From: a virus
Virus record (IMG/VR): IMGVR_UViG_3300027973_001624
Location: 1 to 38,106 of that record
Length of the DNA: 38,106 bases
Direction: 5' to 3' (one strand)
The position numbers and the translations under genes were made by a program. The notes under the pieces were generated by a model. That model worked only from the letters and a program-made list of their open reading frames with translations. It was not told where the DNA came from and did not search any database. Positions within the stretch are counted from its first letter, which is position 1. Each line of letters opens with the position of its first letter. Shown here piece by piece: positions 1 through 38,106 of this stretch.

Positions 1-331
1 AGTTTAATGCTTTATCATCAATAAGAACATCATAATGAATCTTACCCATTATAAGTTGATGATATTTTAAACCCCATTCATCTAAGTGTTTAAGAGTTCT
101 GGTGTATAACTGACTATAAATCTCAGTTACATTCCCATTGAATTGTGACATTCCTCGTGCTGTATATATGACAATTTTATGACCCTCATCATATAGAGAG
201 TTAGCCAATTTAATCATCTCATCATTAGGAACGCAGTAACTGTATTTTGATGGACCCAATTCTTCAAATTGATTTGGACGGTAACAAAGAACGTCATCCA
301 GATCAAATGCAATAGTCTTTTGTTTGCTCAT
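1..331 (-). CDS. HAD-family phosphatase-like protein, C-terminus missing (window edge)
   Basis: About 110 residues are visible from the ATG at 331; the rest lies outside the window. The N-terminus reads MSKQKTIAFDLDDVLCYRP, with the HAD motif I DxD (FDLDD). YTARGM matches motif II and DVLIDDKA resembles the motif IV acidic pair. This resembles the small capsule or polysaccharide biosynthesis phosphatases of the HAD superfamily. It overlaps the stop of the preceding aldolase-like gene by 29 nt, so it is translated as part of the sugar operon starting with gmd. A role in dephosphorylating a sugar-phosphate intermediate is inferred from context. The substrate cannot be read from the sequence. 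Confidence 0.75.
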   Translation of the reverse strand, partial: MSKQKTIAFDLDDVLCYRPNQFEELGPSKYSYCVPNDEMIKLANSLYDEGHKIVIYTARGMSQFNGNVTEIYSQLYTRTLKHLDEWGLKYHQLIMGKIHYDVLIDDKALN

Positions 332-1301
332 TTAATAATTTTAATTTAGATGTAATTCTTTTTTGAATAAGTTTATCTGCATTTGGAAAATGAGATTTTA
401 TATTGCCAATAAAACTCTTATCTGATAAATTGTAATGACAACAAGTCATTACAATTTGACTTTTAGATACCCGAGATACATCAGGTATCCATTTTTTCCA
501 CTTACCAGAATTATAGCATATTTCATATAATTGTTCAAATAAAGCATTATCTTTACTGCACATTTCAAGATAAAACTCCGATTCAATTTGCCCATATTCT
601 GGAGCAATGTTGATGGCATCGAGTCCAGATGCAAATCTCACTTCAACATCAAAGGAATCTGTCAGATAATCCCCATTGTGTTCCTTACTCATTAAATCAA
701 AATTTTTAACAATTTCGATAAAATTTTGAAGTCTGGTATTATTATAGTTTCCAATGTTTGTTCTAGTCGCAAGGTCCAATCTGGTTCCTGACTGAACAAC
801 CGCATATTTAATTTGATTAAAATATTCCATTCTTAAACGAATTTTTAAATATCCAAGCATCCAGTTTAAATCTTCTGGTTGATATTTAAAGATTGCCTCT
901 TCAGTTCCAACCTCATACATTATATTTGGGTTAACCTCAAAGATTTTCTCAATCATATCTGCAGTTTTTTCTGCTGCCTGATAAATGGTTTCAGAAACTC
1001 TAAACGGATCTATATGAATTAGATCAAGGTATTGAGCATCGGTCTCAAAAGACTTATTACCATCATCACTTACTTGACCCTGTTCTGCTCCACCATGATC
1101 ACGACAAAGTAAGATCGAAGAATTTTTTTTCTTGATGTAAGAAGAAAATATCTCAGTATTCCAACCATTCACATATCCACCAGAAAAATCAACTTGTCTT
1201 CTGGAAGGAATTAGTCCAATTGAATGTTTCTGACCATGTTTAATCACACAATCAACAACATTCTTACTCATTGGACCGATGTAATACTTAGGAAAATTCA
1301 T
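303..1301 (-). CDS. GatZ/KbaZ-like (tagatose-bisphosphate aldolase subunit family) TIM-barrel protein
   Basis: 332 aa, family recognised by eye. Successive landmarks match the GatZ/KbaZ family: RQVDFSGGYVNGW (family NQVxxxGGYTG), LLCRDHGG (family GGDHLGP), LIHIDPFR (family IHLDCS), YEVGTEE (family IGTEV) and YAVVQSGTRLD (family VVQPGVEFD). In that family the protein supports the aldolase KbaY/GatY; no KbaY/GatY partner is visible here. The gene sits between a methyltransferase (ATGA overlap at 1298-1301) and a HAD phosphatase in the gmd/fcl operon. It therefore may make or modify a sugar for the phage-directed glycan. Catalytic activity is not established. An alternative is a generic class II aldolase-fold sugar-phosphate enzyme. 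Confidence 0.6.
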   Translation of the reverse strand: MNFPKYYIGPMSKNVVDCVIKHGQKHSIGLIPSRRQVDFSGGYVNGWNTEIFSSYIKKKNSSILLCRDHGGAEQGQVSDDGNKSFETDAQYLDLIHIDPFRVSETIYQAAEKTADMIEKIFEVNPNIMYEVGTEEAIFKYQPEDLNWMLGYLKIRLRMEYFNQIKYAVVQSGTRLDLATRTNIGNYNNTRLQNFIEIVKNFDLMSKEHNGDYLTDSFDVEVRFASGLDAINIAPEYGQIESEFYLEMCSKDNALFEQLYEICYNSGKWKKWIPDVSRVSKSQIVMTCCHYNLSDKSFIGNIKSHFPNADKLIQKRITSKLKLLNEQTKDYCI

Positions 1302-1843
1302 AGAATCTTTAAGAGTTTTCTTTCAACTTCAGGACATGGATAATCAATGAATTTAAATTTAACATTATAATCATCAACATATTCATAAAATGCTTTTTGT
1401 TCGTGGTCATTACAACTTTCACTAAAATTATAACACCACTCATCAAAGGCAATTAGAGTTCCTTTTTTAATATATGGATGAAGGTTATTAAAAATAGTTT
1501 TAGTAGATGAATACAAATCACAATCAACGTGCAGTAATGCAATAGTATCTGCTTCTTTCATATAATCATGAATTGTATCTTCAAACCATCCCTTATAAAA
1601 CTTAATTCCTTCAATGTTAGGGATTTCACCATTAGTGCTAAAATCTCCCTTATTGCAAGAAGTTCCTACCCAATCCTCAGGCAATCCATCAAAAGAATCG
1701 AATCCAAAGTATTGATAATTATCACCAAATATTTCTTTAATGATACTAATAGTAGTTCCTTTATACACACCAAATTCTAAAACATGTTTATAGTCAGTAT
1801 TAATATTTTCAAAAGCTCTCTGAACATAAGCAGGATTATTCAT
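1298..1843 (-). CDS. TylF/MycF-like class I SAM-dependent methyltransferase
   Basis: 181 aa. VLEFGVYKGTT (residues about 21-31) is the glycine-containing SAM-binding motif, FGFDSFDGLPEDW (about 46-58) is typical of the TylF/macrocin O-methyltransferase family, and HVDCDLYSSTKT plus IAFDEW match the later strand and metal-binding regions. Family members O-methylate sugars in antibiotics and surface polysaccharides. The start overlaps the upstream gene by 8 nt and the stop overlaps the next ATG (ATGA), so it is embedded in the sugar operon. It probably methylates a sugar of the glycan. It is shorter than TylF itself (about 250 aa) and lacks the family's N-terminal extension. Confidence 0.72.
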   Translation of the reverse strand: MNNPAYVQRAFENINTDYKHVLEFGVYKGTTISIIKEIFGDNYQYFGFDSFDGLPEDWVGTSCNKGDFSTNGEIPNIEGIKFYKGWFEDTIHDYMKEADTIALLHVDCDLYSSTKTIFNNLHPYIKKGTLIAFDEWCYNFSESCNDHEQKAFYEYVDDYNVKFKFIDYPCPEVERKLLKIL

Positions 1844-3395
1844 TTAATTTCTCCAAATTTAAAAATAAATTGTATTTTCCAAAATAATATAAAAACATAT
1901 CTAAAGGATGTTCATGCAACGGTGCCATATTAATCCAAATGATTGAACTTAAAATTTCAATTGCTTGATAATTAATATCATTCAAATTGCAAAAATCTTT
2001 CAATATACTTTTACAATCCAGTAAAGATTTTTTAACATGAACATCACAAGTAATATCTTTTCCAAAATTGATTGAAAAGTAATTATTACTCAAAATTTCA
2101 TGATTCAAAATTAGATTATGATTTAGTTTTGCCAAATCATAATGCATATCCCCATTATCTATACTACCATTAAAATCTTGCCTCCAATCAATAAGTGTAA
2201 ATTTTTCACAATCTACCAAGATATTATCTAAAATAAAATCACCGTGAAATCCTGTTGGACTCTTTCCCATTATTGAATAAAAATCAACTCTATTGAGCAA
2301 TTCTTTCATTGGGGGAATAATAATTCTATTAATACAATCTTCAGTATCCTCCAAATTGTATTTTTCTAAGAACTTTTCAACCCGAAGAATAGTTTTATCC
2401 TGATAGAAAGAAAGTGCATTCTTTTCATATTCATCATCATTTTTTTGAATCCAAAGATTCTTTTTTGACCATTCCAATAAATTAGAAAATCTTTTTAGAT
2501 TTATGTCTTCTGCTAAAAGATTTCCTTTTACATATTCATACTTATAAAAGTTTTCTTTACTATCAATCATTTTTGGAATTAATCCTGTAAGGATATGAGT
2601 TCTTAAAACTCTATCACAACACACTCTTTTATTATAAAAGAATTTAATCACAAAATCATCAAAGACAAAAATGTTCTCATCTTCTTTATCTAGAACATGA
2701 ACTTTCCCTTTAATTTTTGAGCGAGTTCTTTTCAAAGAATCAATATTTCCAATATCATACCATTCATCAATATTTACAACTGTAAAGTCATTCATCTTAC
2801 GAATAATATGACAATCACTCAAATCACTAGTGTTTATAGTTTGAAGAACTGATCTACAAGTATTCCAAAAAATTTCATATTGTTTAATACCAGAAACACC
2901 TACATAAACAAAATCAAAATTCTGTTCACCCTTTTCATTGATTGATGCGATTTTTCCATTAACACAATTAATAGTTCTATATGATTGACTATTATCGCCT
3001 CCGCCACCAATAGACCAATTACTTGAAAAATCTACATTATCAATATAGTTACTCGGAAGAATTGTATCACAAGCATGAAAGATAAAGGGGCATTGTAGGC
3101 ACTCTTCACATAAAGAAATAGAATAAAGTAGACTACTACCCTCTCCCATATAGTTGTCAACTTCAACAAAAGTAATATTATGTTCTGGATGGGCAAGTGT
3201 TAGATATTGCTTCACATGAGATCCATAGTGACCTAAAGTTACAACAAACTCAACATCCTTTGGATATGTCTCAATAATATGGGAGATAACTGCTTTATCA
3301 CCAACTCTTACCAAACTTTTATTTGTAAATTTGGTTAGATTGCCAAGTCTTGAACCAAGTCCACTGGTCGTCAATAAAACCTTATACTCTGCCAT
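1836..3395 (-). CDS. Bifunctional sugar nucleotidyltransferase - APH/choline-kinase-like phosphotransferase
   Basis: 519 aa from the ATG at 3395; an in-frame ATG at 3404 is an alternative. Residues about 1-230 are a nucleotidyltransferase: TSGLGSRLGNLTKFTNKSL has the G-x-G-x-R loop and the conserved lysine, and HACDTILP supplies the metal-binding Asp. Residues about 240-519 resemble aminoglycoside/choline kinases: GFHGDFILDNILVD is the Brenner-type HxDxxxxN catalytic loop, followed by LIDWRQDF for magnesium. A kinase joined to a nucleotidyltransferase could convert a free sugar or alcohol to its NDP-activated form, as the separate AmgK/MurU or LicA/LicC pairs do. Which compound is activated is unknown. 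It lies between the cupin and methyltransferase genes with short overlaps. Confidence 0.72.
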   Translation of the reverse strand: MAEYKVLLTTSGLGSRLGNLTKFTNKSLVRVGDKAVISHIIETYPKDVEFVVTLGHYGSHVKQYLTLAHPEHNITFVEVDNYMGEGSSLLYSISLCEECLQCPFIFHACDTILPSNYIDNVDFSSNWSIGGGGDNSQSYRTINCVNGKIASINEKGEQNFDFVYVGVSGIKQYEIFWNTCRSVLQTINTSDLSDCHIIRKMNDFTVVNIDEWYDIGNIDSLKRTRSKIKGKVHVLDKEDENIFVFDDFVIKFFYNKRVCCDRVLRTHILTGLIPKMIDSKENFYKYEYVKGNLLAEDINLKRFSNLLEWSKKNLWIQKNDDEYEKNALSFYQDKTILRVEKFLEKYNLEDTEDCINRIIIPPMKELLNRVDFYSIMGKSPTGFHGDFILDNILVDCEKFTLIDWRQDFNGSIDNGDMHYDLAKLNHNLILNHEILSNNYFSINFGKDITCDVHVKKSLLDCKSILKDFCNLNDINYQAIEILSSIIWINMAPLHEHPLDMFLYYFGKYNLFLNLEKLNE

Positions 3396-3726
3396 ACTTA
3401 TCATCCAATCTTACAATATCATCTTCACCAAAATATTCGCCAAGTTGAATTTCTACAAATACCAGTTCATCTTCACCAATATTTGTAACAGAGTGCTTTG
3501 CTTCTCTGACAATTTGAATAATATCACCCACACCGTGAGTTGCTAGTACATCATTAATTTTAATTTCTGCGATTCCCTTTACAATAATCCAAATTTCACT
3601 TCTTTTAAAATGATACTGGTAACTTGGTGCCTCACCAGGATTGATGATAATTTTTTTAACTTTTGTATATTCCTCATCCATCAGGTTCTTGTATGAACCC
3701 CATGGTTTTAAAATAGTATTATCCAT
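3382..3726 (-). CDS. Cupin protein, phosphomannose isomerase C-terminal-domain type
   Basis: 114 aa from the ATG at 3726, which overlaps the fcl stop by 8 nt. A longer frame to 3813 exists, but it lies inside fcl and adds only unrelated sequence. KPWGSY near the N-terminus, YQYHFKRSEIWIIVKG (cupin motif 1 with His and Glu) and GDIIQIVREAKHSVTN (motif 2 with His) match the type II mannose-6-phosphate isomerase / mannose-1-phosphate guanylyltransferase cupin domain. Because it sits directly behind gmd and fcl, it could act in GDP-mannose supply or as a sugar isomerase. The guanylyltransferase half is absent; the adjacent gene carries a different nucleotidyltransferase. Confidence 0.72.
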   Translation of the reverse strand: MDNTILKPWGSYKNLMDEEYTKVKKIIINPGEAPSYQYHFKRSEIWIIVKGIAEIKINDVLATHGVGDIIQIVREAKHSVTNIGEDELVFVEIQLGEYFGEDDIVRLDDKYGRV

Positions 3727-4642
3727 TTTCTTTATACCATTTGTAAGTTTTTTCAATGCCTTCACAAAGACCAATTTTAGGTTGCCAATCAAGGGATTTG
3801 ATTTTATCAACATTTAAAACTTTTCTTGGAGTTCCATTAGGTTTAGTAAAGTCCCACAAAATCTCCCCAGAAAAACCAACTACATCTGAAATAATGTTTG
3901 CAAGTTCCCATATTCTAACATCTTCACCAGTTCCAACATTAATATGTTCTGGTTCATCATAATTTTGCATACAAACATAACATGCTTCTGCCAAATCATC
4001 GACATGTAGAAATTCTCTCATTGCAGAACCATCTCCCCAAAGAGTTACTGATTCATTATTTTTCATTGCATTATGAAACTTAGCAATCATTGCAGGAAGA
4101 ACATGCGATGTTTCCAGATCAAAATTATCATTGGGACCATAAAGATTTGTGGGCATCAATGAAATTGCCTTAAATCCATATTGTTGATAATATGCTTGAC
4201 ACATACGAATACCGGCAATCTTTGCAATTGCATAAGCATCATTAGTCGGTTCCAAAGGACCAGTCATAAACTGATCTTCTGTAATTGGTTGAGTCGCAAA
4301 TTTAGGATAGATGCAAGAAGATCCTAAGAACACAAGTTTCTTAACTCCATGACGATAAGCAGAATCAATTACATTAGTTTGAATCTGTAGATTATCTCTA
4401 ATAAATTGTGCCGGATAATCACTATTTGCCTTGATGCCACCAACCTTTGCGGCCGCAAGAATTACATACTCAGGTCTATTGACCTCAAAATATTTTTCAA
4501 CATCATTCTGATCTCTCAAATCAAAATGAGTTCTTGGCGCGGAATAGATATTTTTATATCCTTTAGCAATTAAATTTCTTACAATCGCAGATCCAACAAG
4601 ACCCCGATTACCTGCAACAAATACTTTACTATCACTGTCCAT
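3719..4642 (-). CDS. fcl: GDP-L-fucose synthase
   Basis: 307 aa from the ATG at 4642; an upstream in-frame ATG at 4660 lies further inside gmd. It converts GDP-4-keto-6-deoxy-D-mannose to GDP-L-fucose (epimerase plus NADPH reductase). [15 protein letters not shown] has the Rossmann GxxGxxG; LGSSCIYP (about residue 108) and YAIAK (Tyr about 137, Lys about 141) form the SDR catalytic triad. Length matches the family (about 310-320 aa). The gene overlaps gmd by 11 nt and follows it directly, giving the full two-step pathway from GDP-mannose. The likely user of GDP-fucose is the GT11 fucosyltransferase encoded at 21779-22582. Confidence 0.95.
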
Positions 4643-5633
4643 AAATGCACATATCCTCAACTAATTCTTTAAATGAAATTTTAGGTTCCCAACCCAGTTT
4701 TTCCTTTGCCTTGGAGGCATCACCTAACAAAGTCTCTACTTCAGCAGGTCTAAAATATTTAGGATTGACTTGGATGACTGTTTTTTTAGTAAGTTTATCA
4801 ATACCAACTTCATTTAATCCCTCACCTTCCCAAGCAATCTTCATACCAAAATAAGGTGCTGCTTCCTCAACAAAATCTTTAACTGAGTATTGAGTTCCAG
4901 TAGCAATCACAAAGTCTTCTGGTTCATCCTGTTGAAGCATTAACCACATTGCTTCAACAAAGTCTTTAGCATGTCCCCAATCCCTTTTAGCATTAAGATT
5001 GCCCAGGTACAAACAATCTTGAAGTCCAACTGAAATCTTAGAGAGTGCCTGCGTAATCTTACGGGTTACAAATGTTTCACCTCGTCTTGGAGATTCATGA
5101 TTGAAAAGAATACCAGTGCAAGCATACATTCCATATGCCTCACGATAGTTCTTTGTTATCCAGTATCCATAGAGTTTTGCCACCCCATAAGGAGAACGTG
5201 GATAGAAAGGTGTGGTCTCCTTCTGGGGAGTCTCCTGAACTAACCCGTAGAGTTCACTGGTAGATGCCTGATAGATCCGTACACGGTCTTCCATGCCCAG
5301 GAGACGGACTGCTTCAAGGACACGGAGAGTTCCCATAGCGTCCACATCAGCAGTGTATTCAGGCATCTCAAAGGATACTTTGACATGACTTTGAGCACCA
5401 AGATTGTAAATTTCATCTGGTTGGACTTTTTGAATAACTCTTACGATATTAGTAGAATCTGTTAAGTCTCCGTAATGTAACTTAATATTTTGATATATGT
5501 GATCAATTCGGTCGGTATTAATAGATGAAGATCTGCGAATGATGCCATGAGTTTCATAACCTTTTTCTAAAAGGAGTTCGGCAAGATATGAACCATCTTG
5601 ACCTGTGATACCGGTAATTAAAGCAACTTTCAT
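4632..5633 (-). CDS. gmd: GDP-mannose 4,6-dehydratase
   Basis: 333 aa. It makes GDP-4-keto-6-deoxymannose from GDP-D-mannose, the first committed step to GDP-fucose. [17 protein letters not shown] is the classic N-terminus, [17 protein letters not shown] is the family signature, QASTSELYG (about 122-130) holds the catalytic Thr/Ser and Glu, and YGVAK (about 149-153) holds Tyr and Lys. It is slightly shorter than E. coli Gmd. It is the first gene after a sigma70-like promoter at 5654-5682, so it probably heads an early-type transcript through fcl, the cupin gene and beyond. Codon use and style match neighbouring phage genes. Confidence 0.96.
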
Positions 5634-5653
5634 ATAATAAAATTCTTTGTATC

Positions 5654-5682
5654 ATTATAGCAAAAAAGGGGAGTTTATGCAA
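5654..5682 (-). promoter_or_regulatory. Sigma70-type promoter for the gmd operon
   Basis: TTGCAT, a 17-nt spacer and TATAAT on the minus strand, ending 20 nt before the gmd ATG. The -35 box lies in the loop and 3' arm of the terminator hairpin just upstream, an arrangement repeated at 22605-22638. Confidence 0.8.
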
Positions 5683-5688
5683 CTCCTC
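5662..5688 (-). terminator. Rho-independent terminator overlapping the gmd promoter
   Basis: On the minus strand GGAGTT pairs with AACTCC around a GCATA loop and is followed by six Ts. It would end transcripts coming through block 1 and RNA element 1 before the gmd promoter restarts transcription. Confidence 0.75.
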
Positions 5689-5698
5689 TCAGGTCTTT

Positions 5699-5765
5699 CA
5701 GGCTCGCCACCAATTCTTTAACTGGAAATTGGAAACCAGGCGGGAGAGAGTCCCATCCGCACCAA
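5699..5765 (-). ncRNA. Structured RNA element 1, copy A
   Basis: About 67 nt, with a second copy at 22649-22718. Both have an outer CGCC/GGCG stem, an unpaired TGGTTT, an inner six-base-pair stem, and an 11-nt loop TCCAGT(T/C)AAAG. The inner stem is CCAATT/AATTGG here and CTTGCC/GGCAAG in the other copy: the sequence changes but pairing is kept. Both copies sit just before a terminator-promoter overlap in front of a sugar operon. It could be an attenuator aptamer or a small RNA with its own terminator. No known family was assigned. Confidence 0.6.
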
Positions 5766-5774
5766 CAAGAATTT

Positions 5775-6203
5775 TTAGTGTCCCTTATCTTGTGGGGACC
5801 AAGAAGGTAAGTTAGAACCTTCTTTTTTATACTGCTCCATTAACTTATTTTGTTCTTCTATTGGAAGATTTTTGAAATAAAACCAAGCAGTACTTTTTTG
5901 GAGATGAGATTTTTCTTGATGGCAAGAAGTGCAAAGAAGTTGAAGATTATTCATCTCACTTTTTATTCTATCCCAAGAGCAAACATAAAGGCACCTCCTA
6001 TCTTTTTTAAGACCAGGATTGATATGATCTATTTCAAGACAATCAGTTGCTCCACATTCACAACATTTAGATCCAAGATTTTCTATGATAAAATTTTTCT
6101 TATCATATCTTAATCTAGTATTGTTTTCTCTGGTTTCATTGTTGAGTTTATTCTTAAACTTCAGGTAGTGTTTTCGTCTTGCCTCAGAACTGCTCCATCC
6201 CAT
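5775..6203 (-). CDS. HNH homing-type endonuclease (free-standing)
   Basis: 142 aa. CCECGATDCLEIDHINPG has the first CxxC pair and the DH of the HNH motif, and NNLQLLCTSCHQEKS has the second CxxC and the final His; together they form a beta-beta-alpha-metal nuclease with a zinc knuckle. Such genes are common mobile elements in T4-like phages. The gene is preceded by a hairpin with an internal late promoter (6206-6243) that covers its GGAG ribosome-binding site. It lies between the 65-aa gene and RNA element 1, and a partial copy of element 1 is found on its upstream side (6249-6275), which fits insertion into that element. Confidence 0.85.
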   Translation of the reverse strand: MGWSSSEARRKHYLKFKNKLNNETRENNTRLRYDKKNFIIENLGSKCCECGATDCLEIDHINPGLKKDRRCLYVCSWDRIKSEMNNLQLLCTSCHQEKSHLQKSTAWFYFKNLPIEEQNKLMEQYKKEGSNLPSWSPQDKGH

Positions 6204-6205
6204 AA

Positions 6206-6243
6206 CTTACTCCACATAACTAAAAGTATTTATGTAGAGTAAG
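6206..6243 (-). promoter_or_regulatory. RBS-covering hairpin with embedded late promoter before the HNH gene
   Basis: On the minus strand a 14-bp inverted repeat (5' arm CTTACTCTACATAA, 3' arm TTATGTGGAGTAAG, one G-U pair, 10-nt loop) ends two bases before the ATG. The GGAG Shine-Dalgarno is in the 3' arm. CATAAATA, a late promoter (6227-6234), spans the 5' arm and loop. Early read-through RNA would fold and hide the RBS; late RNA starting in the loop would lack the 5' arm. This is the known I-TevI arrangement in T4. Confidence 0.75.
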
Positions 6244-6274
6244 TTTTTAACAATTCTTTAAGGAAATTGGAAAC

Positions 6275-6472
6275 CTATTTGGAACTCACAAAAGCATTAA
6301 TTTTTTCTGCAAGTTTTTCAATTTGTTCGTAAGAAGGGTATACTGGATACTCAATAGAATCCTTATACATTTCATTTTTACGATCAACCGATTGCCATGT
6401 CACATGAAATTCTTGATCAGCAAGAGATTGTGCTTGCTTAAAGATTTCAAAACGAAGTTCGTAAGGTGTCAT
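6275..6472 (-). CDS. Small conserved cyanophage-type protein, unknown function
   Basis: 65 aa, starting MTPYELRFEIFKQAQ and rich in charged residues, with a helical look and no Cys or membrane segment. The start is supported by AGGAG seven nt before the ATG. I have an impression of similar 'TPYELRFEIF' proteins in other cyanophages but no function is known to me. The gene is translated from an RNA whose 5' end carries tandem element 2 (6509-6609), so element 2 may control it. In block 2 the corresponding gene is missing and elements 2 and 1 are adjacent. Confidence 0.75.
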   Translation of the reverse strand: MTPYELRFEIFKQAQSLADQEFHVTWQSVDRKNEMYKDSIEYPVYPSYEQIEKLAEKINAFVSSK

Positions 6473-6508
6473 TTGTTTTCTCCTTTAATGTGTGTGTTGT
6501 GTGTAACC

Positions 6509-6609
6509 ATAGGGTCATAATTGACTCCACCAGAGTAAGTTTTAAGACTTTTCAGGTCTCAGGGGGATTTCATCACCGACCAGTGCGCTTTTTAAGTCAT
6601 CCCGAGACT
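6509..6609 (-). ncRNA. Tandem RNA element 2, copy A (5' leader of the 65-aa gene)
   Basis: Two similar units in a row. Each has a short hairpin with four-base-pair stem AGTC/GACT or AGAC/GTCT and a seven-nt loop, then TTAAAA and a CTGGT(C/G)G motif. The element ends in a GTCA/TGAC hairpin followed by CCC. The second copy at 22744-22836 has the same plan. It starts at the stop codon of the 81-aa gene and ends about 36 nt before the 65-aa gene ATG. Reading frames differ between the copies by insertions, which argues against a coding origin. Confidence 0.5.
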
Positions 6610-6853
6610 ATTGATCCCAATCGAGAATATCATTGGGATCCATATAACAAGGATCGTTGCTCAACCATTTCGCATACTCGATATCTTCCATTGCAGTAGT
6701 ACATTGCATAGAATTATCAAACAAATAAATGTCATTCCAATGTTTAGTGTAATAATTCTGTTTCTGTAGACGATAATCAGGCATACCGTTGAGTTCGATA
6801 ATACCTTTCTCAACGAACCGGTATCCTTCACGCTCAAGAAGAACTTTTGTCAT
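6608..6853 (-). CDS. Small protein, unknown function
   Basis: 81 aa, acidic and aromatic-rich (WNDIYLFDNSMQ, YMDPNDILDWDQ). I do not recognise a family. The ATG overlaps the stop of the upstream 70-aa gene (ATGA at 6850-6853), so the two are translationally coupled. Its TAG stop is the first triplet of RNA element 2; the frame stays open for about 21 codons after the TAG. Confidence 0.75.
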   Translation of the reverse strand: MTKVLLEREGYRFVEKGIIELNGMPDYRLQKQNYYTKHWNDIYLFDNSMQCTTAMEDIEYAKWLSNDPCYMDPNDILDWDQ

Positions 6854-7062
6854 GCTTCAACTACCTCAAGATCATTGGCAAGACATTCCATAAGAATATC
6901 GTAGTTGTCCAAAGGATCTTCAGAGAAGATGACACCTTCATTCTGATAATATCGACGAATCTTTTTGTAAAGTTTCGGACTCTTTACATCAAGATAGAAA
7001 TCGCCATTAACCGCAGATTTAAGAGTTTCAATATCTTTCTTAAATTTGATTGTTACCGACAT
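6850..7062 (-). CDS. Small protein, unknown function
   Basis: 70 aa, starting MSVTIKFKKDIETLKSAV, with a lysine-rich N-terminal half and an acidic C-terminus (LANDLEVVEA). No family was recognised. It is the first gene after the sigma70-type promoter at 7086-7114, so it is probably expressed early. Coupled by ATGA to the next gene. Confidence 0.75.
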   Translation of the reverse strand: MSVTIKFKKDIETLKSAVNGDFYLDVKSPKLYKKIRRYYQNEGVIFSEDPLDNYDILMECLANDLEVVEA

Positions 7063-7085
7063 TGCTTTGATTTGTTTATTTAGTA

Positions 7086-7114
7086 AGTATAGAAGAATTT
7101 GAGTTTTAAGTCAA
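7086..7114 (-). promoter_or_regulatory. Sigma70-type promoter
   Basis: TTGACT, a 17-nt spacer and TATACT, about 25 nt upstream of the 70-aa gene. A hairpin with a perfect 7-bp stem (TGCCAGT/ACTGGCA, 7118-7137) sits just upstream and could end the preceding tRNA-like transcript, but it lacks a T-run. Confidence 0.75.
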
Positions 7115-7139
7115 GTGTGCCAGTTGATAAACTGGCAAT

Positions 7140-7210
7140 CGGAGTGGAAGGTACTGCCCCCTCTTCGCTGCGTCCCAAACGCAGAGTGATAACTTTTCTA
7201 CTACACTCCG
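7140..7210 (-). tRNA. Degenerate tRNA-Pro(UGG)-like RNA
   Basis: 71 nt. Acceptor stem CGGAGTG/CACTCCG, then TA at positions 8-9, and a perfect anticodon arm CTGCG-TTTGGGA-CGCAG that reads UGG. The D-arm has an A-C mismatch and no GG. The T-arm lacks TTC (its loop is GGCAGTA on a GAGGG/CCTTC stem). A good tRNA-Pro(UGG) occupies the equivalent place in block 2 (23240-23311), so this looks like its diverged paralogue. It starts about six nt after its own sigma70 promoter. It may be a pseudo-tRNA or a re-used RNA. Confidence 0.5.
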
Positions 7211-7222
7211 TTTCATATATCT

Positions 7223-7251
7223 ATAATACCAAGAATACCTTATTTTGTCAA
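7223..7251 (-). promoter_or_regulatory. Sigma70-type promoter before the Pro-like RNA
   Basis: TTGACA, a 17-nt spacer and TATTAT. The promoter overlaps the 3' end of the 53-aa gene, and the predicted start is almost at the 5' end of the Pro-like RNA. Confidence 0.75.
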
Positions 7252-7401
7252 CCCACCTTTACCACCAAGATAATTCTCTAATGGATCTCTACCACTTTTT
7301 AGTATAGCACATGCTCTCAGATAAAAATGATTACTAGTATTTCCAGATTTTTCAAATGCTTCTTTAATCTTTATCCAGTTATTTAATGTATGAGAATCCA
7401 T
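7240..7401 (-). CDS. NWxKIK small protein, block 1 paralogue
   Basis: 53 aa, starting MDSHTLNNWIKIKEAFEK. It aligns by eye with the 55-aa protein at 23393-23560: NWxKIK(E/D), then T(S/N)N, (F/Y)Yx(R)A, and (S/T)GxDP appear in the same order. Both lie between tRNA-Ser(UGA) and the tRNA-Pro locus. No Cys, no membrane segment; function unknown. No strong Shine-Dalgarno precedes the ATG. Confidence 0.75.
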   Translation of the reverse strand: MDSHTLNNWIKIKEAFEKSGNTSNHFYLRACAILKSGRDPLENYLGGKGGLTK

Positions 7402-7471
7402 TTTTTTGTATAGTACCGTTACTAATTAGCATTATAACGATTTTAAGATTGGAATTTTGTATTGATTGTAA

Positions 7472-7558
7472 CGGTAGCGGTTAGATTTGAACTAACGGAG
7501 GTGTTACCCTCATTTGTTTTCAAGACAAACGCAATAAACCAGGCTCTGCCACGCTACC
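7472..7558 (-). tRNA. tRNA-Ser(UGA), block 1
   Basis: 87 nt class II tRNA. Acceptor GGTAGCG/CGCTACC, anticodon arm TTTGT-CTTGAAA-ACAAA (UGA), long variable arm, T-arm with GTTCAAAT and discriminator G. CCA is not encoded. A second tRNA-Ser(UGA) is at 23579-23663. Confidence 0.95.
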
Positions 7559-7569
7559 AGTAAAAGTCC

Positions 7570-7827
7570 TCAACGGACTTCAAAATCCAATCTCCTCACT
7601 TTACGTTGCCTCCTTGCTTCCTGAAAGGCAAGGTCTTCATTTGTAAGAATATTGGACTTAATTTTAACACGAGTAGAGTTTAGCATAACAACACTACTCA
7701 AGTCAACTGCCGTGATTTTATCTCCACGAATAGTTGCCATATTTGAACATCCACATGCAATTGTTCTTGTTGGATGCCCTTCTATTTCTCTGTTGCACGA
7801 TTTGCAACGAATGCGTAAGTTTTCCAT
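7570..7827 (-). CDS. CxxC zinc-ribbon-like small protein, block 1 paralogue
   Basis: 85 aa from the ATG at 7827; the frame runs to 7905, but that part lies inside the Dps-like gene. CKSCN at residues about 8-12 and CGCSN at about 25-29 could form a four-Cys zinc site. A conserved NMATI, an ITAVDLS segment, and a basic tail EARRQRKVRRLDFEVR follow. The protein at 23679-23930 shares the tail almost exactly (ESRRARKVRKLDFEVR) and the CxxC layout. Both are located between tRNA-Val and tRNA-Ser. A nucleic-acid-binding role is a guess from the basic tail. Confidence 0.78.
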   Translation of the reverse strand: MENLRIRCKSCNREIEGHPTRTIACGCSNMATIRGDKITAVDLSSVVMLNSTRVKIKSNILTNEDLAFQEARRQRKVRRLDFEVR

Positions 7828-7840
7828 TTTATTATCAAAT

Positions 7841-8431
7841 TTATTGTTGCTGTACGAATGGTTGTACTTGATATGAATCCACTGGTTGTTCTTCTGGAAC
7901 TTCAATTGGAGTTTGTTCGGAATCTTCTATTGAAAGTTTGGCAGTTTTTTCAATAAATGCTCTCAATTGCCAAACAAATTTTCCATGTGATTCCATGATA
8001 TCTTGAGCAATATTGGCAGTAGCATATTGCTTCTGTGCCTCTGCTTCTTCTGATAATACAGTCAATAGTTCAATTAATGTAATATTGTCACCAAGCAAAC
8101 GCTTGATCATTTCATCAGATTTTGTAATTGGTTTACCAGGGATAATTTGTTTTTGCCCCATTTCATCAAATTGGTACGTACTTGATCCTTCACCAACAGA
8201 TGCCACTTCAACCATTCTTGTAAGAGTTCCAATTGGACGAATATTCATATAGCGCATGTGTTCGCTGATACGATCAATCTCTTCAAACATTTCATTGTAT
8301 TGTTCACCGAAGAGAGTATGAAGTTGTTGAAAATCAGGGCCAACTACATTCCAATGAAAAACCCATGTCTTATGAAAAAGAACAAAAAGATTTGCCTGTA
8401 CATCACTAATGAGTTTATATAATTTTTCCAT
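7841..8431 (-). CDS. Dps/ferritin-like protein
   Basis: 196 aa from the ATG at 8431. That start is preferred over 8449 because the late promoter at 8451-8458 would start RNA downstream of 8449. KTWVFHWNVVGPDFQQLH has the Dps ferroxidase His region, and YNEMFEEIDRISEHMRYM has the Asp/Glu ferroxidase ligands in Dps spacing. A long C-terminal tail is acidic and Gln/Pro-rich (residues about 165-196), unlike the short tails of most Dps. Dps proteins oxidise and store iron with peroxide and coat DNA. In a phage this could protect DNA late in infection; the late promoter fits a late or virion-related role. Confidence 0.8.
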   Translation of the reverse strand: MEKLYKLISDVQANLFVLFHKTWVFHWNVVGPDFQQLHTLFGEQYNEMFEEIDRISEHMRYMNIRPIGTLTRMVEVASVGEGSSTYQFDEMGQKQIIPGKPITKSDEMIKRLLGDNITLIELLTVLSEEAEAQKQYATANIAQDIMESHGKFVWQLRAFIEKTAKLSIEDSEQTPIEVPEEQPVDSYQVQPFVQQQ

Positions 8432-8450
8432 TACACCAATACTTTTCAAG

Positions 8451-8458
8451 TATTTATA
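8451..8458 (-). promoter_or_regulatory. T4-type late promoter for the Dps-like gene
   Basis: TATAAATA on the minus strand, 20 nt before the ATG at 8431 and just downstream of the tRNA-Val 3' end. Confidence 0.8.
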
Positions 8459-8461
8459 AAG

Positions 8462-8533
8462 TGGGCGATACTGGATTTGAACCAGTGACCAATAGAATGT
8501 AGATCTACTGCGCTACCACTGCGCTAATCGCCC
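8462..8533 (-). tRNA. tRNA-Val(UAC), block 1
   Basis: 72 nt. Acceptor GGGCGAT/ATCGCCC, D-arm GCGC/GCGC, anticodon arm GTAGA-TCTACAT-TCTAT giving UAC, T-arm ACTGG-TTCAAAT-CCAGT, discriminator A. Position 33 is C instead of the near-universal U. A second tRNA-Val(UAC) at 24049-24120 has U33. Confidence 0.85.
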
Positions 8534-8541
8534 AAATCTAA

Positions 8542-8706
8542 TTAATTAGATTTTAGCATGTACTCCACAGTATTTGCAACGTCATTCATTGCCGTCCTCA
8601 AATCTGGTTGTTGTCCAGATTCCTGTTTGATGGTCGATTCTGAATCATCAGTCAATGTCCAACGCCATTGCTTCAAACACTTGCAATACCAAAGTTTAAT
8701 GTTCAT
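8542..8706 (-). CDS. Small protein, unknown function
   Basis: 54 aa from the ATG at 8706, inside the last codons of the 51-aa gene (11-nt overlap). The frame extends to 8778 but overlaps that gene fully. N-terminus MNIKLWYCKCLKQWRWTLTDD has CxC and several Trp; the C-terminus is acidic and helical. No family recognised. Confidence 0.65.
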   Translation of the reverse strand: MNIKLWYCKCLKQWRWTLTDDSESTIKQESGQQPDLRTAMNDVANTVEYMLKSN

Positions 8707-8851
8707 GCTTGTTTTTTTCCAATTTAACCCAATTAAGAAGAGCATTGACTTCTGCTCTCTTTGTTTCGGTGAAATCATTACCTTTACTGAAAAGGTAGAA
8801 ATCTAATGCTTCAATAGCAAGTTCTCGGTCTTGTTGTGAAATAAGTGACAT
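8696..8851 (-). CDS. Small protein, unknown function
   Basis: 51 aa from the ATG at 8851 (MSLISQQDRELAIEALDFYLF), preferred over 8878 because the latter lies in the terminator of the upstream gene. Mostly helical and charged, ending KNKHEH. No family recognised. Confidence 0.65.
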   Translation of the reverse strand: MSLISQQDRELAIEALDFYLFSKGNDFTETKRAEVNALLNWVKLEKNKHEH

Positions 8852-8859
8852 ATAGTTTA

Positions 8860-8893
8860 AAAATAAAATCCCCCTCAAGGATATCTTGGGGGG
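8860..8893 (-). terminator. Terminator after the porin-like gene
   Basis: Minus-strand CCCCC-CAAG / CTTG-A-GGGGG hairpin, followed by ATTTTATTTTT. It begins 18 nt after the stop of the porin-like gene. Confidence 0.75.
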
Positions 8894-8911
8894 AAATTAA
8901 TTACTTATGAA

Positions 8912-9796
8912 TCAGAACTTGAAACCAAGTCCGACAGTGCCGGTTACATTGTAACCTTGACCACTACCGTAGTTGTAGGTAGCCCTACCAGCCCTGACAG
9001 ATCCAAAGGTCTCAGCACCAGTGTTGCTGAAAGGAATCTTAGCGTCGGCAAAGAGAACAACGTTCTTTGCTACGGATACTTCCGCACCTGCAACACCGAT
9101 ACCAGCACCCTGATTGCCACCCACCTGACCACCAGCACCAACATAAATGTTAGCAGTAGATACTTTTGATCCATCAGCAAGAGTACGACGGGCAACGGGA
9201 ATATCAAGAGTAGCAAGTCCACCACCGAATACACCACCACTTACATAGTTGGGAGTAGAGGTGAGAGTCACATAAGGACGAGCAGACACGGCATACTGAT
9301 TACCAAGATCAAGTGCCTTTACACGACCTTGAAGAGTAATACCTGACTCATAAACACGAGCAGCATTGGCAGTAATACCAGGATAGTTAGCAGCATTACC
9401 AGCAAAGGCAATACCACCATAGTTACCAACACCGAGTTCACGACGTTGAGTTGCAGTCACAGCAGCAACTTCCAACTTGGTTACACGGTTGCTTACAGCA
9501 CCGATTTGTGCCCGAAGAGCAGCAGCCAACTTAGCATCTGCTTCTGTATAGAATGCAGTGATGTTATCAAGGCAATGATTTGTCAGAGCAAAAACTTCAT
9601 TGCGAGTTGCATCAGCACCAGGCTTAAGAGTGCCGTTAGGATAACCAGCAAGACATCCATATCGTGAGTTAAGATTTTGAATTGCCTGATATGCCCAGTC
9701 GGTAGGTTGCAAATCCGAATAGGTAGCAGGAGCAGCAAGTACTGGTGCAGAAGTTGCGATAACAGCAACACCAGCAAGGATTGAACGAGTAATCAT
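8912..9796 (-). CDS. SLH-domain porin-like outer-membrane protein with signal peptide
   Basis: 294 aa from the ATG at 9796; the frame upstream runs into tRNA-Gly. Residues 1-22 are a Sec signal peptide (basic MITR, hydrophobic core, cleavage near VLAAPA). Residues about 25-75 match the SLH domain of cyanobacterial porins (YSDLQPTDWAYQAIQNL, then GCLAGYPNGTLKP). A short coiled coil follows (AALRAQIGAVSNRVTKLE), then a Gly/Ser/Val-rich region with alternating strands. The protein ends VTGTVGLGFKF, with the terminal Phe typical of outer-membrane beta-barrels. It resembles SomA/SomB-type porins in layout but is much shorter (they have about 500 aa). It may insert in or mimic the host outer membrane. 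Confidence 0.75.
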   Translation of the reverse strand: MITRSILAGVAVIATSAPVLAAPATYSDLQPTDWAYQAIQNLNSRYGCLAGYPNGTLKPGADATRNEVFALTNHCLDNITAFYTEADAKLAAALRAQIGAVSNRVTKLEVAAVTATQRRELGVGNYGGIAFAGNAANYPGITANAARVYESGITLQGRVKALDLGNQYAVSARPYVTLTSTPNYVSGGVFGGGLATLDIPVARRTLADGSKVSTANIYVGAGGQVGGNQGAGIGVAGAEVSVAKNVVLFADAKIPFSNTGAETFGSVRAGRATYNYGSGQGYNVTGTVGLGFKF

Positions 9797-9856
9797 AAGA
9801 TTGTTTAGAAATTTACAAATACGAAGTTTATTTAGATTCCCCAAAAGTTTGGGGCA

Positions 9857-9928
9857 AGCGGCTGACTGGATTCGAACCAGCGACATCTAACTTGGAAGGA
9901 TAGCGTTCTACCACTGAACTACAACCGC
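9857..9928 (-). tRNA. tRNA-Gly(UCC), block 1
   Basis: 72 nt. Acceptor GCGGTTG/CAGCCGC (one G-U pair), anticodon arm CTATC-CTTCCAA-GTTAG (UCC), T-arm CTGG-TTCGAAT-CCAG, discriminator U. CCA not encoded. Second copy at 24319-24390. Confidence 0.95.
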
Positions 9929-10003
9929 ATATAGGCAGGTGAGGGTTCGCCGCCCATTCGATGGGGTGCCCATTCTCCTTTTACTTTTCTTACCTAATGT
10001 TTG

Positions 10004-10074
10004 TGAGAGTGGAAGGTTTCGCATCCTTCTACTGTATCCCTTATCGGGTTGCCTTACTTTTGGCATCACTCTCA
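10004..10074 (-). ncRNA. tRNA-like four-way-junction RNA of unknown identity
   Basis: On the minus strand an outer stem TGAGAGTG/CACTCTCA closes three hairpins: TGCC/GGCA with an eight-nt loop, CCC/GGG with GATAA, and GAAGG/CCTTC with ATGCGAAA. The plan is that of a tRNA (about 70 nt), but no valid anticodon loop or T-loop is present. It starts about 17 nt downstream of its own sigma70 promoter (10096-10124). After it comes a hairpin-rich stretch (9940-9975, CCCAT/ATGGG) and then tRNA-Gly. It may be a decayed tRNA, a processing guide or a small RNA. Confidence 0.45.
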
Positions 10075-10095
10075 GCACTTCCTTCACACCTTTGA

Positions 10096-10124
10096 AGTAT
10101 AAGACGTAACGAGTATTATGTCAA
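10096..10124 (-). promoter_or_regulatory. Sigma70-type promoter before the tRNA-like RNA and tRNA-Gly
   Basis: TTGACA, a 17-nt spacer and TATACT. Its first T is also the discriminator base of tRNA-Thr, so promoter and tRNA overlap by one base. Confidence 0.78.
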
Positions 10125-10194
10125 GCCCCATGACGGAATTGAACCATCCTCTGCAGTTTACAAAACTGCTGCATCACCACAATGCTTATAGGGC
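10124..10194 (-). tRNA. tRNA-Thr(UGU)
   Basis: 71 nt. Acceptor GCCCTAT/ATGGGGC, anticodon arm GCAGT-TTTGTAA-ACTGC (UGU), T-arm GATGG-TTCAATT-CCGTC, discriminator U. No copy in block 2. Confidence 0.93.
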
Positions 10195-10197
10195 AGA

Positions 10198-10270
10198 CTC
10201 CCCGAGTTGGGTACGATCCAACAACTTTCGTGTTAACAGCACGACACTCTACCAATTGAGTTATCGGGGA
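10198..10270 (-). tRNA. tRNA-Asn(GUU), block 1
   Basis: 73 nt. Acceptor TCCCCGA/TCGGGGA, anticodon arm TCGTG-CTGTTAA-CACGA (GUU), T-stem GTTGG/CCAAC with T-loop ATCGTAC (A instead of T54), discriminator G. Three nt from tRNA-Thr. Second copy at 24123-24195. Confidence 0.9.
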
Positions 10271-10316
10271 ATGGAGGAGCGTCTATCTATGCTATGTGCA
10301 TAACGACTACTCCAAG

Positions 10317-10390
10317 CGTCTTGGGAGGGACTCGAACCCCCGACCAACTCATTAGAAGTGAGATGCTCTATCCATCTGAGCTACCAAGAC
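10317..10390 (-). tRNA. tRNA-Arg(UCU), block 1
   Basis: 74 nt. Acceptor GTCTTGG/CCAAGAC, anticodon arm TCTCA-CTTCTAA-TGAGT (UCU), T-arm with GGTTCGAGTCC, discriminator G. Almost identical to the copy at 24429-24502; the visible differences are a compensated acceptor pair. Confidence 0.95.
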
Positions 10391-10398
10391 ATAAGACA

Positions 10399-10427
10399 AT
10401 CATACCAGTTATGGATTTGATTGTCAA
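10399..10427 (-). promoter_or_regulatory. Sigma70-type promoter before tRNA-Arg
   Basis: TTGACA, a 17-nt spacer and TATGAT; the -35 box begins one base after the tRNA-Lys 3' end. Confidence 0.78.
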
Positions 10428-10428
10428 G

Positions 10429-10503
10429 TGGGACATCTGGGATTTGAACCCAGGACTAACCGATTAAAAGTCGGATACTCTGACCAGGCTGAGTTAATGT
10501 CCC
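10429..10503 (-). tRNA. tRNA-Lys(UUU)
   Basis: 75 nt. Acceptor GGGACAT/ATGTCCC, anticodon arm CCGA-CTTTTAA-TCGG (UUU), T-arm CTGGG-TTCAAAT-CCCAG, discriminator A. It begins one base after the HNH gene stop codon. Confidence 0.95.
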
Positions 10504-10504
10504 A

Positions 10505-10921
10505 TTAAATGAGTCCAAAATACTTTAACCTTTTTCTATTACCATTTCCCTTATTGAGTGCTTTGTAATTAGAAGTTAATGAATGGCAGTTGGGGCAAAG
10601 TAATCGTAGATTTTCTTCATTATTGTTGGAGCAATCCCCATCAATATGATCTACCTCCAAAGGAGGTTTGCCAGTAGATTCATTTACTTTATTCCACCCA
10701 CAAGAAGAGCACTGATGATTATATTTGTCAAAGATATAATTTCGTATTGCCGACTTCAAGCGATAACCTGTCTTAACACCAGTAATAGAATTATTCTTCC
10801 ATTCTTTAACAACTTTGTTTTTTTGGTATTCTTGCTGACATTTGTTGGAGCAATACTTACCAGTTTGTTGAGAAGATTTATAAGAAAATTCTTCACCACA
10901 AGTTAAACAATTAGACTTCAT
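10505..10921 (-). CDS. HNH endonuclease with N-terminal zinc finger
   Basis: 138 aa. Residues about 5-28 hold two CxxC-type pairs (CLTCGEEF and CSNKCQQEY), a small zinc ribbon. The nuclease core is CSSCGWNK, LEVDHIDGD (DH pair) and LRLLCPNCHSLTSNYK, a classic HNH with a second zinc knuckle. It ends one base before tRNA-Lys, a typical homing-endonuclease location at a tRNA. Its start is covered by a 9-bp hairpin with a late promoter in the loop (10926-10960), the same design as the other HNH gene. The two HNH proteins are only distantly related to each other. Confidence 0.88.
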   Translation of the reverse strand: MKSNCLTCGEEFSYKSSQQTGKYCSNKCQQEYQKNKVVKEWKNNSITGVKTGYRLKSAIRNYIFDKYNHQCSSCGWNKVNESTGKPPLEVDHIDGDCSNNNEENLRLLCPNCHSLTSNYKALNKGNGNRKRLKYFGLI

Positions 10922-10925
10922 AGTA

Positions 10926-10960
10926 GTTAGAGTAGTTGTAGTTATTTATAATACTCTAAC
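10926..10960 (-). promoter_or_regulatory. Start-covering hairpin with embedded late promoter before the second HNH gene
   Basis: Perfect 9-bp stem GTTAGAGTA/TACTCTAAC whose 3' arm ends four bases before the ATG. The late promoter TATAAATA (10943-10950) is in the 17-nt loop, so late RNA would start past the 5' arm and remain open. Confidence 0.72.
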
Positions 10961-10963
10961 ACT

Positions 10964-11362
10964 TCACTCCTTAGGGCAGTCGTCAACCCAAGGAGCACAA
11001 AGACGCATTTCACCACCAAGTAGTTCCTGTGCTTTGCTACCGTCTGGTGGTCTCTCAACCAACTTCGGTCCCCTTATCATAGCACTCCCATCGTCCCCCG
11101 TCAAGCGTTCATAATCTCTGATTGCTCTGTCCACATCCCGATGCACTCTACGATCCAAGAGCACCGGATCATTGATAATATAGTCGTTCAAAGGTTTTCC
11201 AGGTATTTTTCTTTGAATTTGATCCACTATATCATAAATTCTTTCTTCCGGAATATGAGTACATTGAGATACTCCGGTCACCAAAGAAGTAAACATTACT
11301 CCAATGATTGCATATCTAAAAATAGTCTTTGGTTTCTTTCCAAATTGAAAATTAAATTCCAT
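10964..11362 (-). CDS. Single-pass membrane-anchored protein, unknown function
   Basis: 132 aa from the ATG at 11362; in-frame ATGs at 11386 and 11395 lie inside the upstream terminator and gene end. Residues about 15-35 (FRYAIIGVMFTSLVTGV) form a hydrophobic anchor followed by Cys. The rest is hydrophilic and probably periplasmic, with a CAPWVDDC pair near the C-terminus that could form a disulfide. It lies next to the lysozyme-like and Hc1-like genes. A spanin- or envelope-type role is possible but not supported by a motif. Confidence 0.65.
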   Translation of the reverse strand: MEFNFQFGKKPKTIFRYAIIGVMFTSLVTGVSQCTHIPEERIYDIVDQIQRKIPGKPLNDYIINDPVLLDRRVHRDVDRAIRDYERLTGDDGSAMIRGPKLVERPPDGSKAQELLGGEMRLCAPWVDDCPKE

Positions 11363-11384
11363 AAAGGGGAGTGTTATTCTCCCC
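11363..11384 (-). terminator. Terminator after the Hc1-like gene
   Basis: Minus-strand GGGGAG/CTCCCC hairpin with loop AATAACA, then TTT, running directly into the next ATG. Confidence 0.65.
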
Positions 11385-11391
11385 ATATATA

Positions 11392-11586
11392 TCAACCTGC
11401 TGCTGCTTCTTTACGAGCAGTCTTTTCAGCGGTGATCTCGTTACGACGTTCTTTTACAAGTTTAGCAATTTCTTGAAGTGCTTTACGAGAACGTGTTCCT
11501 GCAGCATTATTTCCTGCAACAAACTTTTCGTCCTCAATTTTCCATGCTTCTACGGCATTTAGAAGTTGTTGTACTGTTTCTGACAT
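11392..11586 (-). CDS. Histone H1-like Hc1 family protein
   Basis: 64 aa. EKFVAGNNAAGTRSRKALQE matches the bacterial/chlamydial Hc1 core (EKFxxGNKAAGTRARKALQE), followed by a Lys/Arg-rich helix and an Ala-rich tail. Hc1 proteins bind and compact DNA. The N-terminus is acidic, as in other Hc1 members. It has terminators on both sides, so it is probably transcribed singly or with the next gene. In a phage it could act on host or phage chromatin. I am fairly confident of the family, not of the role. Confidence 0.8.
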   Translation of the reverse strand: MSETVQQLLNAVEAWKIEDEKFVAGNNAAGTRSRKALQEIAKLVKERRNEITAEKTARKEAAAG

Positions 11587-11626
11587 GATTTTCCTTTAAT
11601 ATAATAAGGTATGTGTTTATATATGC

Positions 11627-11650
11627 AAAAGGGGAGGTAATAAACCTCCC
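11627..11650 (-). terminator. Terminator after the tail-lysozyme-like gene
   Basis: Minus-strand GGGAGGT/ACCTCCC hairpin with TTATT loop, then CTTTT. Confidence 0.8.
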
Positions 11651-11656
11651 AGAACT

Positions 11657-12316
11657 CTAACCTCCCTGAACCATTCTATTCGCATAACGATAGGCAAAAT
11701 CGGTTCGAGCACCGTGAATGCCCCAACCAATCCAACGATATGCAAGGTTCATATATCCATCAATACTCCTACCGGGAGTTTTCATTTGAATTTCAATCTG
11801 TTTCCATTGTGGTTCAGTCATCATAAATTGAAGTTGCCCCTCAATTGAAGATGGACTTGTTCCAATACTACGGGCAACTCTTCCGAGACCATAGTATCTG
11901 TCACTGGAAGTCCATTGAATTAATCCATAACCAGCACCACAAGATTCATAATCAGTTCTTGCTCCACCCTCGCAAATATTAGGAATAAAGTTTGATTCCT
12001 GTTTGATATTTCCAAGAATAGTAGCAAGTGCGTTCTTATCCTTGATTCCCTTCTTTTGAAGATAATCTAAAGTATAAGATTCTTGTTGATTACACCCTTT
12101 ACATTTCCAAATCTTTTCCTTTTTTTCGACCTCTGTTTGAGCAGTATTCAATTGTTTAGATTTGGTCTCGGATTGCTTCTTATAATCTTGAATAGTCAGT
12201 TCTAGAGTATCTGTTGATATTTCAGGAACTGATGGAGCATAGACTGGAAGAAGCAAAGGTGAACTGAAGGCAGATGCCACAGTAAATGAAAGAGATGTAA
12301 CTGTTTGTAATAGCAT
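11657..12316 (-). CDS. Exported phage-tail-lysozyme-type peptidoglycan hydrolase
   Basis: 219 aa. The first about 28 residues form a signal peptide (SLSFTVASAFSSPLLLPVYA). A coiled linker (about 38-75) and a CKGCNQQE pair follow. From about residue 88, LATILGNIKQESNF, GAGYGLIQWTSSDRY and YRWIGWGIHGARTDFAYRYA match the phage tail lysozyme fold (Phage_lysozyme2), with Glu in KQESNF the likely catalytic acid. The signal peptide suggests export to the periplasm rather than tail assembly. Its 5' leader is a conserved RNA shared with the RlpA-like gene. Terminator directly after the stop. Confidence 0.8.
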   Translation of the reverse strand: MLLQTVTSLSFTVASAFSSPLLLPVYAPSVPEISTDTLELTIQDYKKQSETKSKQLNTAQTEVEKKEKIWKCKGCNQQESYTLDYLQKKGIKDKNALATILGNIKQESNFIPNICEGGARTDYESCGAGYGLIQWTSSDRYYGLGRVARSIGTSPSSIEGQLQFMMTEPQWKQIEIQMKTPGRSIDGYMNLAYRWIGWGIHGARTDFAYRYANRMVQGG

Positions 12317-12437
12317 TAAGTTTAATAGAATTCAGCATCCGTATAGGTAAAGGAGAAATTCCCATCCTCTCGGGGGGCATTACCCACGGCTCTAAGTCGC
12401 ACTCAAAATCTCATAATATTATCCCTAATGTTAGGGA
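12317..12437 (-). ncRNA. Conserved structured 5' leader, copy 1 (hydrolase leader RNA)
   Basis: From the predicted start near 12437 to the ATG. A 5' hairpin (ATCCCTA/TAGGGAT, 12421-12438) comes first. Then follow AGAGCCGTGG, TGCCCCCCGAGAGG, CTATACGGATG and GAATTCTA, all shared with the leader at 24931-25058. CCGT pairs with ACGG in both copies. The next helix is GGTAA/TTACC here and GAAGG/CCTTC in the other copy, a clear compensatory change. Probably a riboswitch-like regulator of the exported hydrolases. No family was recognised. Confidence 0.65.
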
Positions 12438-12443
12438 TTTCTC

Positions 12444-12472
12444 ATAATAAGTTATTATTTAGTTTTTGTCAA
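12444..12472 (-). promoter_or_regulatory. Sigma70-type promoter for the hydrolase leader
   Basis: TTGACA, a 17-nt spacer and TATTAT on the minus strand; places the start near 12437. It lies seven bases from a plus-strand late promoter (12479-12486). Confidence 0.82.
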
Positions 12473-12478
12473 GTAAAT

Positions 12479-12486
12479 CATAAATA
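12479..12486 (+). promoter_or_regulatory. Late promoter for the only plus-strand gene
   Basis: CATAAATA on the plus strand, 22 nt before the ATG at 12509. Confidence 0.65.
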
Positions 12487-12508
12487 CTTCAACAACACAT
12501 TTCAACTC

Positions 12509-12697
12509 ATGCCAAGGGAATGGAACACTCCTGACAGAGAGTGTTGGAATGCACCAATTCATAGGATATTGAAGGCAATAGATAATCATACAGACATTTA
12601 TATAAAAACCGGAGATACTTGGCATGAAGAACAAGCCGAATATCTCCGCCAATATGTTTATAGATTAAAAAACTGGATACGCAGTCAGGAAAATTAA
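12509..12697 (+). CDS. Small conserved cyanophage-type protein on the plus strand, unknown function
   Basis: 62 aa from the ATG at 12509 (MPREWNTPDRECWNAP); the open frame begins at 12428, but that part holds a palindrome and promoters. Trp-rich and charged, ending [10 protein letters not shown] recall 'MPREWNTP' proteins in cyanophage genomes, without a known function. It is the only gene on this strand, has its own late promoter and converges with the 66-aa gene, with a 4-nt overlap at the stops. Confidence 0.75.
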   Translation: MPREWNTPDRECWNAPIHRILKAIDNHTDIYIKTGDTWHEEQAEYLRQYVYRLKNWIRSQEN

Positions 12698-12894
12698 ATC
12701 ACATCACCAAATCTTTTCATTGTGTAATTTTTTTGAATTTTTACTTGAGCATTATTAAAAGTCCAACATTCTCCAGTATCATCTAAAAATACAACCCATT
12801 CCAGATCGTGCTCTTGCGATCTATCAATTAGAAAAAAAGCCCATCCATTACCCTTTGAGGTAATTAAAGGAATTGGTGGATTTAATTGTATCAT
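12694..12894 (-). CDS. Small protein, unknown function
   Basis: 66 aa, Trp-rich with alternating strands ([22 protein letters not shown]). No family recognised. Its ATG overlaps the stop of the GH19 gene by four bases (ATGA), so it is coupled to the lysis group. Confidence 0.72.
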
Positions 12895-13565
12895 ATTACA
12901 TTACAACATCTTTTATAATACATCTTACGATCATCCAATCCATTATAACCACCATTTACTCTGAGAGTAACCTGCTCTACCGTTGGATTTGTATCACAGA
13001 GGGCATTCATAGAATTATTATGCCACCAGAACCCGGCACTAGTAAAGGGATAACGAGAAGCAACATATGATACACCAGTCATAACTTCTGGATCCTTGAT
13101 ATAGTTAGCAAATGCCTGATAGTTTGCTCTACCAGTCAGTTGAATATACCCAGCACCCTTGAACTTTTTACCATCACCGGGCTGGATATTGCCAAGATCA
13201 TCACGACCCTCATAATCAGCACCAGATGCTAGTTCTTCCTTGTATCTTCCACCACCAGACTCATGAGAAATCTGTGCGAGGAAGTGACGAATACGAGAAG
13301 GAGTAGTGATTTCAAAAGTCTTCAGGCACTTATTCAGTTCAACAATCTCTGTATCTTGAATAAGTGTAGTACTACATCCCCAGATGAATGCAAGTTCCTC
13401 TTTTGAAACAAGTTGCATACCATAAACTGGTGGTTTTGTTCTATAAAGTTTTGCAAACTCTTCCAGAATCTCAGGTGCTACATGCATTTGAAGATACTCC
13501 CATGCTTTCAGTTGCTCTGGAGTATTCTTATTGTACTTAATCGCATCTAAAAAGTTAATAGTCAT
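12891..13565 (-). CDS. GH19 chitinase-like lysozyme (endolysin candidate)
   Basis: 224 aa. [23 protein letters not shown] (residues about 99-121, read as two parts) has the GH19 catalytic Glu in HES (E102) and the second Glu about nine residues later. [14 protein letters not shown] is the GH19 substrate-binding signature, and [11 protein letters not shown] matches the late motif. Such enzymes cleave peptidoglycan and are common endolysins of cyanophages. There is no signal peptide, so a holin or another export route would be needed. ATGA-type overlap with the peptidase gene (13562-13565) ties the two into one translation unit. Confidence 0.9.
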
Positions 13566-14254
13566 GAGAAAATCCTACCCCATCCATCGTTTCCATTTGG
13601 ACACCAACGAGCATCTAATTCAGACTTCTTATAGATAGCACCCTTACCGCCATAAACATCCCCAGTATAACCATCATTGAGTGAACCATAAGGATCATTT
13701 ACAACATAATCCCCACCTTCGGTCTTACCAACTACAACGACCATGTGACCGCCAGTAGGATTAGACAAAGAACCTCTATGGAGAATGCCAATAACCACAG
13801 GCCGTCCAGCAGCCAACTCACGATCAAGATCTGAGAAAGACAGATTGTAACTAAACTGAGAACGGATACCGTAGTCAGATAATACCTTCGTTTGAACTGT
13901 GTGATCTGTTGTATCACCGATTGCAAAGACTTTGCGAATATACGCATCATCCCCCTGTGATCCAATTAGAGTTCCTGGTTTAAAGTACTGAAGGCACATC
14001 GCACAACTAGAACTATTACAAGTGCGTGATGCATCGGTATAGTTATCAGTCTGTGGATAATATGGAACATCTAACCGAATAGATGATTTTGGTTTCTCTA
14101 TCTTGGTTCTGTAAATACGAACCCAATTTGCACTATCCTCAAGAAGTGATGCAGCATACTTCTCAATATTTTTTTCAAGTTCTTCTACCGCAGCAACATG
14201 CTTTGGATTTTGTTCATCATAATTGCGAAAAAAATTGTGTAAATCAATTTTCAT
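13562..14254 (-). CDS. C39-like (papain-fold) cysteine peptidase
   Basis: 230 aa. [12 protein letters not shown] (residues about 60-71), [14 protein letters not shown] with the candidate nucleophile Cys (79 or 84), GGHMVVVVG with His170, and VNDPYGS with Asp187 give the Peptidase_C39_2 triad order Cys-His-Asp. These enzymes cut peptides, in phages often the peptide cross-links of peptidoglycan. It sits between the 29-aa membrane peptide and the GH19 lysozyme with 4-nt overlaps on both sides. A two-enzyme wall-degrading unit is therefore likely. No signal peptide. Confidence 0.8.
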
Positions 14255-14340
14255 AAAGTATCTCCATTAAAATAAGCAGCTCTTATAATTATAACAATAA
14301 TTCCAACAGCAAATAATAATAAGGTTGCTGTATAGAACAT
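14251..14340 (-). CDS. 29-aa single-membrane-span peptide (holin-like candidate)
   Basis: MFYTATLLLFAVGIIVIIIR followed by a short polar tail. One strong transmembrane helix fills most of the peptide. Its TGA overlaps the ATG of the peptidase gene (ATGA), and its ATG is two bases after the stop of the 54-aa gene, so it looks like a real coupled gene. A role in membrane lesions or in export of the neighbouring hydrolases is inferred from position. Too short for family assignment. Confidence 0.6.
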   Translation of the reverse strand: MFYTATLLLFAVGIIVIIIRAAYFNGDTL

Positions 14341-14342
14341 GC

Positions 14343-14507
14343 CTAGTATCCAAATTCGTTAATTTTATCCAAAACTTTATCCAAATATCTATGAGCAATT
14401 TGTTTTGGATCTGTAGTATATTGTGTCAGTTGTTCTTGATATAATTCATTTTTACATTTAAGAACCCAATATTTTATTTCGTCTTTGGTTAATTGATTAC
14501 GAGGCAT
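14343..14507 (-). CDS. Small conserved cyanophage-type protein, unknown function
   Basis: 54 aa from the ATG at 14507 (MPRNQLTKDEIKYWV); the longer start at 14525 adds a short hydrophobic stretch. Helical and charged, ending DKVLDKINEFGY. I recall similar 'MPRNQLTKDE' proteins in T4-like cyanophages; no function is known to me. Confidence 0.75.
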   Translation of the reverse strand: MPRNQLTKDEIKYWVLKCKNELYQEQLTQYTTDPKQIAHRYLDKVLDKINEFGY

Positions 14508-14573
14508 AAAAAAAATATAATTCAATTTTATATAGACTGAGGTCTATTTGTATAATTTTATTTTGTTAGGATT

Positions 14574-14783
14574 TCAAAATACCCCAAAAAAGAGTTTTCC
14601 AGTAATCGCATAAGATACTACTGCTGCTACAAATCCTAGCATCGCAAGTCTTCCATTTAAAATTTCTGCACGTTCGTTGTGTGTTTGATTTTCGTAATTC
14701 ATTTGATCTTCCTCGGTAATGTACATTTTAGGTTCTTTGGCGAACATGTTTTGTTGTCCATGTTCATTAGTAGTAATTGTCAT
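14574..14783 (-). CDS. hli: High-light-inducible protein (Hli)
   Basis: 69 aa. The C-terminal half carries the chlorophyll-binding ELIP/Hli motif AEILNGRLAMLGFVA, with Glu/Asn/Arg ligands in one transmembrane helix (about residues 43-65). Hli proteins bind chlorophyll and carotenoid and protect photosystems; cyanophages carry them to keep host photosynthesis running. The acidic N-terminal 38 residues are longer than in the shortest phage Hlis. It follows the sugar operon by nine bases, so it is probably co-transcribed with it, with no clear promoter of its own. Confidence 0.95.
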   Translation of the reverse strand: MTITTNEHGQQNMFAKEPKMYITEEDQMNYENQTHNERAEILNGRLAMLGFVAAVVSYAITGKLFFGVF

Positions 14784-14792
14784 GACTATCTA

Positions 14793-15551
14793 TTAGAGAT
14801 TGTTATATTCAAATTGGAAGAAGTCTTCCACCCGCATCTTTCCAGATTCATTTTGCCACCAAGAAATTAAACCGTCTCGGCTTCCTCTATGAAAGGCATC
14901 CACATGTTCTGGATGAATTGTTGATCCAAGATCAACCTTATAAACAAATGCAGGAAATGAGTAAGTTCTACCAGCATTGTAGACTAGATCATCAGCTACA
15001 GCTCTAGGACGAACCCCATTATCAAGCTTATACTTATCTTCACGGACATGAAAGTGCATAAGCTTTTCAGCATATCTACGATTAATCATATAGCAAGCAG
15101 TCGAAAAATCATCTACAAGTCTTGGATGCAAATTTCCAAGCAATTTTCTGGGATTAATGACTGCAAGTTGTACGACATCCCAATCGTAGGGAATATATGA
15201 GTAGAGTTCCCTCCAAGTGAAGGGCCAATACTTCACAGTTTCTAGATCAATGTCATCCTCACAAATTATAGCATAATCTGAATCAGAGGTGTTCAGCCAA
15301 TGCTTCATTGCCTTGAGATGAGAAGTGACACAACCCACTTCGCCAGAAGAAATTTCCGGATACCTCCCAACGAGTATATCACTAAGATCATCATCCCTGC
15401 CATCATAAGCAGAGATTCTTTCATAGTTTTTAATTTCCCAGTGAGCAAATTGTTCTTCAACATTTTGCCGCCTTTCTGGTTGGCCATCGAGATTTAGGTA
15501 GTAGATGGGACCAATTCCGTTAAGTTTATATGCTGATTTATTTTTGTCCAT
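14793..15551 (-). CDS. Glycosyltransferase family 25 protein
   Basis: 252 aa. IYYLNLDGQPERRQ (residues about 16-29) is the GT25 N-terminal motif; SSGEVGCVTSHLKAMKHW and YAIICEDDID (the acidic metal-binding EDD) follow in the expected order. GT25 enzymes add galactose or related sugars in LPS outer core. Last gene of the ten-gene glycan operon, overlapping its upstream neighbour by 14 nt. Confidence 0.85.
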   Translation of the reverse strand: MDKNKSAYKLNGIGPIYYLNLDGQPERRQNVEEQFAHWEIKNYERISAYDGRDDDLSDILVGRYPEISSGEVGCVTSHLKAMKHWLNTSDSDYAIICEDDIDLETVKYWPFTWRELYSYIPYDWDVVQLAVINPRKLLGNLHPRLVDDFSTACYMINRRYAEKLMHFHVREDKYKLDNGVRPRAVADDLVYNAGRTYSFPAFVYKVDLGSTIHPEHVDAFHRGSRDGLISWWQNESGKMRVEDFFQFEYNNL

Positions 15552-16488
15552 GAATGATTTTTTCTACACTCGGTAAATAATATTTGGTAATGACTTTAAT
15601 CCAGTCAAAATTCTTTGAGTATTCTAGTATAGCTTTACGATTTTGTAAAGAGTATTCTCGGTTTTCAATAATTTTTCGTTCTACATACTCAACATCCTTA
15701 ACTTTATTTTCGGGAATGACCGTAATAAACTCCTTAGTGGTGTCTAGATTGGCCTTACCCCATTCACATACTACCACACCTAGCCCTGCTGTCAAGGCCT
15801 CCATACAGACTAGTGGATGCGCCTCACCATCAGATAGAAGTACTAAATTACCATACTGAGTAAGATTCTTATATAGAGTTGGCTTATCCCATTCCCCAAG
15901 ATAATTTTTATTTGGATTAAATCTACTGTCAGCAATATTTCCAGCAAACCAAAGACTTTCAATAGATTGGAACATATGCTGTCGCTTTCTATAGTCAATC
16001 TTTGCAAGATAGATACTACGGTCTCCAAATTCTGGAGCCTCAGTGTAACTAAACACATCCGAGCATACTCCATTTGGAGTTATAAAGAGCTTTTCTGGAG
16101 GAATACTCAATAGAATTTTATAGATGTTTGAAATACCTTCAGATAGGCAGAATACATTTGGCTGAACGTGTCCAAAGGTATTGAAGATGTCCACATATCC
16201 ATTGAACATATCCGGACGTTCCAAATACCCAAAATGGCTGGTAATTGCCTTTGGGTATTGAATATATGGATAAATCTCAATAAATTCATCATAGTGAATA
16301 TGAACAAAATCTGGACGAAACTCATTTACTTCATTGATGATTTGTCTAGCGTCTTTTGTGTTTATGATTTGAACTTCGTGTCCAATAGCTTCTAAAGCAG
16401 TTTTGGTATCCCAAATAAGAATCTCAACTGCACCCCAACCAGTTGGGGGAATGGGCATAATTCCGGGGCCAATAAGTGTAATTTTCAT
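15538..16488 (-). CDS. GT4-type (GT-B fold) glycosyltransferase
   Basis: 316 aa. MKITLIGPGIMPIPPTGWGAVE (N-terminal Gly-rich acceptor domain, read in part) and LVCMEALTAGLGVVVCEWG (C-terminal NDP-sugar site, with the E-x7-E-like region) identify a retaining GT-B enzyme. It is shorter than the usual 370 aa. It follows the first GQPR paralogue by two bases. Confidence 0.85.
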   Translation of the reverse strand: MKITLIGPGIMPIPPTGWGAVEILIWDTKTALEAIGHEVQIINTKDARQIINEVNEFRPDFVHIHYDEFIEIYPYIQYPKAITSHFGYLERPDMFNGYVDIFNTFGHVQPNVFCLSEGISNIYKILLSIPPEKLFITPNGVCSDVFSYTEAPEFGDRSIYLAKIDYRKRQHMFQSIESLWFAGNIADSRFNPNKNYLGEWDKPTLYKNLTQYGNLVLLSDGEAHPLVCMEALTAGLGVVVCEWGKANLDTTKEFITVIPENKVKDVEYVERKIIENREYSLQNRKAILEYSKNFDWIKVITKYYLPSVEKIIHGQK

Positions 16489-16490
16489 AG

Positions 16491-17246
16491 TTACCAGGTG
16501 GGTCCTTTACAATCTACTCCACGAACCAATCTAAGTGGAAGTGGTATTCTTACTAAGTCATTTTGACTATAGTATCTATTATAGCACGAATACTTAAATG
16601 CTTCAGCAACTGGTGCCCAACACTCATCGATATTCACTAGGCCATTCATTGTATGAGTATATGCTTTTAAAAATTTAATATATCTCTGCCCAAAAATAAA
16701 TCCCAAATCTGGGAAATGATGTGAATGAGAGGAAAGATAAAACTTACTAGAATTCAACTCAGACAAATTAGGATAGTCCCAGATATTTAGATCACTTCGA
16801 ATGGTGATAATAAAGTCATAAGTTTTTCCAGTAGACTCTAAAAGTTTTCCAACTTGTTCAATAGAGTATAATTGGGAAAGTTGATTATGAAAATTCTTTT
16901 GATGAAACCTTTCAGTATCAAAACTCTTTTCAATTTCGGAAAACAGTTTTTCGTTAGAAAATTCTTTTGGCTTCTCAGTTTGTATAAAGTGTGGCTGCCA
17001 CTTAGATACAAATCGGTCTAAATCATCACGGTCCTTAGGACACTTCTCCATCTGAAGCCAGGTGGAGTATTCCCAATCTGAAGATACGTGAGACCTATCC
17101 CACTGCTTCTCATTCTCGTCATCCCACCAAAGATGTGCATAGATGTCAGTATCGTATCGATCAAAAATAAATTTTTTATGAGATTCATAGCAATATGTAT
17201 TTGCAGTAAATCTAGGTTGACCATAGTATAGACACGCTACTTTCAT
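16491..17246 (-). CDS. GQPR-family protein 1 (putative glycan-processing enzyme)
   Basis: 251 aa. One of three paralogues in this operon. Shared features are the N-terminus MKVACLYYGQPRF, then (R/F)YDTDIYAHLWW about 30 residues later, a region with FHQKNFHNQLSQLYS, then YDFIITIRSDLNIWDYPNL and SQNDL near the end. A strand followed by an IRSDL acidic motif suggests a GT-A-like fold with a DxD-type site, so a glycosyltransferase is likely. No exact family is assigned. Overlaps the GDPD-like gene by four bases. Confidence 0.72.
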   Translation of the reverse strand: MKVACLYYGQPRFTANTYCYESHKKFIFDRYDTDIYAHLWWDDENEKQWDRSHVSSDWEYSTWLQMEKCPKDRDDLDRFVSKWQPHFIQTEKPKEFSNEKLFSEIEKSFDTERFHQKNFHNQLSQLYSIEQVGKLLESTGKTYDFIITIRSDLNIWDYPNLSELNSSKFYLSSHSHHFPDLGFIFGQRYIKFLKAYTHTMNGLVNIDECWAPVAEAFKYSCYNRYYSQNDLVRIPLPLRLVRGVDCKGPTW

Positions 17247-17707
17247 TTAAACTTCTCCACAAAATCACTACAAATACCATAGCAACTAAACGAGGTTAGG
17301 CTATATAAAATATCTAAACTAAGATTCATTTCTGGCATCACTAACACCGAATTTGGGGTATATGCTTTGCCAGGATATGTCCATATGTGCCCCTTACTAG
17401 TAAGAGTAAAATCATCATTTTGATGCCAAAAATAATTAAATCCACTAGTAGTTCTAGAAAACTCATAGAGAGCTTCCAAATCTTTACAGTGAATCCAAAG
17501 ATTATTAATTCTCTGCCCAAACCAAATCCAACTTACTTGATACTGGGGTTCATCATGACCAAGGAATAGACTTTTAGTCTTCTTATCAACTCTTACGTCA
17601 ACCTCAACGTCATAACCACATTCAATGGCATGATCAATATATTCAAGTGAATTTTCAAGTAGGGGATTAGGCCCGTCCAAATTACCTCGATGTGCTATAA
17701 GTTTCAT
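17243..17707 (-). CDS. Glycerophosphodiester phosphodiesterase-like protein (short)
   Basis: 154 aa. MKLIAHRGNLDGPNPLLENS has the catalytic HRG and the ENS of the GDPD/PI-PLC fold, VEVDVRVD gives the metal-binding Glu-x-Asp, and LGHDEPQY the second His. Only the N-terminal half of a normal GDPD (about 240 aa) is represented, so it may be a minimal or specialised form. In this operon it may act on glycerol-phosphate or phosphodiester decoration of the glycan. Overlaps the HAD gene by 26 nt. Confidence 0.75.
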   Translation of the reverse strand: MKLIAHRGNLDGPNPLLENSLEYIDHAIECGYDVEVDVRVDKKTKSLFLGHDEPQYQVSWIWFGQRINNLWIHCKDLEALYEFSRTTSGFNYFWHQNDDFTLTSKGHIWTYPGKAYTPNSVLVMPEMNLSLDILYSLTSFSCYGICSDFVEKFK

Positions 17708-18305
17708 TGGTGTAAAAAATAGAACTGTTTAATTCATCATAACTTTCAACTTCATATACGCTGGCACCACTTGCATAGGCTGCGGCCTTTCCAACTTCGC
17801 TATCCTCAAAGATAATAGTATCGCTTGGAGAAACTCCCATCAATTTCATTGCAGTTAAGTAGATCTCTGGATCGGGTTTTGGGGTTAAATATTGAGCACT
17901 TAAAATATGATCAACATATTCAGAAACCCCCAACAAGCTTACAACCTTCTCCACAAAACTATATCTAGCATTTGATGCTAAGACAATTCCAATATTAGAA
18001 TCCTTTAGTTTTTTGAAAAGTGATTTGATTTGTCCATTTGCCATTATATTTTCATCAAAGAGTATACATGAATAGGTATCTTTCAATTTCCAAATAGAAT
18101 CAATATCATCATTGTGAATTTTTCCACTCTTTGCTAGCTGTTCCAACTTAGTCAATGTTGGGATAGTACCAAACTCATCATCCTCTTTTTGAGAATATTC
18201 ATATCCATAATCCGCAAGTGCCTTTGCAGTTGCTGGATAGTGAAGTAGCCTACTGTTTACCAGGACTCCATCAACATCAAATATACAGAGTTTAATCTCT
18301 AGCAT
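17682..18305 (-). CDS. HAD-superfamily phosphatase, beta-phosphoglucomutase-like
   Basis: 207 aa. CIFDVDGVLVNSR (motif I with DxD), VLASNARY (motif II Ser), TPKPDPEIY (motif III Lys) and TIIFEDSEVG (motif IV) occur in canonical order with a helical cap between motifs I and II. Similar to GmhB/beta-PGM-like sugar phosphatases. It resembles the N-terminal half of the fusion protein at 19035-20420, so the operon has two related HAD domains. Confidence 0.88.
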   Translation of the reverse strand: MLEIKLCIFDVDGVLVNSRLLHYPATAKALADYGYEYSQKEDDEFGTIPTLTKLEQLAKSGKIHNDDIDSIWKLKDTYSCILFDENIMANGQIKSLFKKLKDSNIGIVLASNARYSFVEKVVSLLGVSEYVDHILSAQYLTPKPDPEIYLTAMKLMGVSPSDTIIFEDSEVGKAAAYASGASVYEVESYDELNSSIFYTNETYSTSR

Positions 18306-18306
18306 A

Positions 18307-19038
18307 TTAACCCCTTACGGCATGAGCATCCATTGGGCATGGTGCCAAATCATTCTGAGAAAATCTCCTCAGAAAGGAACCCATTTTGAATGCCTCAGGA
18401 GAAGGTTCCCAAATATTTTCATATACTGAGTCAACATCATCAAAGGCATTTTTAGACCAACTAAGAAACTTAGTTCCGAAAAATTGTATAGTGTCTGGGA
18501 ATCTTGGATGATGCCCAGGAAGATAGAATTTATTAGGATCACACATTTCGAGATTTGGAAAATTCGTAAGTATTGTATCATACCTGGCAAGAATTACCCA
18601 ATCATATGTCTGATTAGTCTCTGGAGCCCTTCTATATGCATCAAATAATTCGGATACAGCTTTAATTGAGTATAGCTGTGACATGATATTGCTATAATTT
18701 TTTTCATTCCAATGCCCTTCTGGATGCTTACCGGTGAAGTTTGCATCGACAAATGCCTTTGCATTTGGGGGCAATTCAAAAGTTCTCGGCTCATTATGTT
18801 GAACCAGAATTGGATTATATTTTGTACAAATTAACTCCAAAGCATTTTCTGGAATTGGGCAGTTAGAAATGCGGGACCAAGAAGAATAATCATACTCTTC
18901 ATTAGATTCCTTCCACCAAACATGCCCAAAGACATCAGTATCATACCGAGTGATAATAGATTCCTTATAAACCCGTTCAATCTCAGGGTTGTCGATAAAT
19001 CTTGGTTGACCAAAAAATAATAGTGCTACTTTCATCAA
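18307..19038 (-). CDS. GQPR-family protein 2
   Basis: 243 aa. Same layout as the protein at 16491-17246: VALLFFGQPRFIDNPEIERV, ITRYDTDVFGHVWW, HWNEKNYSNIMSQLYSIK, WVILARYDTIL and SQNDL at matching positions. The two are clear paralogues; both have a strand ending in an acidic pair before the central hydrophobic region. Inferred glycosyltransferase. Four-base overlap with the HAD-nucleotidyltransferase gene upstream. Confidence 0.72.
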   Translation of the reverse strand: MMKVALLFFGQPRFIDNPEIERVYKESIITRYDTDVFGHVWWKESNEEYDYSSWSRISNCPIPENALELICTKYNPILVQHNEPRTFELPPNAKAFVDANFTGKHPEGHWNEKNYSNIMSQLYSIKAVSELFDAYRRAPETNQTYDWVILARYDTILTNFPNLEMCDPNKFYLPGHHPRFPDTIQFFGTKFLSWSKNAFDDVDSVYENIWEPSPEAFKMGSFLRRFSQNDLAPCPMDAHAVRG

Positions 19039-20420
19039 ACTTCTCCTTTATAATTCTCCAAGAAGTAATTCAGATCTTCTGGAGTTCCAAGACCCCACAT
19101 ATCATCAGATCCAATTTCCTTAATACGAATTTTCTTACCGTCCTCAATTGCTTCATTATATACTGGGCACACATAGAATTCATTATTTGTGCGAATATTT
19201 TTGCGAATCATCTGCTCAGAATACTTAACGTAATCAGAACCATGCTTCCAGTAGTAAATTCCAGCAGTTGCATGATTACTGATAGGCTTTTTCTCAGCCA
19301 CTTCTGAAACATATCCATCTTCGCCCAATTTTGCAAATGACCACTTAGGATGAGTTGCTGGAAATGTAACAATACCACCATCTACATTATCATTACTGAA
19401 TGCATATAGAGTTTCATTACTATCCCACAGAATTAACTGATCAGAATTCGTAATAATTAGTGGATCTTCGGTGTTGATGAATTCCTTAGCAAGAAGAGTT
19501 GTGCAACATGCCCCTTCGGTAAGTCCTTCAACTTGAACAATGTTACAATTTGGAGTCAATAGATTAAGAAGATATTGAAGATTATACTTATCATAATGCT
19601 CTTTCTGCACAACATAGGTATAAGTAGCTTCAACATTTAAGCCTCCAACAACAACTTGAATCATGGGTTTACCACGAACTTCAATCAGAGGTTTTGGGAA
19701 GGTGTAGCCAACTTTAGCAAAGCGACTACCAGCTCCAGCCATAGGAATAAGAACATTCATTTTTTCAGATCTCCAAGCGATTTTTGTTTTAGTGGGTTTA
19801 CTGAGAATATTTTTAATCTTGTCAATTTTACTTTGTGTTAGATCCTTTCGGTTATCTACTGGAATTAAATGACTCTTACTATCAAGAGCACCTTGCCTAC
19901 CAATATGACTATCTTCTACTATAACGGTATTTTCCGGAATGGCTCCAAATGCAATCATACACTTCCAGTACATTTCTGGATAGGGTTTATTGCGGGTGAC
20001 ATCTTCATTACTCACAAAAATATCAACAAACTCCAATACTCCCAACCGAAGTAAGATTAGTTTAACGGTATTTCGAATACTATTGCTAGCAACAGCAATA
20101 TTATAACCCATATCCTTGAGTTGTGAGAAGTAACTCATCAACTCATAATCCTTATTAACCTGCTCACCAAAAATAACTAGGGTCTCATCTTGCTTATCTT
20201 TCCAAATCTGACTATATGATTCTGGGGATAGCCCCTTCCTCTGCGTAAGAATTGCAAGCTTATCACTTGTCGGAAGTCCATCATAAACACTCACATGCTC
20301 CTGACGGGTAATTGCAAAATCGGGATTGACCTTAACCAAAGCTCGATTTAAAGCCTCATAGTGAACATCTTTACTATCTATTAGAACTCCGTCAAGATCA
20401 AAAATTACTAACTTACTCAT
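19035..20420 (-). CDS. HAD phosphatase - sugar nucleotidyltransferase fusion
   Basis: 461 aa. Residues about 1-210 are a HAD phosphatase: VIFDLDGVLIDSKDVHYEAL, VASNSIRNT, NKPYPEMYW and VIVEDSHIGRQ in order. Residues about 223-461 are a nucleotidyltransferase: VLIPMAGAGSRFAKVGY (activator loop), PKPLIEVRGKPMI (conserved Lys), ITNSDQLIL (metal Asp) and GGIVTFPATHPKWSF. The whole could dephosphorylate a sugar bisphosphate and then activate the 1-phosphate, as in heptose synthesis, where the steps are separate proteins. Metal ligands of both halves look intact. Confidence 0.82.
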   Translation of the reverse strand: MSKLVIFDLDGVLIDSKDVHYEALNRALVKVNPDFAITRQEHVSVYDGLPTSDKLAILTQRKGLSPESYSQIWKDKQDETLVIFGEQVNKDYELMSYFSQLKDMGYNIAVASNSIRNTVKLILLRLGVLEFVDIFVSNEDVTRNKPYPEMYWKCMIAFGAIPENTVIVEDSHIGRQGALDSKSHLIPVDNRKDLTQSKIDKIKNILSKPTKTKIAWRSEKMNVLIPMAGAGSRFAKVGYTFPKPLIEVRGKPMIQVVVGGLNVEATYTYVVQKEHYDKYNLQYLLNLLTPNCNIVQVEGLTEGACCTTLLAKEFINTEDPLIITNSDQLILWDSNETLYAFSNDNVDGGIVTFPATHPKWSFAKLGEDGYVSEVAEKKPISNHATAGIYYWKHGSDYVKYSEQMIRKNIRTNNEFYVCPVYNEAIEDGKKIRIKEIGSDDMWGLGTPEDLNYFLENYKGEV

Positions 20421-21070
20421 ACTACATCTCTATAAAGTTTAGGATAAAATGGATGTTTGTGAACAATAAGATTATTTCTCTTTACGTTCCAACCTAAAAT
20501 ACATTCTGGATTTACGACTGCACCCTCATTACAAATGTCTTCAAAATCGGGATACATTCTACAGTAGGACATCATAGTATCATAATCCCCAAAAGCAAAG
20601 GTATCTCCTAGAGCATAATCTGTATGACTTTGAATATCTGTAATATGAAGTCCTCGTGGATCATACTCAGATAGCTTACCTAACGGTTCTGTAAACCAAT
20701 TATCTGTGCGAGTTCTAATGACAAAATCGAATTTCCCATTTCCCACATCCTGAACGTATTTATCCACCAATAATGAAGCCTTGTGCAAACTATATGCTTG
20801 AGATACAATATTATTCAGTGGGTGATAGTACCTCGGATCTGATATAATTGATGGATGCGAAAAGATCTTTGGCTCTTCAAAATCTACAATAGTTGGATCT
20901 ACTACATCAATTACAAATTCTTCAATTTCAAAGTTATAATTCCAAAAGTGTGCAAATATTGCTACTGTAGTTCCCGCACAAAATGACGACATTAAATATT
21001 CTTTATGATTAGGCCAACACTTAATAAAGTCTCTTGGCTGACCAGAATATAAAATTGCAACATTAGACAT
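20417..21070 (-). CDS. GQPR-family protein 3 (shorter member)
   Basis: 217 aa from the ATG at 21070; the longer frame to 21151 lies inside the GT6 gene. VAILYSGQPRDFIKCWPNH, TTVAIFAHFWN, NNIVSQAYSLHK and FDFVIRTRTDNWF match the other two GQPR proteins in order, but it is shorter and more diverged. RTRTDNWF is the acidic-motif equivalent. It overlaps the GT6 stop by eight bases. Inferred glycosyltransferase. Confidence 0.7.
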   Translation of the reverse strand: MSNVAILYSGQPRDFIKCWPNHKEYLMSSFCAGTTVAIFAHFWNYNFEIEEFVIDVVDPTIVDFEEPKIFSHPSIISDPRYYHPLNNIVSQAYSLHKASLLVDKYVQDVGNGKFDFVIRTRTDNWFTEPLGKLSEYDPRGLHITDIQSHTDYALGDTFAFGDYDTMMSYCRMYPDFEDICNEGAVVNPECILGWNVKRNNLIVHKHPFYPKLYRDVV

Positions 21071-21779
21071 GATATTCGCCGTTATTTTTAGCCAGATGCA
21101 GAAGCTTTGGTTCAAATTCACAATACTGACCAAATACTTCAGGGAAAGCATACTGGGGATGAAGGGTATTTACATCACTTCGGTTTTGAGCAAAAAATTT
21201 ATTAAGATGACTTTCGTCATGCCACTGAGCAATCACATTATTTTCCAGATCTTTATTAACTCTATCTTCCAGCTCAGTAATCATTTCTAAAACCTTAGGA
21301 ACCTTTCCACCCCACAAACATCCTTGATAGTATACTGAGATATCATCTCCAGTTTCAATTCCTGCCAAGGATAGTGGATTTACATCAAATGCTCCTGGGG
21401 GATTATCATGTGGTGGCATCTTTAAGAAGTGGCATGGATGATGCACTCCGAAATATGAAAATTGTTTATCGAAAAAATCTTTACTATAAACTTTAGAGAC
21501 TGGCATTAAATCTGCATCTAAAAATACAAACCAATCTGCCTGTTCAATTTCGTCTTTAGCTTTTTGAAGAATTTCAAATCTCTTAAGAGTGATATATGGC
21601 CACTCAAGATGTTCTTGCTTGTAGGATTTAATGTCTTCCGGAAAATCTCCCTCACCATCAGTAAAAACTAAAAAAGTCTTTTCACAATCCGGTAAAAAGT
21701 TTTCCTTGACCCGCTCATACCACGAAGGTAAAAAATTTAAGTATTTTCCAGTTCCGATAAAACTAATTGCGACTTTCAT
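21063..21779 (-). CDS. Glycosyltransferase family 6 (ABO/alpha-1,3-Gal(NAc) transferase type)
   Basis: 238 aa from the ATG at 21779. LVFTDGEGDFP (about 37-47), FVFLDADLMP with the DxD at about 88-90, VYYQGCLWGG (about 149-158) and AQWHDESHLNKFF (about 184-196) are the hallmarks of GT6. In vertebrate ABO enzymes the matching motifs are FTD, DVDMxF, YYxGAFFGG and WHDESHLNKY. GT6 enzymes add Gal or GalNAc in alpha-1,3 linkage to a galactose acceptor. Most bacterial GT6 proteins lack the DxD, while this one keeps it; I recall the same being reported for a cyanophage homologue. It directly follows the GT11 fucosyltransferase. Confidence 0.88.
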   Translation of the reverse strand: MKVAISFIGTGKYLNFLPSWYERVKENFLPDCEKTFLVFTDGEGDFPEDIKSYKQEHLEWPYITLKRFEILQKAKDEIEQADWFVFLDADLMPVSKVYSKDFFDKQFSYFGVHHPCHFLKMPPHDNPPGAFDVNPLSLAGIETGDDISVYYQGCLWGGKVPKVLEMITELEDRVNKDLENNVIAQWHDESHLNKFFAQNRSDVNTLHPQYAFPEVFGQYCEFEPKLLHLAKNNGEYHV

Positions 21780-22582
21780 TAAATAATCTCCCAAGTTTCA
21801 GGTAATAAATCTGTAGTATCTAGGTGTGCAAGATTCGTGCCTCTAAACCAATCAGAAGGTGCGACTACCCGGTTATCTTCTGCTAACCAAGCTCCCCACC
21901 AGCTAAAGGAACTATTGGCAATAATATGATCTTCACATAATGTCATCAGACAAAGATCTGCATAATTAGTCTGACCTTCGGACACATAGAATCTATCAGA
22001 TTCAAATATTTTTTGATTCTTACACCATTCCGTATCATCTGAAAAAATTAGTACATTCCGCTTGGAATCAAATTGTTTCAGAGCCTCTTCATAATATTCA
22101 AAACCCAATGTTGTATGATTAGGGTTGGTTACATAATCAGTTCTCCTAACGTGTAGGGAAATTGGACTTTCAATTGAACAAATTGCATCTATACATGGAT
22201 CCAAAATATCGTTGTTAAAGGAAAAATCCTTCCTTAAATCAGATTTAACATTTTTAAAGTATTTTTCAGATTGAAAGTATCCCAAAAGAGATACCCAATC
22301 AGGACACTCATCAAATAAGTTTTTATCGAAGTTAAATCCAGACTCATTGATCGTTGGTCGATCAAAATCAATATACTGAACGTTTAGATTATTAATCGTA
22401 TCAAGTTTAAATGGAACAAACAATTGATGCTCTTTCCACTCATCTACTACGCCTTGATATTTTGATGGAGGTATGCAGTAATCGTATCCACGATTTTTAG
22501 CAATTCCCTTCAATGCTGCATACTGAAACATTTGATTTGCCAATCGTTCTCGCCGTTTGCCGAGATAATTAATTCCGATCAT
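21779..22582 (-). CDS. GT11 alpha-1,2-fucosyltransferase-like protein
   Basis: 267 aa. GKRRERLANQMFQYAALKG (residues about 8-26) is the GT11 N-terminal donor-site motif, LHVRRTDYV (about 143-151) is the HxRRxD motif, and IANSSFSWWGAWLA (about 227-240) is the C-terminal signature. GT11 enzymes transfer fucose from GDP-fucose to galactose. The donor would come from Gmd and Fcl encoded at 3719-5633. First gene of the ten-gene operon, downstream of a strong sigma70 promoter at 22605-22633. Its stop touches the GT6 start (ATG at 21779). Confidence 0.9.
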   Translation of the reverse strand: MIGINYLGKRRERLANQMFQYAALKGIAKNRGYDYCIPPSKYQGVVDEWKEHQLFVPFKLDTINNLNVQYIDFDRPTINESGFNFDKNLFDECPDWVSLLGYFQSEKYFKNVKSDLRKDFSFNNDILDPCIDAICSIESPISLHVRRTDYVTNPNHTTLGFEYYEEALKQFDSKRNVLIFSDDTEWCKNQKIFESDRFYVSEGQTNYADLCLMTLCEDHIIANSSFSWWGAWLAEDNRVVAPSDWFRGTNLAHLDTTDLLPETWEII

Positions 22583-22604
22583 ATGACATAATAATTACTT
22601 GATA

Positions 22605-22633
22605 AGTATACTAAAAAAGGAGGCTGTTGTCAA
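22605..22633 (-). promoter_or_regulatory. Sigma70-type promoter for the GT11-GT25 operon
   Basis: Perfect TTGACA, a 17-nt spacer and TATACT; the start falls just before the GT11 ATG. Confidence 0.85.
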
Positions 22634-22638
22634 CCCCC
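22613..22638 (-). terminator. Terminator overlapping the glycan-operon promoter
   Basis: Minus-strand GGGGGTTG/CAGCCTCC hairpin (eight pairs, one G-U) with loop ACAA, then TTTTTT. The -35 box is inside the hairpin, as at 5662-5688. Confidence 0.8.
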
Positions 22639-22648
22639 TTAAAAAATT

Positions 22649-22718
22649 CAGGCTCGCCACTTGCCCTTTGACTGGAGGCAAGAAACCAGGCGGAGAAAGA
22701 ATTCCCCATCCGCACCAA
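22649..22718 (-). ncRNA. Structured RNA element 1, copy B
   Basis: Second copy of the element at 5699-5765. Inner stem CTTGCC/GGCAAG, loop TCCAGTCAAAG, outer stem CGCC/GGCG, then GAGCCTGA and TTTTTT. The 5' half GCGGA/TCCGC also forms a hairpin. It precedes the terminator-promoter of the GT11 operon. Confidence 0.6.
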
Positions 22719-22743
22719 TTGCTTTTGAGAAAAGCAATAAAAC

Positions 22744-22836
22744 AATAGGGTCATATTTGACTCCACCAGTGCTGTTATAGTCCATCCGTGACTTCGAGGG
22801 GGTCCCGACCAGTGCTTTTAAAGTCTCTCCGTGACT
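22744..22836 (-). ncRNA. Tandem RNA element 2, copy B
   Basis: Two units: AGTC-ACGGAGA-GACT and AGTC-ACGGATG-GACT hairpins, each followed by a T(A/T)TAA(A/C)AGCACTGGT stretch, ending in GTCA-AATA-TGAC. It starts two bases after the tRNA(CAU) 3' end. Homologous to 6509-6609. It leads into element 1 without a gene between. Confidence 0.5.
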
Positions 22837-22837
22837 A

Positions 22838-22912
22838 GTGCTCCTTGTCGGGATCGAACCGACCTTAGTCGAATTATGAGTTCGGTGCTTTCGCCAGAGA
22901 GCTAAAGGAGCA
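22838..22912 (-). tRNA. tRNA(CAU), Met elongator or lysidine-type Ile
   Basis: 75 nt. Acceptor TGCTCCT/AGGAGCA, anticodon arm CCGAA-CTCATAA-TTCGA (CAU; outermost pair mismatched), T-arm GTCGG-TTCGATC-CCGAC. Discriminator would be C, which is unusual. CAU can be Met or Ile(AUA) after lysidine modification; I cannot decide from sequence alone. Confidence 0.85.
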
Positions 22913-22934
22913 TTCGATATTCGCAAATAACGAA

Positions 22935-23022
22935 TACGAGTGCCTGGATTCGAACCAGGTCAAAGCCGCTAATCTGGCGGAAAGAGCCTATAAAACTCCT
23001 CTGACTACCAAGTCTCACTCGC
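22935..23022 (-). tRNA. Class II tRNA-like gene with an unusual anticodon loop (apparent UAU)
   Basis: 88 nt. Acceptor GCGAGTG/CACTCGT, D-arm GAC-TTGGTA-GTC, T-arm CCTGG-TTCGAAT-CCAGG and long variable arm (CCGC/GCGG) suit tRNA-Leu. The best anticodon stem GGAGT/GCTCT leaves loop TTTATAG, i.e. UAU, which is not a Leu, Ser or Tyr anticodon. Isotype undecided; a tRNA-Leu with an altered loop is likeliest. Confidence 0.7.
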
Positions 23023-23028
23023 AAAAGA

Positions 23029-23190
23029 TCAATCACTCAAACCTATTCGAGTAAATTCATCGTATTCCTCTGCAGGAATCATAACGACATCAAATGCACC
23101 ACCTTTGATTAGTAGAGATTCTCCGTTCTCAACACGTTCAAAATACTCATCAAAATATTCTTGGAATTCGCCAATAGTAATTTCAGTCAT
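23029..23190 (-). CDS. Phd/YefM-family antitoxin-like protein (no toxin next to it)
   Basis: 53 aa, too short for many gene finders. ITIGEFQEYFDEYFERV is the Phd/YefM N-terminal DNA-binding region (family pattern IxxxEFxxxxxxxxxxV), followed by GESLLIKGGAFDVVMIPAEEYDEF, read in two parts, which matches the strand-and-'EEY' C-terminal part. Antitoxins of this family bind DNA and block Doc/YoeB toxins. No toxin gene lies beside it; neighbours are tRNAs. A late promoter (23213-23220) lies 23 nt upstream. It could counter a host toxin or act as a repressor. Confidence 0.75.
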   Translation of the reverse strand: MTEITIGEFQEYFDEYFERVENGESLLIKGGAFDVVMIPAEEYDEFTRIGLSD

Positions 23191-23212
23191 GGAATTGTTC
23201 GAAAATTTAATT

Positions 23213-23220
23213 TATTTATA
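23213..23220 (-). promoter_or_regulatory. Late promoter for the Phd-like gene
   Basis: TATAAATA on the minus strand, 23 nt upstream of the ATG and 20 nt from the tRNA-Pro 3' end. Confidence 0.75.
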
Positions 23221-23239
23221 AGTTCATTAAAAAGTTTAG

Positions 23240-23311
23240 TCCGGGTGGTTGGGTTCGAACCAACGTCTTCTGCTTCCCAAAAGCAGCCGTCTACCACTGA
23301 CTTACACCCGG
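23240..23311 (-). tRNA. tRNA-Pro(UGG), block 2
   Basis: 72 nt. Acceptor CCGGGTG/CACCCGG, anticodon arm CTGCT-TTTGGGA-AGCAG (UGG), T-arm GTTGG-TTCGAAC-CCAAC, discriminator A. Fully regular, in contrast to the Pro-like RNA at 7140-7210. Confidence 0.95.
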
Positions 23312-23332
23312 TTGCTTTTCTTGTATGACAGT

Positions 23333-23361
23333 AGTATAGCCAAGATTGGAGCCACTGTCAA
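23333..23361 (-). promoter_or_regulatory. Sigma70-type promoter before tRNA-Pro
   Basis: TTGACA, a 17-nt spacer and TATACT. Confidence 0.8.
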
Positions 23362-23392
23362 GAGGTAGTATATAAATGCAACAAAAACATCG

Positions 23393-23560
23393 TCATTTGA
23401 AAGGCGGGATAATAGGTGGCTCATTTTCAAAAAATTCTCCAGGATCGGTTCCAGTTTCAACAACCTTCACCGCTCTACGATAGTATGGATTGTTGGTTTT
23501 GTCAACCCTCTCCATATAGTCTTTAATCTTTTTCCAGTTTTCCCGTTGGAAGTTATTCAT
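23393..23560 (-). CDS. NWxKIK small protein, block 2 paralogue
   Basis: 55 aa from the ATG at 23560 (MNNFQRENWKKIKDYMER); the open frame continues upstream into tRNA-Ser and is not used. Aligns with the 53-aa protein at 7240-7401 and keeps its place between tRNA-Ser and tRNA-Pro. The C-terminus differs (NEPPIIPPFK here). Function unknown. Confidence 0.75.
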   Translation of the reverse strand: MNNFQRENWKKIKDYMERVDKTNNPYYRRAVKVVETGTDPGEFFENEPPIIPPFK

Positions 23561-23578
23561 AAGATGTGGATTAAAAGG

Positions 23579-23663
23579 CGGTGAGTGTTGGATTTGAACC
23601 AACGGTGCCTCTCGACACGGTAGTTTTCAAGACTACTGCAATAAACCGCTCTGCCAACTCACC
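23579..23663 (-). tRNA. tRNA-Ser(UGA), block 2
   Basis: 85 nt class II. Acceptor GGTGAGT/ACTCACC, anticodon arm GTAGT-CTTGAAA-ACTAC (UGA), T-arm GTTGG-TTCAAAT-CCAAC, discriminator G. Confidence 0.95.
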
Positions 23664-23678
23664 ATAAAAATTCCAACA

Positions 23679-23930
23679 TCAACGAACTTCAAAGTCTAAC
23701 TTACGTACTTTTCTAGCTCTTCTAGATTCTTGGAACTGTAAATCTTCCGGAGAAAATAGAGAAGTCCTTTGAGGTTCAGATTGTGGCTTTACCATAATAA
23801 CTTGAGATAGATCTTCAGCAGTTATCTTACACCCAGTTATTGTCGTCATATTCGGACAACCACATACTTGGGTTTTGGTTTGTGTTTCTAATTCGGTGTT
23901 GCAATTCTTGCATCTGACTGTTAACATCAT
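23679..23930 (-). CDS. CxxC zinc-ribbon-like small protein, block 2 paralogue
   Basis: 83 aa (a start one codon later is equally possible). CKNCN and CGCPN pairs in the N-terminal third, NMTTI, ITAEDLSQVIMV, and the basic tail ESRRARKVRKLDFEVR match the protein at 7570-7827. The 5' part overlaps the 66-aa frame by about 100 nt. The conserved position beside tRNA-Ser in both blocks supports a shared origin. Confidence 0.78.
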   Translation of the reverse strand: MMLTVRCKNCNTELETQTKTQVCGCPNMTTITGCKITAEDLSQVIMVKPQSEPQRTSLFSPEDLQFQESRRARKVRKLDFEVR

Positions 23931-24027
23931 TTATCATCCGTTTAATATCATCTAACTCCTCATATATGTCCCGGTGATAGAACCTTATGAATTTTTGAAT
24001 GAGTCTGTTAAATGCTTTGTTTTTCAT
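23827..24027 (-). CDS. Possible coiled-coil protein overlapping the CxxC gene
   Basis: 66 aa, starting MKNKAFNRLIQKFIRFY, with a heptad-like stretch (ELDDIKRMINDVNSQMQELQ, residues about 24-43). The first 33 residues lie outside other genes and look like normal coding sequence, but the last half overlaps the CxxC gene in another frame. It occupies the slot of the Dps-like gene in block 1, with no similarity. Could be real with a long overlap, or partly spurious. Confidence 0.45.
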   Translation of the reverse strand: MKNKAFNRLIQKFIRFYHRDIYEELDDIKRMINDVNSQMQELQHRIRNTNQNPSMWLSEYDDNNWV

Positions 24028-24048
24028 AACGTATTATATATGCACAAA

Positions 24049-24120
24049 TGGGCGATATCGGATTCGAACCAATGACCGTCTGCGTGTAAAGCAGCTGCGC
24101 TACCGCTGCGCCAATTGCCC
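24049..24120 (-). tRNA. tRNA-Val(UAC), block 2
   Basis: 72 nt. Acceptor GGGCAAT/ATCGCCC with an A-C mismatch at 5-68, anticodon arm with stem CTGC/GCAG and loop TTTACAC (UAC, normal U33), T-arm ATTGG-TTCGAAT-CCGAT, discriminator A. Confidence 0.88.
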
Positions 24121-24122
24121 AA

Positions 24123-24195
24123 CTCCCCCACCTGGACTCGAACCAGGAACCCCAAAGTTAACAGCTTCGTGCTCTGCCAATTGAGCTATAGAGGA
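24123..24195 (-). tRNA. tRNA-Asn(GUU), block 2
   Basis: 73 nt. Acceptor TCCTCTA/TGGGGGA with G-U pairs, anticodon arm CGAAG-CTGTTAA-CTTTG (GUU), T-arm CCTGG-TTCGAGT-CCAGG, discriminator G. Confidence 0.92.
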
Positions 24196-24199
24196 ATGG

Positions 24200-24271
24200 T
24201 CCTCTGTCTGGGAATCGAACCCAGTTTCCCAGTGCGTTGTCCGCCTGTCCTTACCAATAGACTACCAGAGG
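24200..24271 (-). tRNA. tRNA-like gene with an abnormal anticodon arm
   Basis: 72 nt. Acceptor CCTCTGG/ACAGAGG (last pair G-A), D-arm GTCT-ATTGGTAA-GGAC, T-arm CTGGG-TTCGATT-CCCAG, discriminator A: all normal. The 17-nt anticodon region cannot form a 5-bp stem with a 7-nt loop; the only pairing is GCG/CGC around GACAA. No anticodon can be assigned. Probably a decayed or re-purposed tRNA. Confidence 0.65.
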
Positions 24272-24318
24272 GAATGGTAGTCTCTTTCTAGGTTATCTAC
24301 CTAGCGAGTGCCACCAAG

Positions 24319-24390
24319 AGCGAAATAGGAGATTCGAACTCCTGACGTTCTGCTTGGAAGGCAGACATTCTACCGCTGAATTAATTTCGC
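24319..24390 (-). tRNA. tRNA-Gly(UCC), block 2
   Basis: 72 nt. Acceptor GCGAAAT/ATTTCGC, anticodon arm TCTGC-CTTCCAA-GCAGA (UCC), T-arm AGGAG-TTCGAAT-CTCCT, discriminator U. Confidence 0.95.
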
Positions 24391-24398
24391 ATGAGACA

Positions 24399-24427
24399 AT
24401 TATAAGAGATAAACTCCAAATTGTCAA
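24399..24427 (-). promoter_or_regulatory. Sigma70-type promoter before tRNA-Gly
   Basis: TTGACA, a 17-nt spacer and TATAAT (full consensus), beginning one base after the tRNA-Arg 3' end. Confidence 0.85.
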
Positions 24428-24428
24428 G

Positions 24429-24502
24429 CGTCTCGGGAGGGACTCGAACCCCCGACCAACTCATTAGAAGTGAGATGCTCTATCCATCTGAGCTACCGAG
24501 AC
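24429..24502 (-). tRNA. tRNA-Arg(UCU), block 2
   Basis: 74 nt. Acceptor GTCTCGG/CCGAGAC; otherwise nearly identical to the copy at 10317-10390, including the anticodon arm TCTCA-CTTCTAA-TGAGT. The acceptor difference is compensated (C-G versus T-A). Confidence 0.95.
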
Positions 24503-24510
24503 ATGAAACA

Positions 24511-24547
24511 ATCATACCACAGATGTGGGGGGCTGTCAACCCCCCAC
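24511..24547 (-). promoter_or_regulatory. Sigma70-type promoter inside a GC hairpin before tRNA-Arg
   Basis: TTGACA (24534-24539), a 17-nt spacer and TATGAT (24511-24516). A perfect GTGGGGGG/CCCCCCAC hairpin (24525-24547) holds the -35 box in its loop. It follows the RlpA stop by 11 nt, so the hairpin may end that transcript. Confidence 0.78.
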
Positions 24548-24558
24548 GGAGATCTCAA

Positions 24559-24930
24559 TTAGATTTGAGAATAACACACCCTAATCTCTCCCCTACTTGG
24601 CGATGCAATAGCTGAGAATGCACCGTAAGAAAGATCAAGATTCCTGCCAGCCACATATGGACCACGATCATTGATTCGTATAATGACAGATTTACCATTC
24701 GATTCATTAGTTACTTGTAACCTAGTTCCAAATGGAAGATAACGATGTGCGGCAGAATTACCATAGGCATTGAACCGTTCGCCACTGGCGGTTCGTTGAC
24801 CATCGTAACCATCACCGACTCCATAGTGTGAAGCATAAGAACAGGTCGCTGCCTGAGAAGGAGTTGGGGCAAGAGCACCAAGACTCAGAGCAACGACCGA
24901 AAGGGTTTTGATTGTTTTGTTAAAAAGCAT
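24559..24930 (-). CDS. RlpA-like exported lytic transglycosylase (double-psi beta-barrel)
   Basis: 123 aa from the ATG at 24930; the frame upstream runs through the leader RNA and is not translated. Residues 1-29 form a signal peptide with cleavage near TPSQA. The rest is one DPBB domain: ASHYGVGDGYDGQRTASGERF, read in parts, then HRYLPFGTRLQVTN, VIIRINDRGPYVAGRNLDLS with the RlpA catalytic Asp region, and SPSRGEIRVCY. No SPOR domain. It would act on peptidoglycan in the periplasm. Together with the tail-lysozyme-like protein of block 1 it shares the same regulatory leader. Confidence 0.88.
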   Translation of the reverse strand: MLFNKTIKTLSVVALSLGALAPTPSQAATCSYASHYGVGDGYDGQRTASGERFNAYGNSAAHRYLPFGTRLQVTNESNGKSVIIRINDRGPYVAGRNLDLSYGAFSAIASPSRGEIRVCYSQI

Positions 24931-25058
24931 TAAATTTGGTAGAATTCGACATCCGTATAGAAGGGGGGTATACCAACCCTCTCGGGAGGCACCTTCCACG
25001 GCTCTAGGTGTCACGATCAAGATCACATAACGAACAAACCAATTCTTAAGAATTGATT
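24931..25058 (-). ncRNA. Conserved structured 5' leader, copy 2 (hydrolase leader RNA)
   Basis: From the predicted start near 25058 to the RlpA ATG. A palindromic hairpin CAATTCTTAAGAATTG (25040-25055) opens it, in the place of the ATCCCTA hairpin in copy 1. It shares AGAGCCGTGG, CCCGAGAGG, CTATACGGATG and GAATTCTA with 12317-12437; the helix next to CCGT/ACGG is GAAGG/CCTTC here. Candidate riboswitch or thermosensor-type leader. Confidence 0.65.
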
Positions 25059-25065
25059 AAATCAT

Positions 25066-25094
25066 AGTATAGCACCTATTTATCCAGGTGTCAA
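25066..25094 (-). promoter_or_regulatory. Sigma70-type promoter with an embedded late-promoter motif
   Basis: TTGACA, a 17-nt spacer and TATACT. The spacer contains GATAAATA (25077-25084), a late-promoter match, and a CACCT/AGGTG hairpin. It drives the RlpA leader and overlaps the stop codon of the nuclease-like gene. Confidence 0.75.
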
Positions 25095-25429
25095 CCCACA
25101 GATTTGAAAAGATTTATGAAGAACTCTGCGTCCAATACAACGAGAGGCTTTTTTAAATTTTTTTTCATAACCACAAGTGGCTCGTAGGGTCCACAATTTG
25201 CCTTAGCCTGCTCATAGGCTTCCCACACATTTAGCTTTTCAACATTCTTACACTCAAGGGAAAATGGAAATTTTTCTCTGGCAGCTCTAGCCATAATTAG
25301 ATCTTCCCCACCAGCACCCATTGAGCGGGATTCAATGTCTTCTGGGTGTATTTCCAACTGCTCTATAAGCTGGTCTCTAACCCACTTCTGCAGGTTTCTT
25401 CCTTTAGCCTTAGCCGAACTAGGTTTCAT
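25091..25429 (-). CDS. PD-(D/E)XK-like nuclease candidate
   Basis: 112 aa. SMGAGGEDLIMARAARE followed about 8 residues later by FSLECKNVE gives the ED...ExK arrangement of PD-(D/E)XK nucleases (possible metal ligands Asp, Glu, and Lys in ECK). The N-terminus is basic (KAKGRNLQKWVRDQ). It could be a Holliday-junction or repair nuclease. Overlaps the 103-aa gene by four bases. Confidence 0.6.
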   Translation of the reverse strand: MKPSSAKAKGRNLQKWVRDQLIEQLEIHPEDIESRSMGAGGEDLIMARAAREKFPFSLECKNVEKLNVWEAYEQAKANCGPYEPLVVMKKNLKKPLVVLDAEFFINLFKSVG

Positions 25430-25737
25430 TCTCTTTTCCAGGGTGCTGATATACTTATATCATCAAGACCATCAACCTCAGAAGGTTTTACCGTAATAAT
25501 TGGTTGAGGATCTTCAGCCTCCCACTGTTCTACTATTTTCTTAGCTTGCTCATCTACACTTATAAGTTCCCGCTGAACCTTATACTCGATTACAAATTCC
25601 TTTAACCACACAACAAATATAGATAGCAAAAATGAGATGGGTGGCTTTTGTGAAGCCGCCCATCCCTCAAGTTTCTGTAACCAAGTTTCCTTTTCAGGAT
25701 CCAAAACAATTCTAAATTTAGTCTGTATATCCATCAT
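25426..25737 (-). CDS. Protein of unknown function with a hydrophobic segment
   Basis: 103 aa. Residues about 33-52 (PISFLLSIFVVWLKEFVI) are strongly hydrophobic and could be a membrane span or a buried helix. The rest is acidic and mixed. It lies between the 50-aa gene (about 20-nt overlap) and the nuclease-like gene. No family recognised. Confidence 0.72.
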   Translation of the reverse strand: MMDIQTKFRIVLDPEKETWLQKLEGWAASQKPPISFLLSIFVVWLKEFVIEYKVQRELISVDEQAKKIVEQWEAEDPQPIITVKPSEVDGLDDISISAPWKRE

Positions 25738-25870
25738 CGTCTTCGTAAATTAATCCAAAATTGGATGGATGTGGTCTGTAAGATTCAGTATCGGAATACA
25801 CTTCAGACTTCAATTGAGCTATTAATAGCTCTAAATTTTTAATAACAATTTTAAGTTTATCTTGATTCAT
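25718..25870 (-). CDS. Small protein coupled to nrdB, unknown function
   Basis: 50 aa, starting MNQDKLKIVIKNLELLIAQL (one helix) with a polar, acidic tail. Its ATG overlaps the nrdB TGA (ATGA), and its end overlaps the next gene, so it is likely real although below common length cut-offs. Confidence 0.7.
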   Translation of the reverse strand: MNQDKLKIVIKNLELLIAQLKSEVYSDTESYRPHPSNFGLIYEDDDGYTD

Positions 25871-27063
25871 AGTTTAAAATTAGCAAAGGTATCGGTTTTA
25901 ACGTCTTGTTTAATTCCGCCGACCATATAGGATTCGACTTCAGTTTCCTGGGGAGCAACTTGGAGTCCCTTAGATGAAATCCAATGCTCTGTCCAGGGAA
26001 GTGGATTATTTTTCATAGAAATATCATAGATTGGCTTTATGCCAATCGCCTTCATTCTACGATTTGCAATCCATTCTACATAATTACCAAGAAGTTTAGT
26101 GTTTAAGCCAATCATTGAACCATCTTGGAACAGATAATCTGCCCATCTACGTTCCTGATCAACACACACTTTAAATGCATTAATTACCCACGATTCTTCA
26201 TCTTTAAGAATTTGTTGCATTTCTGGATCATCACCCTCACGCCACTTGTTGAGGATATTTTGAGTGATGACAAGATGCTGATTTTCATCTCTTGCGATGA
26301 GAGAGATAATCTTAGATGATCCTTCCATGAGTTTGAGTTCACCAAAAGCGAAGCTGCAAGCGAACGAAACATAAAATCTAATCCCCTCTAAAATATTTAC
26401 ATTAGCAATAGCACGATAAAGCTTTCGCTTAAGTTCAATTCGTTCTCCCCTACCAAGATCAACACCTTCATTTGCAAACTCCCACAAATTGGAAGTCCCA
26501 TAAGAATGTGCAGAATTTATAAAATCATCATAAGCTTCAGTAACTGAAGAGGCTCTCTCTAAAATATGTTCATTAGTTAAAATAGTATCAAAAACTTCCG
26601 AAGGATCGGCATAAACATTCTTGATTATGTATGTATAGGATCTGGAGTGTATCATTTCCATAAATTCCCACACAGTCATACATGCTTCAAGTTCAGGAAG
26701 TGAACAATAAGGAATGAATGCCATACCCGGTCCACGACCCTGAACAGAATCCAAAAGAATTTGATACTTCAGATTTGAAGTAAATATATGTTTCTGTTCA
26801 GGACGAAGTGTTTGATAATCTGCACGATCCTTTTGAAGAGAAATTTCTTCGGGTCTCCAAAAATAACTCAACTGCTGTTGTGTTAGTTTTTCAAAAATAG
26901 GATACTTATAGGAATCATATCTCTGCACACCAAGAGGTTTTCCAAAAAACATTGGTTGTTTTTTTGTTTCTGCTATTTCGGAATTAAATACGGTAATCCC
27001 TTGTAACATTTTAGTCTTTTGCGGTTGGATAGTTTTACTAACCTTAAATTTTGCAGCTTTCAC
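25867..27063 (-). CDS. nrdB: Ribonucleotide reductase class Ia, beta subunit
   Basis: 398 aa from 27063; an ATG at 27009 is possible because the first start overlaps nrdA by 20 nt. It makes the tyrosyl radical for dNTP synthesis. ADYQTLRPEQKHIFTSNL supplies the Asp region, and WEFMEMIHSRSYTYIIKN holds Glu, His and the radical Tyr in E. coli-like spacing (E-x2-H-x3-Y). TNEHILERAS, FACSFAFGELKLMEG and RDENQHL carry the remaining metal ligands. Typical T4-like phage form. Coupled to nrdA. Confidence 0.96.
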   Translation of the reverse strand: MKAAKFKVSKTIQPQKTKMLQGITVFNSEIAETKKQPMFFGKPLGVQRYDSYKYPIFEKLTQQQLSYFWRPEEISLQKDRADYQTLRPEQKHIFTSNLKYQILLDSVQGRGPGMAFIPYCSLPELEACMTVWEFMEMIHSRSYTYIIKNVYADPSEVFDTILTNEHILERASSVTEAYDDFINSAHSYGTSNLWEFANEGVDLGRGERIELKRKLYRAIANVNILEGIRFYVSFACSFAFGELKLMEGSSKIISLIARDENQHLVITQNILNKWREGDDPEMQQILKDEESWVINAFKVCVDQERRWADYLFQDGSMIGLNTKLLGNYVEWIANRRMKAIGIKPIYDISMKNNPLPWTEHWISSKGLQVAPQETEVESYMVGGIKQDVKTDTFANFKL

Positions 27064-29341
27064 AATCCTCTTCTCCAGAAGTTAACATTGATTTAATCAG
27101 GTCATTTGTAGTTTTAGGTTCTTCCTTTACTTCGTCAGTTTTATGATCGTAAGTATTTTGGTAGTAAGAAGTCTTCCATCCATATTTGTAAGTAGTCAGC
27201 AGGTCTTTAGCCATTTCAGACACAGGAACTTCATTATCTGGATAGTGTTCTGGATTATAACTCCAGTTTCCAGATATTGCTTGATCAAAAAACTTTTGCA
27301 TTACAGCAACAATATTAATATACCCAATATTATTGGGCATGTCCCAAAGCAAAGTATAGTTATTCTTAAGCGTTTGATATTGAGGTACAATTTGCTTAAG
27401 TGGACCCTTCTTAGACTTCTTAACCGATAAAAATCCTCTAGGGGGTTCAATGCCATTTGTGGCGTTTGATACTACCGAACTGCTCTCTGACGGCATTTGT
27501 GCGGATAGTGTTGAATTTCGCAATCCATATTGGGCAATATTGCTCCTTAGAGCTTCCCAATCATGCTGCAGTGGAATGGCAGAAATTTCATCGACATCAC
27601 GCTTATATGTGTCAATGGGGAGAACCCCCTCAGAGTATTTAGTTCGATTAAAATATTCACAAGGTCCACGTTCTTTTGCAATCTGATTTGAAGACTTCAA
27701 AAGAAAATATTGAAAACTTTCAGAGAGACCGTGAACAGCATCCCAAGCCTCCTGAGAGGCGTACTTGTGTCCAAGCTTAGCCAAGTAATGTGCAAGTCCA
27801 ATAAAGCCGATTCCAAGCGATCTACGGGCCTTTGTAGAGACCTCAGCAGCTCTGACAGGATACTCCTGATAATCGACAATTTCATCAAGACCCCTAACTG
27901 CAAGATCACAGACATCTTCAAAGTCATCATCGTTTTTAATTTTACCAACATTAATTGCAGACAAGATACACAACGCAACTTCACCATCAGGATCATCAAT
28001 ATGATTTATTGGTTTTGTTGGGAGAGTAATTTCTTGACAAAGATTACTCATCTCAACCTTATCAATAAAAGAACTATGAGAATTACAGTGGTCAATATTC
28101 ATAATGTAGATACGACCCGTTTCAGCCCTCTCCTTAAGAAGAGTGAGAATGAGTTCTTGCGCCTTAACAGTTTTCTTCGGAATGGACGGATTGTTTTCGT
28201 ATCCAATGTAGAGAGAGTCAAACTCAATTGTTCCGAAAGAATCATAAAGTCCAGGAACATCATGTGGGGAGAATAGTGTAATTTCACTGTTTTGAATAAA
28301 TCTTTCATAGAATAACTTACTAATTTGAATCGAATAATCTAATCTACGAACACGATTATCCTCAGTTCCTTTATTATTTTTAAGAACTAAAATATCCTCA
28401 ATCTCCTGATGCCAAATTGGAAAGTGGACAGTTGCAGAACCACCCCGGATACCATTTTGAGTGCAGCATCTGACAGTTGATTCAAATTTCTTAAGAAATG
28501 GAACAACTCCAGTATGTTGAACTTCTCCACCCCGAATTTTAGCATTAATACCACGGATACGACCGGCATTAATACCAATACCAGCCCTTTGTGCAACATA
28601 TCTTCCAATAGCCATATCACTACTAAAGATACTATCAAGAGTATCATCAACATCAACCAAAACGCAAGATGCAAATTGACGAAGAGGTGTTCTGACTCCA
28701 GCCATAATTGGAGTTGGCAGACTAATTTTATGCTTCGAGATTGCATCATAGTATCTCTTCACATATGAGAGTCTAGTTTCTTTGGGATATTCTGCAAATA
28801 CTGTCATAGAAATAAGCATGTACATGAACTGAGGAGTTTCATAAACTCTTCCAGTACTCCTATCCTGCACCAAATACTTGTCTACAACTTGACGCAATCC
28901 GGCATAAGTGAATAGGAAATCCCTATCATGATTAATACACTTATCAAGTTCAAAAAATTCTGATGCGTTATACTTATCAATAATCGTATTATCATAAACA
29001 CCCAAATCTACACAAGAAAATACGTGTTTACTGAGTGATGGCAATTCTCGGATTTTTCCATAAAGAGATTTTCTCAAGGAAAACAGAAGTAGCCTTGCAG
29101 CAACGTATTGGTAGTTTGGGTTGTCTAAATCTATCAAATCTGACGCAGACCGAATTAATATTTGCTGAATTTCTCCAGTTGAGATGCCATCATAAAATTG
29201 AATTCCGGATTGAATTTCAACTTGTGAGGCAGATACTCCAGCAAGATCTCTACAGGCTTCATCGACCATAACATGAAGCTTATCGAGATTCAATCGCTCA
29301 AGGGATCCATTTCTCTTAATAACTTTTGTACCGTTGCTCAT
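27044..29341 (-). CDS. nrdA: Ribonucleotide reductase class Ia, alpha subunit
   Basis: 765 aa from the ATG at 29341, which overlaps the primase stop as ATGA; the ATG at 29353 is less likely. It reduces NDPs to dNDPs with NrdB. MAGVRTPLRQFASCVLVDVDDT has an active-site cysteine of the disulfide pair, SNLCQEITLPT and LCILSAINV hold the catalytic Cys regions, and CESCKI at the C-terminus is the redox shuttle pair. The N-terminal ATP-cone region appears short but present (VIKRNGSLERLNLDKL). No intein or intron seen. Confidence 0.96.
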   Translation of the reverse strand: MSNGTKVIKRNGSLERLNLDKLHVMVDEACRDLAGVSASQVEIQSGIQFYDGISTGEIQQILIRSASDLIDLDNPNYQYVAARLLLFSLRKSLYGKIRELPSLSKHVFSCVDLGVYDNTIIDKYNASEFFELDKCINHDRDFLFTYAGLRQVVDKYLVQDRSTGRVYETPQFMYMLISMTVFAEYPKETRLSYVKRYYDAISKHKISLPTPIMAGVRTPLRQFASCVLVDVDDTLDSIFSSDMAIGRYVAQRAGIGINAGRIRGINAKIRGGEVQHTGVVPFLKKFESTVRCCTQNGIRGGSATVHFPIWHQEIEDILVLKNNKGTEDNRVRRLDYSIQISKLFYERFIQNSEITLFSPHDVPGLYDSFGTIEFDSLYIGYENNPSIPKKTVKAQELILTLLKERAETGRIYIMNIDHCNSHSSFIDKVEMSNLCQEITLPTKPINHIDDPDGEVALCILSAINVGKIKNDDDFEDVCDLAVRGLDEIVDYQEYPVRAAEVSTKARRSLGIGFIGLAHYLAKLGHKYASQEAWDAVHGLSESFQYFLLKSSNQIAKERGPCEYFNRTKYSEGVLPIDTYKRDVDEISAIPLQHDWEALRSNIAQYGLRNSTLSAQMPSESSSVVSNATNGIEPPRGFLSVKKSKKGPLKQIVPQYQTLKNNYTLLWDMPNNIGYINIVAVMQKFFDQAISGNWSYNPEHYPDNEVPVSEMAKDLLTTYKYGWKTSYYQNTYDHKTDEVKEEPKTTNDLIKSMLTSGEEDCESCKI

Positions 29342-30342
29342 ACTCGTTTCCATTCAGATAATTTTACTTTTGCTTGTAGACCAGTGTAAGTATTAGATTC
29401 TATCACGGATTTTACATCATGACCAGCTAAGACCATATCATTTATATCCTTTTCAACAATTATCTCCGGCCAGATTACAGTAGGAAATCCTAAGTTAATC
29501 TGAGTTTCCATCTTTTCGACAATTTGCTTATTTCTACGCTCATTATCATAAATGATAACAAAGTTAGTCTCAAAGTTAGAAAGAAAAAACATTTTATCTA
29601 AATCCGCCCCAACCATCGCAAGTGAATTTTCTAAAAACATACTATCAAATGGACCTTCAGTTACATAGATAGTTTTACCATAATCTACATCATCTAGTCC
29701 ATATATTTTAGGATTATGCTTATCTAGAAGAATTGTAATGTACTTTACCTTGGAGTTTTTATTTAAACTTCGCCCCTGATAGCCAAAAAATTTACCATGA
29801 TTGAAAAGTGGAATTATAATTCGAGATTCATCCAATTCTGTAGAATCGAAGGTATGAATTTGAGCATTTGTCCACTCCTTAAATTTCTCACAAAAGTATA
29901 ATTTTGAAAGATAAGATTCGGGTATCTGGCGATTTTCTAAATATCTTCTCGCAGGATGTGTTGTATTTAGTTCAGAAATTTTTGGAAGATCTATCTTAGG
30001 TTTAACTTTAAATTCTGGAGGCTTAAAATCAAATATGGGATTTGGAGTATTTGTAGCCTTTCCAGTTAATCCATTCTTATATCGTTCAAGTACATACTCA
30101 CCATATAAAGTGCTATCTATATCCTTAATAAAATATCCCAGACTTTTTGATACACTACAATTATGACACTTAAAGTTATAGTCATTCTTATACTGATATA
30201 GATATCCCCTGGTTTTAGATTTATTTTTTTGAGAATCGCCACAATATGGGCAACGAAAGTTGTAGAGGCCTGTCTTTTTCTTTGAAAATTTTTCCAATCT
30301 TGAAGATATCAGCCCAATATACTTATCTTCAATATAACTCAT
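29338..30342 (-). CDS. DNA primase (T4 gp61 type)
   Basis: 334 aa from the ATG at 30342; the frame to 30366 lies across a promoter. FRCPYCGDSQKN and FKCHNCSVSK form the zinc-binding CxxC pairs, VTEGPFDSMFL is the Toprim Glu motif, and VIIYDNERRN is the Toprim Asp motif. Works with the gp41-type helicase encoded at 35262-36629. Preceded by a sigma70-type promoter, which fits early expression. Four-base overlap with nrdA. Confidence 0.9.
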   Translation of the reverse strand: MSYIEDKYIGLISSRLEKFSKKKTGLYNFRCPYCGDSQKNKSKTRGYLYQYKNDYNFKCHNCSVSKSLGYFIKDIDSTLYGEYVLERYKNGLTGKATNTPNPIFDFKPPEFKVKPKIDLPKISELNTTHPARRYLENRQIPESYLSKLYFCEKFKEWTNAQIHTFDSTELDESRIIIPLFNHGKFFGYQGRSLNKNSKVKYITILLDKHNPKIYGLDDVDYGKTIYVTEGPFDSMFLENSLAMVGADLDKMFFLSNFETNFVIIYDNERRNKQIVEKMETQINLGFPTVIWPEIIVEKDINDMVLAGHDVKSVIESNTYTGLQAKVKLSEWKRV

Positions 30343-30365
30343 AATAAAAGAACAGACACCTAGCA

Positions 30366-30394
30366 ATCTTACCAGATCCCACCGGATCTGTCAA
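30366..30394 (-). promoter_or_regulatory. Sigma70-type promoter for primase-nrdAB
   Basis: TTGACA, a 17-nt spacer and TAAGAT. A 7-bp hairpin (CAGATCC/GGATCTG) overlaps the -35 box and spacer and may end the upstream transcript, without a T-run. Confidence 0.75.
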
Positions 30395-30398
30395 GAAG

Positions 30399-30875
30399 TC
30401 ATTTCTTAACGTTTTCTGGGGCTGGTACGTACCGATGCTCCATTCTATACCCCAACTCCCCCGGAGTAAGCCATCCCGAGGCTAGAGTCGATACAGATGT
30501 TGCCAAAACTGCTGCAAATACACCAACACCGATGGTCATCCATTTAATTTTTCTAATTTCTTCAATTTTAGTATTAATACTATCCAATTGATCATGAGTC
30601 TTGTCAGTCAATTCATCAATTCGATCACTTAAGTCAGTATCTTCAGATTCCACAGATTGCTTAAGTTCTGTGATCATTTTAATAATAACTTCATCAGATC
30701 TTACTGCCTGCTCAAGCCTTTGATCGTGAATCGCAAGCATCTTTGAAATATTTTGATTTGTTTCACTAATTGCATCAATAGCGTGTTCAATCTTATTCAT
30801 CATTTGCTCATAGATACTAAGTTTCTCTTCAAGAACTGCTACCTTAGTGTCTATTGAGGTGTTGTTGTTAAACAC
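30399..30875 (-). CDS. Coiled-coil protein with C-terminal membrane segment, GTG start
   Basis: 158 aa from a GTG at 30875, with AGGAAG eight bases upstream; the ATG-started frame to 31040 fully overlaps the 79-aa gene. Residues about 10-125 are a long coiled coil (VAVLEEKLSIYEQMMNKIE, LSDRIDELTDKTHDQLDSI). Residues about 127-147 (WMTIGVGVFAAVLATSVSTLA) form a membrane helix, then a short tail. Function unknown; could be a tail-fibre or inner-membrane-associated factor. The GTG overlaps the previous stop. Confidence 0.65.
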   Translation of the reverse strand: MFNNNTSIDTKVAVLEEKLSIYEQMMNKIEHAIDAISETNQNISKMLAIHDQRLEQAVRSDEVIIKMITELKQSVESEDTDLSDRIDELTDKTHDQLDSINTKIEEIRKIKWMTIGVGVFAAVLATSVSTLASGWLTPGELGYRMEHRYVPAPENVKK

Positions 30876-31107
30876 TATTCTTCCTCCGAAATAGGTTCTG
30901 GTATTCGACTGGTAACTTTTTCGGTAACTTTCGTCTAAAATCGAGGGCCTGACTATTCTTTCGGACAAAATCCATGGGTTTATCATATCCTGCCACCGGT
31001 CCTTTAGAATTGGATGAATTTGTAAATCCAGATGTTCCAACGTTCATGGTTGGACTATCTTCACGAAGCTGTCTAATTATATTGATAATTCTATCTACGT
31101 TTGTCAT
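30868..31107 (-). CDS. Small protein of the T4-like cyanophage core, unknown function
   Basis: 79 aa, starting MTNVDRIINIIRQLREDSPTM, with a Gly/Ser-rich middle and a basic C-terminus (FRRKLPKKLPVEYQNLFRRK). Similar short 'IIRxLRE' proteins occur in related phages as I recall. Four-base overlap with the upstream gene and overlap with the GTG-started gene downstream. Confidence 0.72.
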   Translation of the reverse strand: MTNVDRIINIIRQLREDSPTMNVGTSGFTNSSNSKGPVAGYDKPMDFVRKNSQALDFRRKLPKKLPVEYQNLFRRKNSV

Positions 31108-31475
31108 AGATTTTGAAGGTAATTAAAACAGTCATTATCTATCTCAATATCATGTAAAATTGATCTAGGATATTCGGGGAATCTTTGGAGAAATACCATT
31201 ACAGTCTTCACTGTACTCCAAAGTTCCCTATCAATTTTAAAAAATAAAAGTGGAGTTGCTGCTTCTCCAAAAATATTATAAAGAATGATAAAGTGATTAA
31301 TCAGTAAATGAGTTTTCAATTCTCCAGTATTTCTATACTGTTTCAGGAGTCTTTTTATATATTTAAACTTCTTCATGTCCTCAAGAAAATCTTCTTGAGT
31401 CACTGCTTGAGGATTATCATAATGTTTAATGGCAAACATCATGTAATTGTTTTCATTCAATTCATCAAATCTCAT
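31104..31475 (-). CDS. Conserved T4-like protein (DUF7207-like)
   Basis: 123 aa. NENNYMMFAIKHYDNPQAVTQEDFLEDM, read in parts, then FKYIKRLLKQYRNTGEL, HLLINHFIILYNIFGEAATPLLFFKID and ELWSTVKTVMVFLQRFP resemble a small conserved T4-like protein family I recall as DUF7207. All-helical. The role is not known to me. It lies between the putative virion protein and the 79-aa gene. Confidence 0.65.
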   Translation of the reverse strand: MRFDELNENNYMMFAIKHYDNPQAVTQEDFLEDMKKFKYIKRLLKQYRNTGELKTHLLINHFIILYNIFGEAATPLLFFKIDRELWSTVKTVMVFLQRFPEYPRSILHDIEIDNDCFNYLQNL

Positions 31476-31476
31476 G

Positions 31477-32259
31477 TTAAGCCTTAATCTTCAGTGTAGT
31501 TGTTCCAATACCCACCGAAGCTAAAGAACCATTTCCACCCACATTTTTAATAATGCCATCAAGAGTTGTTATAATTCCAACATTATTTAAATCAGTTCCA
31601 GTTCCAACAATTCCCCTAGTGCATCTAATTGATAGGAAGCTGCCAACACCAACTAAAGCTGAGGGAACGTTAAATCTGAAAACTACTCGATTTGTAACTT
31701 GGCCATTGAATAGAACTCTCTGTGAATGATCACCACTTGCTGGCGAATTAATCACATTTACAGGAACAGAGGCTCCAACTGAAGTTGCAATTCCAACAAT
31801 GTCTCCAGAAGAAACCTGAGTGCTTACTCCAGCAGCATTAATTTGAAGAATTCCAATAGTTGCTCCAGAAGAAACATAAACCAGTTCATTATAAACAACA
31901 TGAACTTCACCAACAGCACCAGTTCCAATTCCACTGGTTCCACCAGCTCCAATACTCACTGGACTTGCATTATTAGGATCTGCGAAGAATACTGCCGTTG
32001 GAGTAGGAGCAGCCAAACCTCGGGTATTTGCTCCACCTCCAGCAGTTGTCAATCCACTAATTGGAACAAGAATTTCATCATAAAATGAAGATGAAAGACC
32101 GCCGTGAGTTTTAGTGCTGTAATTTCTATAAACCCAACCACGACCATCTGCAAAGCAGTTATGTGGTGTTCTAGTTCTATCGGCTTCTGATAGAAATTTA
32201 GGTCTATTGAAGAAATTAGCTGATGTTTCAGTTGTCGTTGAGATGCCCCAGAGAGCCAT
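31477..32259 (-). CDS. Putative virion structural protein
   Basis: 260 aa. An N-terminal segment (ETSANFFNRPKF, HNCFADGRGWVYR) recalls cyanophage structural proteins; the remainder is Gly/Ser/Val-rich beta-repeat-like sequence (GGGANTRG, IGAGGTSGIGTGAVGEVHV) with low charge, as in virion decoration or fibre proteins. It has its own late promoter (32293-32300), which fits a structural role. Function inferred. Confidence 0.65.
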   Translation of the reverse strand: MALWGISTTTETSANFFNRPKFLSEADRTRTPHNCFADGRGWVYRNYSTKTHGGLSSSFYDEILVPISGLTTAGGGANTRGLAAPTPTAVFFADPNNASPVSIGAGGTSGIGTGAVGEVHVVYNELVYVSSGATIGILQINAAGVSTQVSSGDIVGIATSVGASVPVNVINSPASGDHSQRVLFNGQVTNRVVFRFNVPSALVGVGSFLSIRCTRGIVGTGTDLNNVGIITTLDGIIKNVGGNGSLASVGIGTTTLKIKA

Positions 32260-32292
32260 GTTTCTTACCTATAACTTTTGTAATCCTAAGAA

Positions 32293-32300
32293 TATTTATA
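32293..32300 (-). promoter_or_regulatory. Late promoter for the putative virion protein
   Basis: TATAAATA on the minus strand, 34 nt before the ATG at 32259. It shares its first T with the T-run of the upstream terminator. Confidence 0.82.
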
Positions 32301-32324
32301 AAAAATGGGGAGTGCATACTCCCC
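32300..32324 (-). terminator. Terminator overlapping a late promoter
   Basis: Minus-strand GGGGAGT/ACTCCCC hairpin with a four-nt loop, then ATTTTTT and TATAAATA. It follows the 49-aa gene stop by five bases. Confidence 0.8.
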
Positions 32325-32328
32325 AAGT

Positions 32329-32478
32329 TTAATTTGATATTTTTCGCAAAAATGTCACAATAAAATCATATATACAATTTTCTTTAATTTTTTTATTTTT
32401 ACCAAGCCATTCTGAAAATGCTAGTAGAAACCCCAAAGTAATAGTGAGGCCCCAATTTGCAAGCAGACAACTTATCAT
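32329..32478 (-). CDS. 49-aa membrane peptide, unknown function
   Basis: MISCLLANWGLTITLGFLLA is a clear membrane helix, followed by a basic patch (GKNKKIKEN) and a second hydrophobic stretch (IYDFIVTFL). Its ATG overlaps the previous TGA (ATGA), supporting translation. Small holin-like size, but it is not near lysis genes. Confidence 0.65.
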   Translation of the reverse strand: MISCLLANWGLTITLGFLLAFSEWLGKNKKIKENCIYDFIVTFLRKISN

Positions 32479-32678
32479 TTTACAAACTTAGTATCTACCA
32501 CACCAGTAAGCTGATTTGTGAAGAGTGCAACCTTAACTGTTGCAACAATTGTATCATCAATGCTATTATCGGTGGTCTTTACATATTTTTCAAGAAGTTG
32601 AACAACAAGTAACTTTACCTGAGGATTATTAGCAAGTTGTAAAATAAGTGGTTTTACTAACTTTAGAAGGTTTACCAT
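32475..32678 (-). CDS. Small helical protein of unknown function
   Basis: 67 aa, starting MVNLLKLVKPLILQLANNP, with leucine-rich amphipathic helices and the stretch VKLLVVQLLEKYV. Late promoter 24 nt upstream (32702-32709). I recall a similar gene in other cyanophages next to structural genes. Possibly membrane-associated. Confidence 0.7.
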   Translation of the reverse strand: MVNLLKLVKPLILQLANNPQVKLLVVQLLEKYVKTTDNSIDDTIVATVKVALFTNQLTGVVDTKFVK

Positions 32679-32701
32679 TTTTCCATTAAATTCATCATCT
32701 T

Positions 32702-32709
32702 TATTTATA
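32702..32709 (-). promoter_or_regulatory. Late promoter for the 67-aa and 49-aa genes
   Basis: TATAAATA on the minus strand, 24 nt before the ATG at 32678. Confidence 0.8.
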
Positions 32710-32712
32710 AAA

Positions 32713-34287
32713 TCATACTCTAAATTGAGTTGCCCTTGGAATAGGATCTGGAAGCCTTACATTGAGTTTTGGAATAATGTTAGGAACATTAAATCCACCA
32801 GAAGGAGAACCTGGTAAATATCTTCCTCCAGGTCCAGGAGGCTTGTTAGAAGTGCCCACACCGCCAGTAGGAGGAATTGAAGTTTGGGTTTGGGTTTGAG
32901 TCTTAGTTTTTGGTTCAACTTGAGATATGGTCCCAGTCTTATTATCAAGACGAACTAAAATGCCAGTTTTAGTTTTTGTTTTTGTTGGTGGTAATGTTAG
33001 TGGTGGCGTCTTTCTATCAGGCTTAGTAAGTGGTCCTGGAGGAGCTGGTTCAATTTTGGGTGACTTCTTTCTATCAGGCTTAGTAAGTGGTCCCGGAGTT
33101 CCTGGTTTAGTTATTGGAGCTTTTTCTGGTTTTGTAAGTGGCCCTGGAGGAGCTGGTTTAATTATTGGTTGTATTAAAGGATTTGGTCTTGGTTTTGTTG
33201 GCAAAGGTGCAGTTTTTATTGGAGAAACCTTCAACGGTTTAATTTTTGTAGGAATTTTAGTAAAGGCCTTAATTGCACTGCGAGCAATCATTCCTTTAAA
33301 TTCCTGAATATCTACAAGTTCTCCCCCAAGTTCATGAGCAAGAGTTTCTGCAGATTCCTTTACTTCATGTGAACAACCACATTCGGACTCAGAAGGTTTC
33401 TTTTTTTTTTTACTCTCGCCTTCGGAAGAATCTGGACCCCTTCCAGATACGCTCTTTTGAGCTTTAGTAGTTTCAACTATTTCCGGAAAATCTGTTCTCC
33501 AATTCGAATAATGTTCAGCTTTAATTTTTTTCTTTTTGGGTGAACGCTTTCCACCTTCTTCATCCTTTCCTAAGGCACCTGCAATAACATCACCACGAGT
33601 TACCTTATCATATGGTGGATAGTTATTTGCAAGATTGCCATCACCCTTCTCCTCAATATAATTAGCAGACTCCATCTTAGATGAAGATGATCCGGCAGAA
33701 GTAGCACCAGTAGCAGAACCCTCATCTGCACCAAGAATAACTACAGTCTTATATCTTTTTCTATACTCCGCAACTTGAGCTGGCATAATATCCTTCTCAA
33801 AGGTAGATCCATCCTCTTTAGTAATTCTTACATGAACCTTACCAGCCTTAGCTTCCAATATAGAATCTACTTCCTCTTTAGCAAGTTTTTTACCACCACG
33901 ACGAGCAGTTAAAACCGCAGCAATTGCTGCCTTTTGTCTAGACTCTTGACTTCTACCAGCTAATCTAGAATCCGTAGAAGATTGAAAATCCTTAATAGCT
34001 GTTCCAATATCAGTCTTGGCTGTAATCTTTTCATCAAGAACTCCTTCAACTATAGAAAGTCCTAAAGCCTTAGCAAGTCTAGACTTTCTTTCTGGAGCCA
34101 TCTTAGATCTTTTCAAATAAGCAACTACAGATTCCTTGCCCATATTCTTCATCTTATTACGAAGATCATATAGAGCTTGTGTTTCTTCGGCCTCATCACT
34201 CTTGTGCTGGCCATATTTTTCGGTAATATAACCTTCTTCAATTTGAGTTCTATAATTTTCAAATACTTGCTGCCAAGGATTAGACAT
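32713..34287 (-). CDS. Large low-complexity protein with proline-rich repeats
   Basis: 524 aa. The N-terminal 170 residues are helical and charged (MSNPWQQVFENYRTQIEEGY). The middle is Ser/Gly/Lys-rich with poly-Lys runs and an AEHYSNWRTDFPEI motif that I recall from other cyanophage proteins. ECGCSHEVKES adds CxC. From about residue 350, short repeats of PGPLTKP(D/E/G) with TKP and Lys-rich spacers appear four times, then KTKTQTQTQT. No catalytic domain seen. It has a late promoter, so a virion or capsid-internal role is plausible. Confidence 0.7.
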   Translation of the reverse strand: MSNPWQQVFENYRTQIEEGYITEKYGQHKSDEAEETQALYDLRNKMKNMGKESVVAYLKRSKMAPERKSRLAKALGLSIVEGVLDEKITAKTDIGTAIKDFQSSTDSRLAGRSQESRQKAAIAAVLTARRGGKKLAKEEVDSILEAKAGKVHVRITKEDGSTFEKDIMPAQVAEYRKRYKTVVILGADEGSATGATSAGSSSSKMESANYIEEKGDGNLANNYPPYDKVTRGDVIAGALGKDEEGGKRSPKKKKIKAEHYSNWRTDFPEIVETTKAQKSVSGRGPDSSEGESKKKKKPSESECGCSHEVKESAETLAHELGGELVDIQEFKGMIARSAIKAFTKIPTKIKPLKVSPIKTAPLPTKPRPNPLIQPIIKPAPPGPLTKPEKAPITKPGTPGPLTKPDRKKSPKIEPAPPGPLTKPDRKTPPLTLPPTKTKTKTGILVRLDNKTGTISQVEPKTKTQTQTQTSIPPTGGVGTSNKPPGPGGRYLPGSPSGGFNVPNIIPKLNVRLPDPIPRATQFRV

Positions 34288-34314
34288 ATCTCTATTTAAA
34301 TTTTGTTCTAGATA

Positions 34315-34322
34315 TATTTATT
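34315..34322 (-). promoter_or_regulatory. Late-promoter match before the repeat protein
   Basis: AATAAATA on the minus strand, 28 nt before the ATG at 34287. Confidence 0.65.
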
Positions 34323-34324
34323 TA

Positions 34325-34573
34325 TTAAAGTTCTTTAGAATCTGTAATCCAAGGCTTAAATAATTCTCCGTCATCAGTTAGACATATTAAATAATTAGTA
34401 CCTCTTCGCATCACAGTTCCAATCTTACCACTACTAATTTGCTCAACTAATGCACCATCCCGGAATAAATTTCCTGAGAGATATTCTTCTCTGACTGTTA
34501 GTATTTCTGGTAAAGGAGCTTCTTCCTTAAGATAAGACTTGGCTTCATTTATGAAAGCTAAAAAAGTTTTCAT
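34325..34573 (-). CDS. Small protein, SH3-like C-terminal strand motif, unknown function
   Basis: 82 aa. MKTFLAFINEAKSYL recalls the 'MKTFxxF' N-termini of T4-like structural proteins. GKIGTVMRRGTNYLICLTDDGELFKPW is a strand-rich motif (read in parts) I recall at the ends of other cyanophage proteins. Sits between the 85-aa and repeat-protein genes. Confidence 0.7.
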   Translation of the reverse strand: MKTFLAFINEAKSYLKEEAPLPEILTVREEYLSGNLFRDGALVEQISSGKIGTVMRRGTNYLICLTDDGELFKPWITDSKEL

Positions 34574-34577
34574 TATA

Positions 34578-34835
34578 CTAAACAGATGTCCTTAGGTGAT
34601 TAAGTATTTTTTTGCCATTTAATTTAATATAGGATAGACCAAGTTTTTTTAGAGTTTTATACTTGGCCCTTTCCTTATCATTACGTTTCAATTTTATCTG
34701 GCTATCCATAAAATATGAAAAATAGAGATACAAATTCAATAATGCGTCTCTATCTTTCTTAATGTGCTGACCATCCTCAGCGTAGCTATTTAAAAATTTA
34801 TTAAAAATAACGCTAAGAAAATCTGGCATCATCAC
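34578..34835 (-). CDS. Small protein, unknown function
   Basis: 85 aa, with three possible ATG starts (34835, 34832, 34829). Basic and helical (HIKKDRDALLNLYLYFSYF, KLKRNDKERAKYKTL). Late-promoter match directly upstream (34842-34849), so the RNA leader would be very short or absent. Confidence 0.7.
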   Translation of the reverse strand: MMMPDFLSVIFNKFLNSYAEDGQHIKKDRDALLNLYLYFSYFMDSQIKLKRNDKERAKYKTLKKLGLSYIKLNGKKILNHLRTSV

Positions 34836-34841
34836 TAGTTT

Positions 34842-34849
34842 TATTTATT
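34842..34849 (-). promoter_or_regulatory. Late-promoter match before the 85-aa gene
   Basis: AATAAATA on the minus strand, six bases before the first possible ATG. Confidence 0.6.
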
Positions 34850-34851
34850 TA

Positions 34852-35262
34852 TTAGAGATCTCCAACTTTCCTATTTTCACTATAGTATGGATCAAAATAA
34901 CCACCAGGATAACGCTTCATCAACTTATTAACATTTATGGCAACTACCTCATCCATAGTGATGTCTAGAGCAATACATGCCTGTGCGACATACCACATAA
35001 TATCTCCCAATTCAATTTTGAGATGAGTCTTATTATCTTCATTCCAAGGTTTTCCTTGAAACATCATCTTCTTAATAATTTCTAAAAATTCTCCGCCCTC
35101 AGCATTGATTCCAACTCCAGCAGTCAGAAGTCTTTCAATATTTGCCCCCTCACTGTCGAGAACAGTCATACGGTTAGATAGTGAGGAAAAATCCTTGGAC
35201 GCCTCAGATGTTACAGCATCTACAAATTCAGTATACTTAGTAAAGTCGATTTTCTTTTCCAT
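34852..35262 (-). CDS. mazG: MazG-type nucleotide pyrophosphohydrolase
   Basis: 136 aa. NAEGGEFLEIIKKMMFQGK (residues about 53-71) has the E-x2-E metal motif, and LKIELGDIMWYVAQACIAL (about 81-99) has the E-x2-D motif; together these are the MazG helix pair. Cyanophage MazG hydrolyses dNTPs/NTPs and was proposed to alter ppGpp signalling. Its ATG overlaps the helicase stop (TAATG). An intragenic promoter at 35304-35332 may give it extra early transcription. Confidence 0.9.
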   Translation of the reverse strand: MEKKIDFTKYTEFVDAVTSEASKDFSSLSNRMTVLDSEGANIERLLTAGVGINAEGGEFLEIIKKMMFQGKPWNEDNKTHLKIELGDIMWYVAQACIALDITMDEVVAINVNKLMKRYPGGYFDPYYSENRKVGDL

Positions 35263-36629
35263 TAAAATTTAAAACCCTCAAATTGTTTAGTAGATTCCTG
35301 TTTAGTATACTCGACTTCTTGTCCAGAGTCAAGTATTTCCTTTTGTGCATTTTGATCCACGTCGTAGAGACGCATTTTAGCCCTATCAACGCCAATCAAA
35401 AATTTTCGATTTGTTGTAGGGTCATTGTATCTATTCTTTAACTGTTTTACCATAATCTGCCCACGCTGTTCCAATTCTTCAGTACTGATAAGACCAAACA
35501 TGAAATCCGCAGTAGCAGGAAGACCAAAAGATTCAGAAGTATCGGTAAGTTCGACATTAGAACTATTATAACCACTACGAGTAGTCTGAGTAGCAGAAAC
35601 AATGGGAACGTCAAATTCGACTGCAAGACCTCTAAGTTCTTCGGCAATAGATTTTATAAAGGTGTAACTATTAGTATTATTACCCTTATATCTAGACGAT
35701 GAGCAGATATTTAAATAATCTATGAAGATAATATCAGGCTTAAAAGACTTCTTCATTGCCAATTCATTTAGAAGACTTTTGAAGTGTCCCGAATGAGCTG
35801 ATGCTGTTGGATATTCCTTGATAATGAGAGTACCAACAGTTTTCCTCATAAGATTTGTAATTTTGGTTTCAAAATTCTGCCTTGGTATTTCAGCCAAATC
35901 TCGAATATTTACATCTAATAAGTTTGCGTCAATTCGCTCAGCAATTTTCTCCTCTGCCATCTCAAGTGTGATGTAGAGAACATTGCGCCCTTGCAGTAAG
36001 CAGGAACTAGCAAAGTGGCACATGAATAAACTTTTTCCGACCCCTGTACCAGCCAAAGCGATATTGAGAGTCTTAGAAGATATACCACCCTTTGTAATTT
36101 TATTAAAGTATTCCAAATCAAAGGGTATTTTCTTTTCAGTCTTGTGATAGAATTCATACCGTTCCTTGTAGTTTTTTAAATAATCATGTCCAATATTATG
36201 ATCAAAAGATACTGATAGTGCCTCACTCAATATGTGAGGAATGGAATCTCGATTCTTATCGCTGCTTTCATCATCAACAATATGAACAGATTCCATAAGT
36301 GCCAGATAGATTGCTCGCTCCTTACACCACTTTTCAGTAGAATTTACTAGCCACTCAATCTCAACACTTTCAGATTTTAATTCTGTAATTATTGAATTGA
36401 TATCCTTAACTTCGGTTTCATTCAAATCAGTTCTTTTAGATACCTCAATGAATAATATTTCCTTGGTAACAAGCTTATTATACTTTTCAATGAAAGAATA
36501 AATTTCTTCAAAGATTGTTTTTTCGTTTTTTTCGTGGAAATATTCCTTCTTGATGAAGGGAATTACCTTTCTACAGTACTCATCATCATAAATCAGATTC
36601 CTTAAAATTGTTCTCTCAATTCTGTCCAT
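35262..36629 (-). CDS. Replicative DNA helicase (T4 gp41 / DnaB type)
   Basis: 455 aa from the ATG at 36629, which overlaps the previous stop (TAATG); the frame to 36707 overlaps the oxygenase. IALAGTGVGKSLFMCHF (Walker A), DIIFIDYLNIC (Walker B), VSATQTTRSGY and MVKQLKNRYND match the DnaB-family RecA core. The N-terminal 160 residues are the helical interaction domain. Works with the gp61-type primase. The C-terminal about 20 codons contain a sigma70-like promoter without loss of the reading frame. Confidence 0.93.
   Translation of the reverse strand: MDRIERTILRNLIYDDEYCRKVIPFIKKEYFHEKNEKTIFEEIYSFIEKYNKLVTKEILFIEVSKRTDLNETEVKDINSIITELKSESVEIEWLVNSTEKWCKERAIYLALMESVHIVDDESSDKNRDSIPHILSEALSVSFDHNIGHDYLKNYKERYEFYHKTEKKIPFDLEYFNKITKGGISSKTLNIALAGTGVGKSLFMCHFASSCLLQGRNVLYITLEMAEEKIAERIDANLLDVNIRDLAEIPRQNFETKITNLMRKTVGTLIIKEYPTASAHSGHFKSLLNELAMKKSFKPDIIFIDYLNICSSSRYKGNNTNSYTFIKSIAEELRGLAVEFDVPIVSATQTTRSGYNSSNVELTDTSESFGLPATADFMFGLISTEELEQRGQIMVKQLKNRYNDPTTNRKFLIGVDRAKMRLYDVDQNAQKEILDSGQEVEYTKQESTKQFEGFKF
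35304..35332 (-). promoter_or_regulatory. Intragenic sigma70-type promoter upstream of mazG
   Basis: TTGACT, a 17-nt spacer and TATACT inside the 3' end of the helicase gene (codons for DSGQEVEYTK), 42 nt before the mazG ATG. Confidence 0.6.
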
Positions 36630-37186
36630 TAAATATAGTGTAAGTAAGTACTCATAATGTATTTTGAACCACTTACAGGGGGCTGTCCGTTGTGCGGATA
36701 CATCCACATTGGTGGGAACATCACAAGAGTACCACGCTTTGGGTGTAGTGTCAAGTCTTTGAACATGGTCTCTCCTCCAACTTCAACATCGTTTAAATAC
36801 CACAAAAATGAAAGATATCTTCTGCTAGTATCTAAGGATTTTACATCAACATGTGTATCAAATGCATCATTTCCAGTATTCTCATACTTCTTAATCCTAT
36901 ACTGCTCAAATGCATGTTCTTCAGGAAAACAACGAGAATCAATAAATTCGTAGTACAAATTTCGATACCTAATTGTTTCATTCACTAGTGTCTCATGAAC
37001 TAGGGTCAATTCTTCACTTAAATTATAATTCTCAGTGAGATTAATTTGTGTAAAATTTGGCTTCCTATCATTTTCAAGTCTTTCGTGAAGGTTGGTATTC
37101 AAATCATAGAAATCTATTAAAAATTGGCACATATTCAAATCTAAGGCATTTGGATATACCTTAATTAAATCACAAAGTCGATCCAT
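36629..37186 (-). CDS. 2-oxoglutarate-Fe(II)-dependent oxygenase
   Basis: 185 aa from the ATG at 37186; 37207 is an alternative. [12 protein letters not shown] (HxD iron ligands), [23 protein letters not shown] (double-stranded beta-helix core, read in parts), and [20 protein letters not shown] (third His and the Lys/Arg for 2OG) give the prolyl-4-hydroxylase-like P4Hc fold. Such enzymes are common in T4-like cyanophages next to uvsX. The substrate is unknown. Overlaps uvsX by 17 nt. Confidence 0.88.
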
Positions 37187-38106
37187 AAGAAAATTCCCCT
37201 CTGGCAATTACATCAAGTTTTTGCATTACTTCGTCTGTAAAATATTTTTCTGGTTCTGCTAAAATCTGTTTTGCATAGATTTTCTTGCCATCCATTTCGT
37301 AACGTCCTGCGACGTTCTTCCACATTCCCCCAAGCTCACCAAGCTCAAGAAGGCCATAGTACCTATCCAAACCACGCTCATCATAGAACAAACGGACTTC
37401 AACATCTTGATTCTCCTTACTTAAACGAGATTTGGCAGTCTTGCATTTGATAATATTGCCAATGATTTCTGTTCCGTCCTTTTCCTTTTTCTTGGATAGA
37501 TGAATAATAGTAGATGCGGCATACTTGAGACCACTACCACCTCCCATTTCCTTGGTGGGAACATAAGCACCAATCACATCATAAGTGTGATTCGTCACGA
37601 TCATTGGAATGTTTGCTTGACCTAGTTTCAGTGTGAGCATACGGAATGCCCCCTTGATGAGTTGAGATTTGGTCATATCCCTCACCTCCTTGTCGTTCAG
37701 GGCATCGTTAATCTCCTTGCTGGTCGAAAGCATTCCCAGAGAGTCTAGGACAAACATACAGGGACTGCGATCCCCCTCAGGCTTCTTCATATACAGATCA
37801 ACTGCCTTGAGTGCCTTTCCACGAAACTCTTCTACGGTGACAACATTGACAACAACCAAGCGAGTTGTATCAATACTTCTACTCTCCAATAGGGATCGTG
37901 TGATTGCAGCTTCAGTATCAAAGTACAGACAATATCCAGTAGGATTATTATCCAGGAAATTTTTGACCACTGCCAAACTAAAGAAAGTTTTCCCAGTACT
38001 TGATTCGCCCGCAATTGCAGTAATTTTATTACCAGATACCCCACCAAAGATACTCCCGCTAACAAGAGCATTAAAGATGTATGAACCCGTGTCCACATAA
38101 GTTTCA
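37170..38106 (-). CDS. uvsX: UvsX RecA-like recombinase, N-terminus missing (window edge)
   Basis: About 312 residues are visible. The open frame continues to the window end through [11 protein letters not shown], so the GTG at 38096 is unlikely to be the start. [19 protein letters not shown] is Walker [16 protein letters not shown] holds the catalytic Glu region, [10 protein letters not shown] is Walker B, and [22 protein letters not shown], read in parts, covers loops L1/L2. It is the phage strand-exchange protein. Stop overlaps the oxygenase start by 17 nt. Confidence 0.93.

Follow-up and report, generated by a model that had tools for sequence, protein, structure and literature searches.

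A putative cis-acting structured RNA family in the murein-hydrolase mRNA leaders of cyanophages

The mRNA leaders of murein-hydrolase genes in cyanophages contain a putative cis-acting structured RNA, which forms a family absent from Rfam 15 and, among the open-access literature searched, undescribed. The conservation of its predicted structure is proven by covariation. Two members are found in the window, that is, the whole 38,106-nucleotide stretch of DNA analysed here, a 38.1-kb piece of a virus record which by its appearance (many tRNA genes, two wcaG RNAs) comes from a T4-like cyanophage. The tRNA genes, 15 in total (ARAGORN), are arranged in two clusters at 7471-10503 and 22838-24502. 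The wcaG RNAs (RF01761), both on the minus strand, lie at 5696-5801 (80.6 bits), before a GDP-mannose 4,6-dehydratase gene (4632-5633, minus), and at 22646-22746 (97.3 bits), upstream of the gene for a family 11 glycosyltransferase (21779-22582, minus).

Two hydrolase leaders in one window

The first of the two genes encodes a lysozyme related to the phi29 gp13 lysozyme (PDB 3csr, E 1e-4), with an N-terminal hydrophobic segment that, judged by eye, is signal-peptide-like. The second encodes an RlpA-like protein. The two proteins, with a Phage_lysozyme2 and a DPBB_1 domain respectively, have no detectable relation to each other (best E 0.44), in agreement with a reading made earlier from the sequence only, which had taken the genes to be non-homologous. 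The leaders, both on the minus strand, are homologous, with 75% identity over 100 nt (E 6.6e-13). The shared sequence blocks and common fold described in that sequence-only reading are borne out: helix P1 is formed from CCGU and ACGG in both leaders, and helix P2 from GGUAA and UUACC before the lysozyme gene and from GAAGG and CCUUC before the RlpA gene. The 5' hairpins do occupy the same place with unrelated sequences; they are an element separate from the core motif, and none was seen in the marine relatives read. The bounds of the core listed below improve on those first proposed. The model CM R1 scores 99.8 bits on 12314-12419 and 100.5 bits on 24928-25033, both leaders being themselves part of the R1 training set. 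In the following list the promoters are sequence-only predictions.

Lysozyme gene and leader
11657-12316, minus: murein hydrolase gene, Phage_lysozyme2 (phi29 gp13-like lysozyme domain; Pfam PF18013, E 1.4e-17)
12314-12392, minus: core RNA motif, from G[AU]G to the start codon (CM R1 and coordinates)
12328-12338, minus: conserved unpaired 3' element AUGCUGAAUUC (AUGYNGARUUC), its AUG 22 nt from the start codon
12339-12342, minus: P1 3' strand, ACGG (covariation)
12346-12350, minus: P2 3' strand, UUACC (covariation)
12361-12377, minus: P3 hairpin with GAGA (GNRA) loop (RNAfold of the core and covariation)
12380-12384, minus: P2 5' strand, GGUAA (covariation)
12386-12389, minus: P1 5' strand, CCGU (covariation)
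12390-12392, minus: conserved 5' G[AU]G, here GAG
12403-12416, minus: UUAUGAG-N4-UGA element of freshwater leaders
12421-12438, minus: 5' hairpin between promoter and motif, without a clear U-run
12443-12472, minus: predicted hybrid promoter (TTGACA at 12467-12472, late-type CTAAATA at 12456-12462, -10 box TATTAT within 12443-12450)

RlpA gene and leader
24559-24930, minus: RlpA-like lytic transglycosylase gene (DPBB_1; Pfam PF03330, E 1.5e-22)
24928-25004, minus: core RNA motif (CM R1 and coordinates)
24942-24952, minus: conserved unpaired 3' element AUGUCGAAUUC
24953-24956, minus: P1 3' strand, ACGG (covariation)
24960-24964, minus: P2 3' strand, CCUUC (covariation)
24971-24991, minus: P3 hairpin with GAGA loop (RNAfold of the core and covariation)
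24992-24996, minus: P2 5' strand, GAAGG (covariation)
24998-25001, minus: P1 5' strand, CCGU (covariation)
25002-25004, minus: conserved 5' G[AU]G, here GAG
25017-25030, minus: UUAUGUG-N4-UGA element
25040-25055, minus: 5' hairpin CAAUUCUUAAGAAUUG, without a clear U-run
25063-25094, minus: predicted hybrid promoter (TTGACA at 25089-25094, ATAAATA at 25077-25083, -10 box TATACT)

Relatives and covariation

By blastn the leader is found before the lysozyme gene in S-SRM01 and DSL-LC03, and before rlpA in S-CREM1, B23, S-PM2 and S-CRM01. The copy of S-PM2, a phage of Synechococcus WH7803, is at 117337-117440 of NC_006820. An exact pattern of the 3' block matches at least 120 IMG/VR contigs, and further loci were reached by searches from both proteins. 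A looser contig pattern, which gave chance-like matches in unrelated bacteria, was left out of the analysis. Phage S-CRM01 (L006) also has, at 3397-3618 on the plus strand, a tmRNA-like stretch (permuted tmRNA RF04321, 82.5 bits; cyano_tmRNA RF01851, 74.3 bits), annotated there with tRNA-Leu.

The helices were assessed in alignment A1, which consists of 78 leaders aligned with MAFFT and was built without structure information. Across the three helices 95.5% of cells are paired, against 72.5% in the shuffled control and at most 59% when the helices are slid along the alignment. Compensatory change, which had been put forward from the two window copies as the mark of a real RNA structure, is abundant, with 221 double-sided cells compared with 58 after shuffling. 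P1 shows complete pairing throughout the 77 distinct rows; its third pair varies between GC, CG, UA and AU and its fourth between UA, AU, GC and UG. RNAalifold, run unsupervised, gives the same helices, with double changes at 9 of 12 pairs. At the 3' junction of P2 and P3 three types recur in A1 (GUACCCC, CUUCUCC and GUGCGC), and these have differing P1 and P3 sequences.

Searching both leaders against Rfam 15 up to E 10 gave only below-cut-off chance matches to snoRNA and U7 models, none overlapping the core, and the short or divergent leaders searched had no Rfam matches. The wcaG model (RF01761) matches neither hydrolase leader even at E 10, and no likeness to the wcaG sequences of the window is apparent by eye. 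The statement that no known riboswitch consensus was recognised is supported. Two findings had been named as counting against the RNA, namely a lack of covarying homologues and a match to a known RNA; both were looked into, and what was found is many covarying homologues and no Rfam match.

Target genes, position and minimal motif

The downstream proteins of the first set of leaders, which was drawn partly from protein searches, are murein hydrolases in 66 of 66 cases (36 Phage_lysozyme2 and 30 DPBB_1). The pattern of the 3' element alone leads to 81 proteins from long ORFs, comprising 70 Phage_lysozyme2, 8 DPBB_1, one of the lambda-lysozyme type (L653) and two chance sites (L639 and L749), which have neither a family assignment nor a hairpin. 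The third target type was reached through L172 (PDB 1am7, E 8e-18; PHROG 90 endolysin), and L653 is of the same type. Every real downstream gene tested encodes a murein hydrolase of the Phage_lysozyme2, RlpA/DPBB or lambda-lysozyme type, and where pairs from these three families were compared, their sequences were not detectably similar. The suggestion that the RNA has been kept because of the function encoded downstream agrees with this restriction to murein hydrolases of three families. At about 600-1850 of L169 a lambda-lysozyme-type gene and the gene adjacent to it each have their own motif copy with differing P1; the translation of the second of these lies in its RlpA match.

In scans of whole phage genomes (140-280 kb), matches of the model and of the patterns fall chiefly at the hydrolase gene or genes, the others being weak or isolated. 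The motif is not obligatory, because several cyanophages with the same enzymes lack it; these hydrolase-bearing cases are S-SZBM1, S-SKS1, ACG-2014b, S-TIM66, Sf-CH1b, S-CBS4 and the rlpA of DSL-LC03.

R1 also picks up weaker and shorter copies in marine cyanophages, which end exactly at the lysozyme start. These copies are without P2, P3 and the GNRA loop, and the marine minimum consists of G[A/U]G, a hairpin of free sequence, AUGYNGARUUC, 10 or 11 nt and the start codon. Across 298 leaders, a set for which the search required the helix and which accordingly describes variety rather than testing the helix, hairpin lengths lie between 16 and 54 nt, and 39 combinations of P1 ends occur. The pattern of the 3' element only leaves the hairpin free: a G[AU]G-hairpin stands before 94 of 105 long ORFs and at 0 of 35 non-ORF sites (Fisher p 1e-23), and dinucleotide shuffles produce a hairpin in 6.4 of 105. 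P1 column pairs aside, the 3' element showed no covarying partner either in the leader or in the early coding region.

In the marine L245, L226, L670 and L731 the upstream coding sequence (...YYRKDYFE) extends with its 3' end into the motif, and its stop codon is inside the hairpin or just past the 3' element. Coding constraint contributes in this group. Other readings of the 3' element were considered and rejected. A small ORF from the conserved AUG would mostly have UAG as its next codon, otherwise UCG, CCG, CUG or UUG, and gives no conserved peptide. An antisense partner RNA (GAATTCNGCAT) has only scattered single matches in the phage genomes, that of the window being the opposite strand of its own element. 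For a CsrA-like reading of GGAUGU no evidence was found.

The start codon lies 10-12 nt past the 3' element in 163 of 163 first-set leaders. Counted from the AUG of the element, the start codon is 22 nt away in 184 of 211 leaders (range 21-23 nt), a spacing that is partly built into the search patterns and with which the protein-derived loci agree. The 3' element thus has a fixed position at the initiation region, as in a translational operator. A Shine-Dalgarno sequence is present in 3 of 132 distinct leaders of motif-bearing genes against 27 of 135 other phage genes; these phages make little use of it overall (20% on the same criterion).

Freshwater leaders contain further conserved features upstream, with TNATGAG in 150 and ATGAGN4TGA in 149 of 199. 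TAAATA is found in 201 of 222, and TTGAC-like and -10-like boxes in 160, mostly about 70-80 nt upstream; T4 late promoters have TATAAAT (PMC3037559). A hairpin stands between promoter and motif in 146 of 159 leaders and is followed by a U-run, and so is terminator-like, in 113 of 159 (0.7% after shuffling); a clear U-run is absent in both window copies. This terminator-like hairpin is upstream of the motif, not downstream. It often reads CCCTGTTATGAGCAGGG, followed by a T-run, ahead of the hydrolase leader, and in L011, L010 and S-SRM01 (L001) it directly follows TTGACA, a spacer TAAATA and a TATAAT-like box. Together the predicted promoter and terminator-like hairpin may possibly be a timing device of their own.

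Proposed mechanism and comparison with known systems

The favoured reading, to which a probability of roughly 0.55 is given, is that the leader acts as a translational control site, recognised by a trans-acting factor that would gate hydrolase translation. Because the interior of the RNA is replaceable, recognition would fall on the base of P1, its flanks and the unpaired 11-mer. The 11-mer, which spans -22 to -12 relative to the start codon, would adjoin the initiating 30S subunit, and with the hairpin base it may form a candidate binding site just upstream of it. A hypothetical factor acting in trans, most probably a protein encoded by the phage but perhaps the ribosome, would use this site and either hold back or permit translation, so that the wall-cutting enzymes are made together and late. 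From structure, targets and position we infer the factor, its direction of action and this timing. Freshwater phages could add transcriptional timing upstream of the gate through their predicted sigma70/late hybrid promoter and the terminator-like 5' hairpin. A more specific form of the proposal, in which a single RNA-binding factor encoded by the phage recognises the sequence-free hairpin base together with the 11-nt tag at the start site and releases the unrelated murein hydrolases together at the end of infection, is put forward tentatively.

Alternatively, the leader might be an unregulated translation enhancer, in which the 30S subunit reads the hairpin and AUGYNGARUUC in place of a Shine-Dalgarno sequence. 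The fixed spacing to the start codon and the near absence of Shine-Dalgarno sequences from these leaders would suit such a role; abundant late proteins would be expected to carry the element too, however, and most genomes scanned have it at hydrolases only, which makes an enhancer unlikely. Conservation of the P1 base and of the spaced 11-mer is at least as compatible with a site for a protein or the ribosome as with a riboswitch. The sequence-only reading had called the leaders riboswitch-like, a label that is not supported: neither a ligand nor a switching structure or conserved pocket is apparent, and the marine copies do without P2, P3 and the GNRA loop. A riboswitch, binding a metabolite or second messenger and so switching hydrolase translation, would account for the compact covarying structure with its GNRA-capped stem and invariant unpaired nucleotides directly before the start codon, and wcaG, a cyanophage motif proposed as a riboswitch candidate by Weinberg et al. 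(PMC2864571), is present twice in the window. Against this, the interior may be no more than a hairpin of 16 nt, and because most of the RNA is replaceable there is little room for a ligand pocket, only about 14 conserved nucleotides being left for it. The 3' element has no alternative covarying pairing, the start region included; the targets all serve a single process, with no metabolic or transport gene among them. A search of 386 cyanobacterial genomes with R1 gave 0 matches, a weak negative obtained with strict filters and no positive control. Taken together these points leave a riboswitch rather improbable.

The sequence independence of the hairpin would also suit an mRNA-stabilizing 5' stem-loop of the ompA type, shielding the hydrolase transcript from RNase E, and a late-type TAAATA or -10 box immediately ahead of G[AU]G, as found in some of the marine phages, would place the hairpin at the 5' end. 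Stabilization leaves the conservation and spacing of AUGYNGARUUC unexplained, the predicted freshwater promoter is about 70-80 nt upstream of the motif, and in one marine group the motif lies within a transcript and overlaps the upstream gene; such a role is very unlikely. Leader and gene could travel as a unit, so that the RNA might be a processing or other non-regulatory element, or simply carried along in hydrolase gene exchange. The compensatory changes and freely swapped P1 sequences show selection on pairing, and the motif precedes three protein families without detectable similarity in the pairs compared, so that this explanation is very improbable indeed.

The genomes of large lytic cyanophages do not readily show how the production of wall-degrading enzymes is timed. 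An RNA structure common to three types of hydrolase gene, and to freshwater and marine phages alike, offers a concrete and mutable handle on lysis timing, and adds a well-covarying family to the known cyanophage leaders. It is also a reliable annotation mark for start codons and for lysis genes now called hypothetical, such as the gp214 homologues.

Among the known cyanophage leader RNAs, manA, wcaG and PhotoRC-II are named in a 2010 survey of candidate RNAs (PMC2864571), and the genome paper of S-CREM1 gives abiF, wcaG, manA and glnA elements but not the hydrolase leader (PMC9964418). The rlpA leader of that phage is at 38068-38175, and its wcaG, manA and glnA elements lie elsewhere. Like the hydrolase leader, wcaG RNA (RF01761) is a structured leader of T4-like cyanophages with a proposed cis-regulatory role, but it differs in sequence, structure and targets, which are exopolysaccharide or high-light genes. 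The models of manA RNA (RF01745), PhotoRC-II (RF01717) and the glnA/glutamine riboswitch (RF01739), also leader RNAs of cyanophages, do not match here. Stabilizers of the ompA type resemble some marine members in having a sequence-independent hairpin near the mRNA 5' end; they are not known to have a conserved 11-mer at constant spacing from the start codon. T4 RegA sites are, to our knowledge, not defined by a conserved hairpin of the present kind, and in the MS2 operator it is the loop and a bulge that are recognised, whereas the loop and interior are free in the hydrolase leader. Both the T4 RegA sites and the MS2 coat operator are short, protein-recognised sites overlapping the initiation region, and it is these phage translational operators that the proposed site resembles in its small size and its position.
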